Notes under the pieces: generated by a model
Databases searched by the model: none
Told to the model about the DNA's origin: nothing
Seen by the model: only the letters and a program-made list of their open reading frames with translations
Made by a program: the position numbers and the translations under genes
Part shown: positions 1 to 64,000 of the stretch, one piece after another
Layout: every line of letters begins with the position of its first letter
How positions within the stretch are numbered: the stretch's first letter is position 1
Virus record (IMG/VR): IMGVR_UViG_3300020416_000001
Coordinates: 107,757 to 171,756 of that record
Length of the DNA: 64,000 nt
Direction: 5' to 3' (one strand)
Source of the DNA: a virus

Positions 1-726
1 GATAATATTACTGTCATAGATGAACCCACAGAAATAGAATACGGTGGTAAGAAGTTTATGTTCTTGCCGTGGATTTGTCCTGATGATAAAGAAAAATTTG
101 GCGACGCAGTTGATAAGTCTGATGCTGATGTTCTTCTCGGACATCTAGAACTAAATGGATTCGAAGCAATCCCAGGTCACGTGATGGAGCACGGAGAAGA
201 TCCTGCAAGGTATGAGAGGTTCCCTCTAGTTTGTACAGGTCACTATCATATGAAATCTAGGAGAGGTAATATCCAATACCTAGGAAACCCGTACCAACTC
301 TACTGGAATGATTACGGTCAGAGACGTGGATTCCACGTCCTAAATACTGATACGTTGAAGTTAACATTTATACAAAACAAATACGATATTTTTTGCAAAC
401 TTTACTACGACGATTCTAGGAATGATTACGATGACATTCCTGATCTCTCACAACTGAAAGGATCATTTGTTAAACTAATAGTACAGAACAGATCAAATCA
501 AAAATGGTTTGATCGAATGATCAAAGCAATTCAACAGGCAGACGTAGCAGATCTAAAGATCATTGAGGATCTGACACTGGATGCACCCGAGGTCAAAGAA
601 GATGTTAAGATGGAAGATACTATGAGTATCCTTGAAACTTACGTTATGGATCTTGAGGAAACTGTTGATAAGAAAAACGTCGTTAACATTCTGAAATCAC
701 TCTATGTCGAATCACTAAATCTTTAA
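1..726 (+). CDS. 47: gp47 recombination endonuclease subunit, 3' part
   Basis: This is the C-terminal 241 residues of the SbcD/Mre11-like nuclease subunit. The reading frame is already open at base 1, so the start lies outside the window. The segment holds the late phosphoesterase motif GHYH (about residue 80 of the visible part) with YLGNPYQ after it, typical of the Mre11/SbcD calcineurin-like fold. In T4, gp47 partners gp46 to resect DNA ends for recombination-dependent replication. The stop overlaps the start of a small ORF, which is followed directly by gp46. The call rests on these motifs plus the neighbouring gp46. Confidence 0.93.
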   Translation, partial: DNITVIDEPTEIEYGGKKFMFLPWICPDDKEKFGDAVDKSDADVLLGHLELNGFEAIPGHVMEHGEDPARYERFPLVCTGHYHMKSRRGNIQYLGNPYQLYWNDYGQRRGFHVLNTDTLKLTFIQNKYDIFCKLYYDDSRNDYDDIPDLSQLKGSFVKLIVQNRSNQKWFDRMIKAIQQADVADLKIIEDLTLDAPEVKEDVKMEDTMSILETYVMDLEETVDKKNVVNILKSLYVESLNL

Positions 727-995
727 TGTTCATTCTTACAGACGGAAAAACTGGTGGTGTCTATGCCGTAACTCCTAATGGGAAAAACGATCCCAAGGGT
801 CCTAAGGCAGTGCAAATTTTCGTTGACAAAGATGATGCGATACGCTATAATTTAATGCTAGAGGCAAACGATTATGATCGTAAACTAGACGTGCTTGAGG
901 TTGAGTTCGACCTCGTAGTACAGAACTGTCTAGCACATCGATATGACTACGTTATTGTTAAACCTGATCAAGTGGTGGTTCCTCCAACCGATTAA
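726..995 (+). CDS. Conserved small protein between gp47 and gp46
   Basis: An 89-residue acidic protein whose ATG overlaps the gp47 stop (TAATG) and whose stop lies 2 nt before gp46. I do not recognise a domain. It has no membrane segment or signal peptide. The N-terminal half has several short hydrophobic strands and begins MFILTDGKTGGVYAV, which suggests a small beta-rich fold. Its position inside the gp47-gp46 unit implies co-translation with the recombination nuclease, but a function is not visible. Confidence 0.8.
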   Translation: MFILTDGKTGGVYAVTPNGKNDPKGPKAVQIFVDKDDAIRYNLMLEANDYDRKLDVLEVEFDLVVQNCLAHRYDYVIVKPDQVVVPPTD

Positions 996-997
996 TT

Positions 998-2716
998 ATG
1001 ATTGTATTTGAGAAACTTCGATGGAGAAATTTCTTATCAACAGGACAAAACTTCACTGAACTAGATCTCATCGACACATCCTCAACTCTTGTTGTGGGTA
1101 ATAACGGTGCAGGTAAGTCCACGATGTTGGATGCTTTGTGCTTTGGACTCTTCAATAGACCTTTCCGTAAGGTTTCCAAGTCACAACTTGTTAATACTAT
1201 TAATGAAAGAGATACGATTGTAGAAATAGATTTTAGTATTGGATCTGTATCGTACAAAGTTGTACGAGGAATGAAACCCAATGTCTTCGAAATCTGGAGG
1301 AATGGTTCCCTCGTCGATCAGGACGCAGCGAATAGAGACTATCAAAAATACTTGGAGCAGAGCATACTTAAACTTAACTTCAAGTCTTTCACTCAGGTTG
1401 TTATTCTTGGTAGTTCAACTTTTGTTCCTTTTATGCAGTTGTCTGCACCGCATAGAAGAGAGGTTATCGAAGATCTGTTGGACATCCAAATCTTCTCGCA
1501 GATGAATATGCTGCTGAAGGAGAGAGTAAAAGATAATAGAGAACAACTAAAAGAATGTGAGCATCAGTTACAACTTGCAGAACAAGCAATTACTTCTCAG
1601 AAGAGAACTGTTGATAAACTGTCTGCAGTAAATGATGAACGTATCAATAGACAGCAACAAAAATTTAAGGACAACGAAGATAGGATGTTGGTAATCAAAG
1701 AAGAGATTGCTATCATCGAACAGCGTGTCATCGGACTCAAGTCTATGCAAGAAGAGTTGATGAAGCACGAGAACCTTATGATGCAACAGAATAAGATCAA
1801 GGGCAAACTAGAAGACAAGAGTAAGAAGTTTGTCAAGGACAAAGCATTCTTTGAGACCAACTCAACCTGTCCTACTTGTTCTCAGGACATTGAAGAATCA
1901 TTTAGAAATATGAAGGTTTCTATCTATACTAAAAAGCACGATGATTTGCGTAGTGCAATTACAGAACTTGAAACACAGATTCAAGATACCCTAGAGATTA
2001 GTAGTAACATAAAGACTGAGACAGACAAGTTGTCTGAGGATCAGTTTGAGATCCGTCGTTTATATAATGAAGAAAAGAATCTGATGAAAGAGAACAGTGA
2101 GATCCTATCTCACGTACAGAAACTAAGCACACTGCCTGACATTACTAAGGAGAAAGAACAACTCAAAATATTCCAAGAAACTTATGATGAGCGAGAAGAG
2201 TCTTGTTCAAAAGTTACAAAAGAAACTTTGGATTATAAACTAGTAGGAACTCTCCTCAAGGATGGTGGTATCAAGGCAAAGATTATCTCAAAGTATATTC
2301 CTATCATCAACCAGAGAATCAATAAGTATCTGGGAGAGATGGACACCTTTGTCAATTTTACCCTTGACGAAGAATTCTCTGAGGTGATAAAATCTCGCCA
2401 TCGCGACAAGTTCTCCTATGCCTCATTCAGTGAGGGAGAGAAGCAGAAAATTGATCTGTCATTATTATTTACTTGGAGACACGTTGCGAAACTAAAAAAC
2501 TCTGTTGCTACTAATCTGCTCATCCTAGATGAGGTGTTTGATTCATCACTAGATAATCAAGCAACTGATGAACTCTTAAAAATTCTTAAGAGTTTAGGTA
2601 GCGAAACAAACTTCTTTGTTATCTCACACAAAGGTGAGGTTCTTGCAGACAAGTTTGAGAAACAAATCCGTTTCGAAAAGATCAACGGGTTCAGTAAATC
2701 CTTCACGTATGAGTAA
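998..2716 (+). CDS. 46: gp46 recombination endonuclease subunit (SbcC/Rad50-like ATPase)
   Basis: A 572-residue SMC-type ATPase. The Walker A motif VVGNNGAGKST is at residues 32-42. A long coiled coil follows, interrupted by a zinc hook CPTC near residue 290, then a second coil, the signature region FSEGEKQKIDLS, and Walker B LLILDEVFD near residue 510, followed by the switch histidine in VISHKGE. This is the complete Rad50/SbcC layout at T4 gp46 length. With gp47 it processes double-strand ends for recombination and host DNA breakdown. Its stop overlaps the next ATG (TAATG). Confidence 0.97.
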   Translation: MIVFEKLRWRNFLSTGQNFTELDLIDTSSTLVVGNNGAGKSTMLDALCFGLFNRPFRKVSKSQLVNTINERDTIVEIDFSIGSVSYKVVRGMKPNVFEIWRNGSLVDQDAANRDYQKYLEQSILKLNFKSFTQVVILGSSTFVPFMQLSAPHRREVIEDLLDIQIFSQMNMLLKERVKDNREQLKECEHQLQLAEQAITSQKRTVDKLSAVNDERINRQQQKFKDNEDRMLVIKEEIAIIEQRVIGLKSMQEELMKHENLMMQQNKIKGKLEDKSKKFVKDKAFFETNSTCPTCSQDIEESFRNMKVSIYTKKHDDLRSAITELETQIQDTLEISSNIKTETDKLSEDQFEIRRLYNEEKNLMKENSEILSHVQKLSTLPDITKEKEQLKIFQETYDEREESCSKVTKETLDYKLVGTLLKDGGIKAKIISKYIPIINQRINKYLGEMDTFVNFTLDEEFSEVIKSRHRDKFSYASFSEGEKQKIDLSLLFTWRHVAKLKNSVATNLLILDEVFDSSLDNQATDELLKILKSLGSETNFFVISHKGEVLADKFEKQIRFEKINGFSKSFTYE

Positions 2717-3294
2717 TGTTTAGTCATCCATTTTTTACCAATCCAGATGGGTATCCAAAGCACGCTGATTTGAAAGTAGATCTACTTGAATCACGTGACA
2801 AGATTATTCAAGACTTCAACATTTTCTATGGAACTGGGTACTCGACTGTTCATACTAACCCTAACTATCATCTGGTATATCCAGAGTTTGCAGATTGGGT
2901 TCTATCGAATATTGAACCTTTTGACCACGAACTCAAAATACACCAGATGTGGGTCAACGTTAATCCGCACGGCGGGTTTCAAATGCGTCACAACCACGCA
3001 GACGCAGATATGGCAGGCACCTACTATCTCAAGGTCCCACCAGGGGATACTGGGGATATTTTCTTCTATCATCCTAGCAACGCTGTCGATACGCTAAATA
3101 GAATTCAACCATACTGGAACTATACACACTGTCAGATTCCTAGAGAACGAGACTTGTATTTCTGGCCAGGTTATCAGGACCACGAAGTCCGACAAAATTA
3201 TGAGAATCAAGAACGATGGTCTATCAGTTTCACTCTGAAAATTCCACAGAAGATCCGAGAGATAAGATTTCCCAGTTTACCCAAGACTTCTTGA
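2716..3294 (+). CDS. 2OG-Fe(II) oxygenase family protein (first of six)
   Basis: A 192-residue protein resembling the phage 2-oxoglutarate/Fe(II) oxygenase-like family (TIGR02466 type). A His-rich iron-binding segment RHNHADADMAG lies near residues 90-100. The distal part contains a WPGYQDHEV segment and a final strand with RWSISFTLKI, where the Arg would bind 2-oxoglutarate. It overlaps the gp46 stop (TAATG). The substrate is not visible from sequence. Family members are common in T4-like cyanophages. The first half has no recognisable motif. Confidence 0.75.
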   Translation: MFSHPFFTNPDGYPKHADLKVDLLESRDKIIQDFNIFYGTGYSTVHTNPNYHLVYPEFADWVLSNIEPFDHELKIHQMWVNVNPHGGFQMRHNHADADMAGTYYLKVPPGDTGDIFFYHPSNAVDTLNRIQPYWNYTHCQIPRERDLYFWPGYQDHEVRQNYENQERWSISFTLKIPQKIREIRFPSLPKTS

Positions 3295-3851
3295 ATCCTC
3301 TGACAAATGTTAAAGTAGAACTATTCCCTACTACACTCTATGTTTTTTCCCACCATAACTCAGCGATTGACAAAGAGATTGAAAACATACCTGACGATCC
3401 TGAGATACTATCCCACCTATCGCCAGGGGCAAAACCAAGTATTGTCGAAGGATCACATCAGGGTATGTACAGTCTTCAACTCTTCCGACGATATGAACTA
3501 CCTGCCCTCAGTGAGTTCATACGCAACAGTATGGAGCAAGTTCTTCCAGACGCGAAAATTTTCCAGTCTTGGATAAATAGATTACCGAAGGGTGCGAAGC
3601 AAGAGGTACATACTCACGCAAATGCAGTTCTGTCTGGTATATATTATCACAACACTACACCCGAGCAAGGTGGTATAGTGTTTATGAATCCCAATCCGTT
3701 CTCCAAGATGGCAATGTGGAATACTGAGGAAGGTAGGTTCTTCCCATCCACACCAAGAACATTAGTATTGTTTCCATCGTGGTTAGAACATAAGACATCG
3801 GAAAACAGATCAGATAAACTACGAGTCTCGATTGCATTCAATGCAAAGTAG
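3216..3851 (+). CDS. 2OG-Fe(II) oxygenase family protein (second, tandem copy)
   Basis: Up to 211 residues, same family as the preceding gene. It has the proximal histidines in EVHTHANAVLSGIYYH and the distal segment LFPSWLEHKTSENRSDKLRVSIAFN with the iron-binding His and the 2OG-binding Arg. The ATG at 3216 gives a 79-nt overlap with the previous gene. An in-frame TTG at 3291, which overlaps that gene's TGA (TTGA), would give about 186 residues and start close to the usual family N terminus (LFPTTLY). I cannot decide between them. A strong hairpin follows the stop. Confidence 0.75.
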   Translation: MVYQFHSENSTEDPRDKISQFTQDFLNPLTNVKVELFPTTLYVFSHHNSAIDKEIENIPDDPEILSHLSPGAKPSIVEGSHQGMYSLQLFRRYELPALSEFIRNSMEQVLPDAKIFQSWINRLPKGAKQEVHTHANAVLSGIYYHNTTPEQGGIVFMNPNPFSKMAMWNTEEGRFFPSTPRTLVLFPSWLEHKTSENRSDKLRVSIAFNAK

Positions 3852-3863
3852 ACAGTTGACAAA

Positions 3864-3902
3864 GTGGCACACTAACCCTTCCATCTCGGTGGAGGGGTTT
3901 TA
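3864..3902 (+). terminator. Hairpin terminator with GTGGCACAC lead-in
   Basis: The stem AACCCTTCCA (3874-3883) pairs with TGGAGGGGTT (3890-3899) with one G-T wobble and a 6-nt loop, and runs into TTTT. The sequence GTGGCACAC just before it recurs at two other intergenic hairpins in this window (6098 and 42691). Confidence 0.7.
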
Positions 3903-3906
3903 TAAT
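3901..3906 (+). promoter_or_regulatory. -10 element TATAAT upstream of the vWA gene
   Basis: A consensus TATAAT directly after the hairpin and 25 nt before the ATG at 3932. The only TTGACA nearby (3856) is too far away to be its -35, so this may be an activator-dependent promoter. Confidence 0.5.
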
Positions 3907-3931
3907 ATGTACATACGACACACGGAAACAA

Positions 3932-6097
3932 ATGACAGTAAACAAAGGAGTCAAAGGTACACTCGCTAAGTTGCTCGCAACTGAAGACCTTATCATTGAG
4001 CACAAGAATTGTCAGACTGCATCATTCGATGTCAAGCGTCGTGTTCTTACTCTTCCTATCTGGGACAAAGCAAGCGAAGAAGTTTACGATCTTCTAGTTG
4101 CACACGAGGTAGGTCACGCTTTGTTTACACCTTCAGAGTGGACAACAGATCAGTTCAAGTGCCCTCAGTCCTATGTAAACGTTACTGAAGATGCACGTAT
4201 CGAGAAGTTGATGAAGCGTAAGTATGCAGGTCTTCCTAAAACATTCTACAGAGGTTACAAAGAACTCAACGACGATGACTTCTTCCAAGCAGAGAATCCT
4301 GAGAAGTGCAACCTAATCGACCGCATCAATCTTTTCTTCAAGATCGGTAACTACAGAGATATTCCTTTCACTGCTGAAGAGAAAGTATTTGTAAAAGAGA
4401 CTGGCGATGCAGAAACATTCCAAGAGTCTTGCGATGTTGCTCTCAAAGTTTTCAAGTATATGAAAGAAAAGCAGGAGCAAATGCAAGAGGTTGAGGTTCC
4501 TGCAGCACCTAAAGGTGCAGACCAAGGTGCTCCATCAGGTGACACTGTTGAGTCTGAAGACAAGTCAGAGAACACAGCAGGCGAAGGCGACAAGTTTCAA
4601 GAAGACATCAATCCTGACGCTGACCTTGATGCACCTGTAGATGAGACAAACTCTCAGCAACCTACAATCGAGGAGCAGAGTGGTAATGAAGGTTCAGATT
4701 CAAAGAATCCTCTTGAGGCAATGACTGACAAAGCATTCCAAGAGGCAGTCAAGGATCTTGTAGAGAACACATACGACTCTGAGTACATCCAGATTCCTAA
4801 GATTGACACAAAAAATATGATCGTATCTTGGGAGAAACTAGTTGAGTTGTCTGAAGAGCACTGGAATGCAGCAATCGATGAGTACGAAGTTGCAGATCTT
4901 GCCAAGTCCAAGACTGACTACAACGAGTTCATCAAAAAATCTCAAAAGGAAATCAACTTCCTTGTTAAAGAGTTTGAGTGCCGTAAAGCAGCAGACTCCT
5001 ATGCACGTCAACTTACATCTAAGACTGGTGTTCTTAACACGACTGTGTTGCACCAGTACAAGTACAACGATGACATCTTCAAGCGTGTGACTGTTGTACC
5101 TGACGGTAAGAACCACGGTATGATCTTCCTTCTCGACTGGTCAGGTTCTATGTCTAACTGCCTGTTCGATACTGCAAAGCAAGTCCTACAACTTGCACAC
5201 TTCTGCAGAAAGATCAACATCCCATTCCGTTGCTATGCTTTCAACTATGCTTGGAATGCATTCTATCCTGATAGACCACAAGATGAGCGTTTCACTCCTG
5301 CCTATGGAGACATCTCATTCTCTAACGGATTCTGTCTTGTAGAAATGCTTTCTTCTGAAGCAAAGAAAAAAGCAGACTTCGAGCGTACTTGCTTGACATT
5401 CTGGAGAAACGTTGCATCTAACTGCAGCGACAGAGGTAACTGGTATGGACGTTACTATCGTTTCAACCACTGCCCAGGTCTAGGTCTTAGTGGCACACCA
5501 CTCCTAGAGTCTATTGCAGCAATGCACTCAGTCATCCCTCAGTTCAAAAAAGAGACTGGTGCTCAGAAAGTATCTCTCTCAGTTCTATCTGATGGAGAGG
5601 CAGGACCCTGCTCATTCTTCTGTGAGCGTGCTAACCTCTTCTCAGGCAGATTGTTCGAGAACACATACGGTCGTAGGTGCCAACTTCGTGACCGTAAGAT
5701 CGGTAAGATCTATCAAAAGGAAGACAATCCTTCATACCAACTTCAGACATTCCTTGAGAACCTCAAGGACAGATTCCCTGAGGTAACTATCGTAGGTTTC
5801 CGTCTTGTAGCACCTAGAGATTCATACTCATACTTCCGTCAACTTGGTTTTATGGGTCAACTCAAGCGTGTAGATCTTGCACACAATAAGTTCAAGAAGG
5901 ACAAGTTTGTACAGATCGATACTTCTAAGTACGATGTACTCTATGTACTTCCTACAAACAACCTTGAAGAGTCCGAGTCTATCGAAGTCGAGGACGGTGC
6001 AGAGATCAAGCAGATCCGTGCTGCCTTCAAGAAACTTTACAAAGGCAAGAACAGCAACAAGAAGATGCTTTCTTCCCTCAGTAAGACAATCGCATAA
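3932..6097 (+). CDS. vWA-domain protein with HExxH motif (CobT-like partner of CobS)
   Basis: A 721-residue protein with three visible parts. An N-terminal region has a zinc-peptidase-like HEVGHALF (residues 58-65). A strongly acidic, low-complexity middle lies at about 185-265. A von Willebrand A domain has MIDAS motif DWSGSMS (D402, S404, S406) and a later VLSDGE. It is followed by a CobS-type AAA+ ATPase, matching the MoxR/vWA and CobS/CobT pairing in which the AAA+ ring works with a vWA adaptor. In cyanophages it has been labelled a peptidase or CobT-like. Whether it takes part in cobalt chelation is unproven. It has its own terminator/promoter junctions at both ends. Confidence 0.8.
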   Translation: MTVNKGVKGTLAKLLATEDLIIEHKNCQTASFDVKRRVLTLPIWDKASEEVYDLLVAHEVGHALFTPSEWTTDQFKCPQSYVNVTEDARIEKLMKRKYAGLPKTFYRGYKELNDDDFFQAENPEKCNLIDRINLFFKIGNYRDIPFTAEEKVFVKETGDAETFQESCDVALKVFKYMKEKQEQMQEVEVPAAPKGADQGAPSGDTVESEDKSENTAGEGDKFQEDINPDADLDAPVDETNSQQPTIEEQSGNEGSDSKNPLEAMTDKAFQEAVKDLVENTYDSEYIQIPKIDTKNMIVSWEKLVELSEEHWNAAIDEYEVADLAKSKTDYNEFIKKSQKEINFLVKEFECRKAADSYARQLTSKTGVLNTTVLHQYKYNDDIFKRVTVVPDGKNHGMIFLLDWSGSMSNCLFDTAKQVLQLAHFCRKINIPFRCYAFNYAWNAFYPDRPQDERFTPAYGDISFSNGFCLVEMLSSEAKKKADFERTCLTFWRNVASNCSDRGNWYGRYYRFNHCPGLGLSGTPLLESIAAMHSVIPQFKKETGAQKVSLSVLSDGEAGPCSFFCERANLFSGRLFENTYGRRCQLRDRKIGKIYQKEDNPSYQLQTFLENLKDRFPEVTIVGFRLVAPRDSYSYFRQLGFMGQLKRVDLAHNKFKKDKFVQIDTSKYDVLYVLPTNNLEESESIEVEDGAEIKQIRAAFKKLYKGKNSNKKMLSSLSKTIA

Positions 6098-6126
6098 GTG
6101 GCACACGGACCTCCCATCCGTGGTCC
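6098..6126 (+). terminator. GTGGCACAC hairpin after the vWA gene
   Basis: Starts on the base after the stop codon. CACGGA (6104-6109) can pair with TCCGTG (6117-6122), or alternatively GGACC (6107-6111) with GGTCC (6122-6126). There is no clear U-tract, so it may be a weak terminator or an RNA-processing hairpin. Confidence 0.5.
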
Positions 6127-6134
6127 ATCTGCTC

Positions 6135-6140
6135 TATACT
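6135..6140 (+). promoter_or_regulatory. -10 element TATACT upstream of cobS
   Basis: TATACT lies 29 nt before the cobS ATG at 6170, just after the hairpin. No good -35 is visible. Confidence 0.4.
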
Positions 6141-6169
6141 TAATTCATACAAACAAACACATAAAACAA

Positions 6170-7267
6170 ATGCCTTTCGATCCAATCCCACACACAACAG
6201 AAGACTTCTTCAACTATCTTACAGAGAACTTCGGTCCAGAAGTTTCTGTTCCTAATCTCCTTGCAGCATCAGATCACTTCAACTGTTCTCTTGCTACTGT
6301 AAAGAAAAGACTCAAGCAGTACAAGACAGGATACAACAAGTGGGAATTGACTGTCGCTGAGGCACGTAAGCAACTTGAGACAATCATTGCTCAACCTGAC
6401 GTATCACTTGTTCCTTCAAAAGATCCTAACTACGTTCCTTTCGGTAACTACAGCACAATCAAGAAAGTTATCAAGAGTAAAGCATTCTACCCAACATATA
6501 TCCAAGGTCTGTCAGGAAACGGTAAAACACTTGGTGTCGAACAAGTATGTGCGTCTCTAAATAGGGAGTTGATTCGCGTTAACATTACTATTGAGACCGA
6601 CGAAGATGATCTTATTGGTGGTTTTCGTCTTGTTAATGGTGATACTGTTTGGCACAACGGACCAGTCATCGATGCTCTGGAGAAAGGAACTGTGTTGCTT
6701 CTAGACGAAGTAGACCTTGCATCAAACAAGATTCTTTGTCTCCAGTCTGTCCTTGAGGGTAAAGGTGTATTCCTTAAGAAGATCGGTAAGTATGTCAAAC
6801 CTGCCCCAGGATTCAACGTCATCGCAACTGCTAACACCAAAGGTAAAGGTTCTGATGACGGTCGTTTCGTAGGAACAAATGTTCTCAACGAAGCATTCCT
6901 TGAGCGTTTTGCTATCACTCTTGAACAGGACTATCCATCTGTAGTCACAGAAACCAAAATCCTTAAAGGTATCTGTGATGACGCTGACTTCTGCAAGCGT
7001 CTTGCTGACTGGGCATCTATCATCCGCAGGACATTTGCTGAAGGTGGTATCGATGAGTTGATCTCTACTCGTCGCTTGGTTCACATTGCAAAAGCATTCA
7101 ACATCTTTGGTTCCAAGGAAGATGCTATCAAGTTCTCTATCAATCGTTTTGATGAAGAGACAAAGCAAGCATTCTTTGAACTCTATGATAAGATTGACGC
7201 GGACTTCGCTCCCGAAGGAGACAAAGTTGTACCCTTGAGTGGTAACGAGGATGTTGACTTAGGGTGA
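6170..7267 (+). CDS. cobS: CobS-like AAA+ ATPase
   Basis: A 365-residue AAA+ protein. The Walker A segment is LSGNGKT (near residue 117) and Walker B is VLLLDEVDLA. Sensor and arginine-finger regions follow (VIATANTKG, FLERF). The ATG at 6170 is preferred over an upstream in-frame ATG at 6098, because 6098-6169 holds a hairpin and a -10 element. Annotated in cyanophages as cobaltochelatase subunit CobS, it also fits the MoxR ATPase group that acts on vWA proteins such as the one just upstream. The phage role, whether B12/porphyrin synthesis or chaperone, is unresolved. Confidence 0.88.
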   Translation: MPFDPIPHTTEDFFNYLTENFGPEVSVPNLLAASDHFNCSLATVKKRLKQYKTGYNKWELTVAEARKQLETIIAQPDVSLVPSKDPNYVPFGNYSTIKKVIKSKAFYPTYIQGLSGNGKTLGVEQVCASLNRELIRVNITIETDEDDLIGGFRLVNGDTVWHNGPVIDALEKGTVLLLDEVDLASNKILCLQSVLEGKGVFLKKIGKYVKPAPGFNVIATANTKGKGSDDGRFVGTNVLNEAFLERFAITLEQDYPSVVTETKILKGICDDADFCKRLADWASIIRRTFAEGGIDELISTRRLVHIAKAFNIFGSKEDAIKFSINRFDEETKQAFFELYDKIDADFAPEGDKVVPLSGNEDVDLG

Positions 7268-7293
7268 TAACTCTGGTAAACTAAAACTATCCT

Positions 7294-7458
7294 ATGGATC
7301 TACCTGTTAACGACAAAGAACTTGTCACTATCGTCGCTGCCCTTAAACTGGGTGGCGACACTGCCCTTCACAACAAACTAAAACTTGTTACTGAACTAAG
7401 AGCATTGGGTAAACCTTACAAAAAAATCTTACGAGAACAATACGGTTATGTCGTTTAA
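7294..7458 (+). CDS. Small protein, 54 residues
   Basis: ATG 7294 to TAA 7456-7458. It begins MDLPVNDKELVTIVAALKLGG and continues as an amphipathic helix-rich, Lys-rich protein ending ILREQYGYVV. It overlaps the next gene by 11 nt, which suggests translational coupling. No domain is recognised. Confidence 0.6.
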   Translation: MDLPVNDKELVTIVAALKLGGDTALHNKLKLVTELRALGKPYKKILREQYGYVV

Positions 7459-7735
7459 GTATGAAGAGAGTGAAACTCTCGATCATTTGAAAGACTACAT
7501 CAGCAACACATACAAAGGTCACTATTCAGCAGGCAACGATAAAATTCAAACACTGGATTTAATTGAAGCGTGTGGTGATGCTGAGGCATTCTGTAGGAGC
7601 AACATCCTAAAGTATGCCTCTCGTTATGATAAGAAGGGTTCCGCCAAAATGGACCTTCTGAAAGTGATGCATTACGCAGTCCTTCTATACCACTTTTCAC
7701 AAAAACAATCTATCACGGAAACTTACCCTCAATGA
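7448..7735 (+). CDS. DUF3310-like small protein
   Basis: A 95-residue protein. The segment DAEAFCRSNILKYASRYDKK, followed by a K/MDLLKVMHYAVLL helix, resembles the DUF3310 phage family (pattern FxxGNxxKYxxRxxKK then DLxKAxxYL). Members occur in many phages near nucleotide-metabolism or replication genes, but the activity is not established. The stop overlaps the gp45 start (ATGA). It is likely in an early or replication operon with the sliding clamp. Confidence 0.65.
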   Translation: MSFKYEESETLDHLKDYISNTYKGHYSAGNDKIQTLDLIEACGDAEAFCRSNILKYASRYDKKGSAKMDLLKVMHYAVLLYHFSQKQSITETYPQ

Positions 7736-8415
7736 GCACAGTAAAGATCTCCAAAAAAACTCAATCAATCCTTAAGAATTTTGCTACGATCAACAAGTCT
7801 ATCGTTATCGATCCTGGTAGTAGGATCCGTACGATCTCTGTCAACCGCAACATTTATGCTAGTGTCGAGGTTGCTGAAAAGTTCCCTCAGCAGGTCCCGA
7901 TTTATGACCTCGGTCTGTTCCTCTCTGGTCTCTCACTCTTTGAGAGTCCGATTTTTGACTTCAGTGACCCTCAGAAACTTGAGATCAAAGATGAGATCCA
8001 CCAAGCGAGGACGCAGTATTACTACTCTGATCCAGACATCATCACAAAACCGCCGTCCAAAGAACTGGACATCCCTGGGGTAGATGTTGAATTTAATCTT
8101 CGTACTGATACTCTTGCTGATCTTCTCCGTGCTGCTTCCGTCTACCAAGTGCCTGATCTATGTTTGTACAACGGTGGTGGGAACATTAACTTGATGGTAT
8201 GTGACAAGAAGAATGAAACAAGCAATACATTCAGTGTCCCAGTTGGAACTCTTAACAATCCTGATGATGAGTTCTGTTACTGTTTCAAGGTAGAGAATCT
8301 TAGATTGCTCCCTGGAGATTACAAGGTTCGTATCGCTAAGAACAAGATCGGACACTTCCAATCTACAGGCACACCCCTTGAATACTACATCGCTCTAGAA
8401 CCAAAAGGCAAATGA
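7732..8415 (+). CDS. 45: gp45 sliding clamp
   Basis: A 227-residue protein matching the T4 gp45 DNA polymerase processivity clamp in length and in the position and pattern of its strands (for example IDLGLFLSGLSLF-type segments in the first domain and a C-terminal domain ending EYYIALEPKGK). It forms a trimeric ring loaded by gp44/gp62. In T4 it also activates late transcription through gp33 and gp55. The surrounding genes gp44, gp62 and regA give the T4 order with insertions. It overlaps the upstream and downstream genes by 4 nt (ATGA). Confidence 0.93.
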   Translation: MSTVKISKKTQSILKNFATINKSIVIDPGSRIRTISVNRNIYASVEVAEKFPQQVPIYDLGLFLSGLSLFESPIFDFSDPQKLEIKDEIHQARTQYYYSDPDIITKPPSKELDIPGVDVEFNLRTDTLADLLRAASVYQVPDLCLYNGGGNINLMVCDKKNETSNTFSVPVGTLNNPDDEFCYCFKVENLRLLPGDYKVRIAKNKIGHFQSTGTPLEYYIALEPKGK

Positions 8416-8984
8416 AGCAAACTGACCTCTTCAGAGTTCCAGTCTACATCCACTCAGTCCGTGACTGGGATAAGATCAAGGAATCATTCTTGAACAAGAT
8501 TGACTGGAATGACCCTGAGTGTCAGGATCTAATGCAGGATGATTACCTCAATGGCGGTTATAGTGATTTCCACAAATACTATGCTGCAGGTCGTAATGCA
8601 GATTATTATGACGAATTGATGACCATCCTGTCTCAACCGCTTCAAGAGTTTGCTAGTATGAACCCAGGAGCGTTTGTGACTAATGCGTGGTGCCAAAGGT
8701 ATCCCGCTAACACTTGTCACTCTGCACACAATCACGGTGCAATCGGATACTCCTCTGTGTTCTATGCTCAACTGGGTAGAGCACATCAACCCACGTCATT
8801 CTTCTCACCGTTGATTGATCCGTGGTCTGGACAGATCGAATCGATCAATCCACAATGTAGAGAGGGAGACATCATCTTCTTCCCTTCATATCTTATCCAT
8901 CAATCGCAACCACATCGTGCTGCTGAGGATAAGATTATTTTTTCTTTCAATTTATATCTCTCTGGAGATACTATTTCATTATGA
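8412..8984 (+). CDS. 2OG-Fe(II) oxygenase family protein (third)
   Basis: A 190-residue protein of the same family as the genes at 2.7-3.9 kb, inserted between the clamp and clamp-loader genes. The iron-binding segment CHSAHNHGAIGYSSVFY is near residues 100-115. The distal segment GDIIFFPSYLIHQSQPHRA and the terminal strand KIIFSFNLYL follow. In this copy the 2OG-anchoring Arg is less obvious. Junctions on both sides are ATGA overlaps, so it is made with the replication proteins. Substrate unknown. Confidence 0.75.
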   Translation: MKQTDLFRVPVYIHSVRDWDKIKESFLNKIDWNDPECQDLMQDDYLNGGYSDFHKYYAAGRNADYYDELMTILSQPLQEFASMNPGAFVTNAWCQRYPANTCHSAHNHGAIGYSSVFYAQLGRAHQPTSFFSPLIDPWSGQIESINPQCREGDIIFFPSYLIHQSQPHRAAEDKIIFSFNLYLSGDTISL

Positions 8985-9922
8985 GTGATTTTCTTTGGTG
9001 CGAACAATATCGTCCTCGTAAGATTGACGATTGTATTTTGCCTGAGAATATCAAGAGTGTGCTAAGTAAGTTTGTAGAGTTAGGAGAGATTCCTAATCTT
9101 TTACTGTCTGGTCCTCCTGGTATTGGCAAGACCACAGTAGCGAAAGCATTGTGTGAACAACTAGAAGCAGATTATTATGTCATCAACGGATCAGACGAAG
9201 GAAGGTTCCTTGATACAGTCAGAAACAATGCAAAGAATTTTGCATCGACCGTATCTCTTACTTCAACATCTAAACACAAAGTCATCATCATTGATGAGGC
9301 AGATAACACAACCCCTGATGTTCAACTCCTCCTCAGGGCAAGCATTGAGGAGTTCAGTGGCAACTGTAGATTCATCTTCACTTGCAACTACAAAAACAAA
9401 ATCATCGCACCCCTCCATTCTCGCTGCTCAGTTGTTGACTTCTCCATCACAGGAAAGCAAAAGCAACAACTCGCAGCAGAGTTTTTCAAGCGTGTCCAGT
9501 CCATCCTTGAAGAACAAAAGGTCACTGCAGAACCTCGCGTTCTGGCAGCGTTAGTACAAAAGTATTTCCCTGATTTCAGACGAACTCTAAATGAACTCCA
9601 ACGTTATTCTTCCATTGGTAAGATTGACACTGGTGTTCTTGCTGCTGTATCTGATACTAAACTTGACGACCTAGTTACCTTCTTGAAGGGTAAAGAGTTT
9701 ACCAAGATGAAGAAGTGGGTAGTACAGAATCTTGATAACGAACCCACACAGATTATGAGGAATGTTTATGACAGTCTCTATACATATCTGGCACCTCAGT
9801 CTATTCCTGAGGCAGTCCTTTTAATCGGTGAGTATCAATACAAGTCTGCATTTGTTGCAGATCAGGAAATCAATCTTGTTGCATTCCTTACTGAACTAAT
9901 GATGAGGTGTCAATTCAAATGA
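8981..9922 (+). CDS. 44: gp44 clamp loader large subunit
   Basis: A 313-residue RFC/DnaX-type AAA+ ATPase. Walker A is SGPPGIGKTT (residues 43-52), Walker B IIIDEAD (about 103-109), sensor 1 FIFTCNY, and the arginine finger/SRC motif LHSRCSV. With gp62 it loads the gp45 clamp at primer-template junctions. The length matches T4 gp44 (319 residues). The gp62 gene is not adjacent here but lies about 2.4 kb downstream, separated by inserted enzymes. Confidence 0.97.
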   Translation: MSDFLWCEQYRPRKIDDCILPENIKSVLSKFVELGEIPNLLLSGPPGIGKTTVAKALCEQLEADYYVINGSDEGRFLDTVRNNAKNFASTVSLTSTSKHKVIIIDEADNTTPDVQLLLRASIEEFSGNCRFIFTCNYKNKIIAPLHSRCSVVDFSITGKQKQQLAAEFFKRVQSILEEQKVTAEPRVLAALVQKYFPDFRRTLNELQRYSSIGKIDTGVLAAVSDTKLDDLVTFLKGKEFTKMKKWVVQNLDNEPTQIMRNVYDSLYTYLAPQSIPEAVLLIGEYQYKSAFVADQEINLVAFLTELMMRCQFK

Positions 9923-10503
9923 AGACTAGACCACGAGAGTATCACTTCGTAGATGCTCTGACTGATATTAGATCAGCAGTTTTGTTAATCGGACTCCACG
10001 GACCAAACCTTGTAGGTATGGAACTTGGGGTCTTTCGTGCAGAGAGTCATCTGACTATCCTGCAGAACTGTCCTAACGTGAAGAAGTTGTACGGTGTTGA
10101 TAACTGGAGACCATATACTGACTGGATGAATCCTAACGGTGATGGTCCACTCAACTCCACAACTGAAGCACAGATGGAAACACACGAGTGGATTGCTAAA
10201 CATCACATCAAGTGGTCTGGTGTAGCAGATCGTTCCGAACTTTGGAAGGGCAACACATCAGAACTACACGAAGAGGTGGATAACAATTCATTTGATTTTA
10301 TATTCTTTGATGCTTGGTTAGACTACGAACAAGTTAAACGTGAACTGACTGACTGGTATCCCAAACTTAAGAAGGGAGGTCTATGTATCGGTCACGATTA
10401 TAACGCTGAAGCAGTGAATGTTGGTGTAGCAGAGTTCAGAGACATAAATGATATTAACAAACATATGGCAACATATGATTCTATGTTCGCTTGGAGAAAA
10501 TGA
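9919..10503 (+). CDS. Class I SAM-dependent methyltransferase-like protein
   Basis: A 194-residue protein. The glycine motif GMELGVFRAES (about 33-43) followed by the acidic YGVDNW strand, and a later FIFFDAWLDYE and GGLCIGHDY, are typical of the Methyltransf_24 type Rossmann methyltransferases. The ATG at 9919 overlaps the gp44 stop (ATGA); an in-frame GTG at 9907 is also possible. The target is unknown. It sits among modification-type enzymes (Dam and oxygenases) that interrupt the clamp-loader operon. Confidence 0.75.
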   Translation: MKTRPREYHFVDALTDIRSAVLLIGLHGPNLVGMELGVFRAESHLTILQNCPNVKKLYGVDNWRPYTDWMNPNGDGPLNSTTEAQMETHEWIAKHHIKWSGVADRSELWKGNTSELHEEVDNNSFDFIFFDAWLDYEQVKRELTDWYPKLKKGGLCIGHDYNAEAVNVGVAEFRDINDINKHMATYDSMFAWRK

Positions 10504-10583
10504 ATCACATTGGATTAGAAGTTGTCTTCTGGACAACTATCACAGTTTACATTCTCGCTAGAGTAGGGGTCTTCAGAAAATGA
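10500..10583 (+). CDS. Tiny membrane peptide, 27 residues
   Basis: ATG 10500 overlaps the upstream TGA and its own TGA overlaps the next ATG, so it fills the gap exactly. The product is nearly all hydrophobic (GLEVVFWTTITVYILARVGV) with a basic end, a single membrane helix. The perfect junctions favour translation, but it is short and unrecognised. Confidence 0.45.
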   Translation: MNHIGLEVVFWTTITVYILARVGVFRK

Positions 10584-11260
10584 AGAAACACCACATCTTT
10601 CCTATCGAGATCTTCACCTTTGAACGACCTGATCTCGTAGATCCTGTATTGGATGCACTTGATCCTATTGATCGTGGTATGTTTAACTTCCCACATCCTG
10701 TACAGTCAACTAAAGGTAACCTTCACAATATTCCTTCATTCAAACCACTGGTTGATTGGATCGAGGAATGTATGGAAGAACTAAAGAAAGATCAAGAGTT
10801 TGAGATGTGGGGTAAGTTCGAAGTCTCTATGATGTGGGGCAACGTATCGATGCCTCGTAGCGAGGGTATGCATCAACCACACAGACACCCTCTTTCATAC
10901 TGGTCAGGTGTCTTCAATCTTACTGAAGGACACCCTACGCAGTTCCAAGACCCCTGTTGGGTCCGCTCGTACAATCAGATGGAAATAGTCTCATCAGCAT
11001 ATAAGAACGCTTGTAGCGCCCCTGAGTGGCGTCCTGGGACATTGGTGATCTGGCCAAGTTGGTTGGTCCACTTCTCAACACCGCACGTGGGTGAAGAATA
11101 CCGTGCAAACATTGCATTCAATGCAGTGCCGACTGGTCCTATTAACTTCGGTCCTTTCGGACAAAATATGGTCAACTGGAAGTTGATCAAAGACGACCCT
11201 ATTATGCATTCCGACCCAAATGAAAATAACAATGAAGAACACCAAGAAGGAAATGTTTGA
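10580..11260 (+). CDS. 2OG-Fe(II) oxygenase family protein (fourth)
   Basis: A 226-residue protein with the same motif layout as the other copies. A His-rich proximal motif GMHQPHRHPLSYWSGVF lies near residues 95-111. The distal segment LVIWPSWLVHFSTPHVGEEYRANIAFN supplies the second iron His and the Arg. A C-terminal extension (NFGPFGQNMVNWK) is not seen in the other five. The substrate cannot be read from sequence. Confidence 0.78.
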   Translation: MKKHHIFPIEIFTFERPDLVDPVLDALDPIDRGMFNFPHPVQSTKGNLHNIPSFKPLVDWIEECMEELKKDQEFEMWGKFEVSMMWGNVSMPRSEGMHQPHRHPLSYWSGVFNLTEGHPTQFQDPCWVRSYNQMEIVSSAYKNACSAPEWRPGTLVIWPSWLVHFSTPHVGEEYRANIAFNAVPTGPINFGPFGQNMVNWKLIKDDPIMHSDPNENNNEEHQEGNV

Positions 11261-11351
11261 GGAACTACAGAAAGTAGATACCTACAGACAAGAGCGTAAC
11301 ATTCTCACCTACTTGGCAATAACCTTTTTCGTAACCACCTGCTTGTTCTAA
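11232..11351 (+). CDS. Small membrane protein, 39 residues
   Basis: A charged N-terminal half (MKNTKKEMFEELQKVDTYRQ) is followed by one hydrophobic helix (LTYLAITFFVTTCLF) at the very C terminus, like a tail-anchored peptide. It overlaps the oxygenase C terminus by 29 nt, and its TAA abuts the next ATG. Function unknown. Confidence 0.55.
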   Translation: MKNTKKEMFEELQKVDTYRQERNILTYLAITFFVTTCLF

Positions 11352-11528
11352 ATGAAAATCGACAGATACTATGATCCATACGAAGATCTTGAAAGAGAGA
11401 TCATTGCTGATCTAGAGTATGCAGCACAGAGAATTGGTGGTAAGATGGAAAGAATCACCCGAGTAGATTCTCGTGGTAGATCTTCCAAAGTGATTACTAT
11501 TGAATATGATGTTAACGAACCTGGGTGA
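11352..11528 (+). CDS. Small protein, 58 residues
   Basis: Starts immediately after the preceding stop and ends 1 nt before the dam ATG. It is charged, with an N-terminal helix (YEDLEREIIADLEYAAQRI) and a beta-like C-terminal half (RSSKVITIEYDV). No domain recognised. The tight spacing suggests coupling to dam. Confidence 0.6.
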   Translation: MKIDRYYDPYEDLEREIIADLEYAAQRIGGKMERITRVDSRGRSSKVITIEYDVNEPG

Positions 11529-11529
11529 A

Positions 11530-12369
11530 ATGAAATCTTATAAAACTCCGCTGCGCTATCCAGGTGGTAAGTCACGTGCAGCAGCGAAGTTATATCCTAA
11601 GTTTCCAAACAACATCAAAGAATACAGAGAACCATTCCTAGGGGGTGGTTCTATGGCAATCTATTTTTCAAAAGCAAATCCAGACACACCTGTATGGGTA
11701 AATGACACATACTATTACCTGTACAACTTTTGGATTCAACTCCAAGATCGTGGGTATGATCTGAGTGATACATTGATGGCACTCAAGAACGCTCACGATA
11801 CTAAGGAGAAAGCAAAAGATCTATTTCTCAAATGCAAGGCAGACATCGCCAACGTATCTGAGTTTCAACAAGCAATTTATTTCTACGTGCTTAATAAGTG
11901 TTCATTCTCTGGACTCACAGAGAACAGTTCATTTTCTAAGCAAGCATCTGTATCTAACTTCAGCAAGAAAGGAATCAAGAAACTTGCTCACTATCAACAG
12001 ATCATTGAGCATTGGGAGATTACCAATGTTGACTATAGTGAACTGATGACAGATGAAAAAGATGTATTCTCCTTCTTAGATCCTCCATACGACATTAAAG
12101 ATTTCTTGTATGGAACTAAAGGTGAAATGCACAAAGGATTTGATCATCACAGATTTGCAAAGGTATGCAAAGAAACTACACAGGACTGGATGATCACCTA
12201 TAATTCAAATGAGAACACTCGTGCTCTCTTCAGCGAGTATAATCAAGAAGAATGGGATCTCACATATACAATGAGATCTGTGGGCAACTACAACACCGAA
12301 CAATCCAAACGTAAAGAACTTCTCGTCACCAACTATGTCAAAGCACCACAAGGACTACCCTTTAACTGA
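11530..12369 (+). CDS. dam: DNA adenine methylase (Dam, D12 class)
   Basis: A 279-residue N6-adenine methyltransferase. SAM-binding motif RYPGGKSR is at residues 9-16 and FLGGGSMAIYF at about 35-45. The catalytic motif DPPY is near residue 184. This is the alpha-class Dam/DpnM layout, and T4 Dam methylates GATC. The chosen ATG at 11530 starts 8 residues before the PGGK motif; an in-frame ATG at 11500 would overlap the preceding gene. It may protect phage DNA or mark it for regulation. It overlaps gp62 by 35 nt. Confidence 0.93.
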   Translation: MKSYKTPLRYPGGKSRAAAKLYPKFPNNIKEYREPFLGGGSMAIYFSKANPDTPVWVNDTYYYLYNFWIQLQDRGYDLSDTLMALKNAHDTKEKAKDLFLKCKADIANVSEFQQAIYFYVLNKCSFSGLTENSSFSKQASVSNFSKKGIKKLAHYQQIIEHWEITNVDYSELMTDEKDVFSFLDPPYDIKDFLYGTKGEMHKGFDHHRFAKVCKETTQDWMITYNSNENTRALFSEYNQEEWDLTYTMRSVGNYNTEQSKRKELLVTNYVKAPQGLPFN

Positions 12370-12745
12370 TTACTTAAACAGTATCAATCATACTAAAGAA
12401 GATCTTCGTGAACGTGGAGACGACTGGATGAAGAAGTATCCTTCTTACATCGTCAACAAATGTTTGAGTGGATTCAAAGAGACAGTGCTATATGCTAATG
12501 CTGTCAATGAGTTCCACCAACTTGATAATGACCTTCAATATTCATTTTATCTAAATAGTCTGAGAAAGAAACGCCGTTTCTCTCCCTGGCAACGTAAGGA
12601 CAAGGTAGAACATCTTGACCTCATCAAAAAATACTTTAAGTATTCAGATGAAAAAGCACGGGATGCACTTAGAATTCTGACCAACGATCAGATTGAATTG
12701 ATTAAATTAAAAATGAATACTGGAGGTAAAACCAATGGCAGGTGA
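12335..12745 (+). CDS. 62: gp62 clamp loader small subunit
   Basis: A 136-residue protein similar to cyanophage gp62. Recognisable are the central segment NEFHQLDNDLQYSFYLNSL and the following KKRRFSPWQRK. T4 gp62 (187 residues) is the non-ATPase subunit that holds the gp44 tetramer. It overlaps dam at its 5' end and regA at its 3' end. Identification is from this segment and the position just before regA. Confidence 0.85.
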   Translation: MSKHHKDYPLTDYLNSINHTKEDLRERGDDWMKKYPSYIVNKCLSGFKETVLYANAVNEFHQLDNDLQYSFYLNSLRKKRRFSPWQRKDKVEHLDLIKKYFKYSDEKARDALRILTNDQIELIKLKMNTGGKTNGR

Positions 12746-13157
12746 GATCGAGATTTCTTGGTCCCCCGATATGATGGTAGAGGTTAGTCTCAAGCAACCT
12801 GATGACTTTCTCAAAGTCAGAGAGACTCTTACTAGGATCGGTGTAGCATCGAGAAAAGAAAAGAAATTATTTCAGAGTTGTCATATTCTTCATAAGAAGG
12901 GCAAGTATTATATTGTCCACTTCAAGGAGTTGTTTGCGTTGGATGGAAAGCACGCGAACCTAACTTCTAATGACGTAGAACGTCGTAACAGAATTACAAA
13001 ACTCCTATCAGATTGGGGACTTGTAGGTATTGTTGATGAGGAGATCGGTGAACTTGCACCGTTGAATCAGATCAAAGTTATTTCATATAAGGATAAGGGT
13101 GAGTGGATCCTAGAATCGAAGTATAATATAGGTAAGAAACGTACAGTCTCAGAATAG
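12735..13157 (+). CDS. regA: RegA translational repressor
   Basis: A 140-residue protein matching T4 RegA (122 residues) along its length, including a WSPDMMVEV strand, the helix DDFLKVRETLTRIG and a C-terminal strand pair. RegA binds the initiation regions of early phage mRNAs, including its own operon (44, 62, 45), and represses translation. It is the last gene of the clamp-loader operon. Its TAG stop is embedded in a late-type AGATAAATA element. Confidence 0.93.
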   Translation: MAGEIEISWSPDMMVEVSLKQPDDFLKVRETLTRIGVASRKEKKLFQSCHILHKKGKYYIVHFKELFALDGKHANLTSNDVERRNRITKLLSDWGLVGIVDEEIGELAPLNQIKVISYKDKGEWILESKYNIGKKRTVSE

Positions 13158-13164
13158 ATAAATA
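13157..13164 (+). promoter_or_regulatory. T4-like late promoter element GATAAATA
   Basis: GATAAATA overlaps the regA stop and lies 22 nt before the next ATG (13187). It matches the T4 late -10 octamer TATAAATA except for the first base. Confidence 0.55.
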
Positions 13165-13186
13165 GGTCAGCAATCCATTCAGCACT

Positions 13187-13627
13187 ATGTCTGAGGAGAA
13201 GAAAACACCTCCTAAATCTGAAGAAAAACCAAAAGGTTTCTTCGGTCGTTTGAAGGAAGCATCTGAGGACAAAGAGGAACAACTGGCGATTCTCAGTACA
13301 TTCGTGAGACTCGGCATTCTCATTTGGAGCGGAGGGATCCTGACGTTAGCGTACGTTGATCTTCCCAAAGCACTAAATTTTCCCGAACAAGACCTCGATC
13401 CAACTTTCATAGCTAGCGTTTTCACGGGCGTTTTAGCTACATTTGGCGTCCAGACTGCCAAGAAGAATGGTAATGGAAATACCAATGGTAGTGTAGGTAT
13501 TACAAAGGCAGATATGGAGAGACTCATCGAAGCAGCAGCACAAAGTGCACCTGCTCAAGTCATCCGTGTTGAACAAGCACCTTTGAAAATTACTACCGAT
13601 GATAACCCTAAAAAGTATGATCTCTAA
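13187..13627 (+). CDS. Membrane protein with two predicted helices
   Basis: 146 residues. The Lys/Glu-rich cytoplasm-like N terminus (residues 1-35) is followed by two hydrophobic segments (about 39-58, LSTFVRLGILIWSGGILTLA, and about 72-88). A soluble C-terminal part is Ala-rich then charged. The short length and two helices resemble phage holins, but I see no family signature, so that is inference. It is the first of four + strand membrane proteins downstream of a late-type element. Confidence 0.7.
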   Translation: MSEEKKTPPKSEEKPKGFFGRLKEASEDKEEQLAILSTFVRLGILIWSGGILTLAYVDLPKALNFPEQDLDPTFIASVFTGVLATFGVQTAKKNGNGNTNGSVGITKADMERLIEAAAQSAPAQVIRVEQAPLKITTDDNPKKYDL

Positions 13628-13629
13628 TT

Positions 13630-13860
13630 ATGCAAAAAATTATTAACGTTCTGGTTGTATTCAACTTCCTATTCGCAGGTACTGTTACAGGTACTTTCGT
13701 ATATACGTGGTTCAATCGTGAAACACTCGCTGAACAATCAAGAGAAAGACTTGCATCATTTGTTGCGGAAGCAGTCGGCAGTATGGTCCCAGGTCTTGTA
13801 GATAAAGGACTTCCTGATGTTACTGGTCCTGCAATTCCACCTATCGGTCTACCAAAATGA
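13630..13860 (+). CDS. Single-helix membrane protein, 76 residues
   Basis: The N-terminal hydrophobic helix IINVLVVFNFLFAGTVTGTF could be an uncleaved signal anchor. It is followed by a charged helix and a Gly/Pro-rich tail ending PAIPPIGLPK. It starts 2 nt after the previous stop and overlaps the next gene (ATGA). Function unknown; likely works with the neighbouring membrane proteins. Confidence 0.65.
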   Translation: MQKIINVLVVFNFLFAGTVTGTFVYTWFNRETLAEQSRERLASFVAEAVGSMVPGLVDKGLPDVTGPAIPPIGLPK

Positions 13861-14393
13861 AATGGTTTTACGCTACTGCAGGTGTACTCTTAGGTGTATC
13901 ACACCTTGGGATGATCGGCATCATAGCGAATAAACAAACCTTTCCACATCTCAACCCACCTGTAGGTCCTTATAGTTCCTACAGTGCTGAGGTTGGTAGA
14001 GAAGGATATAAGATCAATTATCAAGGAAATGATCCAAAGGTAATGTCGGAAGACATTTACGTTAATAAGAGTGGTTTCTTTGGTAATAAATCTATCGTCA
14101 CAAAATCTCACGAGTACACTATGGATGGCATCAGGCATCTAGGAGGTGAAGGCGTGGGAAAGTTGACTGCCAAAAAACTAGAATGTATCAAGGCGGAAGG
14201 TGGTGGAGAACAAACGGGCGCTGTGATCGGCGCTAGTGTAGGAACCGCTGCTGCCCCTGCTCTATCAGGCATTCCATTTATAGGTCCAGTCCTAGCAGGA
14301 GGCATTGCACTCTTTGCAGGTAACAAGGGAGCAAATGTAGGTGGAGAAATCGCTGTCGCAATGGCAGACTGTGAAGAAGAATTAATTGACTGA
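13857..14393 (+). CDS. Membrane protein with glycine-zipper-like segment
   Basis: 178 residues. An N-terminal membrane helix (residues 4-24) is followed by a polar middle part. The C-terminal region from about residue 125 is rich in Gly/Ala with GxxxG-like spacing (TGAVIGASVGTAAAPAL, then LAGGIALFAGNKGANVGGEI). Such segments form membrane-inserting helical hairpins in many toxins and envelope proteins. The N-terminal helix would place the body in the periplasm. I do not recognise the family. Confidence 0.65.
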   Translation: MKWFYATAGVLLGVSHLGMIGIIANKQTFPHLNPPVGPYSSYSAEVGREGYKINYQGNDPKVMSEDIYVNKSGFFGNKSIVTKSHEYTMDGIRHLGGEGVGKLTAKKLECIKAEGGGEQTGAVIGASVGTAAAPALSGIPFIGPVLAGGIALFAGNKGANVGGEIAVAMADCEEELID

Positions 14394-14396
14394 TGA

Positions 14397-15179
14397 ATGG
14401 AAATCCCAGAGATCGGAACGAACGATATTAATATTCGTTCCTTGAACATACCTGAGATCCGATCTTATAGTTGGATCGAATCTATACCAAAAGCGATACC
14501 GATCTACCCACCTGTCACTCAAGAGTTAGGTACACCGATCATCAATATCCCAGGTTGTGTAGAAGCACACGAACTTGATGATGGTAAGAATGAAAACCTA
14601 AAGTCAGATGACCCGAAGGGAGCGAAGGTGTATTGTGATGCTGCATTGCCTTCGTTCTCCCCTATCGAGTACAACAAAGAGAAATTACAGTTCCAGTTGC
14701 CTGCTGTAGAGGCACCTAAGTTTGAGAATGAATCACCAGACCTTTCTGTACCAGAGACAAAGGTACCAAAGGTTGACTCACCTGAGTGTCCTACAAGGGC
14801 ACAGGTATTAAAAAACCCCATAGGAAAGATCCTAGAGGGTAATAAAAAGATTGTTGCTTACGAGTTGGTAGGCAAAGAATGTATTGAAGTTACAGAGAAA
14901 TTAAATATCACTGATCAAATTATTCAAAACATCCCTTCCCCTGGTTTGATAGTTACTACAGGTTCTATTGCTGCTGTTGCTGCCACCTCTGCGTTGCTCG
15001 CAAAACCGCTTGCCGATCTTCTTCTGAAAATTGTGAAACCTGCTGTGAAGAAGACGATTGGGAAGATTGGATCTCTGTTTGGACGGGTTCCGAAACGCCA
15101 ATCTCAAAAGGACCGCCAAGATCTGCAGCGTTTGAGGACACGGGCACTTCGAGAGTTGAAGAGGATGAAGAAGAGATAG
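14397..15179 (+). CDS. Membrane-anchored protein overlapping an antisense gene
   Basis: 260 residues. Residues 1-180 are soluble, Pro/Ile-rich and contain several cysteines. One hydrophobic segment near residues 180-205 (TTGSIAAVAATSALLAKPLA) is followed by an Arg/Lys-rich tail (VKKTIGKIGSLFGRV to the end). The last 215 nt overlap, in antisense, the 3' end of the - strand gene 14965-16014. Unknown function; last gene of the four-gene membrane set. Confidence 0.6.
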   Translation: MEIPEIGTNDINIRSLNIPEIRSYSWIESIPKAIPIYPPVTQELGTPIINIPGCVEAHELDDGKNENLKSDDPKGAKVYCDAALPSFSPIEYNKEKLQFQLPAVEAPKFENESPDLSVPETKVPKVDSPECPTRAQVLKNPIGKILEGNKKIVAYELVGKECIEVTEKLNITDQIIQNIPSPGLIVTTGSIAAVAATSALLAKPLADLLLKIVKPAVKKTIGKIGSLFGRVPKRQSQKDRQDLQRLRTRALRELKRMKKR

Positions 15180-16014
15180 GTTTAGAATTACTATGCACGT
15201 GTGGTTTGATATAGTTCACACCCTGTACCACAACGTCTGCACATACACTATAGTATGGTGACTTTGGATGGAAGGTGATTCCCGCTTTCATAAGTTCACC
15301 ACAGTTTTTTAATCTCGCGATCTCAAAGTCTAATCTCTTGTTTGCAGTCAACTGACGTTGCATATTTAGTTGGGTTTGGACTGCCTCTTTACATTGTTGT
15401 TGTGCCTTCTTATCGAGAGGTATAGACCACGTAGCAGATACACCGATGGATAGGTTATATGTATCTTTCTGTCCCGTTCTTACAGGAATTTGATATAACA
15501 CTGACCCAGGATTGTCAGGTGCACCGTCTCCTATTTGATTACCATCGTCATCTGTTGTACCTGTTAGGTCACGCATATCATATACATTATCAAACCATTC
15601 ACCTTCAAATGGTTTCTGTCCAGATGCACTACCTGTTGCATATGGTGTGATGTTAAGTGTACTACCTTGACACTGAATACCACCACCGTAAGTGTTAGTT
15701 ATATACGGACCTTGTAAAACTTGTATTGCCTGATTAGTCACGCTACCACTGGAGTTTGCGATGGGCGCTGCAGTTGCAGATACACCACCAACAGTCTCAG
15801 CATTGACTACTTGAGGGGATAAGATTGATAAGGCAAGTGCCCCTATTGTTGGAAGATTGAGGTTGTGTCTGTGACGCTTGTAACCTCTGTTACCCTCTGG
15901 ATTATTGTTTGATTTTGAAGTCCAGGTCCAGAGTAAGTTTCTGTAAATTGAAATGCGGATCCCACATTGTTCTGGGTCCAGTTTGGTTTGTTGTTGATGT
16001 TTAATCCTGTCCAT
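14965..16014 (-). CDS. Exported protein with internal signal-peptide-like segment
   Basis: The longest open form has 349 residues. A clear Sec signal peptide (basic KRHRH, hydrophobic LPTIGALALSILS, then PQVVNA before ETV) sits at residues 46-72, not at the N terminus. The first 57 residues also overlap another gene in a different frame (15843-16304). The true start is therefore probably nearer the signal: an ATA overlapping the upstream TAG, a frameshift, or the ATG at 16014. The mature part has Cys-containing segments and a Ser/Gln-rich C terminus. No known domain. Confidence 0.6.
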   Translation of the reverse strand: MDRIKHQQQTKLDPEQCGIRISIYRNLLWTWTSKSNNNPEGNRGYKRHRHNLNLPTIGALALSILSPQVVNAETVGGVSATAAPIANSSGSVTNQAIQVLQGPYITNTYGGGIQCQGSTLNITPYATGSASGQKPFEGEWFDNVYDMRDLTGTTDDDGNQIGDGAPDNPGSVLYQIPVRTGQKDTYNLSIGVSATWSIPLDKKAQQQCKEAVQTQLNMQRQLTANKRLDFEIARLKNCGELMKAGITFHPKSPYYSVCADVVVQGVNYIKPHVHSNSKPISSSSSSTLEVPVSSNAADLGGPFEIGVSEPVQTEIQSSQSSSSQQVSQFSEEDRQAVLRATQRWQQQQQ

Positions 16015-16304
16015 TTTGAAGTCACGCCATCAATAGTTTGAGATTGTTCACTTACACCTGGTGTCATAGATGCACCATCGTGTTTTACGTTTGTACCAGA
16101 AACGGAATACACCCAACCCGTAGCATAGTCCATCGAATTTATCGTCTCAGTTACCTTGGAAGTCGTTTCCGTGTGGCTCGTCATACTTCCCTGAGTGAAA
16201 TTTGGCACCACGGGCACTGCGAGAACAGGTGCAGTAGAATTGACTACGAGTGCACCTGTTGCAATACACGTTACGATCTTTCCAAAAGGGATGTTCACGT
16301 ACAT
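15843..16304 (-). CDS. Exported protein, 153 residues
   Basis: An N-terminal signal peptide (MYVNIPFGKIVTCIATGALV, cleavage likely after VLA at about residue 29) is followed by a Thr/Ser-rich mature chain without membrane segments. It shares a short motif with the neighbouring 166-residue protein: YSVSGTNV here and YSVSGNNV there, each followed by a TP(S)G stretch and an F-x-FT segment. The two are probably diverged duplicates. The 5' end is 6 nt from the upstream gene's stop. Unknown role in the envelope. Confidence 0.62.
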   Translation of the reverse strand: MYVNIPFGKIVTCIATGALVVNSTAPVLAVPVVPNFTQGSMTSHTETTSKVTETINSMDYATGWVYSVSGTNVKHDGASMTPGVSEQSQTIDGVTSKWTGLNINNKPNWTQNNVGSAFQFTETYSGPGLQNQTIIQRVTEVTSVTDTTSIFQQ

Positions 16305-16310
16305 TCTCCA

Positions 16311-16811
16311 CTAGTCGATTCGGATCTCGGATACAAATTGACCGACAGCACTGGTTCCTGCCCCACCTGCTGTTAAACCGATAGTAGAACTGGAATCGAT
16401 AGTTCCTGCCAAACTGCCCGCACTGCCTGCAGCAGTTGAGGTCTGGTTACTGAAGTTACTTACAGCACCGACAGTAGGAGCACTACCAGATATTGCATCC
16501 CCTTGCAAGAATGACTGAGTAAAACTCCAAGATTCGCCTGCAGTCGCTTGGGTCGCTGTCAATGCAGGGATCGATCCAACGCCTGAGGAAATGGTAAGTG
16601 CACCAATAGAAGAGGTTGCTGAACCACCACTGGGTGTATATTGTGTGGTGACATTGTTGCCACTTACACTATACGACGTACCTATGCGTTGTACATTTGT
16701 TGCTGCTGCGTCCACATTGAGTTGGACACTGCTGCTTAATTTATGTGTTACATCGGCATATGCAGGTGCCGTCATCAAAACCATACCAAAGAGCAATGCT
16801 ACTCTTTTCAT
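16311..16811 (-). CDS. Exported protein, 166 residues
   Basis: Classic Sec signal peptide MKRVALLFGMVLMTAPAYA with AYA cleavage before DVTHK. The mature part is rich in Ser/Thr/Gly/Ala and lacks Cys, like repetitive secreted beta-proteins. It contains YSVSGNNV, a motif shared with the next gene. First gene of a three-gene - strand unit, divergent from hsp20. Function unrecognised. Its export signal means it acts outside the cytoplasm or at the envelope, which is unusual for a lytic phage. Confidence 0.68.
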   Translation of the reverse strand: MKRVALLFGMVLMTAPAYADVTHKLSSSVQLNVDAAATNVQRIGTSYSVSGNNVTTQYTPSGGSATSSIGALTISSGVGSIPALTATQATAGESWSFTQSFLQGDAISGSAPTVGAVSNFSNQTSTAAGSAGSLAGTIDSSSTIGLTAGGAGTSAVGQFVSEIRID

Positions 16812-16908
16812 TCTTCTAGAAATACAAAGTTATAACTAAGCCTATTTAGCGTGTTGATAACTGCACATATGATACCGTTTTAACCGAACCCGTAATCCAT
16901 TGTCACAA

Positions 16909-16917
16909 CTATAAATA
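16909..16917 (+). promoter_or_regulatory. T4-like late promoter CTATAAATA (hsp20)
   Basis: A perfect TATAAATA octamer 52 nt before the hsp20 ATG. It is followed by a small UUCG-loop hairpin (16920-16937) in the leader, then a strong AAGGAG ribosome-binding site (16959-16964). Confidence 0.7.
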
Positions 16918-16968
16918 ACTTTGTCGCCTTCGGGGACATTAAACCAAATCTCGCTCTTAAGGAGAATT

Positions 16969-17433
16969 ATGAATCAATTCACTTCAAGTGATCTAGATAG
17001 AATCTTACAAGCATCTAGGTCATACTCAGTCGGACTCGACAACATCTTCCACAGACTAGAGGCACGTGCCCTAGCAGACCACGAGAAAACATCTTACCCT
17101 CCATACAACCTGATCAAAGAAACAGATCATAGATGGGTCATCGAGGTAGCATTAGCAGGATTCAAACAGGAAGAGTTCGAGGTCGCAACAGAAACTAACG
17201 TCCTATCGATCAGGACAGTCGCAGAAAAGAACGATGATGATAGAGGTTATCTGCATAAAGGTGTAGCAAAAAGATCCTTTGCTAGGACATTCACACTTTC
17301 CGATGATGTCAAGATCGGTGATGTCAACTACGAAGACGGTCTATTGACCATCGTATTGAACAAGGTGGTACCTGACAGTCACAAGAGAAAGGTGTATAAT
17401 ATTGGATGTGGTTGCAAACCTGACTCTAATTGA
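16969..17433 (+). CDS. hsp20: Hsp20 small heat-shock protein
   Basis: A 154-residue alpha-crystallin-domain chaperone. The core strands are WVIEVALAGFKQEEFEV and VNYEDGLLTIVLNK (the conserved G-L end motif). The start ATG 16969 has a strong AAGGAG site 4-9 nt upstream, so an upstream GTG-type start is not needed. Hsp20 is a hallmark cyanophage gene. A role in protecting host or capsid proteins is inferred. The late promoter suggests late expression. Confidence 0.94.
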   Translation: MNQFTSSDLDRILQASRSYSVGLDNIFHRLEARALADHEKTSYPPYNLIKETDHRWVIEVALAGFKQEEFEVATETNVLSIRTVAEKNDDDRGYLHKGVAKRSFARTFTLSDDVKIGDVNYEDGLLTIVLNKVVPDSHKRKVYNIGCGCKPDSN

Positions 17434-17618
17434 AGAAAAAACTAGTCGCACTGTTCACCAGTACATTCACTCATCTGTTCCTGATCGTCTCAGGAACTTT
17501 GATCATTATTGAATTCGCTCATCTTCGTGCTCATAAGAGTTACGAGATAGATGTCCACGGTTATGTAAAGCAATTTTGCAGACTGAATGACTGTGAAAAA
17601 CTGAACTCTGAACTGTGA
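17430..17618 (+). CDS. Small membrane protein, TTG start
   Basis: 62 residues starting at TTG that overlaps the hsp20 TGA (TTGA). Basic N terminus KKKLVALF, one membrane helix (HLFLIVSGTLIIIEFAHL), and a short Cys-containing C-terminal part (FCRLNDC), probably periplasmic. No known family. Followed by an intrinsic terminator. Confidence 0.6.
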   Translation: MKKKLVALFTSTFTHLFLIVSGTLIIIEFAHLRAHKSYEIDVHGYVKQFCRLNDCEKLNSEL

Positions 17619-17637
17619 CTATATAATGCACAACAGA

Positions 17638-17662
17638 AGAGACCCCTTCGGGTCTCTTTTTC
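17638..17662 (+). terminator. Intrinsic terminator after the hsp20 unit
   Basis: AGAGACCC (17638-17645), loop CTTC, GGGTCTCT (17650-17657) followed by T5. A TATAAT (17622-17627) lies just upstream of the hairpin. Confidence 0.85.
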
Positions 17663-17677
17663 TATGGAGTCTTTTTA

Positions 17678-17917
17678 ATGAATCACTATGTGAACTGCGC
17701 TCCAAGGGGGAGCGACGATTACGAATCGATTACACTCGATGTTCCAACTAAAAATGTTGAAGAGGTTTTGCATCTAGCAAGAACCCTCGCCGATGAGCAT
17801 AACGTGGATGTTCGTAGAGCATTCTCTGATATTGTTCGTGGTGTTTACCATAACCTAACTGAAAATTATGACAGTAAAAATCGTAAGAATGATCAACGGC
17901 GAAGACGTCATCGCTGA
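17678..17917 (+). CDS. Small protein, 79 residues
   Basis: A soluble, charged protein with a helical middle (VEEVLHLARTLADEHNVDVRRAF) and a very basic C terminus (NDQRRRRHR). It overlaps the next gene by 50 nt. No domain recognised. Confidence 0.6.
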   Translation: MNHYVNCAPRGSDDYESITLDVPTKNVEEVLHLARTLADEHNVDVRRAFSDIVRGVYHNLTENYDSKNRKNDQRRRRHR

Positions 17918-18218
17918 TGTTCAAGAAGCATATCCTGAGGAGAAAGCATACTCTCCTATTGGTTACCTGATGAAGGATCCTTATCAAGTAAATCTACACG
18001 CTGCAGCAGAAATGCTGTTTGAAGGAACCCAAGCAGAACCACAGAAAATCAATGACCTGAACTTGGAATTGTTTCCTTGGATCCCACTTTCCAAAAATAA
18101 TGCTACACTAGTAGTATTGAGCAACGTCGCTACAATCTACAATCCACACCCTGAGGTGGAATCAAAATGGAAAACTTGTATCAAAGGTAATGACACCACT
18201 GAAAATAATCCTACTTAA
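17868..18218 (+). CDS. Small beta-rich protein (Sm-like pattern)
   Basis: 116 residues starting MTVKIVRMINGEDVIADVQE, a strand-turn-strand with GED that resembles a family of small proteins I associate with T4-like cyanophages, and loosely the Sm/Hfq fold. The following 78-residue gene has a similar strand pattern. An RNA-binding role is only a guess. It lies between the hsp20 unit and DNA polymerase, with overlaps on both sides. Confidence 0.65.
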   Translation: MTVKIVRMINGEDVIADVQEAYPEEKAYSPIGYLMKDPYQVNLHAAAEMLFEGTQAEPQKINDLNLELFPWIPLSKNNATLVVLSNVATIYNPHPEVESKWKTCIKGNDTTENNPT

Positions 18219-18426
18219 GGATCACACACACCTGATAGGTGCAGTCACAGAACTAGATGAGGAACCTTCATACCTCATCTCAGACTGTATGAAAATTGAT
18301 GATGGTAACTACATCAAGTATCCTCTCTACACTGACCAACGTGACATCTTCTTGACTTCTGACGTGGTTTTGACTATAGTTGAACCGTCTGAAGAGACCT
18401 TGACAAACTACAAGAAGGCACTTTGA
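18190..18426 (+). CDS. Small beta-rich protein upstream of DNA polymerase
   Basis: 78 residues beginning MTPLKIILLKDHTHLIGAV, with strands and charged loops similar to the preceding gene. Its TGA overlaps the TTG start of gene 43 (TTGA), so it is translationally coupled to the polymerase. No established function. Confidence 0.62.
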   Translation: MTPLKIILLKDHTHLIGAVTELDEEPSYLISDCMKIDDGNYIKYPLYTDQRDIFLTSDVVLTIVEPSEETLTNYKKAL

Positions 18427-20900
18427 GTTCAGTTTATACAAACGTAACATTGCTAGGCGACTCCATCCTGTGTCGTGGATACGAGGATGGTGTACCTATT
18501 CAATACAAAGAAATCATCAAACCAACATTGTACGTTCCCTCACCGAAAGGTAAGTGGAGAACTCTTGAGGGCGAGAAGATGGCACCTGTCAAACAAGACG
18601 GTGCTAAGCGTGCTCGTGAATTCATTGAGAAGTACAAGGGGGTTGATGGTTTTGAAGTGCACGGTTACGAACGATTTGTATATCAGTGGATCTCTGAGAA
18701 ATACCCTCAGGATATGAGGGCGAACCTTGACCAGATGAAAATCTATACGATTGACATCGAGGTTGCTTGTGAAAATGGTTTCCCAGATACCGAAGCGTGT
18801 CAAGAAGAGATGCTTCTTATTACTATTAAAGATCTTAGTAGTGGTAAGTACATCACTTGGGGTACACGTGAGGCAAAGATAGAGACAGAGTATCGTGTCT
18901 TTTGGACCGAGCAGGAGATGTTGACTGACTTCCATAATTGGTGGGTAGAAAACACTCCTGATATAGTGACTGGTTGGAACTGTAATCTGTATGACATCCC
19001 CTATATCTGCCGTCGTATTGAACGTGTGCTAGGAGAGAAGTGGCAAAAATCACTCTCACCTTGGAACAAGGTCAATATGCGTGAGGTATTCATCAAGGGT
19101 CGTAAGAACTTGTCTTACAGCATCCTTGGAGTTAGCATTCTGGATTACCTTGATCTATACCGAAAGTTTACATATACCAACCAAGAGTCATACCGTCTTG
19201 ACCATATTGCATTCGTCGAACTAGATGAACGCAAGTTAGATCACAGCGAGTTTGAAAACTTCAAAGCATTCTATACGGATGACTGGCAGAAGTTTGTAGA
19301 GTACAACATCCACGACGTTGAACTGGTAGATCGTCTTGAGCACAAGATGAAACTACTTGAACTTGCTGTGGTTATGGCATACGATGCCAAAGTAAACTTC
19401 GAAGATGTGTACTCACAGGTTCGTATGTGGGACACTCTCATTTACAACTACCTCAAGGAGCGTAAGATCTGTGTCCCTCCCAGACAAGAGAGCAACAAGA
19501 ATGACAAGTATGCGGGAGCATATGTCAAAGAACCTAAACCAGGTCTTTATGAATGGGTGGTTTCGTTTGACCTTAACTCTCTCTATCCTCATCTCATTAT
19601 GCAATATAATATTTCACCTGAGACCCTCATCGACACCAGACACCCCTCCGCCAGTGTTGATGGACTGCTCAATAAAGAGATACGAATCAGTGGAGATTAC
19701 TGTGTGTGTGCCAACAGAGCACAATACAGGAAGGACATCCAAGGATTCCTACCAAAGATGATGCAAAAGATCTACGATGAACGTGTGATCTATAAGAAGA
19801 AGATGATCAAGGCGAAGAAAGAATATGAGAAGACTGGTAACAAAAAGTTACAGGATGATATTTCTGCCTTCAACAATATACAGATGGCGCGAAAGATTCA
19901 GTTGAACTCTGCATATGGTGCTATTGGTAACCAATACTTTAGGTATTATAACCTAGCAAATGCCGAAGCAATCACTCTTTCGGGTCAGGTTTCTATCCGT
20001 TGGATCGAAAATAAGATGAATACTTATCTAAATAATCTACTCAACACGGAAAAGGAGGATTATGTCATTGCATCTGACACTGACTCAATCTATCTTAACC
20101 TTGGACCTCTTGTTGATAAATTTTTTGGTAGTAAGTGTGGCGATAAAGACGCAGTTGTGGGGATACTTGACAAGATCTGCCAAGAGAAGATTGAACCCTA
20201 CATTGATAAGTCTTACGCGGAACTCGCGTCGTATGTATCGGCGTATGACCAAAAAATGAAGATGAAGAGGGAGACCATTGCCAACAAAGGTATATGGACT
20301 GCCAAGAAAAGATACATTCTCAATGCCTACGACATCGAAGGAGTCAGGTTTGCTGACCCTAAACTTAAAATGATGGGTATTGAGGCAGTTAAATCATCCA
20401 CACCTGCTGCCTGCAGGACAGCAATTAAGGATGCTATGAAGGTGATTATGAATGGTACCGAAGACGATACCCAAGAATTCATTTCAAACTTCAGAAACAA
20501 ATTTGAGAAACTATCAGCAGAAGAGATTGCATTCCCACGTGGATGTAATGGTCTGTCAAAGTTCTCAAATCCTGCTACAATATACTCAAAGGGAACTCCT
20601 ATCCACGTGAGAGGAGCACTCCTATACAATTTCTATATCAAGAAGAACAAACTATCTCATAAGTTCCCTCTGATTCAAGAGGGAGAGAAGGTTAAGTTCC
20701 TCTACTTGAAGACCCCTAACAAAATCCAAGAGAACGTTGTCAGTTTCTTTCAAACTCTGCCGAAAGAATTTGGTCTTGACAAGTCCATAGATTATGACCT
20801 ACAATTCCAGAAGAGTTTCCTTGACCCATTACAGGTTATTATGGATACTATCAACTGGAAAGCAGAGAAGATTGCTAACCTAGACGAATTTTTCCTATGA
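18423..20900 (+). CDS. 43: gp43 DNA polymerase (family B)
   Basis: An 825-residue family B replicative polymerase. The 3'-5' exonuclease motif I is [12 protein letters not shown] (near residue 107). Polymerase motif A is [15 protein letters not shown], motif [14 protein letters not shown], and motif [16 protein letters not shown] motif follows ([16 protein letters not shown]). It starts at TTG overlapping the upstream TGA and ends in an ATGA overlap with uvsX. Shorter than T4 gp43 (898) but complete in motifs. Confidence 0.98.
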
Positions 20901-21913
20901 CATTCTTACAGACCATTATCAAAGACATCGGCAATGACTATGCTTCAGTTGTAAGCGAGGGTGTTGCTGCAGGTGATGTAACATCGTTTGTTGATACTGG
21001 TTCATATATTTTCAATGCTCTTGTAAGTGGTTCGATCTATGGAGGTTTGCCTTCAAACAGGATCACCGCTATTGCAGGAGAGAGCAGCACAGGTAAAACA
21101 TTTTTTACCTTGAGTGTTGTTCGTAGTTTTTTAGAAAAAAATCCTGACGGTATCGTCTTGTATTTTGAATCTGAATCTGCTGTATCTAAAGATCTGTTGG
21201 AGACCAGAGGCATCGATTCTAATCGTGTCGCTGTCATCCCTGTCGTAACTGTACAGGAGTTTAGAACTCAAGCACTCAAGACTCTGAAGAACTATTCCAA
21301 GATGGATCCTGCAGATCGTAAACCTATGATGTTCTGTCTGGACTCACTTGGTAACCTTTCTACTTCTAAAGAACTAGCAGACAGCGAGGAAGGTAAAGAC
21401 ACTAGAGATATGACACGTGCACAGGTTGTTAAGGCAATCTTCCGTGTTCTTACTCTGGAACTTGGTCGCTGTGATGTACCTTTGATTGTAACAAATCATA
21501 CATATGATGTAGTGGGTGCTTACATTCCAACCAAAGAAATGGGTGGAGGGTCAGGTCTTAAGTATGCAGCAAGTACAATTATCTACCTGTCCAAATCCAA
21601 GGAACGTGACTCCAAAAAGGAGATCGTTGGAAATATCATTAAGTGTATGACTCAAAAGTCACGCTTCACAAAAGAAAACACAAAAGTAGAAACGAGGTTA
21701 TTCTATGACGCAAGGGGACTGGACAAATATTATGGACTATTGGAGTTGGGTGAGAAGTATGGAGTCTTCGAGCGGAGGGGGAATAGGATTGTTGTTGGTG
21801 AATCTTCCGTTTTTCCTTCTGTTATTCTTGCCAATCCTGAGAAATATTTCACCGAAGAAATAATGTCCAAACTAGAAGAGGCAGCAAAGTCTGAGTTTGC
21901 ATATGGATCCTGA
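20897..21913 (+). CDS. uvsX: UvsX RecA-like recombinase
   Basis: A 338-residue strand-exchange ATPase. Walker [12 protein letters not shown] is at residues 60-70, and a Walker B-like [11 protein letters not shown] follows near 145. The L2-like region includes [20 protein letters not shown]4 UvsX (391) drives recombination-dependent replication with gp32 and UvsY. The C terminus is acidic. It overlaps gene 43 by 4 nt and the next gene by about 11 nt. Confidence 0.96.
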
Positions 21914-22460
21914 TCATTTTATCAGGGTTTATGATGACGCTCTTCCCGAAGTTGTTTGCACTAATGCAATCAGAATGTTCGAGGAAGAGTCTCTTGAAGA
22001 GTTTGATAGAGAGGGTCGCCCTACCTTCTCTCAATTTAATATCACAGATAAACTAGAGAAGACTGGTAACAAAGACTGGGATATTATTCAAACTGAAATG
22101 ATCAAATCTTCTCACGATTTTGTGCAGAAGTATATGGATGATTGTGATTGTAGGCAATACTTTCCTATGAGAACATCACTCGAACAATTCAGAATCAAAA
22201 GATACAGAGCAGAGACACAGGACCAATTCAAATGGCACGTCGATGTGGGAGACCATCAATCGGCAAAGCGTATGTTGGTTCTTTTCTGGTATCTTAATGA
22301 CGTTGAAGAGGGTGGAGAAACTGAATTCAAGACGATGAAAGTTTCTGCTAAACGTGGTAGACTATTGATGTTCCCACCCACGTGGACATATCCTCACGCA
22401 GGACTTCCTGCAATCTCTAACACAAAATACATCGCGGGAACTTACATACACTATGTCTAA
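21903..22460 (+). CDS. 2OG-Fe(II) oxygenase, prolyl-hydroxylase type (fifth)
   Basis: A 185-residue protein with the canonical P4H triad: HVD (WHVDVGDH, about residues 109-116), a distal His in WTYPHAG, and a terminal strand [11 protein letters not shown] with the 2OG-binding Lys position. The segment [18 protein letters not shown] is diagnostic for the P4Hc fold. ATG 21903 is preferred over a TTG at 21897. It is of a different subfamily from the four His-rich copies upstream. Inserted between uvsX and gene 41. Confidence 0.85.
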
Positions 22461-23835
22461 TTCTGTAGAAGATCTCGTTGTATCATCTTTATTGCACAAC
22501 GTAGACTTCACGAGGAAAACACTTCCTCACATCAAAACAGAATACTTTGAAAACTACAACAACAAAGTAATCTATGAGGAACTCAGTTCCTATTTTACTG
22601 AGTACGATAGTCTTCCATCTAAGGAAGCACTTCGTATTGAGATCGAGTCTCGTAGTGATCTAAATGAAACTACTTTCACTGAGATCAAACAGACTATTGA
22701 TCTTTCAACTGAAGAACCACACGAGATTGATTGGTTAGTACACACCTCTGAGAAATGGTGCCGTGATCGTGCCATTTATAATGCACTCCTAGAGTCTATT
22801 CAGATTGCTGATGGTAACTCTGAGACACAGGGTCGTGATGCTATCCCTTCTATCCTTTCAAATGCTCTATCTGTCTCTTTTGATAATTCTGTTGGTCACG
22901 ACTATCTTGATGATAGTGATCAACGTTACCAGTATTATCACAGGGTAGAAGAAAAGATTCCTTTTGATATTGAATTACTCAACAAGGTTACTAAGGGTGG
23001 TCTATCAAAGAAGACATTGAACGTAGCACTTGCAGGTACAGGTGTTGGTAAGAGTTTGTTTATGTGTCATTGTGCTGCTGCTAATCTTGCTGCAGGATAC
23101 AACGTGTTATACATCACGTTGGAAATGGCAGAGGAAAAGATTGCTGAGCGTATTGATGCTAACCTTCTCAATGTAAACGTACAACAATTAGAGACACTAC
23201 CTAAACCAATGTTCGATTCTAAGATCGAAAAGGTTCAAAAGAAAACACAGGGTCGTCTTCTAATTAAAGAATATCCAACTGCATCTGCACACGTAGGACA
23301 CTTCAAGTCTTTGCTACAAGAACTTTCTATCAAGAAATCATTTGTACCTGACATCATCTATGTGGACTACCTTAACATTTGTAGTTCATCAAGATATAAA
23401 GGTGCTATAGTAAACTCGTACACATTTGTAAAAGCGATTGCTGAAGAACTACGTGGACTTGCAGGTGAACATAATGTCCCAATCGTATCCGCTACTCAAA
23501 CTACTCGTAGTGGTTATGGCAATTCTGATGTTGACCTGACAGATACTTCGGAGTCATTTGGACTCCCTGCAACAGCAGACTTTATGGTTGCTCTCATCTC
23601 TACCGAAGAGATGGAAGAGTTGAATCAGATTATGGTGAAACAACTGAAGAATAGATATAATGACCCCACAGTCAACAAGAGATTTGTTGTGGGTATTGAC
23701 AGAGCGAAGATGCGTCTGTATGATTGTGAAGAGCAAAAGAAGATTGTCGATTCTGGTCAACCAGAAGAGACAGTTGATGCATCTGACATCCTATCCTTCT
23801 CTAACACCAAAAACTTTAACGATTTCAAAATTTAA
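22453..23835 (+). CDS. 41: gp41 replicative DNA helicase
   Basis: A 460-residue DnaB-family helicase. The N-terminal helical domain (1-150) precedes the RecA core: Walker A ALAGTGVGKSLFMCH near residue 193, Walker B IIYVDYLNIC, and the segment IVSATQTTRSG. T4 gp41 (475 residues) unwinds the fork as a hexamer and works with primase gp61, encoded at 34956-35954. It overlaps the preceding gene by 8 nt. Confidence 0.97.
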   Translation: MSNSVEDLVVSSLLHNVDFTRKTLPHIKTEYFENYNNKVIYEELSSYFTEYDSLPSKEALRIEIESRSDLNETTFTEIKQTIDLSTEEPHEIDWLVHTSEKWCRDRAIYNALLESIQIADGNSETQGRDAIPSILSNALSVSFDNSVGHDYLDDSDQRYQYYHRVEEKIPFDIELLNKVTKGGLSKKTLNVALAGTGVGKSLFMCHCAAANLAAGYNVLYITLEMAEEKIAERIDANLLNVNVQQLETLPKPMFDSKIEKVQKKTQGRLLIKEYPTASAHVGHFKSLLQELSIKKSFVPDIIYVDYLNICSSSRYKGAIVNSYTFVKAIAEELRGLAGEHNVPIVSATQTTRSGYGNSDVDLTDTSESFGLPATADFMVALISTEEMEELNQIMVKQLKNRYNDPTVNKRFVVGIDRAKMRLYDCEEQKKIVDSGQPEETVDASDILSFSNTKNFNDFKI

Positions 23836-23837
23836 TT

Positions 23838-24416
23838 ATGGGTATTGAACAACCTACCGAAGCAGACTTCCGAGAAGAACCCGCCAAATCTAAGGTGGAA
23901 GACTTCGAAAATCCTGCCGATAGGATTCCTGACGGGTTTCGTGAACCTCAAGGGTTTCAAGCAAAGAAAGTTGACGAACGACGTAAGAAAAGTAAAAAGA
24001 AAAATGAACCCTTTGAGGTTGATTACAAACAGTATCTCAAATTTGTAGATACAACCACTAGCAAAGAGTCGAAAGACTTTGATACACTCATCGAACGTTA
24101 TGAAGCACTTAAAGAAAGTGGATGTGATATTGAACGTCTTGACACTGCTGCATCGGGTCTTGTTGCTGAGGGCGGAGAGTTTATGGAGATCGTTAAGAAA
24201 CTCAAGTTCCAAGGCAAACCCTGGAATGAGGACAACAAAGAACACCTCATCATCGAACTGGGTGATGTGATGTGGTATGTTGCTAACGCTTGTATCGCAC
24301 TCGGTGTTGATCTTGATGAAGTTTGTTTCCGTAACACAGTCAAACTTGCAACACGCTATCCTGAGGGAGAGTTCACAGTTGTTAGATCTGAAAACCGTAA
24401 GAAGGGGGACAGGTAA
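23838..24416 (+). CDS. mazG: MazG-like nucleotide pyrophosphohydrolase
   Basis: A 192-residue protein. Residues 1-65 are charged and disordered. The MazG fold follows with metal-binding EGGEFMEIVKKLKFQGK (about 110-126) and ELGDVMWYVANA (E and D ligands), ending NTVKLATRYPEGEF. MazG is a hallmark cyanophage auxiliary enzyme that hydrolyses nucleoside triphosphates. Proposed roles are in (p)ppGpp or dNTP pool control. Stop overlaps the next ATG (TAATG). Confidence 0.92.
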   Translation: MGIEQPTEADFREEPAKSKVEDFENPADRIPDGFREPQGFQAKKVDERRKKSKKKNEPFEVDYKQYLKFVDTTTSKESKDFDTLIERYEALKESGCDIERLDTAASGLVAEGGEFMEIVKKLKFQGKPWNEDNKEHLIIELGDVMWYVANACIALGVDLDEVCFRNTVKLATRYPEGEFTVVRSENRKKGDR

Positions 24417-24508
24417 TGGAACTTTTAATTGGCACAGCGTGTGTTGGTGCAACAATGTACTATGGTTATCTTATGGCAAAATACTTTGATGCAAAGGAGG
24501 GCAAGTAA
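24416..24508 (+). CDS. Tiny membrane peptide, 30 residues
   Basis: Fits exactly between mazG and the next gene with TAATG junctions at both ends. One hydrophobic helix (LLIGTACVGATMYYGYLMA) and a charged tail (KYFDAKEGK). The GGAGG inside its 3' end serves as the ribosome-binding site of the next gene. Function unknown. Confidence 0.55.
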   Translation: MELLIGTACVGATMYYGYLMAKYFDAKEGK

Positions 24509-24720
24509 TGGGTGCTGAAATGTATGCAATTCCTCTAATGCTTGGTCAAGCAGCAAATGCGTGGAACGCAATCTCTTGGGAAGAATCTATTCCATTCCTA
24601 ATTACTCTTATTGGTCTCTACTGGGTCAAGGTAAAGATTGATTCATCAGTTGGACTCAGTAAGAAGAAAGGAAGACAACTCAAGAATATTATTAAGGAGG
24701 CAATAGAAGAGACTAAATGA
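24508..24720 (+). CDS. Small membrane protein, 70 residues
   Basis: An N-terminal amphipathic part is followed by one membrane helix (IPFLITLIGLYWVKVKI) and a basic/acidic cytoplasmic tail (KKKGRQLKNIIKEAIEE). It has a good GGAGG site and an ATGA overlap with the next gene. No family recognised. Confidence 0.6.
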   Translation: MGAEMYAIPLMLGQAANAWNAISWEESIPFLITLIGLYWVKVKIDSSVGLSKKKGRQLKNIIKEAIEETK

Positions 24721-25004
24721 TTTTTTGGATTGGTTTCACCCTTATGGTTTTGAATGAGGGTTTTGTAATGATGCGTCACGTATCTCCTTGGTTTGGAAGA
24801 CGAAGGGATGACATCATCGCAAAGATTGGATCTAATGCTTGGTATAGATTACACGGTACATTAGATTACGCTTGGATTGCACTAGTCACTATTGGATTGA
24901 TCGTTTGTCCTAACAGACTGAATCATATAGCAGCACTAGCAGTCTTTTGGATAGGTTCTTTCTCAGTATTCTATCTACCTAGATGGAAGAGACGCAGGAG
25001 ATAA
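24717..25004 (+). CDS. Small membrane protein with about three helices
   Basis: 95 residues: helix 1 at about 1-20, helix 2 around 50-65 (YAWIALVTIGLIVCP), helix 3 around 70-87, and a C-terminal WKRRRR. Together with the two preceding ORFs it forms a small membrane-protein unit downstream of mazG. Its stop is embedded in GATAAATA (25000-25007), a late-type element. Confidence 0.6.
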   Translation: MIFWIGFTLMVLNEGFVMMRHVSPWFGRRRDDIIAKIGSNAWYRLHGTLDYAWIALVTIGLIVCPNRLNHIAALAVFWIGSFSVFYLPRWKRRRR

Positions 25005-25030
25005 ATAAAACTGGTTCGAGATGGATCATT

Positions 25031-25057
25031 GGGGGGTGCTTGACACCCTCCTTTTTT
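25031..25057 (+). terminator. Intrinsic terminator
   Basis: GGGGGGTG (25031-25038), loop CTTGA, CACCCTCC (25044-25051), one G-T wobble, then T6. It ends the mazG-side transcript and shares bases with the next promoter. Confidence 0.85.
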
Positions 25058-25067
25058 ATGCTATACT
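25040..25067 (+). promoter_or_regulatory. Sigma70-type promoter TTGACA-N16-TATACT
   Basis: Consensus -35 TTGACA (25040-25045) lies inside the terminator loop and stem. The -10 TATACT (25062-25067) has a TG extension (TGCTATACT). It would transcribe the 25068-25289 leader. Confidence 0.8.
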
Positions 25068-25289
25068 ATATTTGTAAGGCAAGGACGCTTGTTTTACTGG
25101 GAGTGACTGAATAACCCTGTTGGAATTAGGCGGGGTAATGTAAACGGTCAGGGGTGGTGCCCGCTTCTTCGGAAGAACTTCTTACCAGAAGGACTGTTGT
25201 TGTTATGTACTAATTTTCGCACTAGCGATTCCCATAACTTGTAGGTATAATGTATTCCTACCTCCCACCCAACCTTACATATCAGGTCT
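25068..25289 (+). ncRNA. Structured leader or small RNA of unknown type
   Basis: About 220 nt without a convincing gene between a strong promoter and the gene at 25290. It contains two consecutive hairpins: CTTC-TTCG-GAAG (25164-25175, UUCG tetraloop) and CTTCT-TACC-AGAAG (25178-25191). An inner TATAAT at 25246-25251 could serve the downstream gene separately. No known riboswitch class recognised. A 49-codon open stretch (25144-25293) lacks a standard start. Confidence 0.45.
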
Positions 25290-25817
25290 ATGAATATCTT
25301 CGTTACTGATCCTGATCCAATAGCATCTGCCAGAGTTTTACCTGACAAGCACATTGTCAAAATGCCCTTAGAAACCTGTCAGATGCTTTCTATTGTCGCA
25401 TCAGAGAAGTGGGGTCACGGTTTCGGTGACCTACCAAAACTTGACGGTACTCCTTACAAGACAGACAAGGGTGCCTTTCGTAATCATCCCTGTACAGTAT
25501 GGGCAAACAGTTTTGTACTCAACTGGCGATGGTTAATCACTCACGGTCTTGCACTTTGCAATGAATACACTCTTCGCTATGGTAAAATTCATTCGTGTCA
25601 ATCTACTATCGAACACGCACGTAAGATATTTCCTTGTGGCGATCCTACTGGCAGGAGTGGCAAGCATCCTACACCCTTCGCAAGAGCGATGTACGATGAA
25701 TTCAAACACGACCAGTCAATAGATACATTCACTGCATATAAAAGGTATATCGCTGCAAAACCTTGGGTCAAAGATAACTATCTTAGAATCCCAGAACGTA
25801 AACCAGATTGGGTTTGA
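25290..25817 (+). CDS. Conserved phage protein starting MNIFVTDPDP
   Basis: A 175-residue protein. The N-terminal pattern (TDPDPIASARVLPDKHIVKMPLET) resembles a family widespread in phages (consensus like DxDPxxxAxxxxDKHxxKMxxE), sometimes labelled a pyrimidine-dimer glycosylase, though I cannot confirm that. Conserved His, Asp and Lys near the N terminus suggest an enzyme. The body is Trp/His/Cys-rich with no membrane segment. Its TGA overlaps a GATAAATA element. Confidence 0.7.
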   Translation: MNIFVTDPDPIASARVLPDKHIVKMPLETCQMLSIVASEKWGHGFGDLPKLDGTPYKTDKGAFRNHPCTVWANSFVLNWRWLITHGLALCNEYTLRYGKIHSCQSTIEHARKIFPCGDPTGRSGKHPTPFARAMYDEFKHDQSIDTFTAYKRYIAAKPWVKDNYLRIPERKPDWV

Positions 25818-25823
25818 TAAATA
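25816..25823 (+). promoter_or_regulatory. Late-type element GATAAATA
   Basis: Overlaps the stop of the preceding gene and lies 20 nt before ATG 25844. Same form as at 13157 and 27877. Confidence 0.5.
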
Positions 25824-25843
25824 ATTAAAAATCTGCACCCGAA

Positions 25844-26677
25844 ATGGCAAACAAAGGGTTACAATTTGAACACGCAGTGATGTACTCGGCAACGAGTAAG
25901 ATAATTAACAAGAGTGCTCAGAACCAAAAAGACTTTGAACAAGCAGCAGGACGAATCAACGCTATCTCTGGCGACATTCGTGCTGCTGCTGATCGCATTG
26001 TTGAGTCAATGGCACCATCAGGTAATAATATTGAAGCGAGGCAAACATACTACAAGTCATTTGAAAAAATGTCTGGTGGTGGAGAAGAACCTAAGACTGA
26101 CGTCAAGTTTAAGTCAGGTGGTACGACCTACCTATGCTCTATGAAATGGGGTAAATCGTATCAGTTAACATCTGCAGGTATTGATAAGTCAACTGCAGTG
26201 TTTCAAAAAGTATTAGCAAAGACTGCTAAGGATTGTGGAGGTGGTGCAACTGATGCACAGACACTTGGATACCTACAACTAATCCTTGAGAAGATCAACA
26301 ACAAATGTGAGAACGCAAAAGGAACTGTAGATCAACCTACTGCTAAAAAGATACTAAGTGATATAAAAAAGGCAGGTGGATTGAATGAACAGTTACAAGA
26401 AGTGTTAGGTTCAAAGAAGAAACCTGATGGTGCTGCTGCATATGATTGTTTCAAGTATAATTTGACACACGAATGTATGACAGGTGCTTTGTTATTCAAT
26501 GGTGATGAAAGATCAGCAACACATATACTGACAGAGACAGGTGTAAAACCTATAGATGAGAAGGCAGTCAGAGACGTGATGAAACAGGCAGGTGTCAGGA
26601 TGGCATTGAAGGGCAGAGGTAAGGACAAAGTTACAGGTGTCCGTCAGAATGCCATTGTGATTCGATACGAGGTATAA
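25844..26677 (+). CDS. Hypothetical protein, 277 residues
   Basis: A soluble, Lys- and Ala-rich protein. The segment TDVKF...YLCSMKWGKSYQLTSAG (about 85-112) has the spacing of a beta-hairpin with a conserved D-x-K and could belong to a nuclease-like fold, but no catalytic set is certain. It precedes the ligase-like gene by 7 nt and is probably co-expressed with it from the late-type element. I do not recognise a named family. Confidence 0.65.
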   Translation: MANKGLQFEHAVMYSATSKIINKSAQNQKDFEQAAGRINAISGDIRAAADRIVESMAPSGNNIEARQTYYKSFEKMSGGGEEPKTDVKFKSGGTTYLCSMKWGKSYQLTSAGIDKSTAVFQKVLAKTAKDCGGGATDAQTLGYLQLILEKINNKCENAKGTVDQPTAKKILSDIKKAGGLNEQLQEVLGSKKKPDGAAAYDCFKYNLTHECMTGALLFNGDERSATHILTETGVKPIDEKAVRDVMKQAGVRMALKGRGKDKVTGVRQNAIVIRYEV

Positions 26678-26684
26678 TATAGGT

Positions 26685-27878
26685 ATGGCAAAGCAGAATA
26701 CACACCTCGAACACCTTGAGGATGACATTCTAAACCAAGGTTCTAAAGGAGGATTCAACGCTATAGCATTCCTCAGAGAACTTGGTAAGATGCTGACTGA
26801 ACCACAGTCTGCAGTTAATATTACAACTAAGTGGGACGGTGCCCCTGCTGTCATTTGTGGTAAACATCCCTCAACTGGCAGGTTTTTTGTTGGAACCAAG
26901 GGTGTGTTTGCTAAGATGCCAAAGATTTGTGTGAGTGATGCTGATGTAGATGAGTTCTACAGTGGTGAACTAGCAAAAAAATTAAAGATGTGCTTGCGTC
27001 TCCTTCCTCAACTACCTATCAATGGTGTAGTACAGGGTGATCTATTGTTCACAAAGGGTGATGTCACTACAAAAGTTATGGGTAAGCAAAAGTGTCATAC
27101 TTTTATGCCTAATACCATCACCTATGCTGTACCTGTAGACACTCCTATGGGTAAGAAAGTATCAAGAAGTTCTCTCGGTATTGTATTCCATACATCATAT
27201 ACAGGTGGTCCTACTCTAAGAGATATGACCCCTGGTTTTGGTGTAAATGTGACCAAGATGCAGGCAGCACCTAACGTAGCAGTATTCTCTTCAGACTTTA
27301 CTGACGCGACAGGTTCATCTGTATTCAAACCTGCAGATAAAAGCAAGTATGATCTTCTAGTCAACCGTGCTGAAGGTTCTCTCAAGCAAGCATCAAGATT
27401 TCTAGACATCCTACAAGATAAAGGAGAAGGAAAGTTTATGCTCTCTGCTATGTTCAAAGTATATTTCAACTCATTCATCCGTACTGGTAAACCTATTGTC
27501 AATGCACAGGCAGTTGCTGTAGGTTTCAATAAATTCTATACCGCAGCACTAGACAAAGAGATCTCTATGAAGAAAACAGATACAACTAAGAAAAAATATG
27601 AGACTATTAAACAGAATGGTCTTAGATTCTTGAAGCAAAATGCACGTGCTGTCTATATGACTGTCGCATCTTATATGAATCTGATCGCTGCAAAGACTGT
27701 AGTCATCAAACAACTTGGAAAAGTGCAGGACATTGGTACATATATCAAGACTGATAATGGTTATAGGGTAACTGCACCAGAGGGTTTTGTTGCAATCAAA
27801 TCAGGTTCTGCACTCAAACTTGTAGACCGTTTGGAGTTCTCTAGAGCGAATTTCACAGTAGAAAAAAATTGGGGTTGA
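26685..27878 (+). CDS. KxDG-motif protein, RNA/DNA ligase-like (DUF6267-like)
   Basis: A 397-residue protein with a nucleotidyltransferase-type motif I: TTKWDGAPAVICG (about 47-59, K-W-D-G), then FVGTKG and a motif III-like GVVQGDLLFTKGD (about 110-122). This K-x-D-G ... G-D/E-L layout is that of covalent nucleotidyltransferases (ATP-dependent DNA ligases, RNA ligases, capping enzymes). It lacks an obvious C-terminal OB fold. Whether it ligates is unknown. It sits directly upstream of the cytidylyltransferase-fold protein. Confidence 0.65.
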   Translation: MAKQNTHLEHLEDDILNQGSKGGFNAIAFLRELGKMLTEPQSAVNITTKWDGAPAVICGKHPSTGRFFVGTKGVFAKMPKICVSDADVDEFYSGELAKKLKMCLRLLPQLPINGVVQGDLLFTKGDVTTKVMGKQKCHTFMPNTITYAVPVDTPMGKKVSRSSLGIVFHTSYTGGPTLRDMTPGFGVNVTKMQAAPNVAVFSSDFTDATGSSVFKPADKSKYDLLVNRAEGSLKQASRFLDILQDKGEGKFMLSAMFKVYFNSFIRTGKPIVNAQAVAVGFNKFYTAALDKEISMKKTDTTKKKYETIKQNGLRFLKQNARAVYMTVASYMNLIAAKTVVIKQLGKVQDIGTYIKTDNGYRVTAPEGFVAIKSGSALKLVDRLEFSRANFTVEKNWG

Positions 27879-27884
27879 TAAATA
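27877..27884 (+). promoter_or_regulatory. Late-type element GATAAATA
   Basis: Overlaps the stop of the ligase-like gene and lies 24 nt upstream of ATG 27909. Confidence 0.55.
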
Positions 27885-27908
27885 GATATGGAAAACACCA
27901 GTATATCA

Positions 27909-29069
27909 ATGAAGTTCAGTCAGTTTATAACTGAGGCACGCACCGCTGCAGGTGAAGTTGCTGCTAAGAGAGGACTCCAACACGTCGGACACGGATACTA
28001 TGCTGACAGGCAGGGTAATATCGTTGCGAAGTCTGAAGGAGGAAATCGTTTGGTGCCTGTATCTCCTGATGAGGCAGCAAAAGCACAACAAGGTGCTGAA
28101 CAGGGTGCAGCAGAAGACGAGCATATCAATAGTGGTGAAGGTTTAGGACATATTGCTCTAACCTTTGGACGTTTCAATCCTCCTACTGTTGGTCACGAGA
28201 AACTACTGGACACTGTATCTGAACAGAACGCTGACAACTATAGAATCTATCCATCACGTACTGTGGATCCTAAAAAGAACCCACTAGAACCTGATGTTAA
28301 GATTGATTTTATGACAAAGATGTTCCCCAAACATTCTGATGCTATTGTCAACGATGGTGATATGTCTAACATCTTCAATGTACTTTCCAACCTTAACCAA
28401 GAGGGTTACTCAGGTGTAACTATGGTTGTTGGTTCTGATCGTGTATCAGAATTCAAGTCATTACTTGAGAAGTATAACGGTCAGGCATATGAGTTTGAAG
28501 AACTCAATGTTATTTCTGCAGGAGAAAGAGATCCTGATGCAGATGGTGTAGAAGGTATGAGTGCATCTAAGATGCGAGCATTCGCAGCGTCAGGTGACTT
28601 AGAAAGTTTTGCCCAAGGAGTTCCATCGTCAGCAAAGAAAATTGCTGAGCAACTAATGATGGAAGTCAGAGCGGGTATGGGTATTCAAGAACAGGAACAG
28701 GAGGAAGAGGTTGCAGAACTTTGGGACATCGCTCCTAAACTTGATGCAGAGAACCTCCGTGAAGCGTTCTTTGAAGATAAAGTCTTTTCTGTTGGTTCTA
28801 TTGTTGAACATCTGGACACAGGTGTCAGAGGAACTATCGTCAAGAAAGGAACAAATTATGTAATCTTTGAAACACCAGAAAAATATAAATTTAATGTCTG
28901 GTTAACTTCCATTATGGAAGTGAAGGAACTGCATAAGTCAGCAGACGATGGCAGTGGTAACGACTGGAAGGTCGGCACTGATACATATAGACACGCGGTT
29001 CAGGCAATGACCCCTGGACAGATGGTCAAAAAGTTCAGTGACTTCAGAAAAATAGGGTCAACTAAATAG
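27909..29069 (+). CDS. Nucleotidyltransferase (NMN/pantetheine adenylyltransferase fold) with capsid-targeting-like N terminus
   Basis: 386 residues. The N terminus MKFSQFITEA resembles the capsid-targeting sequence of T4 internal proteins and contains I-T-E, which fits the gp21 prohead protease cleavage rule (L/I-x-E). Residues about 75-250 form a cytidylyltransferase-like domain: GRFNPPTVGHEKLL ((H/T)xGH motif) and GMSASKMRAF (the ISxTxxR-like motif). The C-terminal part is charged. ATG 27909 is preferred over 27888 because it exposes that N terminus. The likely reaction is nucleotidyl transfer (NAD or cofactor synthesis). Packaging is inference. Confidence 0.8.
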   Translation: MKFSQFITEARTAAGEVAAKRGLQHVGHGYYADRQGNIVAKSEGGNRLVPVSPDEAAKAQQGAEQGAAEDEHINSGEGLGHIALTFGRFNPPTVGHEKLLDTVSEQNADNYRIYPSRTVDPKKNPLEPDVKIDFMTKMFPKHSDAIVNDGDMSNIFNVLSNLNQEGYSGVTMVVGSDRVSEFKSLLEKYNGQAYEFEELNVISAGERDPDADGVEGMSASKMRAFAASGDLESFAQGVPSSAKKIAEQLMMEVRAGMGIQEQEQEEEVAELWDIAPKLDAENLREAFFEDKVFSVGSIVEHLDTGVRGTIVKKGTNYVIFETPEKYKFNVWLTSIMEVKELHKSADDGSGNDWKVGTDTYRHAVQAMTPGQMVKKFSDFRKIGSTK

Positions 29070-29090
29070 TATTACGCAAATTTTCGACAG

Positions 29091-31046
29091 ATGGATTTAG
29101 AAATTACTTCGAAACTGCTGAAGTATTCACCTTCAGACGTACAATCAGTTACTTACGTTGTTGAGTACGCAGAACATAACTACGAGGGAGAGGCACGTGA
29201 TGCCTATCTCGCGAAGCGTCTTGTCACTCCAACAGAGAAGGCAATCGCTGAAGTTATTATCGAAGGCAAGAAAGGTCTTTGGGCAAATATTCACGCTAAG
29301 CGTAAGCGTGGAGAGGCACCTGCTAAGAAAGGTGACAAGGATTACCCCAAGACTCTTAACATTGAGCATCATCAAAAGGATGCTAATGGTAAAGTTATCG
29401 AGCACGATGACGAGGCACCTGGAACTCCTGCTAGTGTAGAGGAGCAAAAGGCACCACGTATGCAGAAAGGCGCGATGGCATATGACGGTCCTAACAAGGC
29501 AGCATCTGAAGCAAGAGATAGAATTCTTGCTAAGACAAAAGCATTGAGAGCGAAGGCGAAAGCAAAGACTCAATCTGAGGCGCTTGAGATGACCAAGAAA
29601 GAGTATGATAAAATTCACAAAGATTTTAAGTCTGACGATCCTAAGAATCCAAGAACTACTAAGTATGTCCCAGGCAAGGGTACAGTATCAATGCCTGTGA
29701 AGTTCAAGGAGCAGGTCTCTGCGAATGCAGCAACACTTAATATGAAACCAAGTGCTGCATCTCCTAAGATCGATACACCTAAAGAGAAGGAGTCAACAAC
29801 AGATCCTTGCTGCGATAACCAGAGAACAATCAAAGCAAAGGGTGTAACTCCTAAGACTCAGGTGGAAGAACAAAAAGGTAAAGGCAGTCTTAAACAAGCA
29901 CGTAAGAACGTCGGAGCATCTACCTGTTGGGACGGTTACGTTGCTAAAGGCACCAAGATGAAGAACGGAAAACAAGTTCCTAATTGTGTCAAAGAAAGCG
30001 AGGAATGGGTATGGGATGTCGTTGATGAACTCGGAGATGAGTTTGACAACCTTACCGAACAAGATCTACAAGATGTTGTAGTAGAAGCACTCTTAGATTT
30101 TGATACACAAGAAAATCTATTTGAAGCAATCGACATCATTGATGACGGATGTGAGTTGTTAACAGAGGCACCATCAAAAGACTCAGCGTTTCCTAACGTT
30201 GCAGTTCAAGCACCTAGGGGTGGATCAAAACCAACCCGTGCTTCAAGAGTAGACAGACTTAAGTCTGCTGCTAAGAAAGCAGGTGGAGTGGTTAGAAAAG
30301 GACTAGCAAAAGCAGGTTCTGCTGCTAAAGCAGGAGCAAAGGCAGGTGCTAAGGGAGCAGTTCGTGGTGCAGGTTATGCATCAGGTCTTGCACAACGTGC
30401 AGCATCTTCTGCTAAGTCTGAATTCTCCAAAGGTAGAGAGCGTGGTCTAAGAGGTTCATCATCTGGTGGATCTTCTAGTGGATCATCGTCCTCTGGTGGT
30501 GGTTCATCTTCTGGTGGATCATCATCTGGTGGTTCATCAGGTGGAGGAGGATCCTACTCAGGTGGATCATCTTCTGGATCTTCAAGTTCCTCGGGTACCT
30601 CAGGTGGTACACAGAAAAAATCTGGTCCTTCATTGCTAAGTCGTGCTGCAGGTGCAGTCGGCAGAGGTTTGAAGCGTGCTGTTAAAGGTGGCGCTAACCT
30701 AGCAAAGAAAGCAGTTGGTAAAACATCAAGAGCAATCTCTAAAGGATCTGACAAACTTGCAAGGAAACTCGGAGAATCTATGGCAGAATCAAAAACAGAC
30801 AAGGTACGTCGTATCTTGAAACTACAGCAGGAAACTCTTGAACACGATAGAGCACACGCAAAAGATGCTAGTGCTGCGGGTTGGAGAGAGAGACTTGCGT
30901 ACACAAAATTTGTTATGGAAGAACCAAGTGCAGAACAACTCAAGAAGAGAGAAGTTCTAAAACAAACTAAGGAACTTACTAACAAAGGTAAGCACAAGGA
31001 AGCGTCTGAAATGTTCAAGAAGCACTTCCCTAACTTTGGTAAATAG
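29091..31046 (+). CDS. Large basic protein with Ser/Gly linker, putative head or virion protein
   Basis: 651 residues in distinct blocks. An N-terminal helical part is followed by [14 protein letters not shown] and [10 protein letters not shown], patterns I recognise from marine-phage structural-type proteins. A central [19 protein letters not shown] segment carries two Cys. An acidic patch follows, then a Lys/Ala/Gly-rich histone-H1-like stretch (about 390-440). A roughly 60-residue Ser/Gly run (about 455-510) precedes a second Lys-rich stretch and a helical C terminus. No catalytic domain. Composition suggests a DNA-interacting or internal head protein, as inference. Confidence 0.65.
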
Positions 31047-31048
31047 TA

Positions 31049-31492
31049 ATGCCTAAAAAAACAAAAATCATTATCAACCCCAAGAAGGAAGAACTGATGA
31101 AGGAAACCATCCGCCAACTTCTTCAGGCAGAACTCGCTGACCTGAAAGAACAATCCAAAAAGAAACTAGATCCTGTCGGTAAAGAAGACAAGGATATTGA
31201 CAACGACGGTGACCACGATAAGTCAGATAAGTATCTGCTCAATCGTAGAAAGACTGTCGCTAAAGCAATGGGTAAGAAAACCCACATCTGTGCTAAGTAT
31301 GTTGAGCATACTGAGTATGGTCTTTGCTACACAATTCCTGAGGCACACACCTTGGTTGAGAAGGCAGACCATAGCGATGGATGCACTCACGAAGTAACTC
31401 ACTACGACATCGTGGATGAGTCAGAACAAATGCATAGCAACATTCCTGTTGAAGATCTTAACGTTCTTGTCCAAGAAATGCATAAGCACTAA
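31049..31492 (+). CDS. Small protein with EF-hand-like motif
   Basis: 147 residues. A Lys-rich N terminus is followed by [20 protein letters not shown] (about 52-71), which has the D-x-D-N-D-G spacing of EF-hand/dockerin calcium loops, then RRKTVAKAM. The C-terminal half has Cys and many His/Asp. I recognise the D-I-D-N-D-G-D pattern from marine phage proteins of unknown role. Its TAA overlaps the next ATG. Confidence 0.6.
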
Positions 31493-31896
31493 TGAAATCT
31501 TTCAAAGAGTACATTACAGAGTTGAATCGTTACGAGAAAGAGACTGGTAAATCTACTGGTCCTAGTCACGGGCGTACTGGTGTCAACACTCCTAAGGCAG
31601 GCACACCCACTAAGAAGGGTGGATCTGGTAAGGACTCTCCTATCGCTTCCGTCAAAAGGATGGTAAGGAAGATGCAAGGTGGAGAAGTTGGTCAGATGAA
31701 GAAACAGAAAGGTGCAAAGTCAACTGCAGGTACTGGCAAGTACAAGGCAATGGCAGACAGGCGCAAGAATCAAAAAGATACCACTGCTGCAGATGCTAAG
31801 AAACGCGGATTCAAATCTACTAGGGATTACGTGAACACTATGGCACGTTACGGTGGTAAAGATAACTATGATAGAGGACGCGGATTAGGATCATAA
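31492..31896 (+). CDS. Basic protein with capsid-targeting-like N terminus (putative internal head protein)
   Basis: 134 residues, very rich in Lys/Arg/Gly. It begins [11 protein letters not shown], closely matching the T4 internal-protein targeting pattern (T4 IPs begin MKTYQEFIAE) with an I-T-E cleavage site after residue 10. The rest (GTGKYKAMADRRKNQKDTTA and similar) is highly basic and likely binds DNA. Small, basic, with a cleavable N terminus are the three traits of T4 IPI-IPIII. No enzymatic domain. Confidence 0.6.
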   Translation: MKSFKEYITELNRYEKETGKSTGPSHGRTGVNTPKAGTPTKKGGSGKDSPIASVKRMVRKMQGGEVGQMKKQKGAKSTAGTGKYKAMADRRKNQKDTTAADAKKRGFKSTRDYVNTMARYGGKDNYDRGRGLGS

Positions 31897-31930
31897 GCAC
31901 CTATATAGTGATAGGTACGTTTCATTAATT

Positions 31931-32125
31931 ATGGTTAAATTCCTTCTTCCATTTGCAATTAAAATCATCGAGTCAGCAGTCGATAAGATTCCTGACAATC
32001 TAGATGAACTAATCAAGAAATTGATCGTGAGTCTAGCAAAGAAAGCAGTATCAAGAACTGACAACACAGTTGATGATCAACTCGTGGCAGCACTTGAGAA
32101 AGCATTACTCTCACCTGAGGGTTAA
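31931..32125 (+). CDS. Small protein, 64 residues
   Basis: A hydrophobic N-terminal stretch (VKFLLPFAIKIIESAVDKI) is followed by amphipathic helices and an acidic end. It could be a peripheral membrane peptide. A TATAGTGATAGG-like stretch precedes it but is not a clear promoter. Followed by an intrinsic terminator. Function unknown. Confidence 0.55.
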   Translation: MVKFLLPFAIKIIESAVDKIPDNLDELIKKLIVSLAKKAVSRTDNTVDDQLVAALEKALLSPEG

Positions 32126-32139
32126 TAGTCTCAGACACT

Positions 32140-32159
32140 AGGGACCTACGGGTCCCTTT
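32140..32159 (+). terminator. Intrinsic terminator
   Basis: AGGGACC (32140-32146), loop TACG, GGTCCCT (32151-32157), then TTC. The T-tract is short. Confidence 0.7.
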
Positions 32160-32167
32160 CGTGTTTG

Positions 32168-32175
32168 TATAAATA
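32168..32175 (+). promoter_or_regulatory. T4-like late promoter TATAAATA
   Basis: A perfect late octamer 38 nt upstream of ATG 32214. A GGAG ribosome-binding site lies at 32200-32203. Confidence 0.75.
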
Positions 32176-32213
32176 AAATATAGGAAACACAACGTTCACG
32201 GAGTAAAATCAAG

Positions 32214-32999
32214 ATGGCCATTCTGGGCAAAATCGACGCAGCAACGTTCTCCAATAATGTCGCGGTCACAAATGGTGACGCAACTGTTACCAAGAATGCT
32301 GCCGACACTGTTGTTGTCGGTGATGTTCTCGAATTGGCAAACGTCGCATACATCGTCAAACAAGTTACATCTACAACTGCAATCGAATTGCACAAAGCAT
32401 ATGCAGGTAGCACTAACGCTACATTGTCTGGTGCTGTAAGGAGAACTCCTCCTAAGGCAGTTGCAGAGTTTGTAGTTAAAGGTGGAGATAGTATTTCAGA
32501 CTATCAACTTATCTTTGTTGATACTACTGAAGATGGTATCGCATCTAACAAGTCACGTGGTATCGACGGACCTGGATGGTGGTTGTATAGAACATACAAC
32601 ACAGCAGCAGGAACTACACGTCACAAGGCAGAGAAACTTGCAGCACTTAGAGTTGCAGCAGCAACATCTGGTGACGACTCTGATGATACAGTGGCAGCAG
32701 ACGTGCTCGAAACAATCACAATCGGCACTCAACCTTCCAACCAGACTACATCTTCTGGTGCAGCAACCTTTACTGTTGCAGCAACTGTGGATCAGTCAGG
32801 TACTATCACTTATCAGTGGCAGAAAAGAACTTCTTCATCTGGAAGATTCAGTAATGTATCTGGTGCAACCAGTGCATCTCTTGTCCTTTCAGGTCAATTA
32901 GCAGCGAATGACGGCAACCAGTACAGAGTTAAAGTTAACTCAAGCAAGGGTGCTGCTGAAGTTGTAAGTAGCATTGCTACTCTAACCTTCGGTTCATAA
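32214..32999 (+). CDS. Ig-like domain virion protein
   Basis: 261 residues. The N-terminal part (1-160) is beta-rich and resembles a capsid- or neck-associated domain. Residues about 165-260 form an Ig-like (I-set-like) beta sandwich: TYQWQKRTSSSGRF with the central Trp, and NDGNQYRVKV with the typical Y-x-V strand ending. Such Ig domains decorate T4-type heads (Hoc) or necks and may bind cell-surface carbohydrate. The strong late promoter and Shine-Dalgarno suggest abundant late expression. Confidence 0.8.
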   Translation: MAILGKIDAATFSNNVAVTNGDATVTKNAADTVVVGDVLELANVAYIVKQVTSTTAIELHKAYAGSTNATLSGAVRRTPPKAVAEFVVKGGDSISDYQLIFVDTTEDGIASNKSRGIDGPGWWLYRTYNTAAGTTRHKAEKLAALRVAAATSGDDSDDTVAADVLETITIGTQPSNQTTSSGAATFTVAATVDQSGTITYQWQKRTSSSGRFSNVSGATSASLVLSGQLAANDGNQYRVKVNSSKGAAEVVSSIATLTFGS

Positions 33000-33017
33000 T
33001 AACCAACCACCTTTGTT

Positions 33018-33395
33018 ATGTTTGAAAATTTGAATACACTCACAGCGGACAACTTTATGATGTTCGCTATGAAACACTACGATAATCCCCAGTCAGTTAC
33101 ATATGATGATTTCCTTGAGGATATGATGCGCTTCAAATACTTGAAGCGTCTCTTTGGGAGATACATCAAGACTGGGGTTCTTCGTAACCATCTTATACTG
33201 AATCATTTGATCGTACTATTCAATGTGTTCGGGGAAGCAACAGTACCTTTGTTAGTTTACAAAGTTGACAAACAGTATTGGGACATCCTTAAAACATATT
33301 TGGTGTACTTAAACAGATACCCTGAGACAGGATGTGGGACATTAGATTATGTAGAAATTGATCCTGTAATAAGCAAACAGTTGAGAGACCTCTGA
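33018..33395 (+). CDS. Conserved phage protein, 125 residues
   Basis: A soluble helical protein with the segment MMFAMKHYDNPQSVTYDDF, then FKYLKRLFGRYIKTGVLR and LILNHLIVLFNVFGEAT. I recognise this pattern from many marine T4-like phages, where the function is unassigned. The stop overlaps the next ATG. Probably late, with the upstream virion gene. Confidence 0.75.
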   Translation: MFENLNTLTADNFMMFAMKHYDNPQSVTYDDFLEDMMRFKYLKRLFGRYIKTGVLRNHLILNHLIVLFNVFGEATVPLLVYKVDKQYWDILKTYLVYLNRYPETGCGTLDYVEIDPVISKQLRDL

Positions 33396-34564
33396 TGCCT
33401 GCTAAATCAAAAGCACAAAGAAAATTTATGGGGATGGTACGTGCCACCCAGAAAGGTGAGATGAAGAACCCGTCTCCCGAATTGAAACGTGCTGCAGGTG
33501 ATATGTCTGCAAAGGCAGTCAACAAGTATGCAAAAACAAAAGAAAAGAATTTACCAGACAAAGTAGAAGAGTCAGTACAGAATAATAAAGTTGATTTAGT
33601 ATTGAAGACAGGTGTTAATAACGTTCTTAAGCAAGACAACAAAGATTACGACAGAGGACTGCTCGCACAGGTCAACAAAGATGGCAGTTATGATGTAGCA
33701 TATTGGTACGATAAGTATGAGAAGTATCCTGTCGAGGTTGTAATCGATGGCAAGACTTGTGCCAAGGATGCTAAAAATATTCACATCAAGTATCATCCTG
33801 AGTTGAAGAACGATGATAAAGAGGAAGCGAAAGAAGATATGAAAGAGTACGTGGGTGGTACTATGGGTTATGGTGCTGTGATTTCAAATGGAATCCCTGG
33901 AGCACAGTCACATAGCAACACAAGACAAGGCAAGATTACTAAGAAAGATAAGAAAAAGAAATTTGCTGAAGAGATCTTACGACTACAGTATGAGGCAAGA
34001 GTAGAATACACAGGACCAAACAAAGACGAAAGGAAACAGATCAAGAAACTTGATAACAAAAAGTTTGCTGCCAAACTAGCAGACTATGAAAAGAATATGG
34101 ATCCTAAGAAACGTCAGGCACTTAGAGATAAAGCAACTAAGGGTATGAAGTTTGTGCACGAAGAAGGTGCTCCTACTATGAATACAGGTTCTACTGCAGG
34201 TGCAGCAGGATTCTCAAGTGAGTCAGAGGCAGACGGACCTACTGCAGGTTTGGATGAACCATTGGGAGGAACAAGGAAACTGAGAGGCAGGGGTGCTGTG
34301 TCAGGAAAGAAGAAAAAGTTCAAGTGTAAAAAAGCACCCGATGGTATAAATAAAGTATGTGAATCCACTGAGGCAAAATACCTATCGTTCTTGGTTCAGA
34401 TGGATGATGTTGAGTTTATATTTAATGGCAAGTCGCCCGCAGATGTCAAGATACGACTGAGAAAAATTTATCGTCCTGAGAGATTGAAAGGAATCAAGAT
34501 CACTAGAATGCTTCCTGCTCAGGTTATGCATTATTATTGGGAGAAACGTCAAGCAGCAATGTAA
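33395..34564 (+). CDS. Lys-rich protein with DUF3008-like N terminus
   Basis: 389 residues. The N terminus MPAKSKAQRKFMGMVRATQ plus the following AAGDMSAKAVNKYAKTK resembles DUF3008, a short basic module frequent in marine phages. The middle is acidic/basic and mostly disordered. A Ser/Ala/Gly-rich stretch is followed by a basic GKKKKFKCKKAPDG. The C-terminal domain (FLVQMDDVEFIFNGKSPADVK to the end) looks folded. Ends in a TAATG junction. A structural or DNA-associated role is inferred. Confidence 0.65.
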   Translation: MPAKSKAQRKFMGMVRATQKGEMKNPSPELKRAAGDMSAKAVNKYAKTKEKNLPDKVEESVQNNKVDLVLKTGVNNVLKQDNKDYDRGLLAQVNKDGSYDVAYWYDKYEKYPVEVVIDGKTCAKDAKNIHIKYHPELKNDDKEEAKEDMKEYVGGTMGYGAVISNGIPGAQSHSNTRQGKITKKDKKKKFAEEILRLQYEARVEYTGPNKDERKQIKKLDNKKFAAKLADYEKNMDPKKRQALRDKATKGMKFVHEEGAPTMNTGSTAGAAGFSSESEADGPTAGLDEPLGGTRKLRGRGAVSGKKKKFKCKKAPDGINKVCESTEAKYLSFLVQMDDVEFIFNGKSPADVKIRLRKIYRPERLKGIKITRMLPAQVMHYYWEKRQAAM

Positions 34565-34959
34565 TGTCTGATATTAACACCGCAATTATTGAACGTCTCG
34601 AACGTGTTGTGGACTCACTACAGGAGAACTCTGTAAAGATGGGTCAACTTCTTGCTGTGCATAATGAGAAACTGAGTAAGCAAGATGAGGTAGATACTAT
34701 CTTGTTTGAAAAGATAGATAGGATACACGCAGACATCAATAGAGAGACCGATGCAATCAAGAAAGGATGTGAGAGAGACATCCGTCTGGTTGATAATAGA
34801 CTGCGTGCTATTGAAAAGAAAATGTGGACCATAGCAGGTTCTCTTACAGTAATCAGTGTCCTCCTCTCACCCATAGGTCAACGAGTTTTTGGTCCTATGT
34901 TGACAGGCGGTCAGGAATCAAGTATCATTAGAAGCGTCGAGTCCGAACGCTTGGGATGA
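34564..34959 (+). CDS. Coiled-coil protein with C-terminal membrane helix
   Basis: 131 residues from ATG 34564, which overlaps the upstream TAA. Residues 1-85 form a heptad-like coiled coil (TAIIERLERVVDSLQENSVK and onward). A single membrane helix (MWTIAGSLTVISVLLSPIG) lies near 95-113, with a short tail. This topology fits holin- or spanin-like accessory proteins but also many other phage membrane proteins. Overlaps primase by ATGA. Confidence 0.6.
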   Translation: MSDINTAIIERLERVVDSLQENSVKMGQLLAVHNEKLSKQDEVDTILFEKIDRIHADINRETDAIKKGCERDIRLVDNRLRAIEKKMWTIAGSLTVISVLLSPIGQRVFGPMLTGGQESSIIRSVESERLG

Positions 34960-35954
34960 GTTTTATTGATATTAAGTATGCTCGCATCGTTGGCAGCAGA
35001 CTTGATAAGTTCAAAGAAAAAAAATCAACCCTCTACAACTTCAGATGCCCCTACTGTGGAGACTCACAGAAGCAAGCATCTAAGGCGAGAGGGTATTTCT
35101 TTACCAAACAGAATGACATTATCTTTAAGTGTCATAACTGTGGGGTAGGGAGAACCCTTGGGAACTTCCTCAAGGACCAAGCACGCGACATATACGATGA
35201 GTATGTTATAGAAAGATACAAGGGTGGTTTGACAGGCAAAAGGACAAGGGTTGCTAACCCAAATCCTGATGTGTTCAAGTCCAAACCAGTATTTAATACA
35301 GGCAGTAACCTCCCACGTATTTCTAGTCTAAATACAGAACATCCCGCTAGGACGTACCTTGAACAAAGAGGCATTACAGGGTCGAAACTTGACCGTATTT
35401 ACTATGCCGATAAGTTCAAAGAGTACATCAACTCGCAGAAACATACATTTGACAACCTCCAGAATGATAGACCTCGTATCATCATTCCACTAATTGACAA
35501 AGAAGGAAATTGGTTTGGTGTGCAGGGTAGATCCCTAATGCCAAATGCTAGACTTCGCTACATTACTATTCTTTATGATGAATCAAAACTTAAAGTATTC
35601 GGGCAGGACAAACTCGACACTAGCAGAACCGTCTACCTCGTGGAGGGACCGTTTGATTCCCTCTTCTTGGAAAACAGTGCTGCTATGTGTGGGTCCGATC
35701 TTGATCCTCGGTCGTGTGGTTGGCGCGATTGTGTTTTTGTTTTTGATAACGAACCGCGTAACAAACAAATCACCGATAGAATCTCCACCACTATCGACAG
35801 AGGTTACAAGGTAGTGATCTTTCCATCAGAGATTCAACAAAAAGATCTCAATGATATGGTCCTTGGTGGACACGACGTACAAAAACTGGTAGAATCAAAT
35901 ACTTACCACGGTTTACAAGCAAAACTTAAACTCTCTCAATGGAAGAAAGTATGA
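34956..35954 (+). CDS. 61: gp61 DNA primase
   Basis: A 332-residue DnaG-type primase. The N-terminal zinc ribbon is CPYCGDSQ...KCHNCG (residues about 28-60). A Toprim-like core follows, with VYLVEGPFDSLF (catalytic Glu) and VFVFDNEPRN (the DxD-like acidic pair). T4 gp61 (342 residues) acts with gp41 in the primosome. Here it lies 11 kb from gene 41 and is coupled to nrdA by an ATGA overlap. Confidence 0.95.
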   Translation: MSFIDIKYARIVGSRLDKFKEKKSTLYNFRCPYCGDSQKQASKARGYFFTKQNDIIFKCHNCGVGRTLGNFLKDQARDIYDEYVIERYKGGLTGKRTRVANPNPDVFKSKPVFNTGSNLPRISSLNTEHPARTYLEQRGITGSKLDRIYYADKFKEYINSQKHTFDNLQNDRPRIIIPLIDKEGNWFGVQGRSLMPNARLRYITILYDESKLKVFGQDKLDTSRTVYLVEGPFDSLFLENSAAMCGSDLDPRSCGWRDCVFVFDNEPRNKQITDRISTTIDRGYKVVIFPSEIQQKDLNDMVLGGHDVQKLVESNTYHGLQAKLKLSQWKKV

Positions 35955-38251
35955 ACGTAATTAAAAGAGACGGCACTGCTGTCCCTCTCAACCTAGACAA
36001 AGTGCATAAAATGGTTGAGTTAGCGTGTGAAGGTCTTACAGGTGTAAGCGAATCACAAGTTGAAATGAATGCAAATATTCAATTCTTTGAAGGTATCAAG
36101 ACCTCAGAGATTCAAGAGATCCTTATCAGGTCAGCAAGTGATCTGATCAGTATGGATACACCCAACTATCAATACGTTGCTGCACGTCTTCTATTGTTTG
36201 ATGTTCGCAAGCAGGTATTCCCTGAGTGGGCAGACGAGATTGGATACCCACACCTCCACGATCACGTACAACGTTGCGCTGAGGCAGGAGTGTATGACGC
36301 TGCCATTCTAAATAAATATAGTCCGCCAGAGTGGGACCTGCTCAACAGTTTTATTGACCACGAAAGATGTATGGGGTTCACCTATGCAGGTCTGAGACAG
36401 ATTGTAGATAAGTATCTTGTACAGGATAGAAGCACTGGGATTCTCTATGAGACACCTCAGTATATGTACATTATGGTAGCAGCAACACTCTTCCAAGACT
36501 ATCCAAAAAACAGTCGTTTAGAGTATGTACAACGCTACTACACAGCAACCTCCAAAGGAAAAATCAACCTCCCAACACCAGTCTTGGCAGGAGTTCGGAC
36601 TCCGATGCGACAGTTTGCTTCTTGTGTTCTTGTTGATGTTGATGACACCCTCGATGGTATCTTTAGTAGTGATATGGCGATTGGCAAATATGTTGCACAA
36701 CGTGCGGGTATCGGCATCAACGCAGGCAGGATCCGTGGTATCAACTCTAAGATCAGAGGCGGAGAGGTACAACACACAGGTGTGGTCCCCTTCCTTAAAA
36801 AGTTTGAATCAACTGTCAGATGCTGCACTCAAAACGGCATCCGAGGTGGTTCTGCTACAGTCCACTTTCCTATCTGGCATCAGGAAATCGAAGACATCCT
36901 CGTCCTCAAAAACAACAAAGGAACCGAAGACAACAGAGTCAGGAAACTAGACTACAGTATTCAAATTAGTAAACTATTCTACGAGAGGTTTATTCAAGGT
37001 GAAACAATCTCCCTATTCTCTCCTCACGACGTTCCTGGTCTTTATGATGCCTTTGGGACTGATGATTTTGATCTACTTTACACCAAGTACGAACAGGATA
37101 AATCGATCCCTAGAAGGACTGTCTCCGCCAACGAGATTATCCTCTCCTTACTAAAAGAAAGAGCAGAGACTGGTCGTATTTACATTATGAATATCGACCA
37201 CTGTAACAGTCACAGTTCGTTCAAAGACAAGGTTAATATGTCTAACCTATGTCAAGAGATTACACTGCCCACAGACCCGATTTCACACATCGATGACGAT
37301 GGTGGAGAGATCGCATTGTGTATCCTATCTGCAATCAATGTAGGTAAACTTCGTAACCTCAATGAGATGGAGGAACTATGTGATCTTGCAGTCCGTGGAC
37401 TAGAAGAACTTATTGATTATCAAAAGTATCCTGTGAAGGCAGCAGAGCGTTCTACTCTTGCACGTCGTTCACTTGGTGTTGGTTATATTGGTCTTGCACA
37501 TTACCTTGCTAAGAATGGATTTAAGTATGATGATCAGGGTGCATATGACATCGTTCATCAACTAACTGAGTCCTTCCAATACAACCTTCTCAAGGCATCT
37601 AATGCTATTGCAATGGAGAAAGGACCGTGTGATGCATTCCAACACACAAAGTATGCAGATGGAATTTTTCCTATCGATACATATAAGAGTGAGGTAGATG
37701 AAATAACATCGGTAGAACTTGCTTATGATTGGGAAGGTCTTAGGAATTCTGTTAAAGAGCACGGTCTAAGACACAGTACACTGTCCGCTCAAATGCCAAG
37801 CGAGAGCAGTTCGGTAGTGTCAAATGCTACTAATGGAATTGAACCACCCAGAGATTATCTTTCTATTAAGAAATCAAAGAAAGGTCCACTTAAGCAAATT
37901 GTACCAGGGTTTCCATACCTAAAAAATAAATACACCCTCCTATGGGATATGCCTTCTAATGAAGGTTACATAAAAATTGTCGCCGTGATGCAAAAGTTCT
38001 TCGACCAAGCAATCTCAGGCAACTGGAGTTATAATCCAGGTAATTATGATAATAACGAAGTACCTTCTTCCGTTATGGCAATGGACCTATTGACAACCTA
38101 CAAATACGGTTGGAAGACAAGTTACTATCATAACACTTATGATAATAAGAAAGATGGTGAAGAAGAACCAACCACATCAACATCACAAGTTGATCAACTA
38201 GTAAACGAACTTTTGGAGGCAGAGGAAGACTGTGACAGTTGCAAAGTTTAA
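35951..38251 (+). CDS. nrdA: Ribonucleotide reductase alpha subunit NrdA
   Basis: A 766-residue class Ia ribonucleoside-diphosphate reductase large subunit. An ATP-cone-like N terminus (VIKRDGTAVPLNLDKVHKM) is followed by the redox Cys in ASCVLVDVDD, the catalytic region NLCQEITLPT, SALMPTAS-like SAQMPSESSS, and a C-terminal redox pair CDSCKV. ATG 35951 makes an ATGA overlap with the primase stop; ATG 35939 is also in frame. It makes deoxynucleotides for phage DNA with NrdB next to it. Confidence 0.97.
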   Translation: MNVIKRDGTAVPLNLDKVHKMVELACEGLTGVSESQVEMNANIQFFEGIKTSEIQEILIRSASDLISMDTPNYQYVAARLLLFDVRKQVFPEWADEIGYPHLHDHVQRCAEAGVYDAAILNKYSPPEWDLLNSFIDHERCMGFTYAGLRQIVDKYLVQDRSTGILYETPQYMYIMVAATLFQDYPKNSRLEYVQRYYTATSKGKINLPTPVLAGVRTPMRQFASCVLVDVDDTLDGIFSSDMAIGKYVAQRAGIGINAGRIRGINSKIRGGEVQHTGVVPFLKKFESTVRCCTQNGIRGGSATVHFPIWHQEIEDILVLKNNKGTEDNRVRKLDYSIQISKLFYERFIQGETISLFSPHDVPGLYDAFGTDDFDLLYTKYEQDKSIPRRTVSANEIILSLLKERAETGRIYIMNIDHCNSHSSFKDKVNMSNLCQEITLPTDPISHIDDDGGEIALCILSAINVGKLRNLNEMEELCDLAVRGLEELIDYQKYPVKAAERSTLARRSLGVGYIGLAHYLAKNGFKYDDQGAYDIVHQLTESFQYNLLKASNAIAMEKGPCDAFQHTKYADGIFPIDTYKSEVDEITSVELAYDWEGLRNSVKEHGLRHSTLSAQMPSESSSVVSNATNGIEPPRDYLSIKKSKKGPLKQIVPGFPYLKNKYTLLWDMPSNEGYIKIVAVMQKFFDQAISGNWSYNPGNYDNNEVPSSVMAMDLLTTYKYGWKTSYYHNTYDNKKDGEEEPTTSTSQVDQLVNELLEAEEDCDSCKV

Positions 38252-39431
38252 GATCTCAACTGGTGGGAACGATCCACGACAGCGCAAAGGCATTGAGAAC
38301 GTAACAGTTTTCAATCAAGCACAACACGACACAACAAAACAACCTATGTTCTTTGGACAACCCTTGGGTGTTCAGAGATACGACGGAGCAAAGTATCCAG
38401 TCTTTGATAGACTGACTAACTCCCAACTTGGTTTCTTCTGGAGACCCGAAGAGGTCTCACTTCAGAAGGACAGATCCGATTTTCAATCTTTATCTGATGC
38501 ACAAAAACACATCTTCACATCAAACCTCAGATACCAGATCCTCCTTGACTCCGTACAAGGTCGTGGTCCTGGTCTTGCTTTCATTCCTTATTGCTCTCTA
38601 CCCGAGTTAGAATCTGCTATGATTGCGTGGGAGTTTATGGAAATGATCCACTCTAGATCCTACACGTACATCATTAAAAATGTTTATGCAAACCCTGAGC
38701 AGATTTTTGATACTATTCTTGATGACGAGAAGATCATCGCTCGTGCCAAATCTGTTACTGAAGCGTATGATGAGTTCATCAACTTTGCTCAGCAATGGGG
38801 ACAAGGTAACTGGTGGAAAGAAGGTTGGAGAGATTCACCGTCTGCATCTTGGGAGAAGAAAGAACTTAAGCGCAGACTTTATAGAGCAATTATGAATGTG
38901 AATATCCTTGAGGGTATTCGTTTCTATGTTTCATTTGCTTGTTCTTTTGGGTTCGGTGAACTCAAGAAGATGGAAGGATCTGCAAAGATCATTTCTCTTA
39001 TTGCACGTGATGAGTCACAGCACCTTGTGATTACACAAAACATCATTAACAACTGGAGGAAAGGTGATGATCCTGATATGCTAGAGATCATCGACGAAGA
39101 GAAAGGTAACGTTATCGAGATGTTCGAGCGTTGCGTAAACGAAGAGAAAGACTGGGCAGAGTATCTATTCAAAGAAGGATCTATGATCGGACTCAATGCC
39201 AAACTTCTTACTCAGTATGTGAAATGGATCGCTAATAGAAGAATGAAAACTATTGGCATCGATCCAATCTATGATGTACCTGCTAGAAACAATCCTCTTC
39301 CTTGGACTAATCATTGGTTGAACTCTAAAGGTCAACAGAATGCACCACAGGAAACAGAGATTGAATCATATGTTGTTGGTGCAATCAAACAGGACATCAA
39401 GAAAGATACGTTCTCTGGATTCAAACTTTAA
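38232..39431 (+). CDS. nrdB: Ribonucleotide reductase beta subunit NrdB
   Basis: A 399-residue small subunit with the di-iron/tyrosyl radical helix bundle. Ligand regions are PELESAMIAWEFMEMIHSRSYTYI (E and H) and LIARDESQHLVITQ (E/D and H). The C-terminal tail ends KDTFSGFKL, which would dock to NrdA. The apparent start is GTG 38232, overlapping nrdA by 20 nt. Supplies the radical for NrdA. Confidence 0.97.
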   Translation: MTVAKFKISTGGNDPRQRKGIENVTVFNQAQHDTTKQPMFFGQPLGVQRYDGAKYPVFDRLTNSQLGFFWRPEEVSLQKDRSDFQSLSDAQKHIFTSNLRYQILLDSVQGRGPGLAFIPYCSLPELESAMIAWEFMEMIHSRSYTYIIKNVYANPEQIFDTILDDEKIIARAKSVTEAYDEFINFAQQWGQGNWWKEGWRDSPSASWEKKELKRRLYRAIMNVNILEGIRFYVSFACSFGFGELKKMEGSAKIISLIARDESQHLVITQNIINNWRKGDDPDMLEIIDEEKGNVIEMFERCVNEEKDWAEYLFKEGSMIGLNAKLLTQYVKWIANRRMKTIGIDPIYDVPARNNPLPWTNHWLNSKGQQNAPQETEIESYVVGAIKQDIKKDTFSGFKL

Positions 39432-39433
39432 CT

Positions 39434-40063
39434 ATGTTTATTGGTGATGTCCCGACCTCTGTGTCGGAACCCATCAAGGCAAGACTATTGAATAGTCCTT
39501 ATTGGCCTTGGTATATGATTACTGAAACCACAGGGTATGACCCTAAGTTCAACGATTCTATCCCCGATGAAATGTCGGGGGAGGATCCCCAATTTCAACA
39601 CACAGTTGTAAACAACCACGGAGAAATCGCATCCCAACACGCTTGGGATATTGTGGTTGAACCACTGTGGAAATATATTCAAGAGAATTACGATGCTGAA
39701 CTTGGAGACTTTGAAAAGTTCAGACGTATCAAGATCAATCTATTAACAAAGAAAGAGTCTAAGCATCTATACCACACACCACACGTTGATTATGATTTCC
39801 CTCATACAACGCTGTTGTATTATGTGAATGACTCGGATGGTCCTACCTTCTTCTTCAATGAGAAGTACGATGGGTCACGAAAGAAACTGACGCTGAAAGA
39901 AAAGATCGAACCACGTCAAGGTAGGTTTATTATCTTTGACGGTCATACTTTTCACGCAAGCAGTAATCCGCAGTACAACGATTACAGATGCATAATCAAC
40001 TTAAATTACATCTCAAGTTCCTCAGGCAACTTAAGCGGGATCTTAAACGAGATAAAGGTATAG
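39434..40063 (+). CDS. 2OG-Fe(II) oxygenase, P4H-like (sixth)
   Basis: A 209-residue protein. The iron-binding HVD occurs in YHTPHVDYDFPHTT (about residues 113-126), the distal His in FIIFDGHTFHASSNP, and the 2OG-binding Arg in DYRCIINLNY. Closer to the prolyl-hydroxylase type than to the copies at 3-11 kb. Starts 2 nt after nrdB and ends just before the riboswitch region. The substrate is unknown. Confidence 0.82.
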   Translation: MFIGDVPTSVSEPIKARLLNSPYWPWYMITETTGYDPKFNDSIPDEMSGEDPQFQHTVVNNHGEIASQHAWDIVVEPLWKYIQENYDAELGDFEKFRRIKINLLTKKESKHLYHTPHVDYDFPHTTLLYYVNDSDGPTFFFNEKYDGSRKKLTLKEKIEPRQGRFIIFDGHTFHASSNPQYNDYRCIINLNYISSSSGNLSGILNEIKV

Positions 40064-40122
40064 GTGTATCGAGAAGTTCATACCGTAACAACCGTTACAA
40101 AAAGAAAAATATTGCTAAATAG
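39988..40122 (+). CDS. Possible 44-residue basic peptide
   Basis: An ATG in another frame inside the oxygenase 3' end opens a 44-residue Lys/Arg/Asn-rich peptide (LKLHLKFLRQLKRDLKRDKG... ending KKKNIAK) that runs 59 nt past the oxygenase stop. It ends in a GCTAAATAG element. The biased composition may be real or an out-of-frame artefact. Confidence 0.3.
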   Translation: MHNQLKLHLKFLRQLKRDLKRDKGIGVSRSSYRNNRYKKKNIAK

Positions 40123-40146
40123 ATCTGGGTATGCTAACATACCTTT

Positions 40147-40196
40147 ACGTTCATCCTCTCATCAGAGTGGACGCAAGTAAGTCGCGGAACGGAGCG
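40147..40196 (+). ncRNA. Glutamine riboswitch-like RNA (glnA / downstream-peptide type)
   Basis: Conserved elements in the order known for this class: CGTTCATCC (40148-40156), a hairpin CTC-ATCA-GAG, GGACGCAAGTAAG (40169-40181), then GCGGAACGGAGCG. The P1 stem pairs CGTTC with GAACG (40188-40192). A separate hairpin GGTATG-CTAA-CATACC (40129-40144) precedes it. The glnA and downstream-peptide motifs bind L-glutamine and occur in cyanobacteria and their phages. The regulated small ORF begins 12 nt downstream. Confidence 0.8.
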
Positions 40197-40207
40197 TTCA
40201 TCCCACT

Positions 40208-40378
40208 ATGTTAATGCACTTGTTGTTATTAATGTACACGGACATTCATTGTTCGGATGCCCTTGGAATTATCCAAAGAGTCGTGGACAATGATAGACTC
40301 AGCAACGCTGAGAAAGTCGAATTGGTACAGGTTATTCAAGAGGCAACTCCTGACTGTACTTGGGACGCATACGACTGA
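40208..40378 (+). CDS. Small protein directly downstream of the riboswitch
   Basis: 56 residues from ATG 40208; ATGs at 40214 and 40232 are also in frame, and 40232 gives a 48-residue form starting MYTDIHCSDALGI. The acidic body (VELVQVIQEATPDCTWDAYD) has two Cys. Position places its translation or transcription under glutamine control. Not a recognised family. Confidence 0.6.
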   Translation: MLMHLLLLMYTDIHCSDALGIIQRVVDNDRLSNAEKVELVQVIQEATPDCTWDAYD

Positions 40379-40418
40379 AGGAACGGGGCAAAAATCCCTA
40401 CTACTTTGGAGTAAACCA

Positions 40419-40562
40419 ATGACAACCATTACTTATCGTGGCGTCAAGTATGACGCTGAGCAGTACAAAGCAAAGGTACTTGCCGAGGCAGATCAAATTC
40501 GTAATCACGAAATGATGTACCGTGGAATTAAGGTCGAGCGTAAGTTCGCCTCCAAGTCCTAA
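40419..40562 (+). CDS. DUF4278-like small protein with two YRG motifs
   Basis: 47 residues with a GGAG site 7 nt upstream of ATG. The motif TYRGVKYD occurs near the N terminus and again as MYRGIKVER near the C terminus. Short YRG-containing proteins (DUF4278 type) are a typical product downstream of the glutamine-binding downstream-peptide RNA. A role in nitrogen metabolism is inference from that context. Followed by a terminator. Confidence 0.65.
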   Translation: MTTITYRGVKYDAEQYKAKVLAEADQIRNHEMMYRGIKVERKFASKS

Positions 40563-40583
40563 GCAAGCAAATTTGTTGAGTTT

Positions 40584-40608
40584 AAGACCCTTCACAGGGT
40601 CTTTTTTT
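40584..40608 (+). terminator. Intrinsic terminator after the riboswitch operon
   Basis: AAGACCC (40584-40590), loop TTCACA, GGGTCTT (40597-40603) followed by a T tract. Confidence 0.88.
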
Positions 40609-40619
40609 ATGCTAGGATA

Positions 40620-40625
40620 TATAAT
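40620..40625 (+). promoter_or_regulatory. -10 element TATAAT upstream of talC
   Basis: TATAAT 27 nt before ATG 40653, after the terminator. No clear -35. Confidence 0.5.
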
Positions 40626-40652
40626 ACAAGAAATTATGTGAGGTACTGCTGA

Positions 40653-41321
40653 ATGAAGATCTTTTTAGATTGTTCAGACCCCGAACTTATCCAACACGCG
40701 ATGGAGACTAACCTCATCGACGGTGTTACAACTAACCCTTCTCTTATGCTTAAGGCAGGGAGGAATCCAAGAGACGTTATTCAAGAGATCAGTGATCTAT
40801 TCTCTTGGGATGCTTCAATTTCAGCAGAGGTTATGGGTGATACTGCTGAGGAAATGCTCGAAGCAGCAAACGAATATTTTAGTATTGCACCCAACGTTAC
40901 TATCAAACTACCCTGCACACGTGAAGGATTGATCGCCTGTGGTGATCTGTCTGCAGATGGTATCAGTACAAACGTTACACTAATCTTCTCAGTCGCACAA
41001 GCGATCCTCGCTGCAAAGGCAGGAGCATCTATGATGTCTCCGTTTGTTGGCAGACTGAATGACAATTCTTTCTCAGGTATTGCACTGGTCCAAGCGATCT
41101 CTAGAGTCTATCGTTTGCATAACGTAGAGACTGAGATCCTCGCTGCATCTGTACGCGAAGTGAACCACGTAGCACGTTGCTTTGATGCAGGAGCAGACAT
41201 TGTGACTATGCCATATGAAGTCTTCGAGAAAATGTACAAGCACATTCTCACACAGAATGGTCTTGAGAGGTTCGAGAACGACTGGGCAAAACTTCAAGAA
41301 GAATTACACATAGACGAATGA
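40653..41321 (+). CDS. talC: Transaldolase (TalC-type)
   Basis: A 222-residue short (fructose-6-phosphate aldolase/TalC class) transaldolase. Recognisable are GVTTNPSLMLK (24-34), the Schiff-base Lys85 in NVTIKLPCTREG, DGISTNVTLIFS, SPFVGRLND and the C-terminal DIVTMPYEVF. It is a standard cyanophage auxiliary enzyme that pushes pentose-phosphate pathway flux (NADPH and ribose for dNTPs), fitting the nearby NrdAB. Ends in ATGA overlap with the next ORF. Confidence 0.95.
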   Translation: MKIFLDCSDPELIQHAMETNLIDGVTTNPSLMLKAGRNPRDVIQEISDLFSWDASISAEVMGDTAEEMLEAANEYFSIAPNVTIKLPCTREGLIACGDLSADGISTNVTLIFSVAQAILAAKAGASMMSPFVGRLNDNSFSGIALVQAISRVYRLHNVETEILAASVREVNHVARCFDAGADIVTMPYEVFEKMYKHILTQNGLERFENDWAKLQEELHIDE

Positions 41322-41494
41322 ACATCTGGAAACAGAAAGTAAAAATTCCTGAGGTTGGCGAGGTCTTCGTGGAAGCGGAGACCAAGTTTCCTTGGGAAGT
41401 TAAGGGACATATTGAGCGTATCCTCAAATTAGACTATGGGGTTGACACATTTGATATAATAGGAGCACCAGAAAAAATTGGTACTCAAAAATGA
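41318..41494 (+). CDS. Small protein, 58 residues
   Basis: ATGA overlap with talC. Soluble and charged: MNIWKQKVKIPEVGEVFVEA, then a helix and a C-terminal KIGTQK. Its stop overlaps the start of the next ORF. No known family. Confidence 0.6.
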   Translation: MNIWKQKVKIPEVGEVFVEAETKFPWEVKGHIERILKLDYGVDTFDIIGAPEKIGTQK

Positions 41495-41583
41495 TTTACG
41501 TTAAAGCACTGCTGCTTTTCGGATTCATCAGTATTTTTTGTTATTGGGGTCTGACCTCAGCATATCCAACATCTTATGCATAA
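41491..41583 (+). CDS. Tiny membrane peptide, 30 residues
   Basis: ATGA overlap with the upstream gene. One membrane helix (VKALLLFGFISIFCYWGLT) followed by SAYPTSYA. Size and topology are like small photosynthetic-complex subunits, but I see no specific match, so this is only an analogy. Confidence 0.5.
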   Translation: MIYVKALLLFGFISIFCYWGLTSAYPTSYA

Positions 41584-41740
41584 AAGAAATCTCAAAGTCT
41601 TAATAGAAGACATCGAAAGAGCACTGGCAGCATTAAAATCTGAAGTGTATTCAGACACTGCTGCATACAGTATAAGTAGTGATAGTGATAAGACTACTAC
41701 TTACCTTGACATCAACGACGAAGACGGACTCTGCGATTGA
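41576..41740 (+). CDS. Small acidic protein, 54 residues
   Basis: Overlaps the preceding ORF by 8 nt. The N-terminal helix HKRNLKVLIEDIERALAALK is followed by a Ser/Thr/Asp-rich acidic tail (DINDEDGLCD). Unknown function. Confidence 0.5.
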   Translation: MHKRNLKVLIEDIERALAALKSEVYSDTAAYSISSDSDKTTTYLDINDEDGLCD

Positions 41741-42182
41741 TTATGAAAACCCCTGGATTTTTAACGGACTCCCTTTTTTATCTGAGAGCATTGACAATAA
41801 TTTCGGTTTTGTCTATCGGATTACAAATATTGAATCGGGTCGGGAATACATTGGAAGAAAATACTTCTGGCAGAAACGAAAACCTAGAGGTAAGAGTCGG
41901 AGAGTTACAAGTGAAAGCGACTGGAAAAAATACTACGGATCGTGTCCTGAACTTACTCTTGATGTTAAGCGACTTGGTAGAGATCGATTTAGAAGAGAGA
42001 TCCTATCCCTACACCCCACCGTTGGACAGACAAACTTTGCAGAAACTAGAGAACTCTTCATTAGAGGTGTCCTTACCGAAGCAAGAGAGGATGGAACACC
42101 CCACTATTACAACTCCAACATTCTAGGACGGTACTACAGGAAAGATTATTTTCCGTACCCCTTGACAGAGGATCAAAAGTGA
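41736..42182 (+). CDS. GIY-YIG-like putative endonuclease
   Basis: About 148 residues. FGFVYRITNIESGREYIGRKYF matches the GIY-YIG core (F-V-Y ... Y-I-G with Arg downstream). KKYYGSCPELTLDVKRLGRDRFRREIL and a later Glu (AETRELFI) complete the catalytic pattern seen in phage Seg-type proteins. The start is unclear: an ATT overlapping the upstream TGA (ATTGA) fits the family N terminus (DYENPWIFNG), while TTG 41706 and GTG 41679 are in-frame options. Lies beside a tRNA gene. Confidence 0.72.
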   Translation: MDYENPWIFNGLPFLSESIDNNFGFVYRITNIESGREYIGRKYFWQKRKPRGKSRRVTSESDWKKYYGSCPELTLDVKRLGRDRFRREILSLHPTVGQTNFAETRELFIRGVLTEAREDGTPHYYNSNILGRYYRKDYFPYPLTEDQK

Positions 42183-42215
42183 TATATAGTATCACCTGTA
42201 GTTCACTCAAGAACA

Positions 42216-42368
42216 ATGAACGACTATCTGGACGACTTTGCTTCAGACAATCTGTTTCTCAATTCTACAATGGAGATCTTGATTGATAAGATGCACGAGT
42301 ATCTTGACAAGAATGAACTACACAAAGCAGAAATCATCGCAAGTAAGATCGCTGAACTAGACCAATAG
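42216..42368 (+). CDS. Small acidic helical protein, 50 residues
   Basis: ATG 42216 to TAG 42366-42368, just before the tRNA. Two amphipathic helices (NSTMEILIDKMHEYLDKN and LHKAEIIASKIAEL). A YTATAGTAT-like upstream region may hold a promoter. No known domain. Confidence 0.55.
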   Translation: MNDYLDDFASDNLFLNSTMEILIDKMHEYLDKNELHKAEIIASKIAELDQ

Positions 42369-42375
42369 TTTAGTT

Positions 42376-42449
42376 GGGTCAGTAGCACAGTGGATTAGTG
42401 CAACTGCCTTCTAAGCAGTCGGTCGCAGGTTCGAATCCTGCCTGACCCG
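42376..42449 (+). tRNA. tRNA-Arg (TCT anticodon)
   Basis: Full cloverleaf. The acceptor stem is GGGTCAG/CTGACCC, the D-arm GCAC...GTGC, and the anticodon stem ACTGC/GCAGT with loop CTTCTAA (anticodon TCT). The T-arm is GCAGG-TTCGAAT-CCTGC. Discriminator G, no encoded CCA. It decodes AGA, a codon common in this AT-rich genome and rarer in many Synechococcus hosts. A short TCCCC-TTAT-GGGGA hairpin (42451-42464) follows. Confidence 0.97.
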
Positions 42450-42488
42450 TTCCCCTTATGGGGAGTTAGTCTAGTTCGAGGTAAACAA

Positions 42489-42689
42489 ATGCCTATCAGT
42501 AAGAGTGATCTCTCATACTTGAGGGATGTTGTCAACGGAGATGTTGCGTTAGATCAGGAGAACCCCTGCCTTTTCCAACGTCTGTTCAAATATTATGAGT
42601 CAAGTGGAGTCCAGTTCTTTGGAGACCCAGATGAGGACTATGAACTATTGGTTGACAATCTTGCTCTAGACATCGGGTTCACTTACTAA
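42489..42689 (+). CDS. Small acidic protein, 66 residues
   Basis: MPISKSDLSYLRDVVNGDVA..., a soluble protein rich in Asp, Leu and aromatic residues. Preceded by a weak GAGG site. Followed by the GTGGCACAC terminator. Unknown function. Confidence 0.6.
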   Translation: MPISKSDLSYLRDVVNGDVALDQENPCLFQRLFKYYESSGVQFFGDPDEDYELLVDNLALDIGFTY

Positions 42690-42690
42690 A

Positions 42691-42722
42691 GTGGCACACA
42701 GACCTCCGCAAGGGGGTCTTTT
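42691..42722 (+). terminator. GTGGCACAC hairpin terminator with GCAA loop
   Basis: GTGGCACAC (42691-42699) is followed by AGACCTCC (42700-42707), a GCAA tetraloop and GGGGGTCT (42712-42719), one wobble, then TTTC. Third copy of this element type in the window. Confidence 0.8.
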
Positions 42723-42756
42723 CATATGTTACGATAAGTTCAGTTGATTTTTAATT

Positions 42757-42999
42757 ATGGATGTTGTTTTAGAACGGTTCCCATACCGTTACGTCACTTG
42801 TGGTTTACTTGAGATCAATGGTAAACCTGACTGCCGTATTCAAAAGTTTAATGAGTACACTCGTCGCTACAACGATATGTACTTCTGCGATAACCAAGAT
42901 CAGATGATGCTTGCTATCGAAGATCCTGATTACACCAAGTGGTTAGACCCTGCAGGTGTACCGTGCTACGAAAATGACACAGTTTCGGTACAGAAATAA
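42757..42999 (+). CDS. Small protein, 80 residues
   Basis: MDVVLERFPYRYVTCGLLEI..., a soluble protein with several Tyr, Cys and acidic residues. Its stop is 18 nt before the TTGACA of the hli promoter. No family recognised. Confidence 0.6.
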   Translation: MDVVLERFPYRYVTCGLLEINGKPDCRIQKFNEYTRRYNDMYFCDNQDQMMLAIEDPDYTKWLDPAGVPCYENDTVSVQK

Positions 43000-43017
43000 C
43001 CGTATTTATATGGGGGG

Positions 43018-43047
43018 TTGACAGAAGTTTACAAAATGATATATAAT
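43018..43047 (+). promoter_or_regulatory. Sigma70-type promoter TTGACA-N18-TATAAT (hli cluster)
   Basis: Consensus -35 (43018-43023) and -10 (43042-43047). ATG of the first hli is 40 nt downstream. Host-like early promoter. Confidence 0.85.
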
Positions 43048-43086
43048 TGTAACAGTTCTTAATAAACAAACAGGACGGACTTTCAA

Positions 43087-43287
43087 ATGACCACTATCAC
43101 AGAAGAAGGCGGACGCCAAAATATGTTCGCTAAAGAACCACCAATGAGGTTGGTTGACGTTTCAGTTACACACAATGAGAGAGCAGAATTGCTCAATGGA
43201 AGACTAGCAATGATTGGTCTTACAACTGGATTCATTTCCTACATTGCCACTGGTAATTTCTTCTTCTTTGGTATCCTTGGATTCTAA
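43087..43287 (+). CDS. hli: High-light-inducible protein (Hli) 1
   Basis: 66 residues. The C-terminal half is the Hli/CAB helix NERAELLNGRLAMIGLTTGF with the chlorophyll-binding E-x-x-N-G-R-x-A-M pattern, followed by SYIATGNFFFFGILGF. Hli proteins dissipate excess excitation energy and stabilise photosystem assembly intermediates in the thylakoid. First gene of a six-ORF cluster under the consensus promoter. Confidence 0.95.
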   Translation: MTTITEEGGRQNMFAKEPPMRLVDVSVTHNERAELLNGRLAMIGLTTGFISYIATGNFFFFGILGF

Positions 43288-43291
43288 AGTT

Positions 43292-43366
43292 ATGATTTAT
43301 CAAATCACCTTCCTCTGTGTACTAGGTTACACAGCAATAAACGGACTACCTTTCGTATTTTCTTAA
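43292..43366 (+). CDS. Tiny hydrophobic peptide, 24 residues
   Basis: Nearly all one membrane helix (ITFLCVLGYTAINGLPFVF). No E-N-G-R motif, so not an Hli by itself. Spaced tightly between hli genes; a ribosome-binding site upstream is weak. May be a real small membrane subunit or a by-product of spacing. Confidence 0.4.
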   Translation: MIYQITFLCVLGYTAINGLPFVFS

Positions 43367-43387
43367 TCACCCTATCGGAGAACTCAA

Positions 43388-43495
43388 ATGACACCAGAAG
43401 CAGAAAGATTTAATGGTTGGGCAGCAATGCTCGGTTTCGTAGCAGCAGTCGGTGCTTACGCAGCAACAGGACAAATCATCCCAGGCATTTTCTAA
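43388..43495 (+). CDS. hli: Minimal Hli-type protein 2
   Basis: 35 residues: EAERFNGWAAMLGFVAAVGA then YAATGQIIPGIF. Keeps the CAB core E-R-F-N-G-W-A-A-M but loses the Arg, and has almost no N-terminal extension. It is preceded by a GGAG-type site (cggagaac). Confidence 0.85.
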   Translation: MTPEAERFNGWAAMLGFVAAVGAYAATGQIIPGIF

Positions 43496-43588
43496 ATGAA
43501 ACGCTACCCAGTACCCTTTAGATTTGTACCCTACATCTTTATGGTGGCACTGGGTGCAAGTACACTAACCTCTACCGTTTTAGTCTAA
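43496..43588 (+). CDS. Small membrane peptide, 30 residues
   Basis: Begins right after the preceding stop and its stop overlaps the next ATG (TAATG). RYPVPFRFVPYIFMVALGAS then TLTSTVLV. One helix, basic N terminus. No Hli motif. Unknown. Confidence 0.45.
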   Translation: MKRYPVPFRFVPYIFMVALGASTLTSTVLV

Positions 43589-43701
43589 TGACAAACAGAA
43601 ACATTTTCGTGAAGGCAAACGGACGTGCAGCAATGATGGGATTCATCACAATCTGCACAGTATATGCATTCACAGGTCAACTACTACCAGGAATTTACTA
43701 A
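43588..43701 (+). CDS. hli: Minimal Hli-type protein 3
   Basis: 37 residues: FVKANGRAAMMGFITICTVY then AFTGQLLPGIY. Core N-G-R-A-A-M kept; the preceding Glu is replaced (V-K-A), so the ligand set is altered. TAATG junctions on both sides. Confidence 0.82.
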   Translation: MTNRNIFVKANGRAAMMGFITICTVYAFTGQLLPGIY

Positions 43702-43880
43702 TGAGAACAAAATCACAATTCTCTGTTCCTCAGCAACCAGTGGCACAAGCAAAGGCAATCGCCATCGAACCACAAAAGCAATGGGCAGAAACTTGGAATG
43801 GCAGAATCGCAATGCTCGGTTTGATCGCAGCAGCGTGTTCTGATTTGTTAACAGGACATATGTTCTTCGGATTATTCTGA
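43701..43880 (+). CDS. hli: Hli-type protein 4
   Basis: 59 residues. A Gln/Ala-rich N-terminal part precedes AETWNGRIAMLGLIAAACSD, a full CAB helix with E-T-W-N-G-R-I-A-M, then LLTGHMFFGLF. Last of the four Hli-type genes. Confidence 0.9.
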   Translation: MRTKSQFSVPQQPVAQAKAIAIEPQKQWAETWNGRIAMLGLIAAACSDLLTGHMFFGLF

Positions 43881-43914
43881 TAGAATAAATACGTTCAGTT
43901 CAAAATTTTATACT

Positions 43915-44067
43915 ATGGCACCGAACCCTGATGCGCTCTGGGAAGATATGAGTAAACTCAACTCTCTTTATGAAGAATTGTGTTGGGAACCAGAGGATGA
44001 GTTAGAGTTCGGTCTTGCTGTGGTAGACTCTAAGCAAGTCATCGTTATTCGAAACAAAGATCAATGA
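43915..44067 (+). CDS. Small acidic protein, 50 residues
   Basis: MAPNPDALWEDMSKLNSLYE..., with several Glu/Asp and two beta-like segments at the C terminus (FGLAVVDSKQVIVIRN). A GAATAAATA element lies 25 nt upstream. ATGA overlap with the lysozyme-like gene. No recognised function. Confidence 0.58.
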   Translation: MAPNPDALWEDMSKLNSLYEELCWEPEDELEFGLAVVDSKQVIVIRNKDQ

Positions 44068-44621
44068 TCGAGTTCATCTGTGCAACGTGTTCTTTCAACG
44101 AATCCAAAGCATTAGAGTACCTTCAGAAGCGTCAAAGGATTACAGATCCTCTGGCGCTTTCTGTCGTTATGGCAAACATCAAACAGGAATCTAACTTCAC
44201 CCCTAATATCTGTGAGGGAGGAGCACGAGTGCCCTATCAAGATTGTCATCGTGGTGGGTACGGTCTGATTCAATGGACAACCTTGTCACGCTACAACGGA
44301 CTCGGAAACTTTTGTAAGAAGTACGGACTTGATCCTTCTACATTCGAAGGACAGTTACGTTATATGTCTAACGAAAATCAATTTCAACAAGCACTACTGA
44401 CTTGGCAGATCCCTGGTCAGTCCTACACTGCCTACCACAACGCAGCGTACAGGTGGTTAGGATGGGGTATCGAAGGACCAAGGAAAACATATACATATAA
44501 TTACTTGGATCGACTTCAGAAAGTCTCCGTAAATGAAATCAAAGTTCAGTCTACAAGTTCAAATCAAAGACGAGTGGGTTACATTGAAACGCTACTCGGG
44601 TTTGTCGGAATTAAAGTCTAA
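44064..44621 (+). CDS. Phage lysozyme-like (tail lysozyme family) protein
   Basis: A 185-residue protein. MANIKQESNFTPNICEGG (about 35-52) carries the catalytic Glu of a lysozyme-like fold (Q-E-S-x-F), and GGYGLIQWTTLSRYNGL resembles the substrate groove of the phage tail lysozyme family (PF18013-like). The C terminus is a basic, Gln/Ser-rich extension. It could open host peptidoglycan at infection or lysis. Location next to hli and psbA is unusual. Confidence 0.75.
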   Translation: MIEFICATCSFNESKALEYLQKRQRITDPLALSVVMANIKQESNFTPNICEGGARVPYQDCHRGGYGLIQWTTLSRYNGLGNFCKKYGLDPSTFEGQLRYMSNENQFQQALLTWQIPGQSYTAYHNAAYRWLGWGIEGPRKTYTYNYLDRLQKVSVNEIKVQSTSSNQRRVGYIETLLGFVGIKV

Positions 44622-44692
44622 TTTTTATACAAAGGTTTGCGAAATGGCAGAACCTTATGTACCATATTATTGTAATGTTAGGGCAATTCCAG

Positions 44693-44974
44693 ATGGCAAT
44701 TAATGATTGGAGATACTCCGACGAAATGATGGAGTACAGAAGCAAAATGCTACAAGAGTGTATTAGATGGCGAGGAGAACTCACCAACAAACACTATGAC
44801 TTTTGCGATTGGGTTATGAGTAGTGGACTTTATAAGAGACTCTTGGAGTTAGAAGATAATGAAGAGATATTTACGTCAGAATTATCAGCACTCTATCTAG
44901 AATACTACTATGAAACAACTATCAACAAAGAAGGTAGCAAAGAATACTATTATACGAGCGATGAAACACCCTGA
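44693..44974 (+). CDS. Small acidic protein, 93 residues
   Basis: MAINDWRYSDEMMEYRSKML..., rich in Glu, Tyr and Trp with Cys. An upstream in-frame ATG at 44657 is possible, but the shorter start matches the N-W-R-Y pattern I recall from related proteins. No enzyme motif. Precedes the psbA region. Confidence 0.6.
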   Translation: MAINDWRYSDEMMEYRSKMLQECIRWRGELTNKHYDFCDWVMSSGLYKRLLELEDNEEIFTSELSALYLEYYYETTINKEGSKEYYYTSDETP

Positions 44975-45077
44975 GCAATACACTCAGGAAGAGATTAATT
45001 TTGCCTTCGCGACCCTACGTCACATCAAGGCACAAAAGGCACAAAAGAAACTGGCACAAGGGGTTGACAAATCTTGA
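44910..45077 (+). CDS. Small basic protein overlapping the psbA promoter
   Basis: 55 residues, Lys/Ala/Gln-rich (LSTKKVAKNTIIRAMKHPEQ ... AQKAQKKLAQGVDKS). It overlaps the previous gene by 65 nt and its 3' end covers the psbA -35 box. Basic helical composition is plausible for a DNA/RNA-binding peptide, but the overlap lowers confidence. Confidence 0.45.
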   Translation: MKQLSTKKVAKNTIIRAMKHPEQYTQEEINFAFATLRHIKAQKAQKKLAQGVDKS

Positions 45078-45093
45078 ACCTGTCAGGTATTAT
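45064..45093 (+). promoter_or_regulatory. psbA promoter TTGACA-N18-TATTAT
   Basis: -35 TTGACA (45064-45069) with -10 TATTAT (45088-45093); an alternative TATACT is at 45095-45100. Same GGGTTGACA context as the hli promoter at 43018. Leaves a roughly 155-nt leader before the psbA ATG. Confidence 0.75.
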
Positions 45094-45100
45094 ATATACT

Positions 45101-45257
45101 GTTGAATGTTACGGAATGTAAACATTTACATATACTTCCTCTCCGCAAACCGAGACCTATAGGGAGGTTAAACGAGTCTCTAATACCTATCCCCGAGGGT
45201 GGGATATGGAATATTACCTTCACTGTTCCCTGCAGTATTACATACCCTTTATTTTCA
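45101..45257 (+). promoter_or_regulatory. psbA 5' leader
   Basis: About 157 nt between promoter and ATG. GAGAC (about 45151) can pair with GTCTC (about 45177), enclosing an AGGGAGG that resembles a ribosome-binding site. The psbA frame is open upstream to about 45102, and a second frame is open for 47 codons and ends at a TAG overlapping the psbA start region. No clear gene; probably a regulatory leader. Confidence 0.5.
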
Positions 45258-46343
45258 ATGTCTAGTACAACTATTGTTTCAAGACAGTCGCAAGAGTCCA
45301 ACTGGGAAAGATTTTGCCAGTGGGTCACAAGCACAGACAACCGTCTTTATGTCGGTTGGTTCGGCGTCCTTATGATTCCTTGCTTGCTTGCTGCTGCTAT
45401 TTGCTTCACTATCGCTTTCATCGCTGCTCCTGCTGTGGACATCGATGGAATCAGAGAACCTGTTGCAGGTTCGTTGCTTTACGGTAACAACATCATCTCT
45501 GGTGCTGTTGTTCCTAGTTCAAACGCTATTGGTCTTCACTTCTACCCTATGTGGGAAGCAGCAAGTGTTGACGAATGGTTATACAACGGTGGTCCTTACC
45601 AACTGGTTGTATTCCACTTCCTAATTGGTATCTCTGCATATGCAGGTCGCCAGTGGGAACTTTCATACCGTCTTGGTATGCGTCCTTGGATCTTCGTTGC
45701 ATACTCTGCACCTGTGTCTGCTGCTATGGCAGTATTCCTTGTGTATCCTTTCGGTCAGGGTTCTTTCTCTGATGGTATGCCACTCGGTATCTCTGGTACA
45801 TTTAACTTTATGTTCGTGTTCCAAGCAGAGCACAACATCCTAATGCACCCATTCCATATGCTTGGAGTAGCAGGTGTGTTCGGAGGTTCACTCTTCTCTG
45901 CAATGCACGGTTCACTTGTTACTTCTTCACTCATTCGTGAAACCACTGAGCAAGAGTCTCAGAACTATGGTTACAAGTTTGGTCAAGAAGAAGAGACATA
46001 CAACATCGTTGCTGCTCACGGATACTTCGGTAGACTCATCTTCCAATACGCATCTTTCAACAACTCAAGATCGCTTCACTTCTTCCTTGCTGCCTGGCCA
46101 GTGATTGGGATTTGGTGCGCTTCAATGGGTATTTCCACAATGGCATTCAACTTGAATGGTTTCAACTTTAACCAGTCAGTTGTTGACAATGGTGGTAAGA
46201 TCGTACCTACTTGGGCAGATGTTCTTAACCGTGCCAACCTTGGTATGGAAGTTATGCACGAAAGAAATGCACACAACTTCCCACTTGATCTCGCTGCTGC
46301 CGAGACTACTTCTGTCGCTCTAGTTGCTCCTAGCATCGGTTGA
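45258..46343 (+). CDS. psbA: Photosystem II D1 protein (PsbA)
   Basis: 361-residue D1 reaction-centre protein, uninterrupted by an intron. Start ATG 45258 gives [12 protein letters not shown]. Hallmarks: [52 protein letters not shown], and [15 protein letters not shown] with a C-terminal extension. Gln132 corresponds to position 130 of standard numbering (the Gln, low-light D1:1-type residue). A phage-encoded D1 replaces photodamaged host D1 during infection. It is preceded by an early promoter and followed by a terminator. Confidence 0.98.
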
Positions 46344-46370
46344 TAAGAAGTCTGTAATATGCTATTATAA

Positions 46371-46395
46371 AGGGACCTTAATGGTCCCTTTTTTT
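46371..46395 (+). terminator. psbA terminator
   Basis: AGGGACC (46371-46377), loop TTAAT, GGTCCCT (46383-46389) and seven T. A TGCTATTAT lies just upstream (46360-46368). Confidence 0.9.
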
Positions 46396-46635
46396 ATGCC
46401 AAAAAAACTATGGGATGTCTGGAAGTATTCACTAGGAAGTTTTTCTGATGACAAGACAGAGAAATATGATAACTACGTGGTTGTGGTACGGACTATTCTA
46501 TTTCTCAGTTACCTTGTCACTAATTGTTTTATTGTTAGCGGAGTGATTCGACATTGGAACCCTCCCGAAGAGTCTACTAAATATATTGACGAGACTATAC
46601 TATTAGATGGCAGTAGGAAACAATCATTGGTTTGA
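46396..46635 (+). CDS. Small membrane protein, 79 residues
   Basis: ATG 46396 begins in the terminator T tract. MPKKLWDVWKYSLGSFSDDK, then one hydrophobic helix (VVVVRTILFLSYLVTNCFIV), and a short C-terminal domain. Overlaps the large gene by 29 nt. Conserved-looking but unrecognised. Confidence 0.6.
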   Translation: MPKKLWDVWKYSLGSFSDDKTEKYDNYVVVVRTILFLSYLVTNCFIVSGVIRHWNPPEESTKYIDETILLDGSRKQSLV

Positions 46636-49600
46636 ACGAAACTGTGACCCGTCAGATGTAGAGCAACAGGAAGAAGTTGTTCAGTCTGGTGGTGGAAATA
46701 CAGGTTCTCCCAGTGGTGGTTCAGCACCTAATACTCTTGCTGCTGCAGTAGAGACACTACTTGGTCAGTGTTATGGAGACCAAGGAACATTAACTAAGGA
46801 TAACTTTCCTGATCTGGAGGTGGAACCTCTACCCCCACCACAGTATATTAATTGGGGACCTATCCTTGACACTATTCTAGGTACTGGATCTGATGTACCT
46901 GACACTAGAGATATACAAGTAGATTTTGATATTGGACGAGACGAAGACGGTGGTGATGTATGTTTCTCACCTGACGGTACGACCAATGAATCTAGGGAGA
47001 CTGTAGATTGTGATAAAGGAACTCAACCTGAGATAGAAAAGTGTATCCAGAATCATTTGGACTGTTTCTTCAGACCTTATGTTGGTGGTGCTTGGAAACC
47101 TCCTCAGGCAGACTGTGAATCATTTGTGCCTGCAGCAATGTATGGTACAACAAATAAGATATGTGTCAGAAACTGTGTGACAAAGAGAGACCCCATCTAT
47201 CTGATGAAGAAGGGAATGTCTGGAACTGGTTCTGCTATATTCAATGGTCCTAATACACTGACTGTAACTGGTAACGTATCACAAACTATCAGTTTAGAAT
47301 TCCAATGGGATGATAATCCTAGGACAGCAGGTACTGCAGTAGATCAGATTACTGTAGGTGGTACTACATTTACTAGGAGTGGAGAGAAAGGAAAACAAAC
47401 AGAGGTACTTACACTTGGTGCAGGAGATTACTCTATACAGTATCAAGGTCTGTCAGGTTCTGGATACCAGATTGATAACAATGCAGGGTATGGTACAAAC
47501 AAATCCATTATGTACAAAGACAATGATGGTAACGATGCCAACGCTAGATTCTCTATCCTAGGTAACAATAATCTAGGTAGAGATCATCGCTATGGAACAA
47601 GTGATATACCTGATGCAGGATACCAACTGGCAGGTGCTGCTTGGTTTGCAAACCTCCTACCCTCTGAGACATCGCGCAGTGTGCCTGTGTACAGGACGTT
47701 CTCTGCTTCAGCACAAGACACTATGCTGACGTCAAACATCACTGGAGAGGCAGGTGACCTTGACGCAGGCGGTTACCAACCACGTGATGAGGTCTTGTTC
47801 TATGGGTATAGAGAGGCAGAAGATATGACATCCGAACTGATGGAGGGTGAGGAACCTGCACCACTCTATCGTTACTATAGTTTTGCAGGACAAGATCATA
47901 AGTATTCTATTGAACCACTTGGTAATGTAGCGAACGCACCAAATCTTCAGAACAATATCTTTAGGTTTGAAACCCAGGCAGAAAGTGCACTTAAGATTCA
48001 ACTTACTTGCCGACGTGGTAGTGCAGCATATGATAATGCTTTTGGATGGTATGTTACAGATGAAAACAATGTGCCTATTGCAGGTAGAGTTCTGTTAGCA
48101 AATGTGACTGACGCATCTGGAACATTCCATAGGAAGATTGATAAGGATCTAATCAATTCTTATATGCCTTGCAACCTTGGGTTCTTTATGATTCCTGATG
48201 GTGGTTCTAATGGTGCATCTGATAATCAAGACGTCACATTCTCAGCACACAACAATCAGTTTGGTGATGGGTACACAAACAATCAGGGCATCGGTACACA
48301 CTCTAGTCAGAAAAATTATGTGTACTTCTCAGACAGAAGATTAAACCCTCAAAAGAAGGATATGACTAAGTGGCCAGATAATATTTGGCAATATTGGGAG
48401 GACTTATTTGCAGGTGATGATGACTATAACGATGTTCGTATATCATATCGTGTAGGTTATGGTGATAGTGAATATTACTATGAAGGTATCGAGTGTTATG
48501 TGTTCTCTCGACCTGCACAACCTGTGTTCGCAAACATCGAGGTGAATGATGACTGTGAAAAGAAAGCATTCCGTAAAGGATCATTTGTTGATGCAACTCT
48601 TACACGTACAGAGTGTGGTTCATATCACGAACATCCTAAGACAGGTGCTGACACGTGGGACTGTGGTAAATGTACTGGACATTATGCGAACAGTAAGAAC
48701 AGAGTACAGAAAGTAAAGATCGCACGTGATGCAACGTTTACTATCAGATCGCACGGTGGAATGACTGCAGGGTATGGTGACTGTACTAAGTTCACTTGGA
48801 AACTCAAGGTAAATGGCAACACAATCTACACAGAGCAGTCATTGGTATCTGAATGGAGACAGATTGGTTCAGTGTTGCATACCTTTAATGTAGAGAAGGG
48901 TGACAACTTGGTGTTCAAGATCGAGAGCATCGATGCAGGACATTACAACGGTAAAGTTTCACCTGCATTTGCTATTAGAGATGAAGGCACTGGTGATTAC
49001 ATAAACACGTGGACAGTCAATCTACTCACACAATCTCACAACTATCAGACTGAGAGCAGAGATCAGGCAGAGGGTCAACCACAATCAGGTCCTGAGATTA
49101 CTGAACCTTGTGGTTTGCCTATCAGTGGTGACTTGTGGTGTTGGGAGAAATCTCCAGACGATGATGACTTCCCAGTCAAAACAGACTACACAACTGTCAT
49201 CACTAACAGAGTTGTGAATCAGTCAGCAGTCCTTCCTTTAGATGCTTACGACAAAGCAGCAGCAAGGATCAGGGTTATTAATGGTAAAGATGTATATTCT
49301 ATGTCAGATAATGACACAGGGTTCGTTGATGTCGTTGCGAAGAATGGATTCTCACTTAGACTCAAGTACACAGTGATCGAGGCAGAGAATGCTTACGTTG
49401 ACTGGTCTGTTGATAGTGTTGAAGACTGGGGTAGTGGTGGTTTTAGATTGAATGAAGAGATTGATTTGATCTTTGACGATCAAGATGAATTTTTTGACGA
49501 GCAAGATGAAGACTGGAGTGGTCCTACTCATTCCAAGTTAGGATTCAGAGTGACTGCAATCAACGAGGACCAGTGTCAAGCAGTGACTGAAACACAGGGT

Positions 49601-50257
49601 ATGGTTCAAGACCTTGCTCTTGGTAGTTACTCTGACATCACAGTCCCTAGACAACCTGAGCAACTGGTGGTTAACAACCGTAGTGTCACTGGTGCAGAGT
49701 ACATAGTTAATATGAATGAGATCTTCCAGAGTTTCTTCCTGTATGACAACGGTAATGCCACATCATTCCACCAGTATTGGTTAGAACAACAAACTCTAGG
49801 GAACGATGTTGTGTTTAATACCGACTACTATGACGACACTGACAAAGGATTGTTCTTCAGATTGAAGATCAGAGTTACACGTCAGGGTCAACATAACTCT
49901 GGAGACACATATAAGTTTGACAGATATGGATGGTTCGGTAACGTAAGCATATCAAATGTGTATAGTTACGGTAAGAGATACGAGAAGGAAGATGTTATGA
50001 ATATTCAATGGCCACCAAGGGAGTTACAATTCTCCACTGGTGATAGACCATCATCACCATACTTCCCCAGTCAAAAGAACCTACCAAAGAAAGTTCTTGT
50101 GAAGGATGCAACGACCGCTAGATATAAACGTAACGCTAGGATGGCACTGTTCCAACAAATGCACGACAAAACAAGCAACCTGTGGTATAGTAATAGGACG
50201 CTTTATCAACCCACACAGATAAGGCAATTTAACATTATAATAAAGGATACTGACTGA
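46607..50257 (+). CDS. Large virion-type protein with DUF4114- and DUF5648-like domains
   Basis: A 1,216-residue protein. Residues about 360-450 resemble the DUF5648 repeat (VPVYRTFSASAQDTMLTSN ... APLYRYYSFAGQDHKYSIEP). Residues about 570-620 resemble DUF4114, with FSDRRLN and the acidic WEDLFAGDDDYNDVRISY (calcium-binding-like). The rest is beta-rich, Gly/Asn/Thr-rich, without membrane segments. This is typical of large structural or adhesin-like proteins of phages. Inference: tail or surface fibre. ATG 46607 overlaps the upstream gene. Confidence 0.7.
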   Translation: MAVGNNHWFERNCDPSDVEQQEEVVQSGGGNTGSPSGGSAPNTLAAAVETLLGQCYGDQGTLTKDNFPDLEVEPLPPPQYINWGPILDTILGTGSDVPDTRDIQVDFDIGRDEDGGDVCFSPDGTTNESRETVDCDKGTQPEIEKCIQNHLDCFFRPYVGGAWKPPQADCESFVPAAMYGTTNKICVRNCVTKRDPIYLMKKGMSGTGSAIFNGPNTLTVTGNVSQTISLEFQWDDNPRTAGTAVDQITVGGTTFTRSGEKGKQTEVLTLGAGDYSIQYQGLSGSGYQIDNNAGYGTNKSIMYKDNDGNDANARFSILGNNNLGRDHRYGTSDIPDAGYQLAGAAWFANLLPSETSRSVPVYRTFSASAQDTMLTSNITGEAGDLDAGGYQPRDEVLFYGYREAEDMTSELMEGEEPAPLYRYYSFAGQDHKYSIEPLGNVANAPNLQNNIFRFETQAESALKIQLTCRRGSAAYDNAFGWYVTDENNVPIAGRVLLANVTDASGTFHRKIDKDLINSYMPCNLGFFMIPDGGSNGASDNQDVTFSAHNNQFGDGYTNNQGIGTHSSQKNYVYFSDRRLNPQKKDMTKWPDNIWQYWEDLFAGDDDYNDVRISYRVGYGDSEYYYEGIECYVFSRPAQPVFANIEVNDDCEKKAFRKGSFVDATLTRTECGSYHEHPKTGADTWDCGKCTGHYANSKNRVQKVKIARDATFTIRSHGGMTAGYGDCTKFTWKLKVNGNTIYTEQSLVSEWRQIGSVLHTFNVEKGDNLVFKIESIDAGHYNGKVSPAFAIRDEGTGDYINTWTVNLLTQSHNYQTESRDQAEGQPQSGPEITEPCGLPISGDLWCWEKSPDDDDFPVKTDYTTVITNRVVNQSAVLPLDAYDKAAARIRVINGKDVYSMSDNDTGFVDVVAKNGFSLRLKYTVIEAENAYVDWSVDSVEDWGSGGFRLNEEIDLIFDDQDEFFDEQDEDWSGPTHSKLGFRVTAINEDQCQAVTETQGMVQDLALGSYSDITVPRQPEQLVVNNRSVTGAEYIVNMNEIFQSFFLYDNGNATSFHQYWLEQQTLGNDVVFNTDYYDDTDKGLFFRLKIRVTRQGQHNSGDTYKFDRYGWFGNVSISNVYSYGKRYEKEDVMNIQWPPRELQFSTGDRPSSPYFPSQKNLPKKVLVKDATTARYKRNARMALFQQMHDKTSNLWYSNRTLYQPTQIRQFNIIIKDTD

Positions 50258-50520
50258 TGGACTATTGGGATCGCCGTTTTCTAAAATCTAGGATGGAACT
50301 GGATGCCATTAAAGGGGCACTCAAGTCTGGAGATGGACAGAAAGCAGCGAAGAAACTTAAAAAAATCCGAAAGTTCTTCAAGTCACCTCTCGGTGAAGTT
50401 GCCAGATTAGACAACTCACTATATAATGTTAAGGAATCAACACAGGAGACATTGGATGGCGACCAAGGATCAACAACTACGGGGGATGACTCTGCTACTG
50501 GAGAGTCTGCACAAACCTGA
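50257..50520 (+). CDS. Small basic/acidic protein, 87 residues
   Basis: MDYWDRRFLKSRMELDAIKG ... KKLKKIRKFFKS, then an acidic, Thr/Gly/Asp-rich tail (GDQGSTTTGDDSATGESAQT). Overlaps the stop of the large virion gene by one base. Possible chaperone or accessory of that protein, from position only. Confidence 0.6.
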   Translation: MDYWDRRFLKSRMELDAIKGALKSGDGQKAAKKLKKIRKFFKSPLGEVARLDNSLYNVKESTQETLDGDQGSTTTGDDSATGESAQT

Positions 50521-50638
50521 CACTGCATTAAGGAACTGTGCACACAATCAACAGTGCTTCAATGAACTTATGGGTTACCGTGACGAGTTGATCGAGTATT
50601 GTGCAAACAAATTGAGGGAGATCAATGATCAACCTTGA
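50456..50638 (+). CDS. Small protein, 60 residues
   Basis: ATG 50456 has a GGAG site (50445-50448). MATKDQQLRGMTLLLESLHK, then CAHNQQC and a helical C terminus. Overlaps both neighbours in other frames. Function unknown. Confidence 0.55.
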   Translation: MATKDQQLRGMTLLLESLHKPDTALRNCAHNQQCFNELMGYRDELIEYCANKLREINDQP

Positions 50639-50837
50639 TGAATACTACCATTCCTACCTGACAGACAGGGCAAAGAAGTTCCGTATTGATGGTGTGGAGG
50701 AATCTATCGTGTCCTATGGGTATCACTGTGATGGTTCAGATATAACAGGACATTACGTGTTGACAGATAACTATCGTTTGGTGTATGATCGCTCTGGACA
50801 TTTCAAATACAAGGAGAAGTGGTCGAGTGATCGATGA
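50625..50837 (+). CDS. Small protein, 70 residues
   Basis: MINLDEYYHSYLTDRAKKFR..., soluble, Tyr/Asp-rich, ending KYKEKWSSDR. Followed by a 12-bp perfect palindrome GAACATATGTTC (50838-50849) and then a late promoter. No known family. Confidence 0.58.
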   Translation: MINLDEYYHSYLTDRAKKFRIDGVEESIVSYGYHCDGSDITGHYVLTDNYRLVYDRSGHFKYKEKWSSDR

Positions 50838-50877
50838 GAACATATGTTCTTTCCGTTACACAATGAAATAATTTGTG

Positions 50878-50885
50878 TATAAATA
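50878..50885 (+). promoter_or_regulatory. T4-like late promoter TATAAATA
   Basis: Perfect octamer 72 nt before ATG 50957. An AAGGAG ribosome-binding site (50939-50944) serves the beta-barrel gene. The palindrome GAACATATGTTC lies 30 nt upstream. Confidence 0.75.
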
Positions 50886-50956
50886 ACCATTCGTGCTCGA
50901 AGCGTATCGTAAACACGAATTGTCCACACTATTAAATTAAGGAGATTTAACTCAAA

Positions 50957-51325
50957 ATGATTAAAACTGCATTCGCTGCTCTTGCTGCAGCATCCGCTAT
51001 TGCTGCCCCATCTGCTGTCCTTGCAGGTCCATATGTCAACGTAGAAACCAACGCAGGTTGGTCAGGATCCGATTACACTGGCGCTACGACAGATCTTCAC
51101 GTAGGGTACGAAGGTGTAACAGGTGCTGCATCATACTATGTGCAAGCAGGTCCTAGTCTGATCTCAACTGACGGTGCAGATGGTAAGACTGAATTCTCTG
51201 GTAAAGGAGGACTTGGTGTTGCTGTATCTGAAGCAGTTGGAGTCTACGGCGAAGTTTCATTCTTGACTGACGACGTTAAAGACACAGCATTCGGTGGAAA
51301 ATTGGGTGTAAAATACGCTTTCTAA
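50957..51325 (+). CDS. Small outer-membrane beta-barrel-like exported protein
   Basis: 122 residues. Signal peptide MIKTAFAALAAASAIAAPSA with VLA cleavage before GPYVNV. The mature 99 residues alternate hydrophobic and polar residues in about eight strands (YVNVETNAGW, TDLHVGYEGV, ASYYVQAGPS and others) and end in KYAF, the aromatic C-terminal signature used by the BAM machinery. This fits an 8-stranded barrel. A strong late promoter and Shine-Dalgarno suggest high late expression. Phage role inferred: host envelope change. Confidence 0.7.
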   Translation: MIKTAFAALAAASAIAAPSAVLAGPYVNVETNAGWSGSDYTGATTDLHVGYEGVTGAASYYVQAGPSLISTDGADGKTEFSGKGGLGVAVSEAVGVYGEVSFLTDDVKDTAFGGKLGVKYAF

Positions 51326-51348
51326 TTCTGTCTGCTATACTAGATACT

Positions 51349-51371
51349 AGGGAGCACTCGCTCCCTTTTTT
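51349..51371 (+). terminator. Intrinsic terminator after the beta-barrel gene
   Basis: AGGGAGC (51349-51355), loop ACTC, GCTCCCT (51360-51366) then T6. TGCTATACT (51333-51341) lies just upstream. Confidence 0.88.
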
Positions 51372-51384
51372 ATTCTCTAAAATT

Positions 51385-51627
51385 ATGCCAAGTAATACTA
51401 TCATCTACACTCGTGATGGATGTCCCTTTTGCACCAAGATTAAGAAACTATATGAGATGAAGGGGTGGAAGTTTCAAGAACAGAAACTTGATGTGAACTT
51501 TACTCGTCCACAATTCTGGGATGAGTTCGGTAGATCTGCTACATTTCCTCAGTTAATTGTTGATGGAAAGAAGACGGGCGGTTGTAACGAAACAATCGGG
51601 GAGTTTAGATCCCAAGGTCTTCTATAA
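51385..51627 (+). CDS. grx: Glutaredoxin
   Basis: An 80-residue thioredoxin-fold protein with the dithiol active site CPFC (C13-C16), the TFPQLIVDGKK cis-Pro segment (P55 region) and GGCNET near the GSH-binding site. Reduces ribonucleotide reductase, consistent with the phage NrdAB. Its TAA lies inside a TATAAATA element. Confidence 0.95.
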   Translation: MPSNTIIYTRDGCPFCTKIKKLYEMKGWKFQEQKLDVNFTRPQFWDEFGRSATFPQLIVDGKKTGGCNETIGEFRSQGLL

Positions 51628-51630
51628 ATA
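51623..51630 (+). promoter_or_regulatory. T4-like late promoter TATAAATA
   Basis: Perfect octamer overlapping the glutaredoxin stop; the next ATG (51691) has GGAGAG upstream at 51681. Confidence 0.65.
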
Positions 51631-51690
51631 CTTTTAGCGATATAGGAGGTCTCATTTTTATCCCTTTGTACACCTTACTTGGAGAGACCA

Positions 51691-51921
51691 ATGGTCACAG
51701 CATTATATGTCTTCGCAATCATCGGAGCGTTCCTCATCGGGGGACTTGTTATGTGGGTAGCGAAAGATTATGTTGATGCTTACATTGACAACGCTGCCTA
51801 TGCCAAGGCAATCATCCATCCAGAAATGCTAGACGAGGACGGCAATATAGATCATTCCGAACTGCTGTATTTGCGTTTCACTGATAATGATGATATACTA
51901 GATGCTGAAGATGACGACTAA
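51691..51921 (+). CDS. Small membrane protein, 76 residues
   Basis: An N-terminal membrane helix (TALYVFAIIGAFLIGGLVMW) is followed by a soluble, acidic C-terminal part ending DAEDDD. ATG 51691 chosen for the GGAGAG site; TTG 51679 is possible. Unknown function. Confidence 0.6.
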   Translation: MVTALYVFAIIGAFLIGGLVMWVAKDYVDAYIDNAAYAKAIIHPEMLDEDGNIDHSELLYLRFTDNDDILDAEDDD

Positions 51922-51924
51922 GTT

Positions 51925-52794
51925 ATGATCCTGGTCGATATGAATCAGGTAATGATCGCTAACCTTATGGTTAGTTTGACACAATCTGAAGAACTACAGG
52001 AAGGACTAGTCCGCCATATGATTCTGAACTCACTGCGAAATTATCGCCACGAGTTTCGGAAAGAGTACGGCGAACTAGTCCTTTGTTATGACAGCAAACA
52101 CTACTGGAGACGTGAATACTTTCCGTACTATAAAGGTACACGAAAGAAAGATAGAGAGAAGTCTAAACACAACTGGAACAACATCTTCGAACTACTAAAC
52201 AAACTTAAAGATGAGTTTAGAGAAGCACTTCCATACAAAGTGGTTGAGGTTGATGGTGCTGAGGCAGATGACATCATTGCAGTTATTGTTAAGGACCAAG
52301 GTCTGAAGAACATAAGACTGCAAAACAATATGCAACCTGCTCAGAAGGTCTTGATTCTCTCAGGAGATAAAGACTTCATTCAACTCCAACGTTTTAGATT
52401 TGTCACTCAGTACAATCCTTGTCTGAAGAAGTGGGTCAACGGTATAGACCCTCACATCTACCTCTCTGAGCACATCCTCAAAGGCGACAGGAGCGACGGA
52501 ATCCCCAACGTCCTGTCAGACGACACTTGCCTTACAGAAGGACGCAGACAGCGCCCCCTAGCACGCAAGAAGATTGATGTATGGGTTCAAAATCTTGACT
52601 ACATCCCTGAGGAAAGCAAAAAGAACTACGAAAGGAACAAAACTCTGGTAGACTTTTCTTGTATCCCAAAAGAGGTGGAAGAAAAGATTATAGATAACTA
52701 TGAGAGTTTTAATCCTCCCGCACGAAAATATGTGTGGAAGTACCTTGTAGAAAACGAACTAAATGATTTGCTCCAATCAATAGGAGACTTTTAA
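51925..52794 (+). CDS. rnh: RNase H (T4 Rnh, FEN1-like 5' nuclease)
   Basis: A 289-residue PIN/FEN-type nuclease. An acidic VDMNQ near residue 5, LVLCYDSKHYWRREYF (helical arch start) and VDGAEADDIIAVI and LILSGDKDFIQL (metal-binding aspartates) match T4 RNase H (305 residues). It removes RNA primers from Okazaki fragments. It sits in the gp32-side cluster as in T4. Confidence 0.92.
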   Translation: MILVDMNQVMIANLMVSLTQSEELQEGLVRHMILNSLRNYRHEFRKEYGELVLCYDSKHYWRREYFPYYKGTRKKDREKSKHNWNNIFELLNKLKDEFREALPYKVVEVDGAEADDIIAVIVKDQGLKNIRLQNNMQPAQKVLILSGDKDFIQLQRFRFVTQYNPCLKKWVNGIDPHIYLSEHILKGDRSDGIPNVLSDDTCLTEGRRQRPLARKKIDVWVQNLDYIPEESKKNYERNKTLVDFSCIPKEVEEKIIDNYESFNPPARKYVWKYLVENELNDLLQSIGDF

Positions 52795-52796
52795 CT

Positions 52797-53261
52797 ATGG
52801 CATTCAAACTTATGATCTCTGAAATTCTGCAGAAAGCACACAACGCTAAGACAAAAGCAGAGAAGGTGAAAATCCTTCAACAAAATAACTCACAGGCACT
52901 CAGGTCATTGTTCATCTGGAACTTTGATGATAGTGTAGAGTCTATTGTACCCGCAGGTGATGTACCTTACACACCTAACGATGCACCCCAAGGCACAGAG
53001 CATACTCTTCTAGAGAAAGAGGGACGCAAGTTCTTCTACTTCATCAAGGGTGGTGCTGAGAATGTACCACGTATGCAACGTGAGAATATGTTCATTCAAA
53101 TGTGTGAAGGGTTGTACAAAGATGAGGCAGAGGTTCTTTGTCTTGTAAAGGACAAGAAACTGCACAAGAAATACCGTATCACAAAGAACGTGGTGTCGGA
53201 AGCATTCCCTAGTATCAACTGGGGCAACCGTGGTGCTAATGCAAACCCTGTACCTCAGTAA
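52797..53261 (+). CDS. DUF6433-like protein
   Basis: 154 residues starting MAFKLMISEILQKAHNAKTKAEKVKILQQN, with a later LEKEGRKFFYFI and NVPRMQRENMFIQMCEGLYKDEA. I recognise the pattern (DUF6433) from cyanophages and other T4-like marine phages next to RNase H. No catalytic residue is obvious. Stop overlaps the next start (TAATG). Confidence 0.7.
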   Translation: MAFKLMISEILQKAHNAKTKAEKVKILQQNNSQALRSLFIWNFDDSVESIVPAGDVPYTPNDAPQGTEHTLLEKEGRKFFYFIKGGAENVPRMQRENMFIQMCEGLYKDEAEVLCLVKDKKLHKKYRITKNVVSEAFPSINWGNRGANANPVPQ

Positions 53262-53524
53262 TGAAATTCATCAAAGAAAACGCAAAACTTGAGGACGCAC
53301 AACAGCGCGACCTTCCAAACAATTCTTACATCGTCACGTATCTTGACGAGCAAGACAACCCAAAATATGATATAGTGATGGGAGGACAAGTCGAAACCTT
53401 TGACCATTACTACGACAAATACAAGAAGAAATTCAAAGGATTTGTACAAACACAAGGAAGAATTTCACCTAAACTATGGAATCCGAATCCAACCCCACCA
53501 AACCCACCTGGAAAGAAAAAATGA
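53261..53524 (+). CDS. Small protein, 87 residues
   Basis: Soluble: MKFIKENAKLEDAQQRDLPN..., with a Tyr/Asp/Lys middle and a Pro/Asn-rich basic tail (NPTPPNPPGKKK). TAATG at the 5' junction and overlap with the next ORF. Function unknown. Confidence 0.6.
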   Translation: MKFIKENAKLEDAQQRDLPNNSYIVTYLDEQDNPKYDIVMGGQVETFDHYYDKYKKKFKGFVQTQGRISPKLWNPNPTPPNPPGKKK

Positions 53525-53751
53525 TCTATAAAATGGATCTCGATAAGAAGATTCATAAACCAGATCAACCAGAGTATGAGGTTACCCCCGAAGACGTAGG
53601 AAAATTCATTGGAGTTTTCCTGCTCGGACCATTACTTTTGATGGTATGTTGGAATGGTTTAATGCCTTACCTATTTGGTTTGAAATCATTGAACTATCTC
53701 CACGCATTTTGTATGATTGTTTTAACGAGGTTTATTACTAGTAGTGACTAA
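53476..53751 (+). CDS. Small membrane protein, up to 91 residues
   Basis: Two hydrophobic segments near the C terminus (VGKFIGVFLLGPLLLMVCW and LHAFCMIVLTRFI). ATG 53521 would make an ATGA overlap and a 76-residue protein; ATG 53476 gives 91. Overlaps thyX by 8 nt. No family known. Confidence 0.55.
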   Translation: MESESNPTKPTWKEKMIYKMDLDKKIHKPDQPEYEVTPEDVGKFIGVFLLGPLLLMVCWNGLMPYLFGLKSLNYLHAFCMIVLTRFITSSD

Positions 53752-54454
53752 AGATTTAACTAAAGTATGCCTAGTCTCTGTCACACCTGACGCTGAAAAG
53801 ACTATTGGATACATCGCTCGCGTGAGTAATCCTAAGAACCAAGAGAACCCTAACGTAGCAGGGTTACTTAGATACTGTATCAAGCACGGACACTGGTCTG
53901 TATTTGAGCAAGCAAGTATGACTCTTGAGATTACTACATCACGTGCCATCGCTGCTCAGATTCTGAGGCATCGTTCTTTTACATTCCAAGAGTTTTCGCA
54001 ACGCTACGCGGAGGTTCAGAATAATATTCCTTTGTTTGCACTACGCAGACAGGACACTAAGAACAGACAGAACAGCATCGATGATGTTGATGATTTCACT
54101 AAACAAAAGTATGAGATCTTAATCAACAAACATTTTGATGAAGCAATGAATCTCTACAAACAAATGGTAGATGATGGTATTGCTAAGGAGTGTGCACGGT
54201 TTGTATTGCCTTTGGCAACACCAACTAAACTGTATATGACAGGCAATCTAAGAAATTGGATTCATTATATTCAGTTGCGTGAAAAGAATGGTACTCAGTT
54301 AGAGCATAAGCAAATCGCTGATACTGTTAAGCAACACTTCATTTGTAACTTCCCAGTGATCTCTAGTGCACTTGAGTGGTGTCCCGAAGATGACTGTGGT
54401 TGCCCTGATGATTCTTATGCTGCCGACCTACAACCCTGCCTTAGGATAGACTAA
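53744..54454 (+). CDS. thyX: Flavin-dependent thymidylate synthase ThyX
   Basis: 236 residues. Signature RHRSFTFQEFSQRY (RHRx7S rule satisfied) near residue 70, plus FVLPLATPTKLYMTGNLRNW with the dUMP-binding Arg/Ser region. Converts dUMP to dTMP with FAD and NADPH; part of the phage dNTP supply with NrdAB and MazG. GTG start at 53744. Confidence 0.95.
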   Translation: MTKDLTKVCLVSVTPDAEKTIGYIARVSNPKNQENPNVAGLLRYCIKHGHWSVFEQASMTLEITTSRAIAAQILRHRSFTFQEFSQRYAEVQNNIPLFALRRQDTKNRQNSIDDVDDFTKQKYEILINKHFDEAMNLYKQMVDDGIAKECARFVLPLATPTKLYMTGNLRNWIHYIQLREKNGTQLEHKQIADTVKQHFICNFPVISSALEWCPEDDCGCPDDSYAADLQPCLRID

Positions 54455-54684
54455 TGCCAACCTACGATTGGAGAAACAAAGAGACTGGAGAGATCATCAC
54501 TAACTCGATGAAGATCGCAGATCTCGATAAATATAAAGAAGAGCATCCCGAGTTAGAAAGATACTTCGGGGACCAAAACAACGGTACTGTCTATGGTAAA
54601 CCCAAACAGTCTCAAGGTTTCAAAGAAGTGATGTCTAAAATCCAAGCAGACCATCCTACAGCGAACCTCAGTAGATTCACCTAA
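54454..54684 (+). CDS. Small protein, 76 residues
   Basis: MPTYDWRNKETGEIITNSMK..., similar in opening to FmdB-type proteins (M-P-x-Y-D/E) but without the zinc cysteines. Helical and charged afterwards. TAATG-type overlap with thyX. I recognise it as a cyanophage family without known function. Confidence 0.62.
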   Translation: MPTYDWRNKETGEIITNSMKIADLDKYKEEHPELERYFGDQNNGTVYGKPKQSQGFKEVMSKIQADHPTANLSRFT

Positions 54685-54687
54685 ATT

Positions 54688-55440
54688 ATGCCACAACGCA
54701 AGAGAAAGACCCCAGTACAATCCTTTTCACGCTCAGCGAAACAGATGAGAAGAAAGAAACCAATTAATCTGGAACATCTTAAGACCATTGAACCCATCAC
54801 TCCTAATCAGGAGAGGGTTTTTAAGTCTTATGGTGAGGGTAAGAACCTATGCTTACACGGTGCTGCAGGTACTGGTAAAACATTTATCAGTTTGTATATG
54901 GCACTGAAGGAGGTTCTAGAACCATCCAATAATTATGAGAAGGTTTATATGGTTAGATCTCTTGTGCCTACTAGGGAGATTGGATTCCTCCCAGGTGACC
55001 ACGAAGACAAGTCTAACCTGTACCAGATTCCTTATAAGAATATGGTAAAGTATATGTTCGAGATGCCAGATGATGCTGCATTCGAAATGCTTTACGATAA
55101 TCTTAGAGCACAGGAGACTGTATCATTCTGGTCAACATCATTCATCCGTGGTGTCACGATGGATAATTGTATTGTCATCGTTGATGAGTTCAGTAACTTG
55201 AACTTTCACGAATTAGATAGTATAATTACAAGGGTGGGAGAGAACTGTAAGATCATCTTCGCAGGTGACTACACACAGTCTGACCTCATCAAAACAAATG
55301 AGAAGAACGGTGTCCTAGATTTTATGAAGATCATTCAGACTATGAGTTCGTTTGATTGCGTAGAATTTGGTATCGAAGACATCGTACGATCAGGTTTGGT
55401 ACGCGAGTATCTAATCAGCAAAATCAATCTTGGTTTTTAA
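54688..55440 (+). CDS. phoH: PhoH-like ATPase
   Basis: 250 residues. Basic N terminus (PQRKRKTPVQSF), then ITPNQERVFKSYGEG, Walker A HGAAGTGKT (57-65), MVRSLVPTREIGFLPGD and Walker B-like VIVDEFSNLN. PhoH is one of the most frequent cyanophage auxiliary genes. The link to phosphate stress is from E. coli and host homologues; the exact role is unknown. Confidence 0.95.
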   Translation: MPQRKRKTPVQSFSRSAKQMRRKKPINLEHLKTIEPITPNQERVFKSYGEGKNLCLHGAAGTGKTFISLYMALKEVLEPSNNYEKVYMVRSLVPTREIGFLPGDHEDKSNLYQIPYKNMVKYMFEMPDDAAFEMLYDNLRAQETVSFWSTSFIRGVTMDNCIVIVDEFSNLNFHELDSIITRVGENCKIIFAGDYTQSDLIKTNEKNGVLDFMKIIQTMSSFDCVEFGIEDIVRSGLVREYLISKINLGF

Positions 55441-55442
55441 TT

Positions 55443-56114
55443 ATGTTTAATCTAGTGGGACCTCCAGTTCCACTGACTGAAATGAATGCCGTTACTAAAA
55501 CCAACGGTCTTCGTCTTTATGAAGTTGGTGAAGGCAAATGGTATCCATCTGTCACTACAGTCACTAGTCATCGTACTAAGGACAAAATTATGAAGTGGCG
55601 GAAGCGTGTCGGAGAGGCAGAAGCGAATAAGATTTCTGGTCGTGCTTCATCACGTGGCAATAAGTTTCATAGTATGGTAGAATGTTACTTGAAGAATGAA
55701 ACTGTCAAGTTTGATGACAAGAATCCTCTTGCATCTTTTTTATTTAAGACCGCCAAGGATACACTCAAGAACATTAACAACATTCATCTTCTAGAGAGTC
55801 CTCTCTTTAGTGATCATCTATGTATTGCAGGTCGAGTAGACTGTGTTGCTGAGTACAACGGTGAACTAGCAATCATCGATTTCAAAACTTCTACTAAACC
55901 TAAAAAACTAAACTGGATTGAGAACTATTTTGTTCAAGAAACTGCATACGCTGTGATGTATTACGAGCGGTGTGGTGTCAAGGTTGATAAGATTGTAACC
56001 CTTATCGCCACTGAAGAAGGAGGTATGCAGGTCATTGAGAAATATGATCTGGACTATTACTATCAATTACTTCTCGAATACATCAACGATTTTATGCAGT
56101 CTAAACTACAATGA
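55443..56114 (+). CDS. PD-(D/E)XK exonuclease (RecB/Cas4-like)
   Basis: A 223-residue protein. Catalytic core: RGNKFHSMVECYL, GRVDCVAEYNGELAIIDFKT (D ... D-x-K), and the following QETAYAVMYYER (Q-motif), as in MGME1 and Cas4/RecB-family nucleases. ATG 55443 gives MFNLVGPPVP. In the cluster between PhoH and gp33, likely a DNA end-processing or recombination exonuclease. Overlaps the next gene by ATGA. Confidence 0.85.
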   Translation: MFNLVGPPVPLTEMNAVTKTNGLRLYEVGEGKWYPSVTTVTSHRTKDKIMKWRKRVGEAEANKISGRASSRGNKFHSMVECYLKNETVKFDDKNPLASFLFKTAKDTLKNINNIHLLESPLFSDHLCIAGRVDCVAEYNGELAIIDFKTSTKPKKLNWIENYFVQETAYAVMYYERCGVKVDKIVTLIATEEGGMQVIEKYDLDYYYQLLLEYINDFMQSKLQ

Positions 56115-56356
56115 AAGAATACAAAGACAAATTTATGACCCAAGCGAAATTCTCCGCTGCCGTGGAAGACGTTGTTAAGAACAGCAACGGACTTGTTAAC
56201 TATATCGATGCTGTCATTGTTGTCTGTGATGATCTTGACATTGAAGTTGACACTGTTAACAAACTCATCAGCAAACCGCTGAAGGATAAGATTAAGTTTA
56301 ATGCCCAAGAATTAAACTATGTTAAACGAACTAGCAGAGGAGTGTTACCCATATGA
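56111..56356 (+). CDS. 33: gp33-like late transcription coactivator
   Basis: 81 residues. The pattern TQAKFSAAVEDVVKNSNGLV, then YIDAVIVVCDDLDIEVDTVN and KLISKPLKDKIKFNAQELNY, matches cyanophage proteins annotated as gp33 (late-promoter accessory factor linking RNA polymerase to the gp45 clamp). T4 gp33 has 112 residues and little sequence identity, so this relies on the cyanophage family and its position before gp32. Confidence 0.75.
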   Translation: MKEYKDKFMTQAKFSAAVEDVVKNSNGLVNYIDAVIVVCDDLDIEVDTVNKLISKPLKDKIKFNAQELNYVKRTSRGVLPI

Positions 56357-56691
56357 GTAACCCATTCTACGAATCAGAAGTAGTACGACAAGAAGTACAA
56401 GAGATGGAGCAACTCTATCTCGAACTCGCAAAACTATCAGTCAAGTTTGCTGAACTAGATGACGTCAGCAAACGAGAACATCTAGAGGGTACCCTAGAAC
56501 TGATCGCCAAACAAAAGGTATTCTATGCTAGACTTGCTCTGATGTCACACACAGATGAGGAGGCAGCACAAATCAAGTACAAGATCGACACCCTCTCCGA
56601 AATGTATTCGGGTGGGAAGCACATCAACGAGGTTCTTGATGATATGGAAACGAAACTCAGGGGAATGCGTAAGCACCTTGACAATGACTAA
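56353..56691 (+). CDS. DUF1825-like protein
   Basis: 112 residues starting MSNPFYESEVVRQEVQEMEQ, with the helix LVxL...KFAELDDVSKREHLEGTLEL and FYARLALMSHTD. The order of these segments resembles the cyanobacterial and cyanophage DUF1825 family (F-F/Y-x-S-E-x-V-x-x-E). Function unknown. ATGA overlap on the left. The gene ends just before gp32's leader, in a CTAAATAG element. Confidence 0.65.
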   Translation: MSNPFYESEVVRQEVQEMEQLYLELAKLSVKFAELDDVSKREHLEGTLELIAKQKVFYARLALMSHTDEEAAQIKYKIDTLSEMYSGGKHINEVLDDMETKLRGMRKHLDND

Positions 56692-56694
56692 ATA

Positions 56695-56719
56695 GTACGT
56701 TACCCTTACTGGGTAGTAC
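56695..56719 (+). promoter_or_regulatory. Hairpin in the gp32 leader
   Basis: GTAC + TACCC (56695-56705, 2-nt bulge) pairs with GGGTA + GTAC (56711-56719), loop TTACT. Lies 32 nt before the gp32 ATG in an A/C-rich leader. T4 gp32 represses its own translation through a leader pseudoknot, so this may be the equivalent site. Confidence 0.5.
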
Positions 56720-56750
56720 AAAACACATTACACACTAAAACACTAAACAA

Positions 56751-57686
56751 ATGGCATTCGCAGATCTTAAGAAAAAGTCTGGTTCTTTCGCTAACCTGAC
56801 TAAAGAAATCGAAAAGATGTCCAGTGGAGGAAAGAAGGTAGATGAACGCTTCTGGAAACCACAGGTAGATAAAGCAGGCAATGGGTTCGCTGTAATCCGT
56901 TTCCTCCCAGAGTCTGAAGGAGCAGAACTTCCTTGGGCACAGGTTTGGAGTCACGCATTCCAAGGTCCTGGTGGTTGGTACATTGAGAACTCTCTCACAA
57001 CCCTTGGTCAAAAGGATCCTGTCTCTGCACTTAACTCTTCACTTTGGAACTCTGGTAACGAGTCAGACAAAGACACAGCACGTAAGCAAAAGCGTAAGTT
57101 GTCTTACTACAGCAACATCTACGTTGTCAAGGATCCATTGAATCCTGAGAACGAAGGCAAGGTATTCCTTTACAAGTATGGGAAGCGTATCTTTGACAAG
57201 ATTATGGCAAAGATGCAACCCAACGAGAACGACTACGATCCAGAACCCGCATTCAATCCTTTCGATCTTTGGAAGGGTGCTGACTTCAAGTTGAAGATCA
57301 AGCAGGTTGCAGGTTACTGGAACTATGATGATAGTTCTTTCACTACACCTAATACATTGGGTGGTTTTGATGATGCAAAACTTGAGGAAATCTATACATC
57401 TGCTCACGATCTTGCAGCATTCACTGCTCCAGATCAGTTCAAGTCCTATGAAGAACTTGACACTCGTCTGAAGTCTGTGCTTGGTCCTAAGACTGCTGCT
57501 CTTAGTATCGATGAGTCACTCGAAGATGAGACTGCAGGACGTGGTTCATTCAATGCTCCTGACATCACATCTGCATCTCCTGTTGCTGCTGCACCTAACT
57601 GGTCAGAGCAAGTGTCCGCTTCAACAAGTGGCACAACAGAGGATGACACTCTCTCATACTTTGCTAAACTAGCAGAAGAAGAGTAA
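56751..57686 (+). CDS. 32: gp32 single-stranded DNA-binding protein
   Basis: 311 residues. N-terminal LAST-like basic segment (KKKSGSFANLTKEIEKM), an OB core with FWKPQVDKAGNGFAVIRFLP and KLSYYSNIYVVKDP, and an acidic Ser/Thr/Ala-rich C-terminal tail ending LSYFAKLAEEE that recruits partners. Unlike T4 gp32 it has no cysteine at all, so the zinc-binding site (3 Cys + His) is lost. Cooperative ssDNA binding in replication and recombination. Confidence 0.95.
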   Translation: MAFADLKKKSGSFANLTKEIEKMSSGGKKVDERFWKPQVDKAGNGFAVIRFLPESEGAELPWAQVWSHAFQGPGGWYIENSLTTLGQKDPVSALNSSLWNSGNESDKDTARKQKRKLSYYSNIYVVKDPLNPENEGKVFLYKYGKRIFDKIMAKMQPNENDYDPEPAFNPFDLWKGADFKLKIKQVAGYWNYDDSSFTTPNTLGGFDDAKLEEIYTSAHDLAAFTAPDQFKSYEELDTRLKSVLGPKTAALSIDESLEDETAGRGSFNAPDITSASPVAAAPNWSEQVSASTSGTTEDDTLSYFAKLAEEE

Positions 57687-57693
57687 AGAACCT

Positions 57694-57987
57694 ATGAAAA
57701 AGATTGCCATTGCACTCCTTGCACTAACCATTGCATCACCTGCGATGGCATCCCACAATCATAGGAGGTTGAGGAGTGGTGACTTTGAGGTAAAACCCTC
57801 ACACTGTGTCTTCGATAAAATTTTTGACACGTGGAACTGTTGGTACACACCAGTACCTAAGCGTAAGCATTACCACCATCATCATTATCACAGGGATTAT
57901 TATCGTACTCCTTGGTTCAGACCTAATGAACATAACGAACACGGTGTTCCGTGTTATTTCTACAAGAAAGACGGTTGGTGTTTCTAA
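57694..57987 (+). CDS. Exported His-rich small protein
   Basis: 97 residues. Signal peptide MKKIAIALLALTIASPAMA before SHNH. The mature chain has a His/Tyr-rich patch HYHHHHYHRDYY (about 59-70) and four Cys that could form disulphides. Suggests a periplasmic metal-binding or structural peptide. Starts 7 nt after gp32 and converges with the 57984-58229 gene (4-nt overlap). Function unknown. Confidence 0.6.
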   Translation: MKKIAIALLALTIASPAMASHNHRRLRSGDFEVKPSHCVFDKIFDTWNCWYTPVPKRKHYHHHHYHRDYYRTPWFRPNEHNEHGVPCYFYKKDGWCF

Positions 57988-58229
57988 CCGTATAAAGCAT
58001 AATCTAACGCACGTTTGGCGGTCGTCTTAAGTTTAGGACGTCGCCATTCTGCGTATGGAATGGTCACTAAAAATCCTAGGAGGTCTCCGTCTGGTACGTC
58101 GGGAACTCCTACTGGTTCTACAAAAAATATACCTGCGTGTGCTACTGTCTTCCAACCTATATCAACAAAACCTAACTGCCGAAGGGCGCACTCTAACTTT
58201 AGAGATTGACAACCTTCAATGTATAACAC
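57984..58229 (-). CDS. Small protein downstream of gp53, GTG start
   Basis: 81 residues from GTG 58229 (complement), whose start overlaps the gp53 stop (TAGTG). Soluble: LYIEGCQSLKLECALRQLGF..., then FFVEPVGVPDVPDGDLLGFL and a basic C terminus. The phrase GVPDVPDGDLLGFLV looks conserved, but I know no function. Co-transcribed with baseplate genes gp48 and gp53. Confidence 0.6.
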   Translation of the reverse strand: MLYIEGCQSLKLECALRQLGFVDIGWKTVAHAGIFFVEPVGVPDVPDGDLLGFLVTIPYAEWRRPKLKTTAKRALDYALYG

Positions 58230-59245
58230 TAGTATCCGCCTCCATAATATCCACCGCCACCACCATAGTATCCTCCACCTGAGGAACTAGATCCTGAGGA
58301 ACTACTTGAACCACTGCTGCTACTGCTACTGCTACTACTGCTAGAGGATGAAGAAGAAGATGTGTTATCAACATCACCACTACCAGTCTGAGTTCCAGTG
58401 TATGATGTGTCTCCACTGCTTGTTGTGCTACCTGTAGATGATTCACCAGTAGATACTGTTACAGTCTCCTCAGTTGCAGTAGAAGATGCTGATGAAGAAG
58501 TGCCACCACCAGATGCAATGAGTGCTGTAGATGATCCACCACCACGTGCTGAACCAGTTGATGCTGTGCTCTGACTTGGTTTCCTGTAGTTTGTAATACC
58601 AATGAACTCCTCTGCCAATGTGGTAGGGGTTTTTTTGTTGCCATTGACATCAACTTCATCGCTAGGTAAGTATTTGCACAATCTTCTGAACTCATTGATA
58701 AAATCATCCACGTAAGCACCACGTAGTAAATGTATGTTACGTTTATATTCATTCTCTTCGTCCATCTTCTGAAAATAACTGATGGGTGAGCGAGACATAT
58801 TCTTGGGCATTAAAGTACCGTCTGCTTTTACATACTGATAACTCTCATTGACCTCGATACCCTCAGGCATAATAATATTATCGTTCTGATCTCTAATCTC
58901 TTTGGTTTCGTAGTGACTGATTGCATCAGCAGTACCATACTTGTCAGTGCATACCTTGAACATCTCATCCCTTGTCAAGGGCCATTCGTTGTTCACATTG
59001 ATAATGTTGTTGCACAGTAAAACAATCCAGTCCAAACCAGAATCACCATACACTTTCTTGGCAATCATATCTGGACGTTCACCTTCCTTGATAGAATACT
59101 GTGTGAACCCTAGCAGTTGACCGACAACTTTATCTCTGATCTTGATACGACGAAAGATATTGACAGTCAGTTCATAAGGATGCGTTCCATTTAAGAACGT
59201 TCTATTTCTAACGAAGACGTTAGGTAGGTACTTGAAGTATGCCAT
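58229..59245 (-). CDS. 53: gp53 baseplate wedge subunit with Ser/Gly tail
   Basis: 338 residues. The N-terminal ~200 residues match cyanophage/T4 gp53 (FKYLPNVFVRNRTFLNG, and the LysM-like RPDMIAKKVYGDSGLDWIVLL). T4 gp53 has 196 residues. The extra C-terminal ~120 residues are Ser/Gly/Thr low complexity, ending in a Gly/Tyr repeat (GGYYGGGGGYYGG). Joins wedge proteins in the baseplate. Same - strand unit as gp48; stop overlaps the next start. Confidence 0.88.
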   Translation of the reverse strand: MAYFKYLPNVFVRNRTFLNGTHPYELTVNIFRRIKIRDKVVGQLLGFTQYSIKEGERPDMIAKKVYGDSGLDWIVLLCNNIINVNNEWPLTRDEMFKVCTDKYGTADAISHYETKEIRDQNDNIIMPEGIEVNESYQYVKADGTLMPKNMSRSPISYFQKMDEENEYKRNIHLLRGAYVDDFINEFRRLCKYLPSDEVDVNGNKKTPTTLAEEFIGITNYRKPSQSTASTGSARGGGSSTALIASGGGTSSSASSTATEETVTVSTGESSTGSTTSSGDTSYTGTQTGSGDVDNTSSSSSSSSSSSSSSSSGSSSSSGSSSSGGGYYGGGGGYYGGGY

Positions 59246-60333
59246 TAAAATCTACCCTCTGGGAACATATCGCTTGTAAGGAACTGAGTTTCTTTGAATG
59301 TAAGAGACATACTGTATGCAACAGGACCATAGTCCCAATTATTATCAGCAATATCTCTCAGTGTATTCATAAAGTTATCAGGTGATGTATTCAACTCAAG
59401 ATTCTCAAGCACAACCTTAGCAGGGAATGTGTGAATCTGTTTGAGGTATCCACCATCGCCAGTGATTCTAAGATCCTCACCAGTCTCAGTTTCTTCTGCC
59501 TTTACACGAACAATACCGAGTCTGTAATAGTGTGGGATGTTTAGGAACCTAGCATTGTTTAGAGTCTCACCTTCTTTTGTGCTGAGAAGATCTGACGCTC
59601 CCTCTGCTGTTGCTTTTGTATCCTCATCATTACTATTTAACGCAGTGCTAAACATATTTTTGAATGCATCCTCATTAGAACCAGATAGTGCAGGGTGCAT
59701 CGAGAAGCGAAGGACTTGGAAAATTCTTAGTGCTTCTTTTGCTTCTTTTGAATTACGAGGTGCAATCTTGAAGGTGAAGTTATGATTTCTAAACTGTACA
59801 CCTTTGAATGTTACCTCTTGATAAGGGTTGAATATTTTCTTCGTTGCGATAGCAGACAGAGCGTTACCATCAATGCTTCCTGCCGTACCTAGAGTAGAGT
59901 TAACTGTACCAATGGCAGATGATATTGAGTTCATCAAGAACTCTGGTTTCAATGCTCCTGCTGTCTTTTGTAATGTATCTACTACATTATCTTGAGTAAG
60001 ATTTGACGCACCTTGTAGAGCACCAAGACCTGCAGCACCCAAGGTTGTTTCATTGTATATTGCAGTATAACTTTCTTTCAAACCTGTAGGTAAATACAAG
60101 AACACATTACCTACCAGTCCACCTTCATTATCACCTGCTTTATTCGGTGACTGTACAGGTTTGCCTCCCGCGCCTACATAGGTGTATGGATTACCACCTT
60201 TTTGAGGATCGTGAATAGAAATTTTAAGATAGTCTACGAGTTTAGTCGCATAGGTATCTTCACTATCGATGTTTCTCCTGCTAGACAGGACATCGTTAGG
60301 CAAGGTTCTTGGATATACTAAGGGTGTTGTCAT
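59245..60333 (-). CDS. 48: gp48 tail-tube cap / baseplate protein
   Basis: 362 residues, close to T4 gp48 (364). N terminus MTTPLVYPRTLPNDVLSSRR, then long tube-like beta-rich part with KIAPRNSKEAKEALRIFQVL and KVVLENLELNTSPDNF near the end. gp48 starts the tail tube on the baseplate hub with gp54. Its ATG abuts the gp4 ATG on the other strand with no spacer (CAT-ATG). Confidence 0.85.
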   Translation of the reverse strand: MTTPLVYPRTLPNDVLSSRRNIDSEDTYATKLVDYLKISIHDPQKGGNPYTYVGAGGKPVQSPNKAGDNEGGLVGNVFLYLPTGLKESYTAIYNETTLGAAGLGALQGASNLTQDNVVDTLQKTAGALKPEFLMNSISSAIGTVNSTLGTAGSIDGNALSAIATKKIFNPYQEVTFKGVQFRNHNFTFKIAPRNSKEAKEALRIFQVLRFSMHPALSGSNEDAFKNMFSTALNSNDEDTKATAEGASDLLSTKEGETLNNARFLNIPHYYRLGIVRVKAEETETGEDLRITGDGGYLKQIHTFPAKVVLENLELNTSPDNFMNTLRDIADNNWDYGPVAYSMSLTFKETQFLTSDMFPEGRF

Positions 60334-60771
60334 ATGACTCAGAAAAGTTACTCGGGACGATTCAGACCTAGTTACCCAGGGAAATATAAAGGGGATCCTA
60401 CAAACATTATTTATAGAAGTTTGTGGGAACGTAAATTAATGGTGTGGTGTGACAGGAATGAGAACGTCATTGAGTGGGGTTCTGAAGAGATAATTATCCC
60501 TTACATATCACCCATTGACAATAGAATACATAGATATTTTCCAGACTTCTACATCAAAGGAAAGACTTCCTCTGGCACTACTAAATATATAGTGGAGGTA
60601 AAACCCAAGGCACAAACTCTTCCACCTAAAAAAGGTAGGAGGACGAAGAGATTATTGAATGAGATTGCTACCTACGGAGTCAATCAGGCGAAGTGGAAAG
60701 CAGCACGTGAGTATTGTGCAGATCGTAAGATGAAATTTATGATACTCACAGAAAAAGAACTCAAAGTATGA
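60334..60771 (+). CDS. 4: gp4 head completion protein (nuclease-like)
   Basis: 145 residues, close to T4 gp4 (150). Recognisable TnsA/restriction-like core: WERKLMVWCDRN (catalytic Glu), RYFPDFYIKG (Asp) and YIVEVKPKAQ (E-x-K), with basic regions before and after. Required to complete packaged heads. Starts immediately beside the divergent gp48. ATGA overlap with the next gene. Confidence 0.88.
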   Translation: MTQKSYSGRFRPSYPGKYKGDPTNIIYRSLWERKLMVWCDRNENVIEWGSEEIIIPYISPIDNRIHRYFPDFYIKGKTSSGTTKYIVEVKPKAQTLPPKKGRRTKRLLNEIATYGVNQAKWKAAREYCADRKMKFMILTEKELKV

Positions 60772-61223
60772 GCGTCTATCAAGATCTACGAGACCTAGCA
60801 GACTATAAAGCACAGGCACCATCGTGGTGGAGGAGTCAGTTGTTCTTCTACCTTGCAGGTCGTGGTGTGGATAGTCCTGCACCTGGGTTAGCAGTACAGT
60901 TCCAATACACTGCAGAGTATGCAGAGAAGTATAACTTTTGGGACAGGTATCCCTTGGTCTATGTGATAGGTGAGTCACCGACACACTTTTGGGGTGCCAA
61001 CGTGCACTATCTACCACCTCAAGCACGGGTGTCAGGGTTCACACCAACACCACCTCCCGTTACATTGCATAAATATTTAAGAAGTAATGTTTTATCTCCC
61101 TATTACAACATTGAAAACTCTGAGTGGGCAGATATTGGTTTGATTCCCTCTGAGGAATTTGTTACCACTGTTAATGGTAGAAACATACCAGTACCAACGT
61201 CGGCAGTATTAAAGAGACTCTAA
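60768..61223 (+). CDS. Hypothetical virion-type protein, 151 residues
   Basis: MSVYQDLRDLADYKAQAPSW..., aromatic and Pro-rich, with a beta-like pattern and an IPVPTSAVLKRL tail. It lies between gp4 and the gp54-like gene, with ATGA and TAATG junctions, so likely a tail or baseplate component. I do not recognise a named family. Confidence 0.65.
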   Translation: MSVYQDLRDLADYKAQAPSWWRSQLFFYLAGRGVDSPAPGLAVQFQYTAEYAEKYNFWDRYPLVYVIGESPTHFWGANVHYLPPQARVSGFTPTPPPVTLHKYLRSNVLSPYYNIENSEWADIGLIPSEEFVTTVNGRNIPVPTSAVLKRL

Positions 61224-61942
61224 TGTCATACGCAGCACCTAATTCATTTACACAGTTCAAGGACCTTGTTGCTAGAGGTGCTTGGGAACCGACACGTGGT
61301 AACCTGTACTCTGTGGAGATTGGATTCCCTGCTTGTTTAGGATCTACTGCACTTGGACCTGGGATCCCTTATGACAGAGAGTATTATGATGCTGTAAGTT
61401 ATTTCGCTGATAATATTACTGTACCTTCTAGAAATCTTACCACTGGTGACACACAAAACTTTGGTATTCAGAGATCATATGTGACAGGTCAGACACCTAA
61501 TGAGTTAGCAATATCATTCTTAGTTACCAAGAATCTATGGCACAGACGTTACTTTGAGACTTGGATGCAAAGCATCGCACCTGATAGTGAGAACAGAGTA
61601 TGCTTCTACGACGATTACATCTGTGACATCCTTGTCAGAAAGTGGGAGAGAGGATCTAATTTCCTCGTGAAGAGTAAAGTGAGAGGACAAGAATACGAAA
61701 CTCGTTTGAATAAAGCGACTGGTATCTGGAGATTTACAGGAGCATACCCATTCAATATGGGTACAATGAATCTTGGTAACCAGTCATCAGATATTCTTAG
61801 ACTAGATATTCAATTTAAGTTTGAGCGTTATAGATTTACTACCAAAGAAAAGATCGCAGGTGGGTGGACTAATGAGAAAGTTATAAACAATGTCGATAGT
61901 GTCCTAGATAGTAATGACTTTAGCACCTTTGTGGGCGTCTAA
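61223..61942 (+). CDS. 54: gp54-like baseplate tail tube initiator
   Basis: 239 residues with the tube fold pattern seen in gp19/gp54: an N-terminal FTQFKDLVARGAWEPTRGNL, FADNITVPSRNL, and GAYPFNMGTMNLGNQSS-type strands, ending DIQFKFERYRFT. T4 gp54 has 320 residues, gp19 163. The position near gp48 and gp26 supports gp54 over gp19. It starts the tail tube at the baseplate. Confidence 0.72.
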   Translation: MSYAAPNSFTQFKDLVARGAWEPTRGNLYSVEIGFPACLGSTALGPGIPYDREYYDAVSYFADNITVPSRNLTTGDTQNFGIQRSYVTGQTPNELAISFLVTKNLWHRRYFETWMQSIAPDSENRVCFYDDYICDILVRKWERGSNFLVKSKVRGQEYETRLNKATGIWRFTGAYPFNMGTMNLGNQSSDILRLDIQFKFERYRFTTKEKIAGGWTNEKVINNVDSVLDSNDFSTFVGV

Positions 61943-61972
61943 ATACTTTTACTGAATTGTATATTTTACACA

Positions 61973-62677
61973 ATGCCTTTACCTAAACTGAGCATTCCAG
62001 ATTATGAATGCGTTCTTCCTCGTGGTCAGAAGGTTACTTACAGACCATTCCTAGTAAGAGAAGAGAAACTTCTTTACCTTGCTATGGAGACACAGGACAA
62101 CAAGGAAATGATCAAAGCGGTGAAAGAGATCATCAAAGCGTGTACTAACATCAAGAAACTTGATGACCTTGCTACATTTGATATTGAATATCTGTTCCTT
62201 AAAATCCGTGGTAAATCTGTAGGTGAGGTGAGTGAATTTAAGATCACTTGTCCAGACGATGAGAAGACACAGGTTGATGTCGAGGTAAATCTTGATGAAG
62301 TACAGGTACAGATCCCTAAAGATCATACCCCAATCCTCAAGGTTAGCGATGACGTCACAATCACTATGAAATATCCTTCATTGGATGTGTTTGTGAAAAA
62401 TAATCTAACTGATAACCCAGGTGTAGACGATCTATTCAAACTTGCTGCTAGTTGTACTGAAAGTATTGCTGAAGGCGAGGATGTATATGAAGGAAAAGAT
62501 CATACAACTAAGGAACTAGTTGAATTCTATGAAAATATGAACTCACAACAGTTTCAATTAGTTCAGAAGTTCTTTGAAACTATGCCTAAACTGTCACATA
62601 CGATTGAAGTTTTCAATCCTAAGACAGAAGTTACATCACCTATCGTTCTCGAAGGACTCGCATCTTTTTTCGCGTAG
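61973..62677 (+). CDS. 26: gp26 baseplate hub subunit (T4_baseplate family)
   Basis: 234 residues, T4 gp26 208. The family motif YRPFLVREEKLLYLAMETQD (about 24-43) and LKIRGKSVGEVSEFKITCPD are diagnostic. Its last codons TCT TTT TTC GCG TAG contain a -1 slippery heptamer (T TTT TTC), after which the -1 frame stays open into the gp51-like ORF. Placed directly before that ORF and a tape-measure-like gene, like G/GT tail assembly chaperones. CTAAATAC (about 61939) upstream. Confidence 0.88.
   Translation: MPLPKLSIPDYECVLPRGQKVTYRPFLVREEKLLYLAMETQDNKEMIKAVKEIIKACTNIKKLDDLATFDIEYLFLKIRGKSVGEVSEFKITCPDDEKTQVDVEVNLDEVQVQIPKDHTPILKVSDDVTITMKYPSLDVFVKNNLTDNPGVDDLFKLAASCTESIAEGEDVYEGKDHTTKELVEFYENMNSQQFQLVQKFFETMPKLSHTIEVFNPKTEVTSPIVLEGLASFFA
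62665..62671 (+). other. Candidate -1 programmed frameshift site T-TTT-TTC
   Basis: Heptamer in the gp26 frame (codons 62666-62668 and 62669-62671), two codons before the TAG at 62675. Slipping back one base gives TTT TTT CGC GTA GCC ... and reaches ATG 62698 of the gp51-like ORF in frame with no stop. I see no strong downstream stimulatory hairpin. Confidence 0.55.
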
Positions 62678-62697
62678 CCCTAGCGCACGACTCCTTG

Positions 62698-62871
62698 ATG
62701 AATATGTTTGAGACTAATTTTGCTTTGATGCAACATCATAAGTATAGTCTCACTGAACTTGAAAATATGATGCCGTGGGAACGAGATGTTTATGTGAACC
62801 TTCTTATTCGCTACTTACGTGAAGAGGAAGCAAGACAACGCCAACAGGCGGGACAACATCAATCACTTTAA
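62698..62871 (+). CDS. 51: gp51-like protein, possibly made as a gp26 fusion
   Basis: 57 residues from ATG 62698: MNMFETNFALMQHHKYSLTE, then LENMMPWERDVYVNLLIRYL and a charged Gln-rich tail. The M-P-W-E-R motif is typical of the small C-terminal module annotated gp51 in cyanophages; T4 gp51 (249 residues) is much larger. There is no ribosome-binding site before the ATG, which supports expression through frameshifting from gp26. TAATG junction with the next gene. Confidence 0.7.
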   Translation: MNMFETNFALMQHHKYSLTELENMMPWERDVYVNLLIRYLREEEARQRQQAGQHQSL

Positions 62872-64000
62872 TGGCAAAATCAGCACCCAAGTTAAAGATA
62901 AGAAACTTTCTTCCAGTTAGTACCGCAGGTATTGACAAGATGGATCCTGCTCACTCGTTGACTACAGCAGTCAACAGACTTGGTGATACTGTTACTGATC
63001 TAGGCAAAATAATTGTCAACACACATCAAGCGAGGTTGGATGCTGCATTTGCAGTGCAGGGAAGAAAATCCCTTGCACAAGACAGGGCGAGAGAAGCAAA
63101 GATAGAAAAGAAAACATCAGAAGAGATTGATAATGAAGGTAAGAAGAGAGGCATAGGAAGATTTGGAAGTGGACTGTTTGGTTTCCTAACACCACTACTA
63201 GAACCGTTGCTCAAGTTTGCAGCAACTATAGGTACGTTCTTCGCACTTGACTTCCTATCGAAGAAAGAAAATAGGGAGATGATAACTAAAGCATTTACTT
63301 GGATCAGTAAATGGTTAGGACTGGTGTGGAAGACGGCATCGTTTGGATTCAATCTTATATACGACGGGTTGTTTGACCCAGATGGTAATGACGGACCCAT
63401 AATCAGGGTGCTAAAAGTTATAGGGGGTATCGCTGCGCTCAAGGTCGCGAGTAGGATTTTAATGCCCTGGAAGTTAGCAGGTGATATAGGAAAACTGTCT
63501 AAACTATTCAGAGGTAACAGAAAGAGTAGTGTAAGGCAGCAGCAAGTGAAGATGGATAAAGAACGCTTCTTTAGAGGTAAGAGAGATCCCAAAGGAGTTC
63601 GTTCTGGAAGAACATCTAAGTTAGCAAGGCAGAGATATGCCAGAAGATTTGGTGGTAATGCTGCTAGAAATAGATTTGCAGGAAGGATAGCAGGAAGAGG
63701 ATCATTCAAAGGAATGACTGGTATGGGTCGTTTTATGCGATCTGGTGTTGGTGGAGGTATATTTGCAGGTGCACTTTCATTTGGATCACGACTCGCTGCA
63801 GGTGATAAGATGAATGTTGCAGCAGGTGGAGGTATTGGTGCCACTATTGGTACAGTTGCTACTACTGCACTTCTAACACCAGTTCTAGGACCTTTTGCAC
63901 CTATTGTTGGTGGTATCTTGGGTGGATTTATTGGAGATAAGATTGGAGCATTCATTGGAGAGGCAATAGAACCTGTGCTTGCTCCTCTTGGTGATTTCTT
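62871..64000 (+). CDS. Tail tape-measure-like protein (gp29-like), 5' part
   Basis: At least 376 residues; runs off the window. Basic N terminus (MAKSAPKLKIRNFLPVSTAG), a helical region with QGRKSLAQDRAREAKIEKKT, then several hydrophobic helices (LFGFLTPLLEPLLKFAATIG; LTPVLGPFAPIVGGILGGFI) among Arg/Lys/Gly-rich segments. This is the usual makeup of tape-measure/hub proteins, and the position after gp26 and gp51 fits. The exact T4 equivalent (gp29) is an inference from place. Confidence 0.65.
   Translation, partial: MAKSAPKLKIRNFLPVSTAGIDKMDPAHSLTTAVNRLGDTVTDLGKIIVNTHQARLDAAFAVQGRKSLAQDRAREAKIEKKTSEEIDNEGKKRGIGRFGSGLFGFLTPLLEPLLKFAATIGTFFALDFLSKKENREMITKAFTWISKWLGLVWKTASFGFNLIYDGLFDPDGNDGPIIRVLKVIGGIAALKVASRILMPWKLAGDIGKLSKLFRGNRKSSVRQQQVKMDKERFFRGKRDPKGVRSGRTSKLARQRYARRFGGNAARNRFAGRIAGRGSFKGMTGMGRFMRSGVGGGIFAGALSFGSRLAAGDKMNVAAGGGIGATIGTVATTALLTPVLGPFAPIVGGILGGFIGDKIGAFIGEAIEPVLAPLGDF

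Follow-up and report, generated by a model that had tools for sequence, protein, structure and literature searches.

The window analysed here, 64,000 nucleotides long, spans bases 107757-171756 of a virus record (IMG/VR record IMGVR_UViG_3300020416_000001) with a total length of 171,756 bases. Near its right end the genes are ordered tube, putative TAC and tape-measure-like gene, and the junction between gp26 and the gene usually called gp51 has the following features, with coordinates of the window.

61223-61942, plus strand: tail tube protein gene, 5' of gp26 (phrog_45, E 2e-39)
61973-62677, plus strand: gp26 open reading frame, 234 aa; putative short form (TAC-N, lambda G-like); PF12322 T4_baseplate (E 5e-70), phrog_150 (E 1e-78)
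62651-62656, plus strand: GAAGGA, Shine-Dalgarno-like, 8 nt 5' of the heptamer; candidate upstream stimulator
62665-62671, plus strand: slippery heptamer T TTT TTC in gp26 phase (X XXY YYZ)
62671-62871, plus strand: -1 frame extension, 66 codons and TAA; putative TAC-NC C-terminal domain; phrog_634
62671-62697, plus strand: nine -1 frame codons, RVALAHDSL, 5' of the putative gp51 ATG; purifying selection acts on them in this frame
62675-62677, plus strand: gp26 zero-frame stop TAG, starting at the fourth base past the heptamer
62698-62700, plus strand: ATG formerly read as the gp51 start; non-conserved, probably an internal Met codon
62871-64000, plus strand: tape-measure-like open reading frame, its start overlapping the extension's TAA stop (TAATG); continues past the end of the record

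The 3' end of gp26 reads GCA TCT TTT TTC GCG TAG. An in-frame T TTT TTC before the stop codon and an open -1 frame of nine codons leading to the ATG at 62698 had been described in an earlier note on this DNA, and both are confirmed in the sequence. After the slip the -1 frame reads FF-RVALAHDSL-M... and is open to 62868, with TAA at 62869-62871. Its match to phrog_634 scores 90 bits from the ATG and 104 bits when the preceding codons are included, and the frame additionally matches the end of phrog_150. Other records label the extension 'gp51' or 'baseplate hub assembly catalyst'. The partial open reading frame beginning at 62871 has weak tape-measure matches (phrog_167 and phrog_973, best E 5e-5) and stronger matches to 'endolysin' families. 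We also note that about 25 bases 5' of the gp26 ATG, at 61939-61946, the sequence CTAAATAC resembles T4-like late promoters.

Heptamers of this kind are infrequent in the window: TTTTTTN occurs in phase at just 3 of 17,054 codon positions in the 60 long open reading frames, and its rarity makes it unlikely that chance alone placed one among a gene's final four codons together with an open -1 frame running into a conserved domain. The earlier note had also pointed to the lack of a ribosome-binding site at the gp51 ATG. This is correct, but it is uninformative and was dropped as evidence, since 47 of the 60 long open reading frames, gp26 among them, likewise lack one.

The arrangement is conserved far beyond this phage. 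Eighty relatives with gp26 were collected from IMG/VR, and in each of the 79 whose gp26 end could be read TTTTTTC is followed by an open -1 frame starting FFR(V/I)AL. A gp51-like domain is present in the -1 frame at all 259 testable loci. Across the 192 distinct junctions the heptamer is always in phase and takes solely the forms TTTTTTC (180), TTTTTTA (7) and TTTTTTT (5), and none has a -1 stop within the first 60 bases or before the gp51 domain. A stop codon between heptamer and gp51, or a freely varying heptamer, had been named in the earlier note as evidence against frameshifting, and neither is seen. The loci are kin to one another, so that these counts represent non-independent trials. 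The named phages that have TTTTTT[C/T] at this position, followed by an open -1 frame, come from across the T4 superfamily: KVP40, S13, Ahp1, BUCT608, pf16, Milchi, Mosig, HTVC008M, MA01, S-CRM01, P-SSM2, P-HM1, S-WAM1 and OLIVR5. Of these, KVP40, S13, Ahp1, BUCT608, pf16, Milchi, HTVC008M, P-SSM2 and S-CRM01 are distant from one another.

Several junctions depart from the usual pattern. Four loci fell outside the 259 testable ones, including those of Vibrio phages 1.244.A (L096) and D510 (L097), which have CTT TTT CGC TAA TG and CTT TTC AAG TAA TG, respectively, in place of the canonical T TTT TTC; the -1 frame ATG overlaps the stop codon in both, and these phages may thus have lost the frameshift or retained only a P-site slip. 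In Pelagibacter phage Mosig (L087), and at some nine further junctions, the zero-frame stop is found 31-34 bases past the start of the heptamer rather than the usual 10, which would give the short form a longer unique tail.

The segment that separates the gp26 stop from the ATG evolves as protein-coding sequence in the -1 frame. Among single-difference codon pairs within the window's clade there are 630 synonymous and 79 nonsynonymous differences in this frame, compared with 53 synonymous to 544 nonsynonymous and 0 to 597 in the two remaining frames, and the contrast in the -1 frame is repeated in the whole junction set. The ATG itself is variable; whether it is conserved was among the checks proposed in the earlier note. 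The codon at the position of 62698 is ATG in 16, TTG in 7 and ATC in 2 of the 25 junctions of the window's clade, and across the whole set it is mostly GAG or GAA, encoding Glu; at 60 of the 192 junctions no in-frame ATG comes before the one at codon 19, within the conserved domain. The predominance of synonymous change in the -1 frame, together with the inconstant ATG, indicates that a separate gp51 start is not kept by selection. Judged from sequence, 'gp51' most likely forms the C-terminal portion of a gp26-51 protein of 299 residues that arises by -1 frameshifting.

A different organization is found in T4, where 26 and 51 are distinct genes in divergent orientation and the end of gp26 lacks the heptamer. 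When T4 proteins were compared with a profile of 295 positions made solely from the fusions of frameshift phages, T4 gp26 aligned at positions 10-237 and T4 gp51 at 75-282, reaching the extension; similarly, in PHROGs, gp51 covers positions 13-280 and gp26 positions 14-235 of the 282 in phrog_150. Whole-genome searches found two copies of the family in T4 and one intact copy in each of nine further records, of which seven have the heptamer. These profile spans and the two copies indicate that T4 encodes the two forms, short and long, in separate genes, gp26 being the short form and gp51 running through the gp26-like part into the extension, whereas the phage in the window uses one gene and its -1 frame. 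Vladimirov, Gautam and Davidson have reportedly found frameshifting to be conserved in several T4-like groups, with T4 using genes 26 and 51.

The most probable explanation, to which we assign a probability of roughly 0.93, is that gp26 and the gp51-like frame are a single gene with two readings (TAC-N and TAC-NC) generated by -1 slippage. The majority of ribosomes would end at the gp26 TAG to give a 234-residue short chaperone (TAC-N), and a minority would slip back one base, with tRNA-Phe on the TTT and TTC of T TTT TTC, and read past the TAG in the -1 frame to give a 299-residue TAC-NC with a helical C-terminal domain. Both forms would coat the tape-measure protein, probably the product of the next gene, and guide tail-tube assembly, by analogy with lambda gpG and gpGT. 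The heptamer, the frame, their conservation and the selection acting on them are read directly from the sequence, and the occurrence of slippage, its rate and the chaperone role of the products are inferences. Lambda has a short and a -1-extended product from a gene immediately 5' of the tape-measure gene; here the next gene is tape-measure-like, and the earlier note's comparison with the G/GT pair is supported both by the gene order and by the match of T4 gp26 and gp51 to short and long forms. The lambda slippery site is G GGA AAG, unlike the T TTT TTC seen here.

That the frameshift in this marine cyanophage is genuine is very probable, yet the arrangement is not new, and in this respect the earlier note's suggestion of novelty for T4-like cyanophages is not upheld. 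The chaperone genes of T4-like phages were identified by Vladimirov, Gautam & Davidson (2022, Virology 566:9-15), as cited in PMC10885494 and PMC12846349, and their TAC-N and TAC-NC, as described there, correspond to the same proteins as the gp26 family and the extension here. These sources also state that some T4-like phages, instead of frameshifting, have two TAC genes, one short and one long and fused (PMC10885494), and that polyT sequences are the frameshift signals in T4-like TAC-N genes (PMC12846349). Our literature search found no other paper naming a frameshifted gp26/gp51 in cyanophages. The chaperone locus of the Vandenendeviridae (phage Adele) is similar in having a conserved -1 frameshift, deduced from open -1 frames, at a T-rich site before the tape-measure gene, but belongs to another phage family and has the motif GTTTTT (PMC12846349).

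Other explanations of the junction were considered. One is that gp51 is a separate gene whose translation starts at TTG 62695 or ATG 62698 once gp26 has terminated, through coupling or re-initiation and with no functional slippage. With the ATG present here and in 16 of the 25 junctions of the window's clade, some independent gp51 initiation is possible; start sites are hard to exclude in a phage whose genes mostly lack Shine-Dalgarno sequences, and in KVP40 and F86 an ATG overlaps the gp26 stop. However, most relatives have no ATG at this position and nonetheless keep the heptamer and the nine preceding codons, the latter as protein, and T4 has the same domain fused within a single open reading frame, so that we consider a separate gene improbable as the sole explanation. 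U UUU UUC may be only weakly slippery when no hairpin is present, which counts against the slippage mechanism.

Slippage could alternatively be transcriptional, with RNA polymerase producing mRNAs of changed T number that encode the fusion, and a phase-conserved T run might indeed act on RNA polymerase too. In 180 of 192 junctions, nevertheless, the run consists of six Ts with a C after them, matching the X XXY YYZ pattern. It is accompanied by a codon bias in the Shine-Dalgarno-like element and, in two clades, by hairpins 5 nt downstream, and these two features are known kinds of stimulators of ribosomal frameshifting; we regard polymerase slippage as slightly less probable still than a separate gene. 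A chance coincidence of heptamer and open frame, or sequencing errors splitting one open reading frame, had nothing in its favour and can be effectively dismissed, given the low background of in-frame TTTTTTN and the recurrence of the junction at 259 loci in numerous assemblies and isolates; its conservation already refutes both.

The candidate stimulators of ribosomal slippage differ among lineages. In 111 of 124 junctions a Shine-Dalgarno-like motif precedes the heptamer, usually by 8-10 bases, and the purine-rich GAAGGA upstream of the heptamer in the window may stimulate slipping. The Glu-Gly residues encoded by the element are conserved, and the codon choice is biased too: GAG is used in 59 of 91 cases (395 of 1242 in the remaining sampled gp26) and GGA or GGG in 77 of 123 (101 of 357 elsewhere in the sampled gp26). 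The 60-base region downstream of the heptamer folds more strongly than adjacent segments (mean -10.8 vs -8.2 kcal/mol), and relative to synonymous resamples the downstream region has a mean z of -1.5, with 53 of 136 below -2 at 75 bases. Clade-by-clade folding gave conserved hairpins in two clades, P-SSM2-like (z -6.1) and S-WAM1-like (z -4.4), which are unrelated yet each begin 5 nt past the heptamer. The hairpins of the L089 and L101 clades, 5 to ~60 bases after the heptamer, are AGTATGGCTCA/TGAGTCATACT in one clade and GCGTTAATGCA/TGCATTAATGC in the other.

The window's clade has no predicted downstream hairpin (z about +1), and a hairpin in the window itself was rejected (z about +1 to -1.9). 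RNAalifold found no single consensus structure for all relatives among 47 diverse sequences. The S-WAM1-clade hairpin, when forced on all sequences, gave 55% paired cells, and 24-41% when slid; its covariation did not clearly exceed that of shuffles, and it was likewise set aside as a common structure.

Escherichia coli dnaX has a Shine-Dalgarno-like element 5' of its slippery heptamer, together with a hairpin. The Shine-Dalgarno-like element here is similar, as is the hairpin about 5 nt downstream in the two related cyanophage clades, but dnaX differs in its heptamer and gene, and the window's own clade is without a predicted hairpin. A tentative suggestion, in our view somewhat less likely to be right than wrong, is that cyanophage lineages keep one heptamer and repeatedly swap its downstream stimulator, with the window's clade relying on the Shine-Dalgarno-like element alone and the level of frameshifting tuned per lineage; the ratio of the chaperones would then be tuned per lineage as well. 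Such clade-specific stimulators may be a small addition to the known picture.

The AlphaFold2 model of gp26 is confident (pLDDT 87), and the extension alone is predicted to be helical (pLDDT 79). The gp26 model has no significant structural match in the PDB, a Foldseek comparison giving just a weak hint of the HK97 tail assembly chaperone 2ob9 (E 2.9-4.7, probability 0.09-0.25), and a sequence search for solved homologues found none. In a structure search of BFVD the best named matches of gp26 are gp26-family phage proteins.

Hundreds of records from cyanophages and the T4 superfamily list a small independent 'gp51, baseplate hub assembly catalyst' or miss the gene, and the evidence here is that the annotated gp51 forms the end of a chaperone made by frameshifting. 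The split T4 genes 26 and 51 can then be understood as two versions, one short and one long, of a single kind of gene, and the tail-chaperone ratio becomes open to testing in viruses that are very abundant in the ocean.

Among the individual records, KU686210 (S-WAM1), JN371768 (S-MbCM6), OR003938 (DSL-LC03) and NC_028773 (S13) contain the -1 extension with no separate gene annotated, and further records annotate the extension as a gene of its own, a 'baseplate hub assembly catalyst', but differ on where it starts. We also note that at L007 gp26 is 95% identical to that of the window, and the C-terminal part of the extension is sharply different (WEREVYVTLLVNYIKEKEQSMKEAQNG); from the sequence, this looks like recombination inside the -1 domain.
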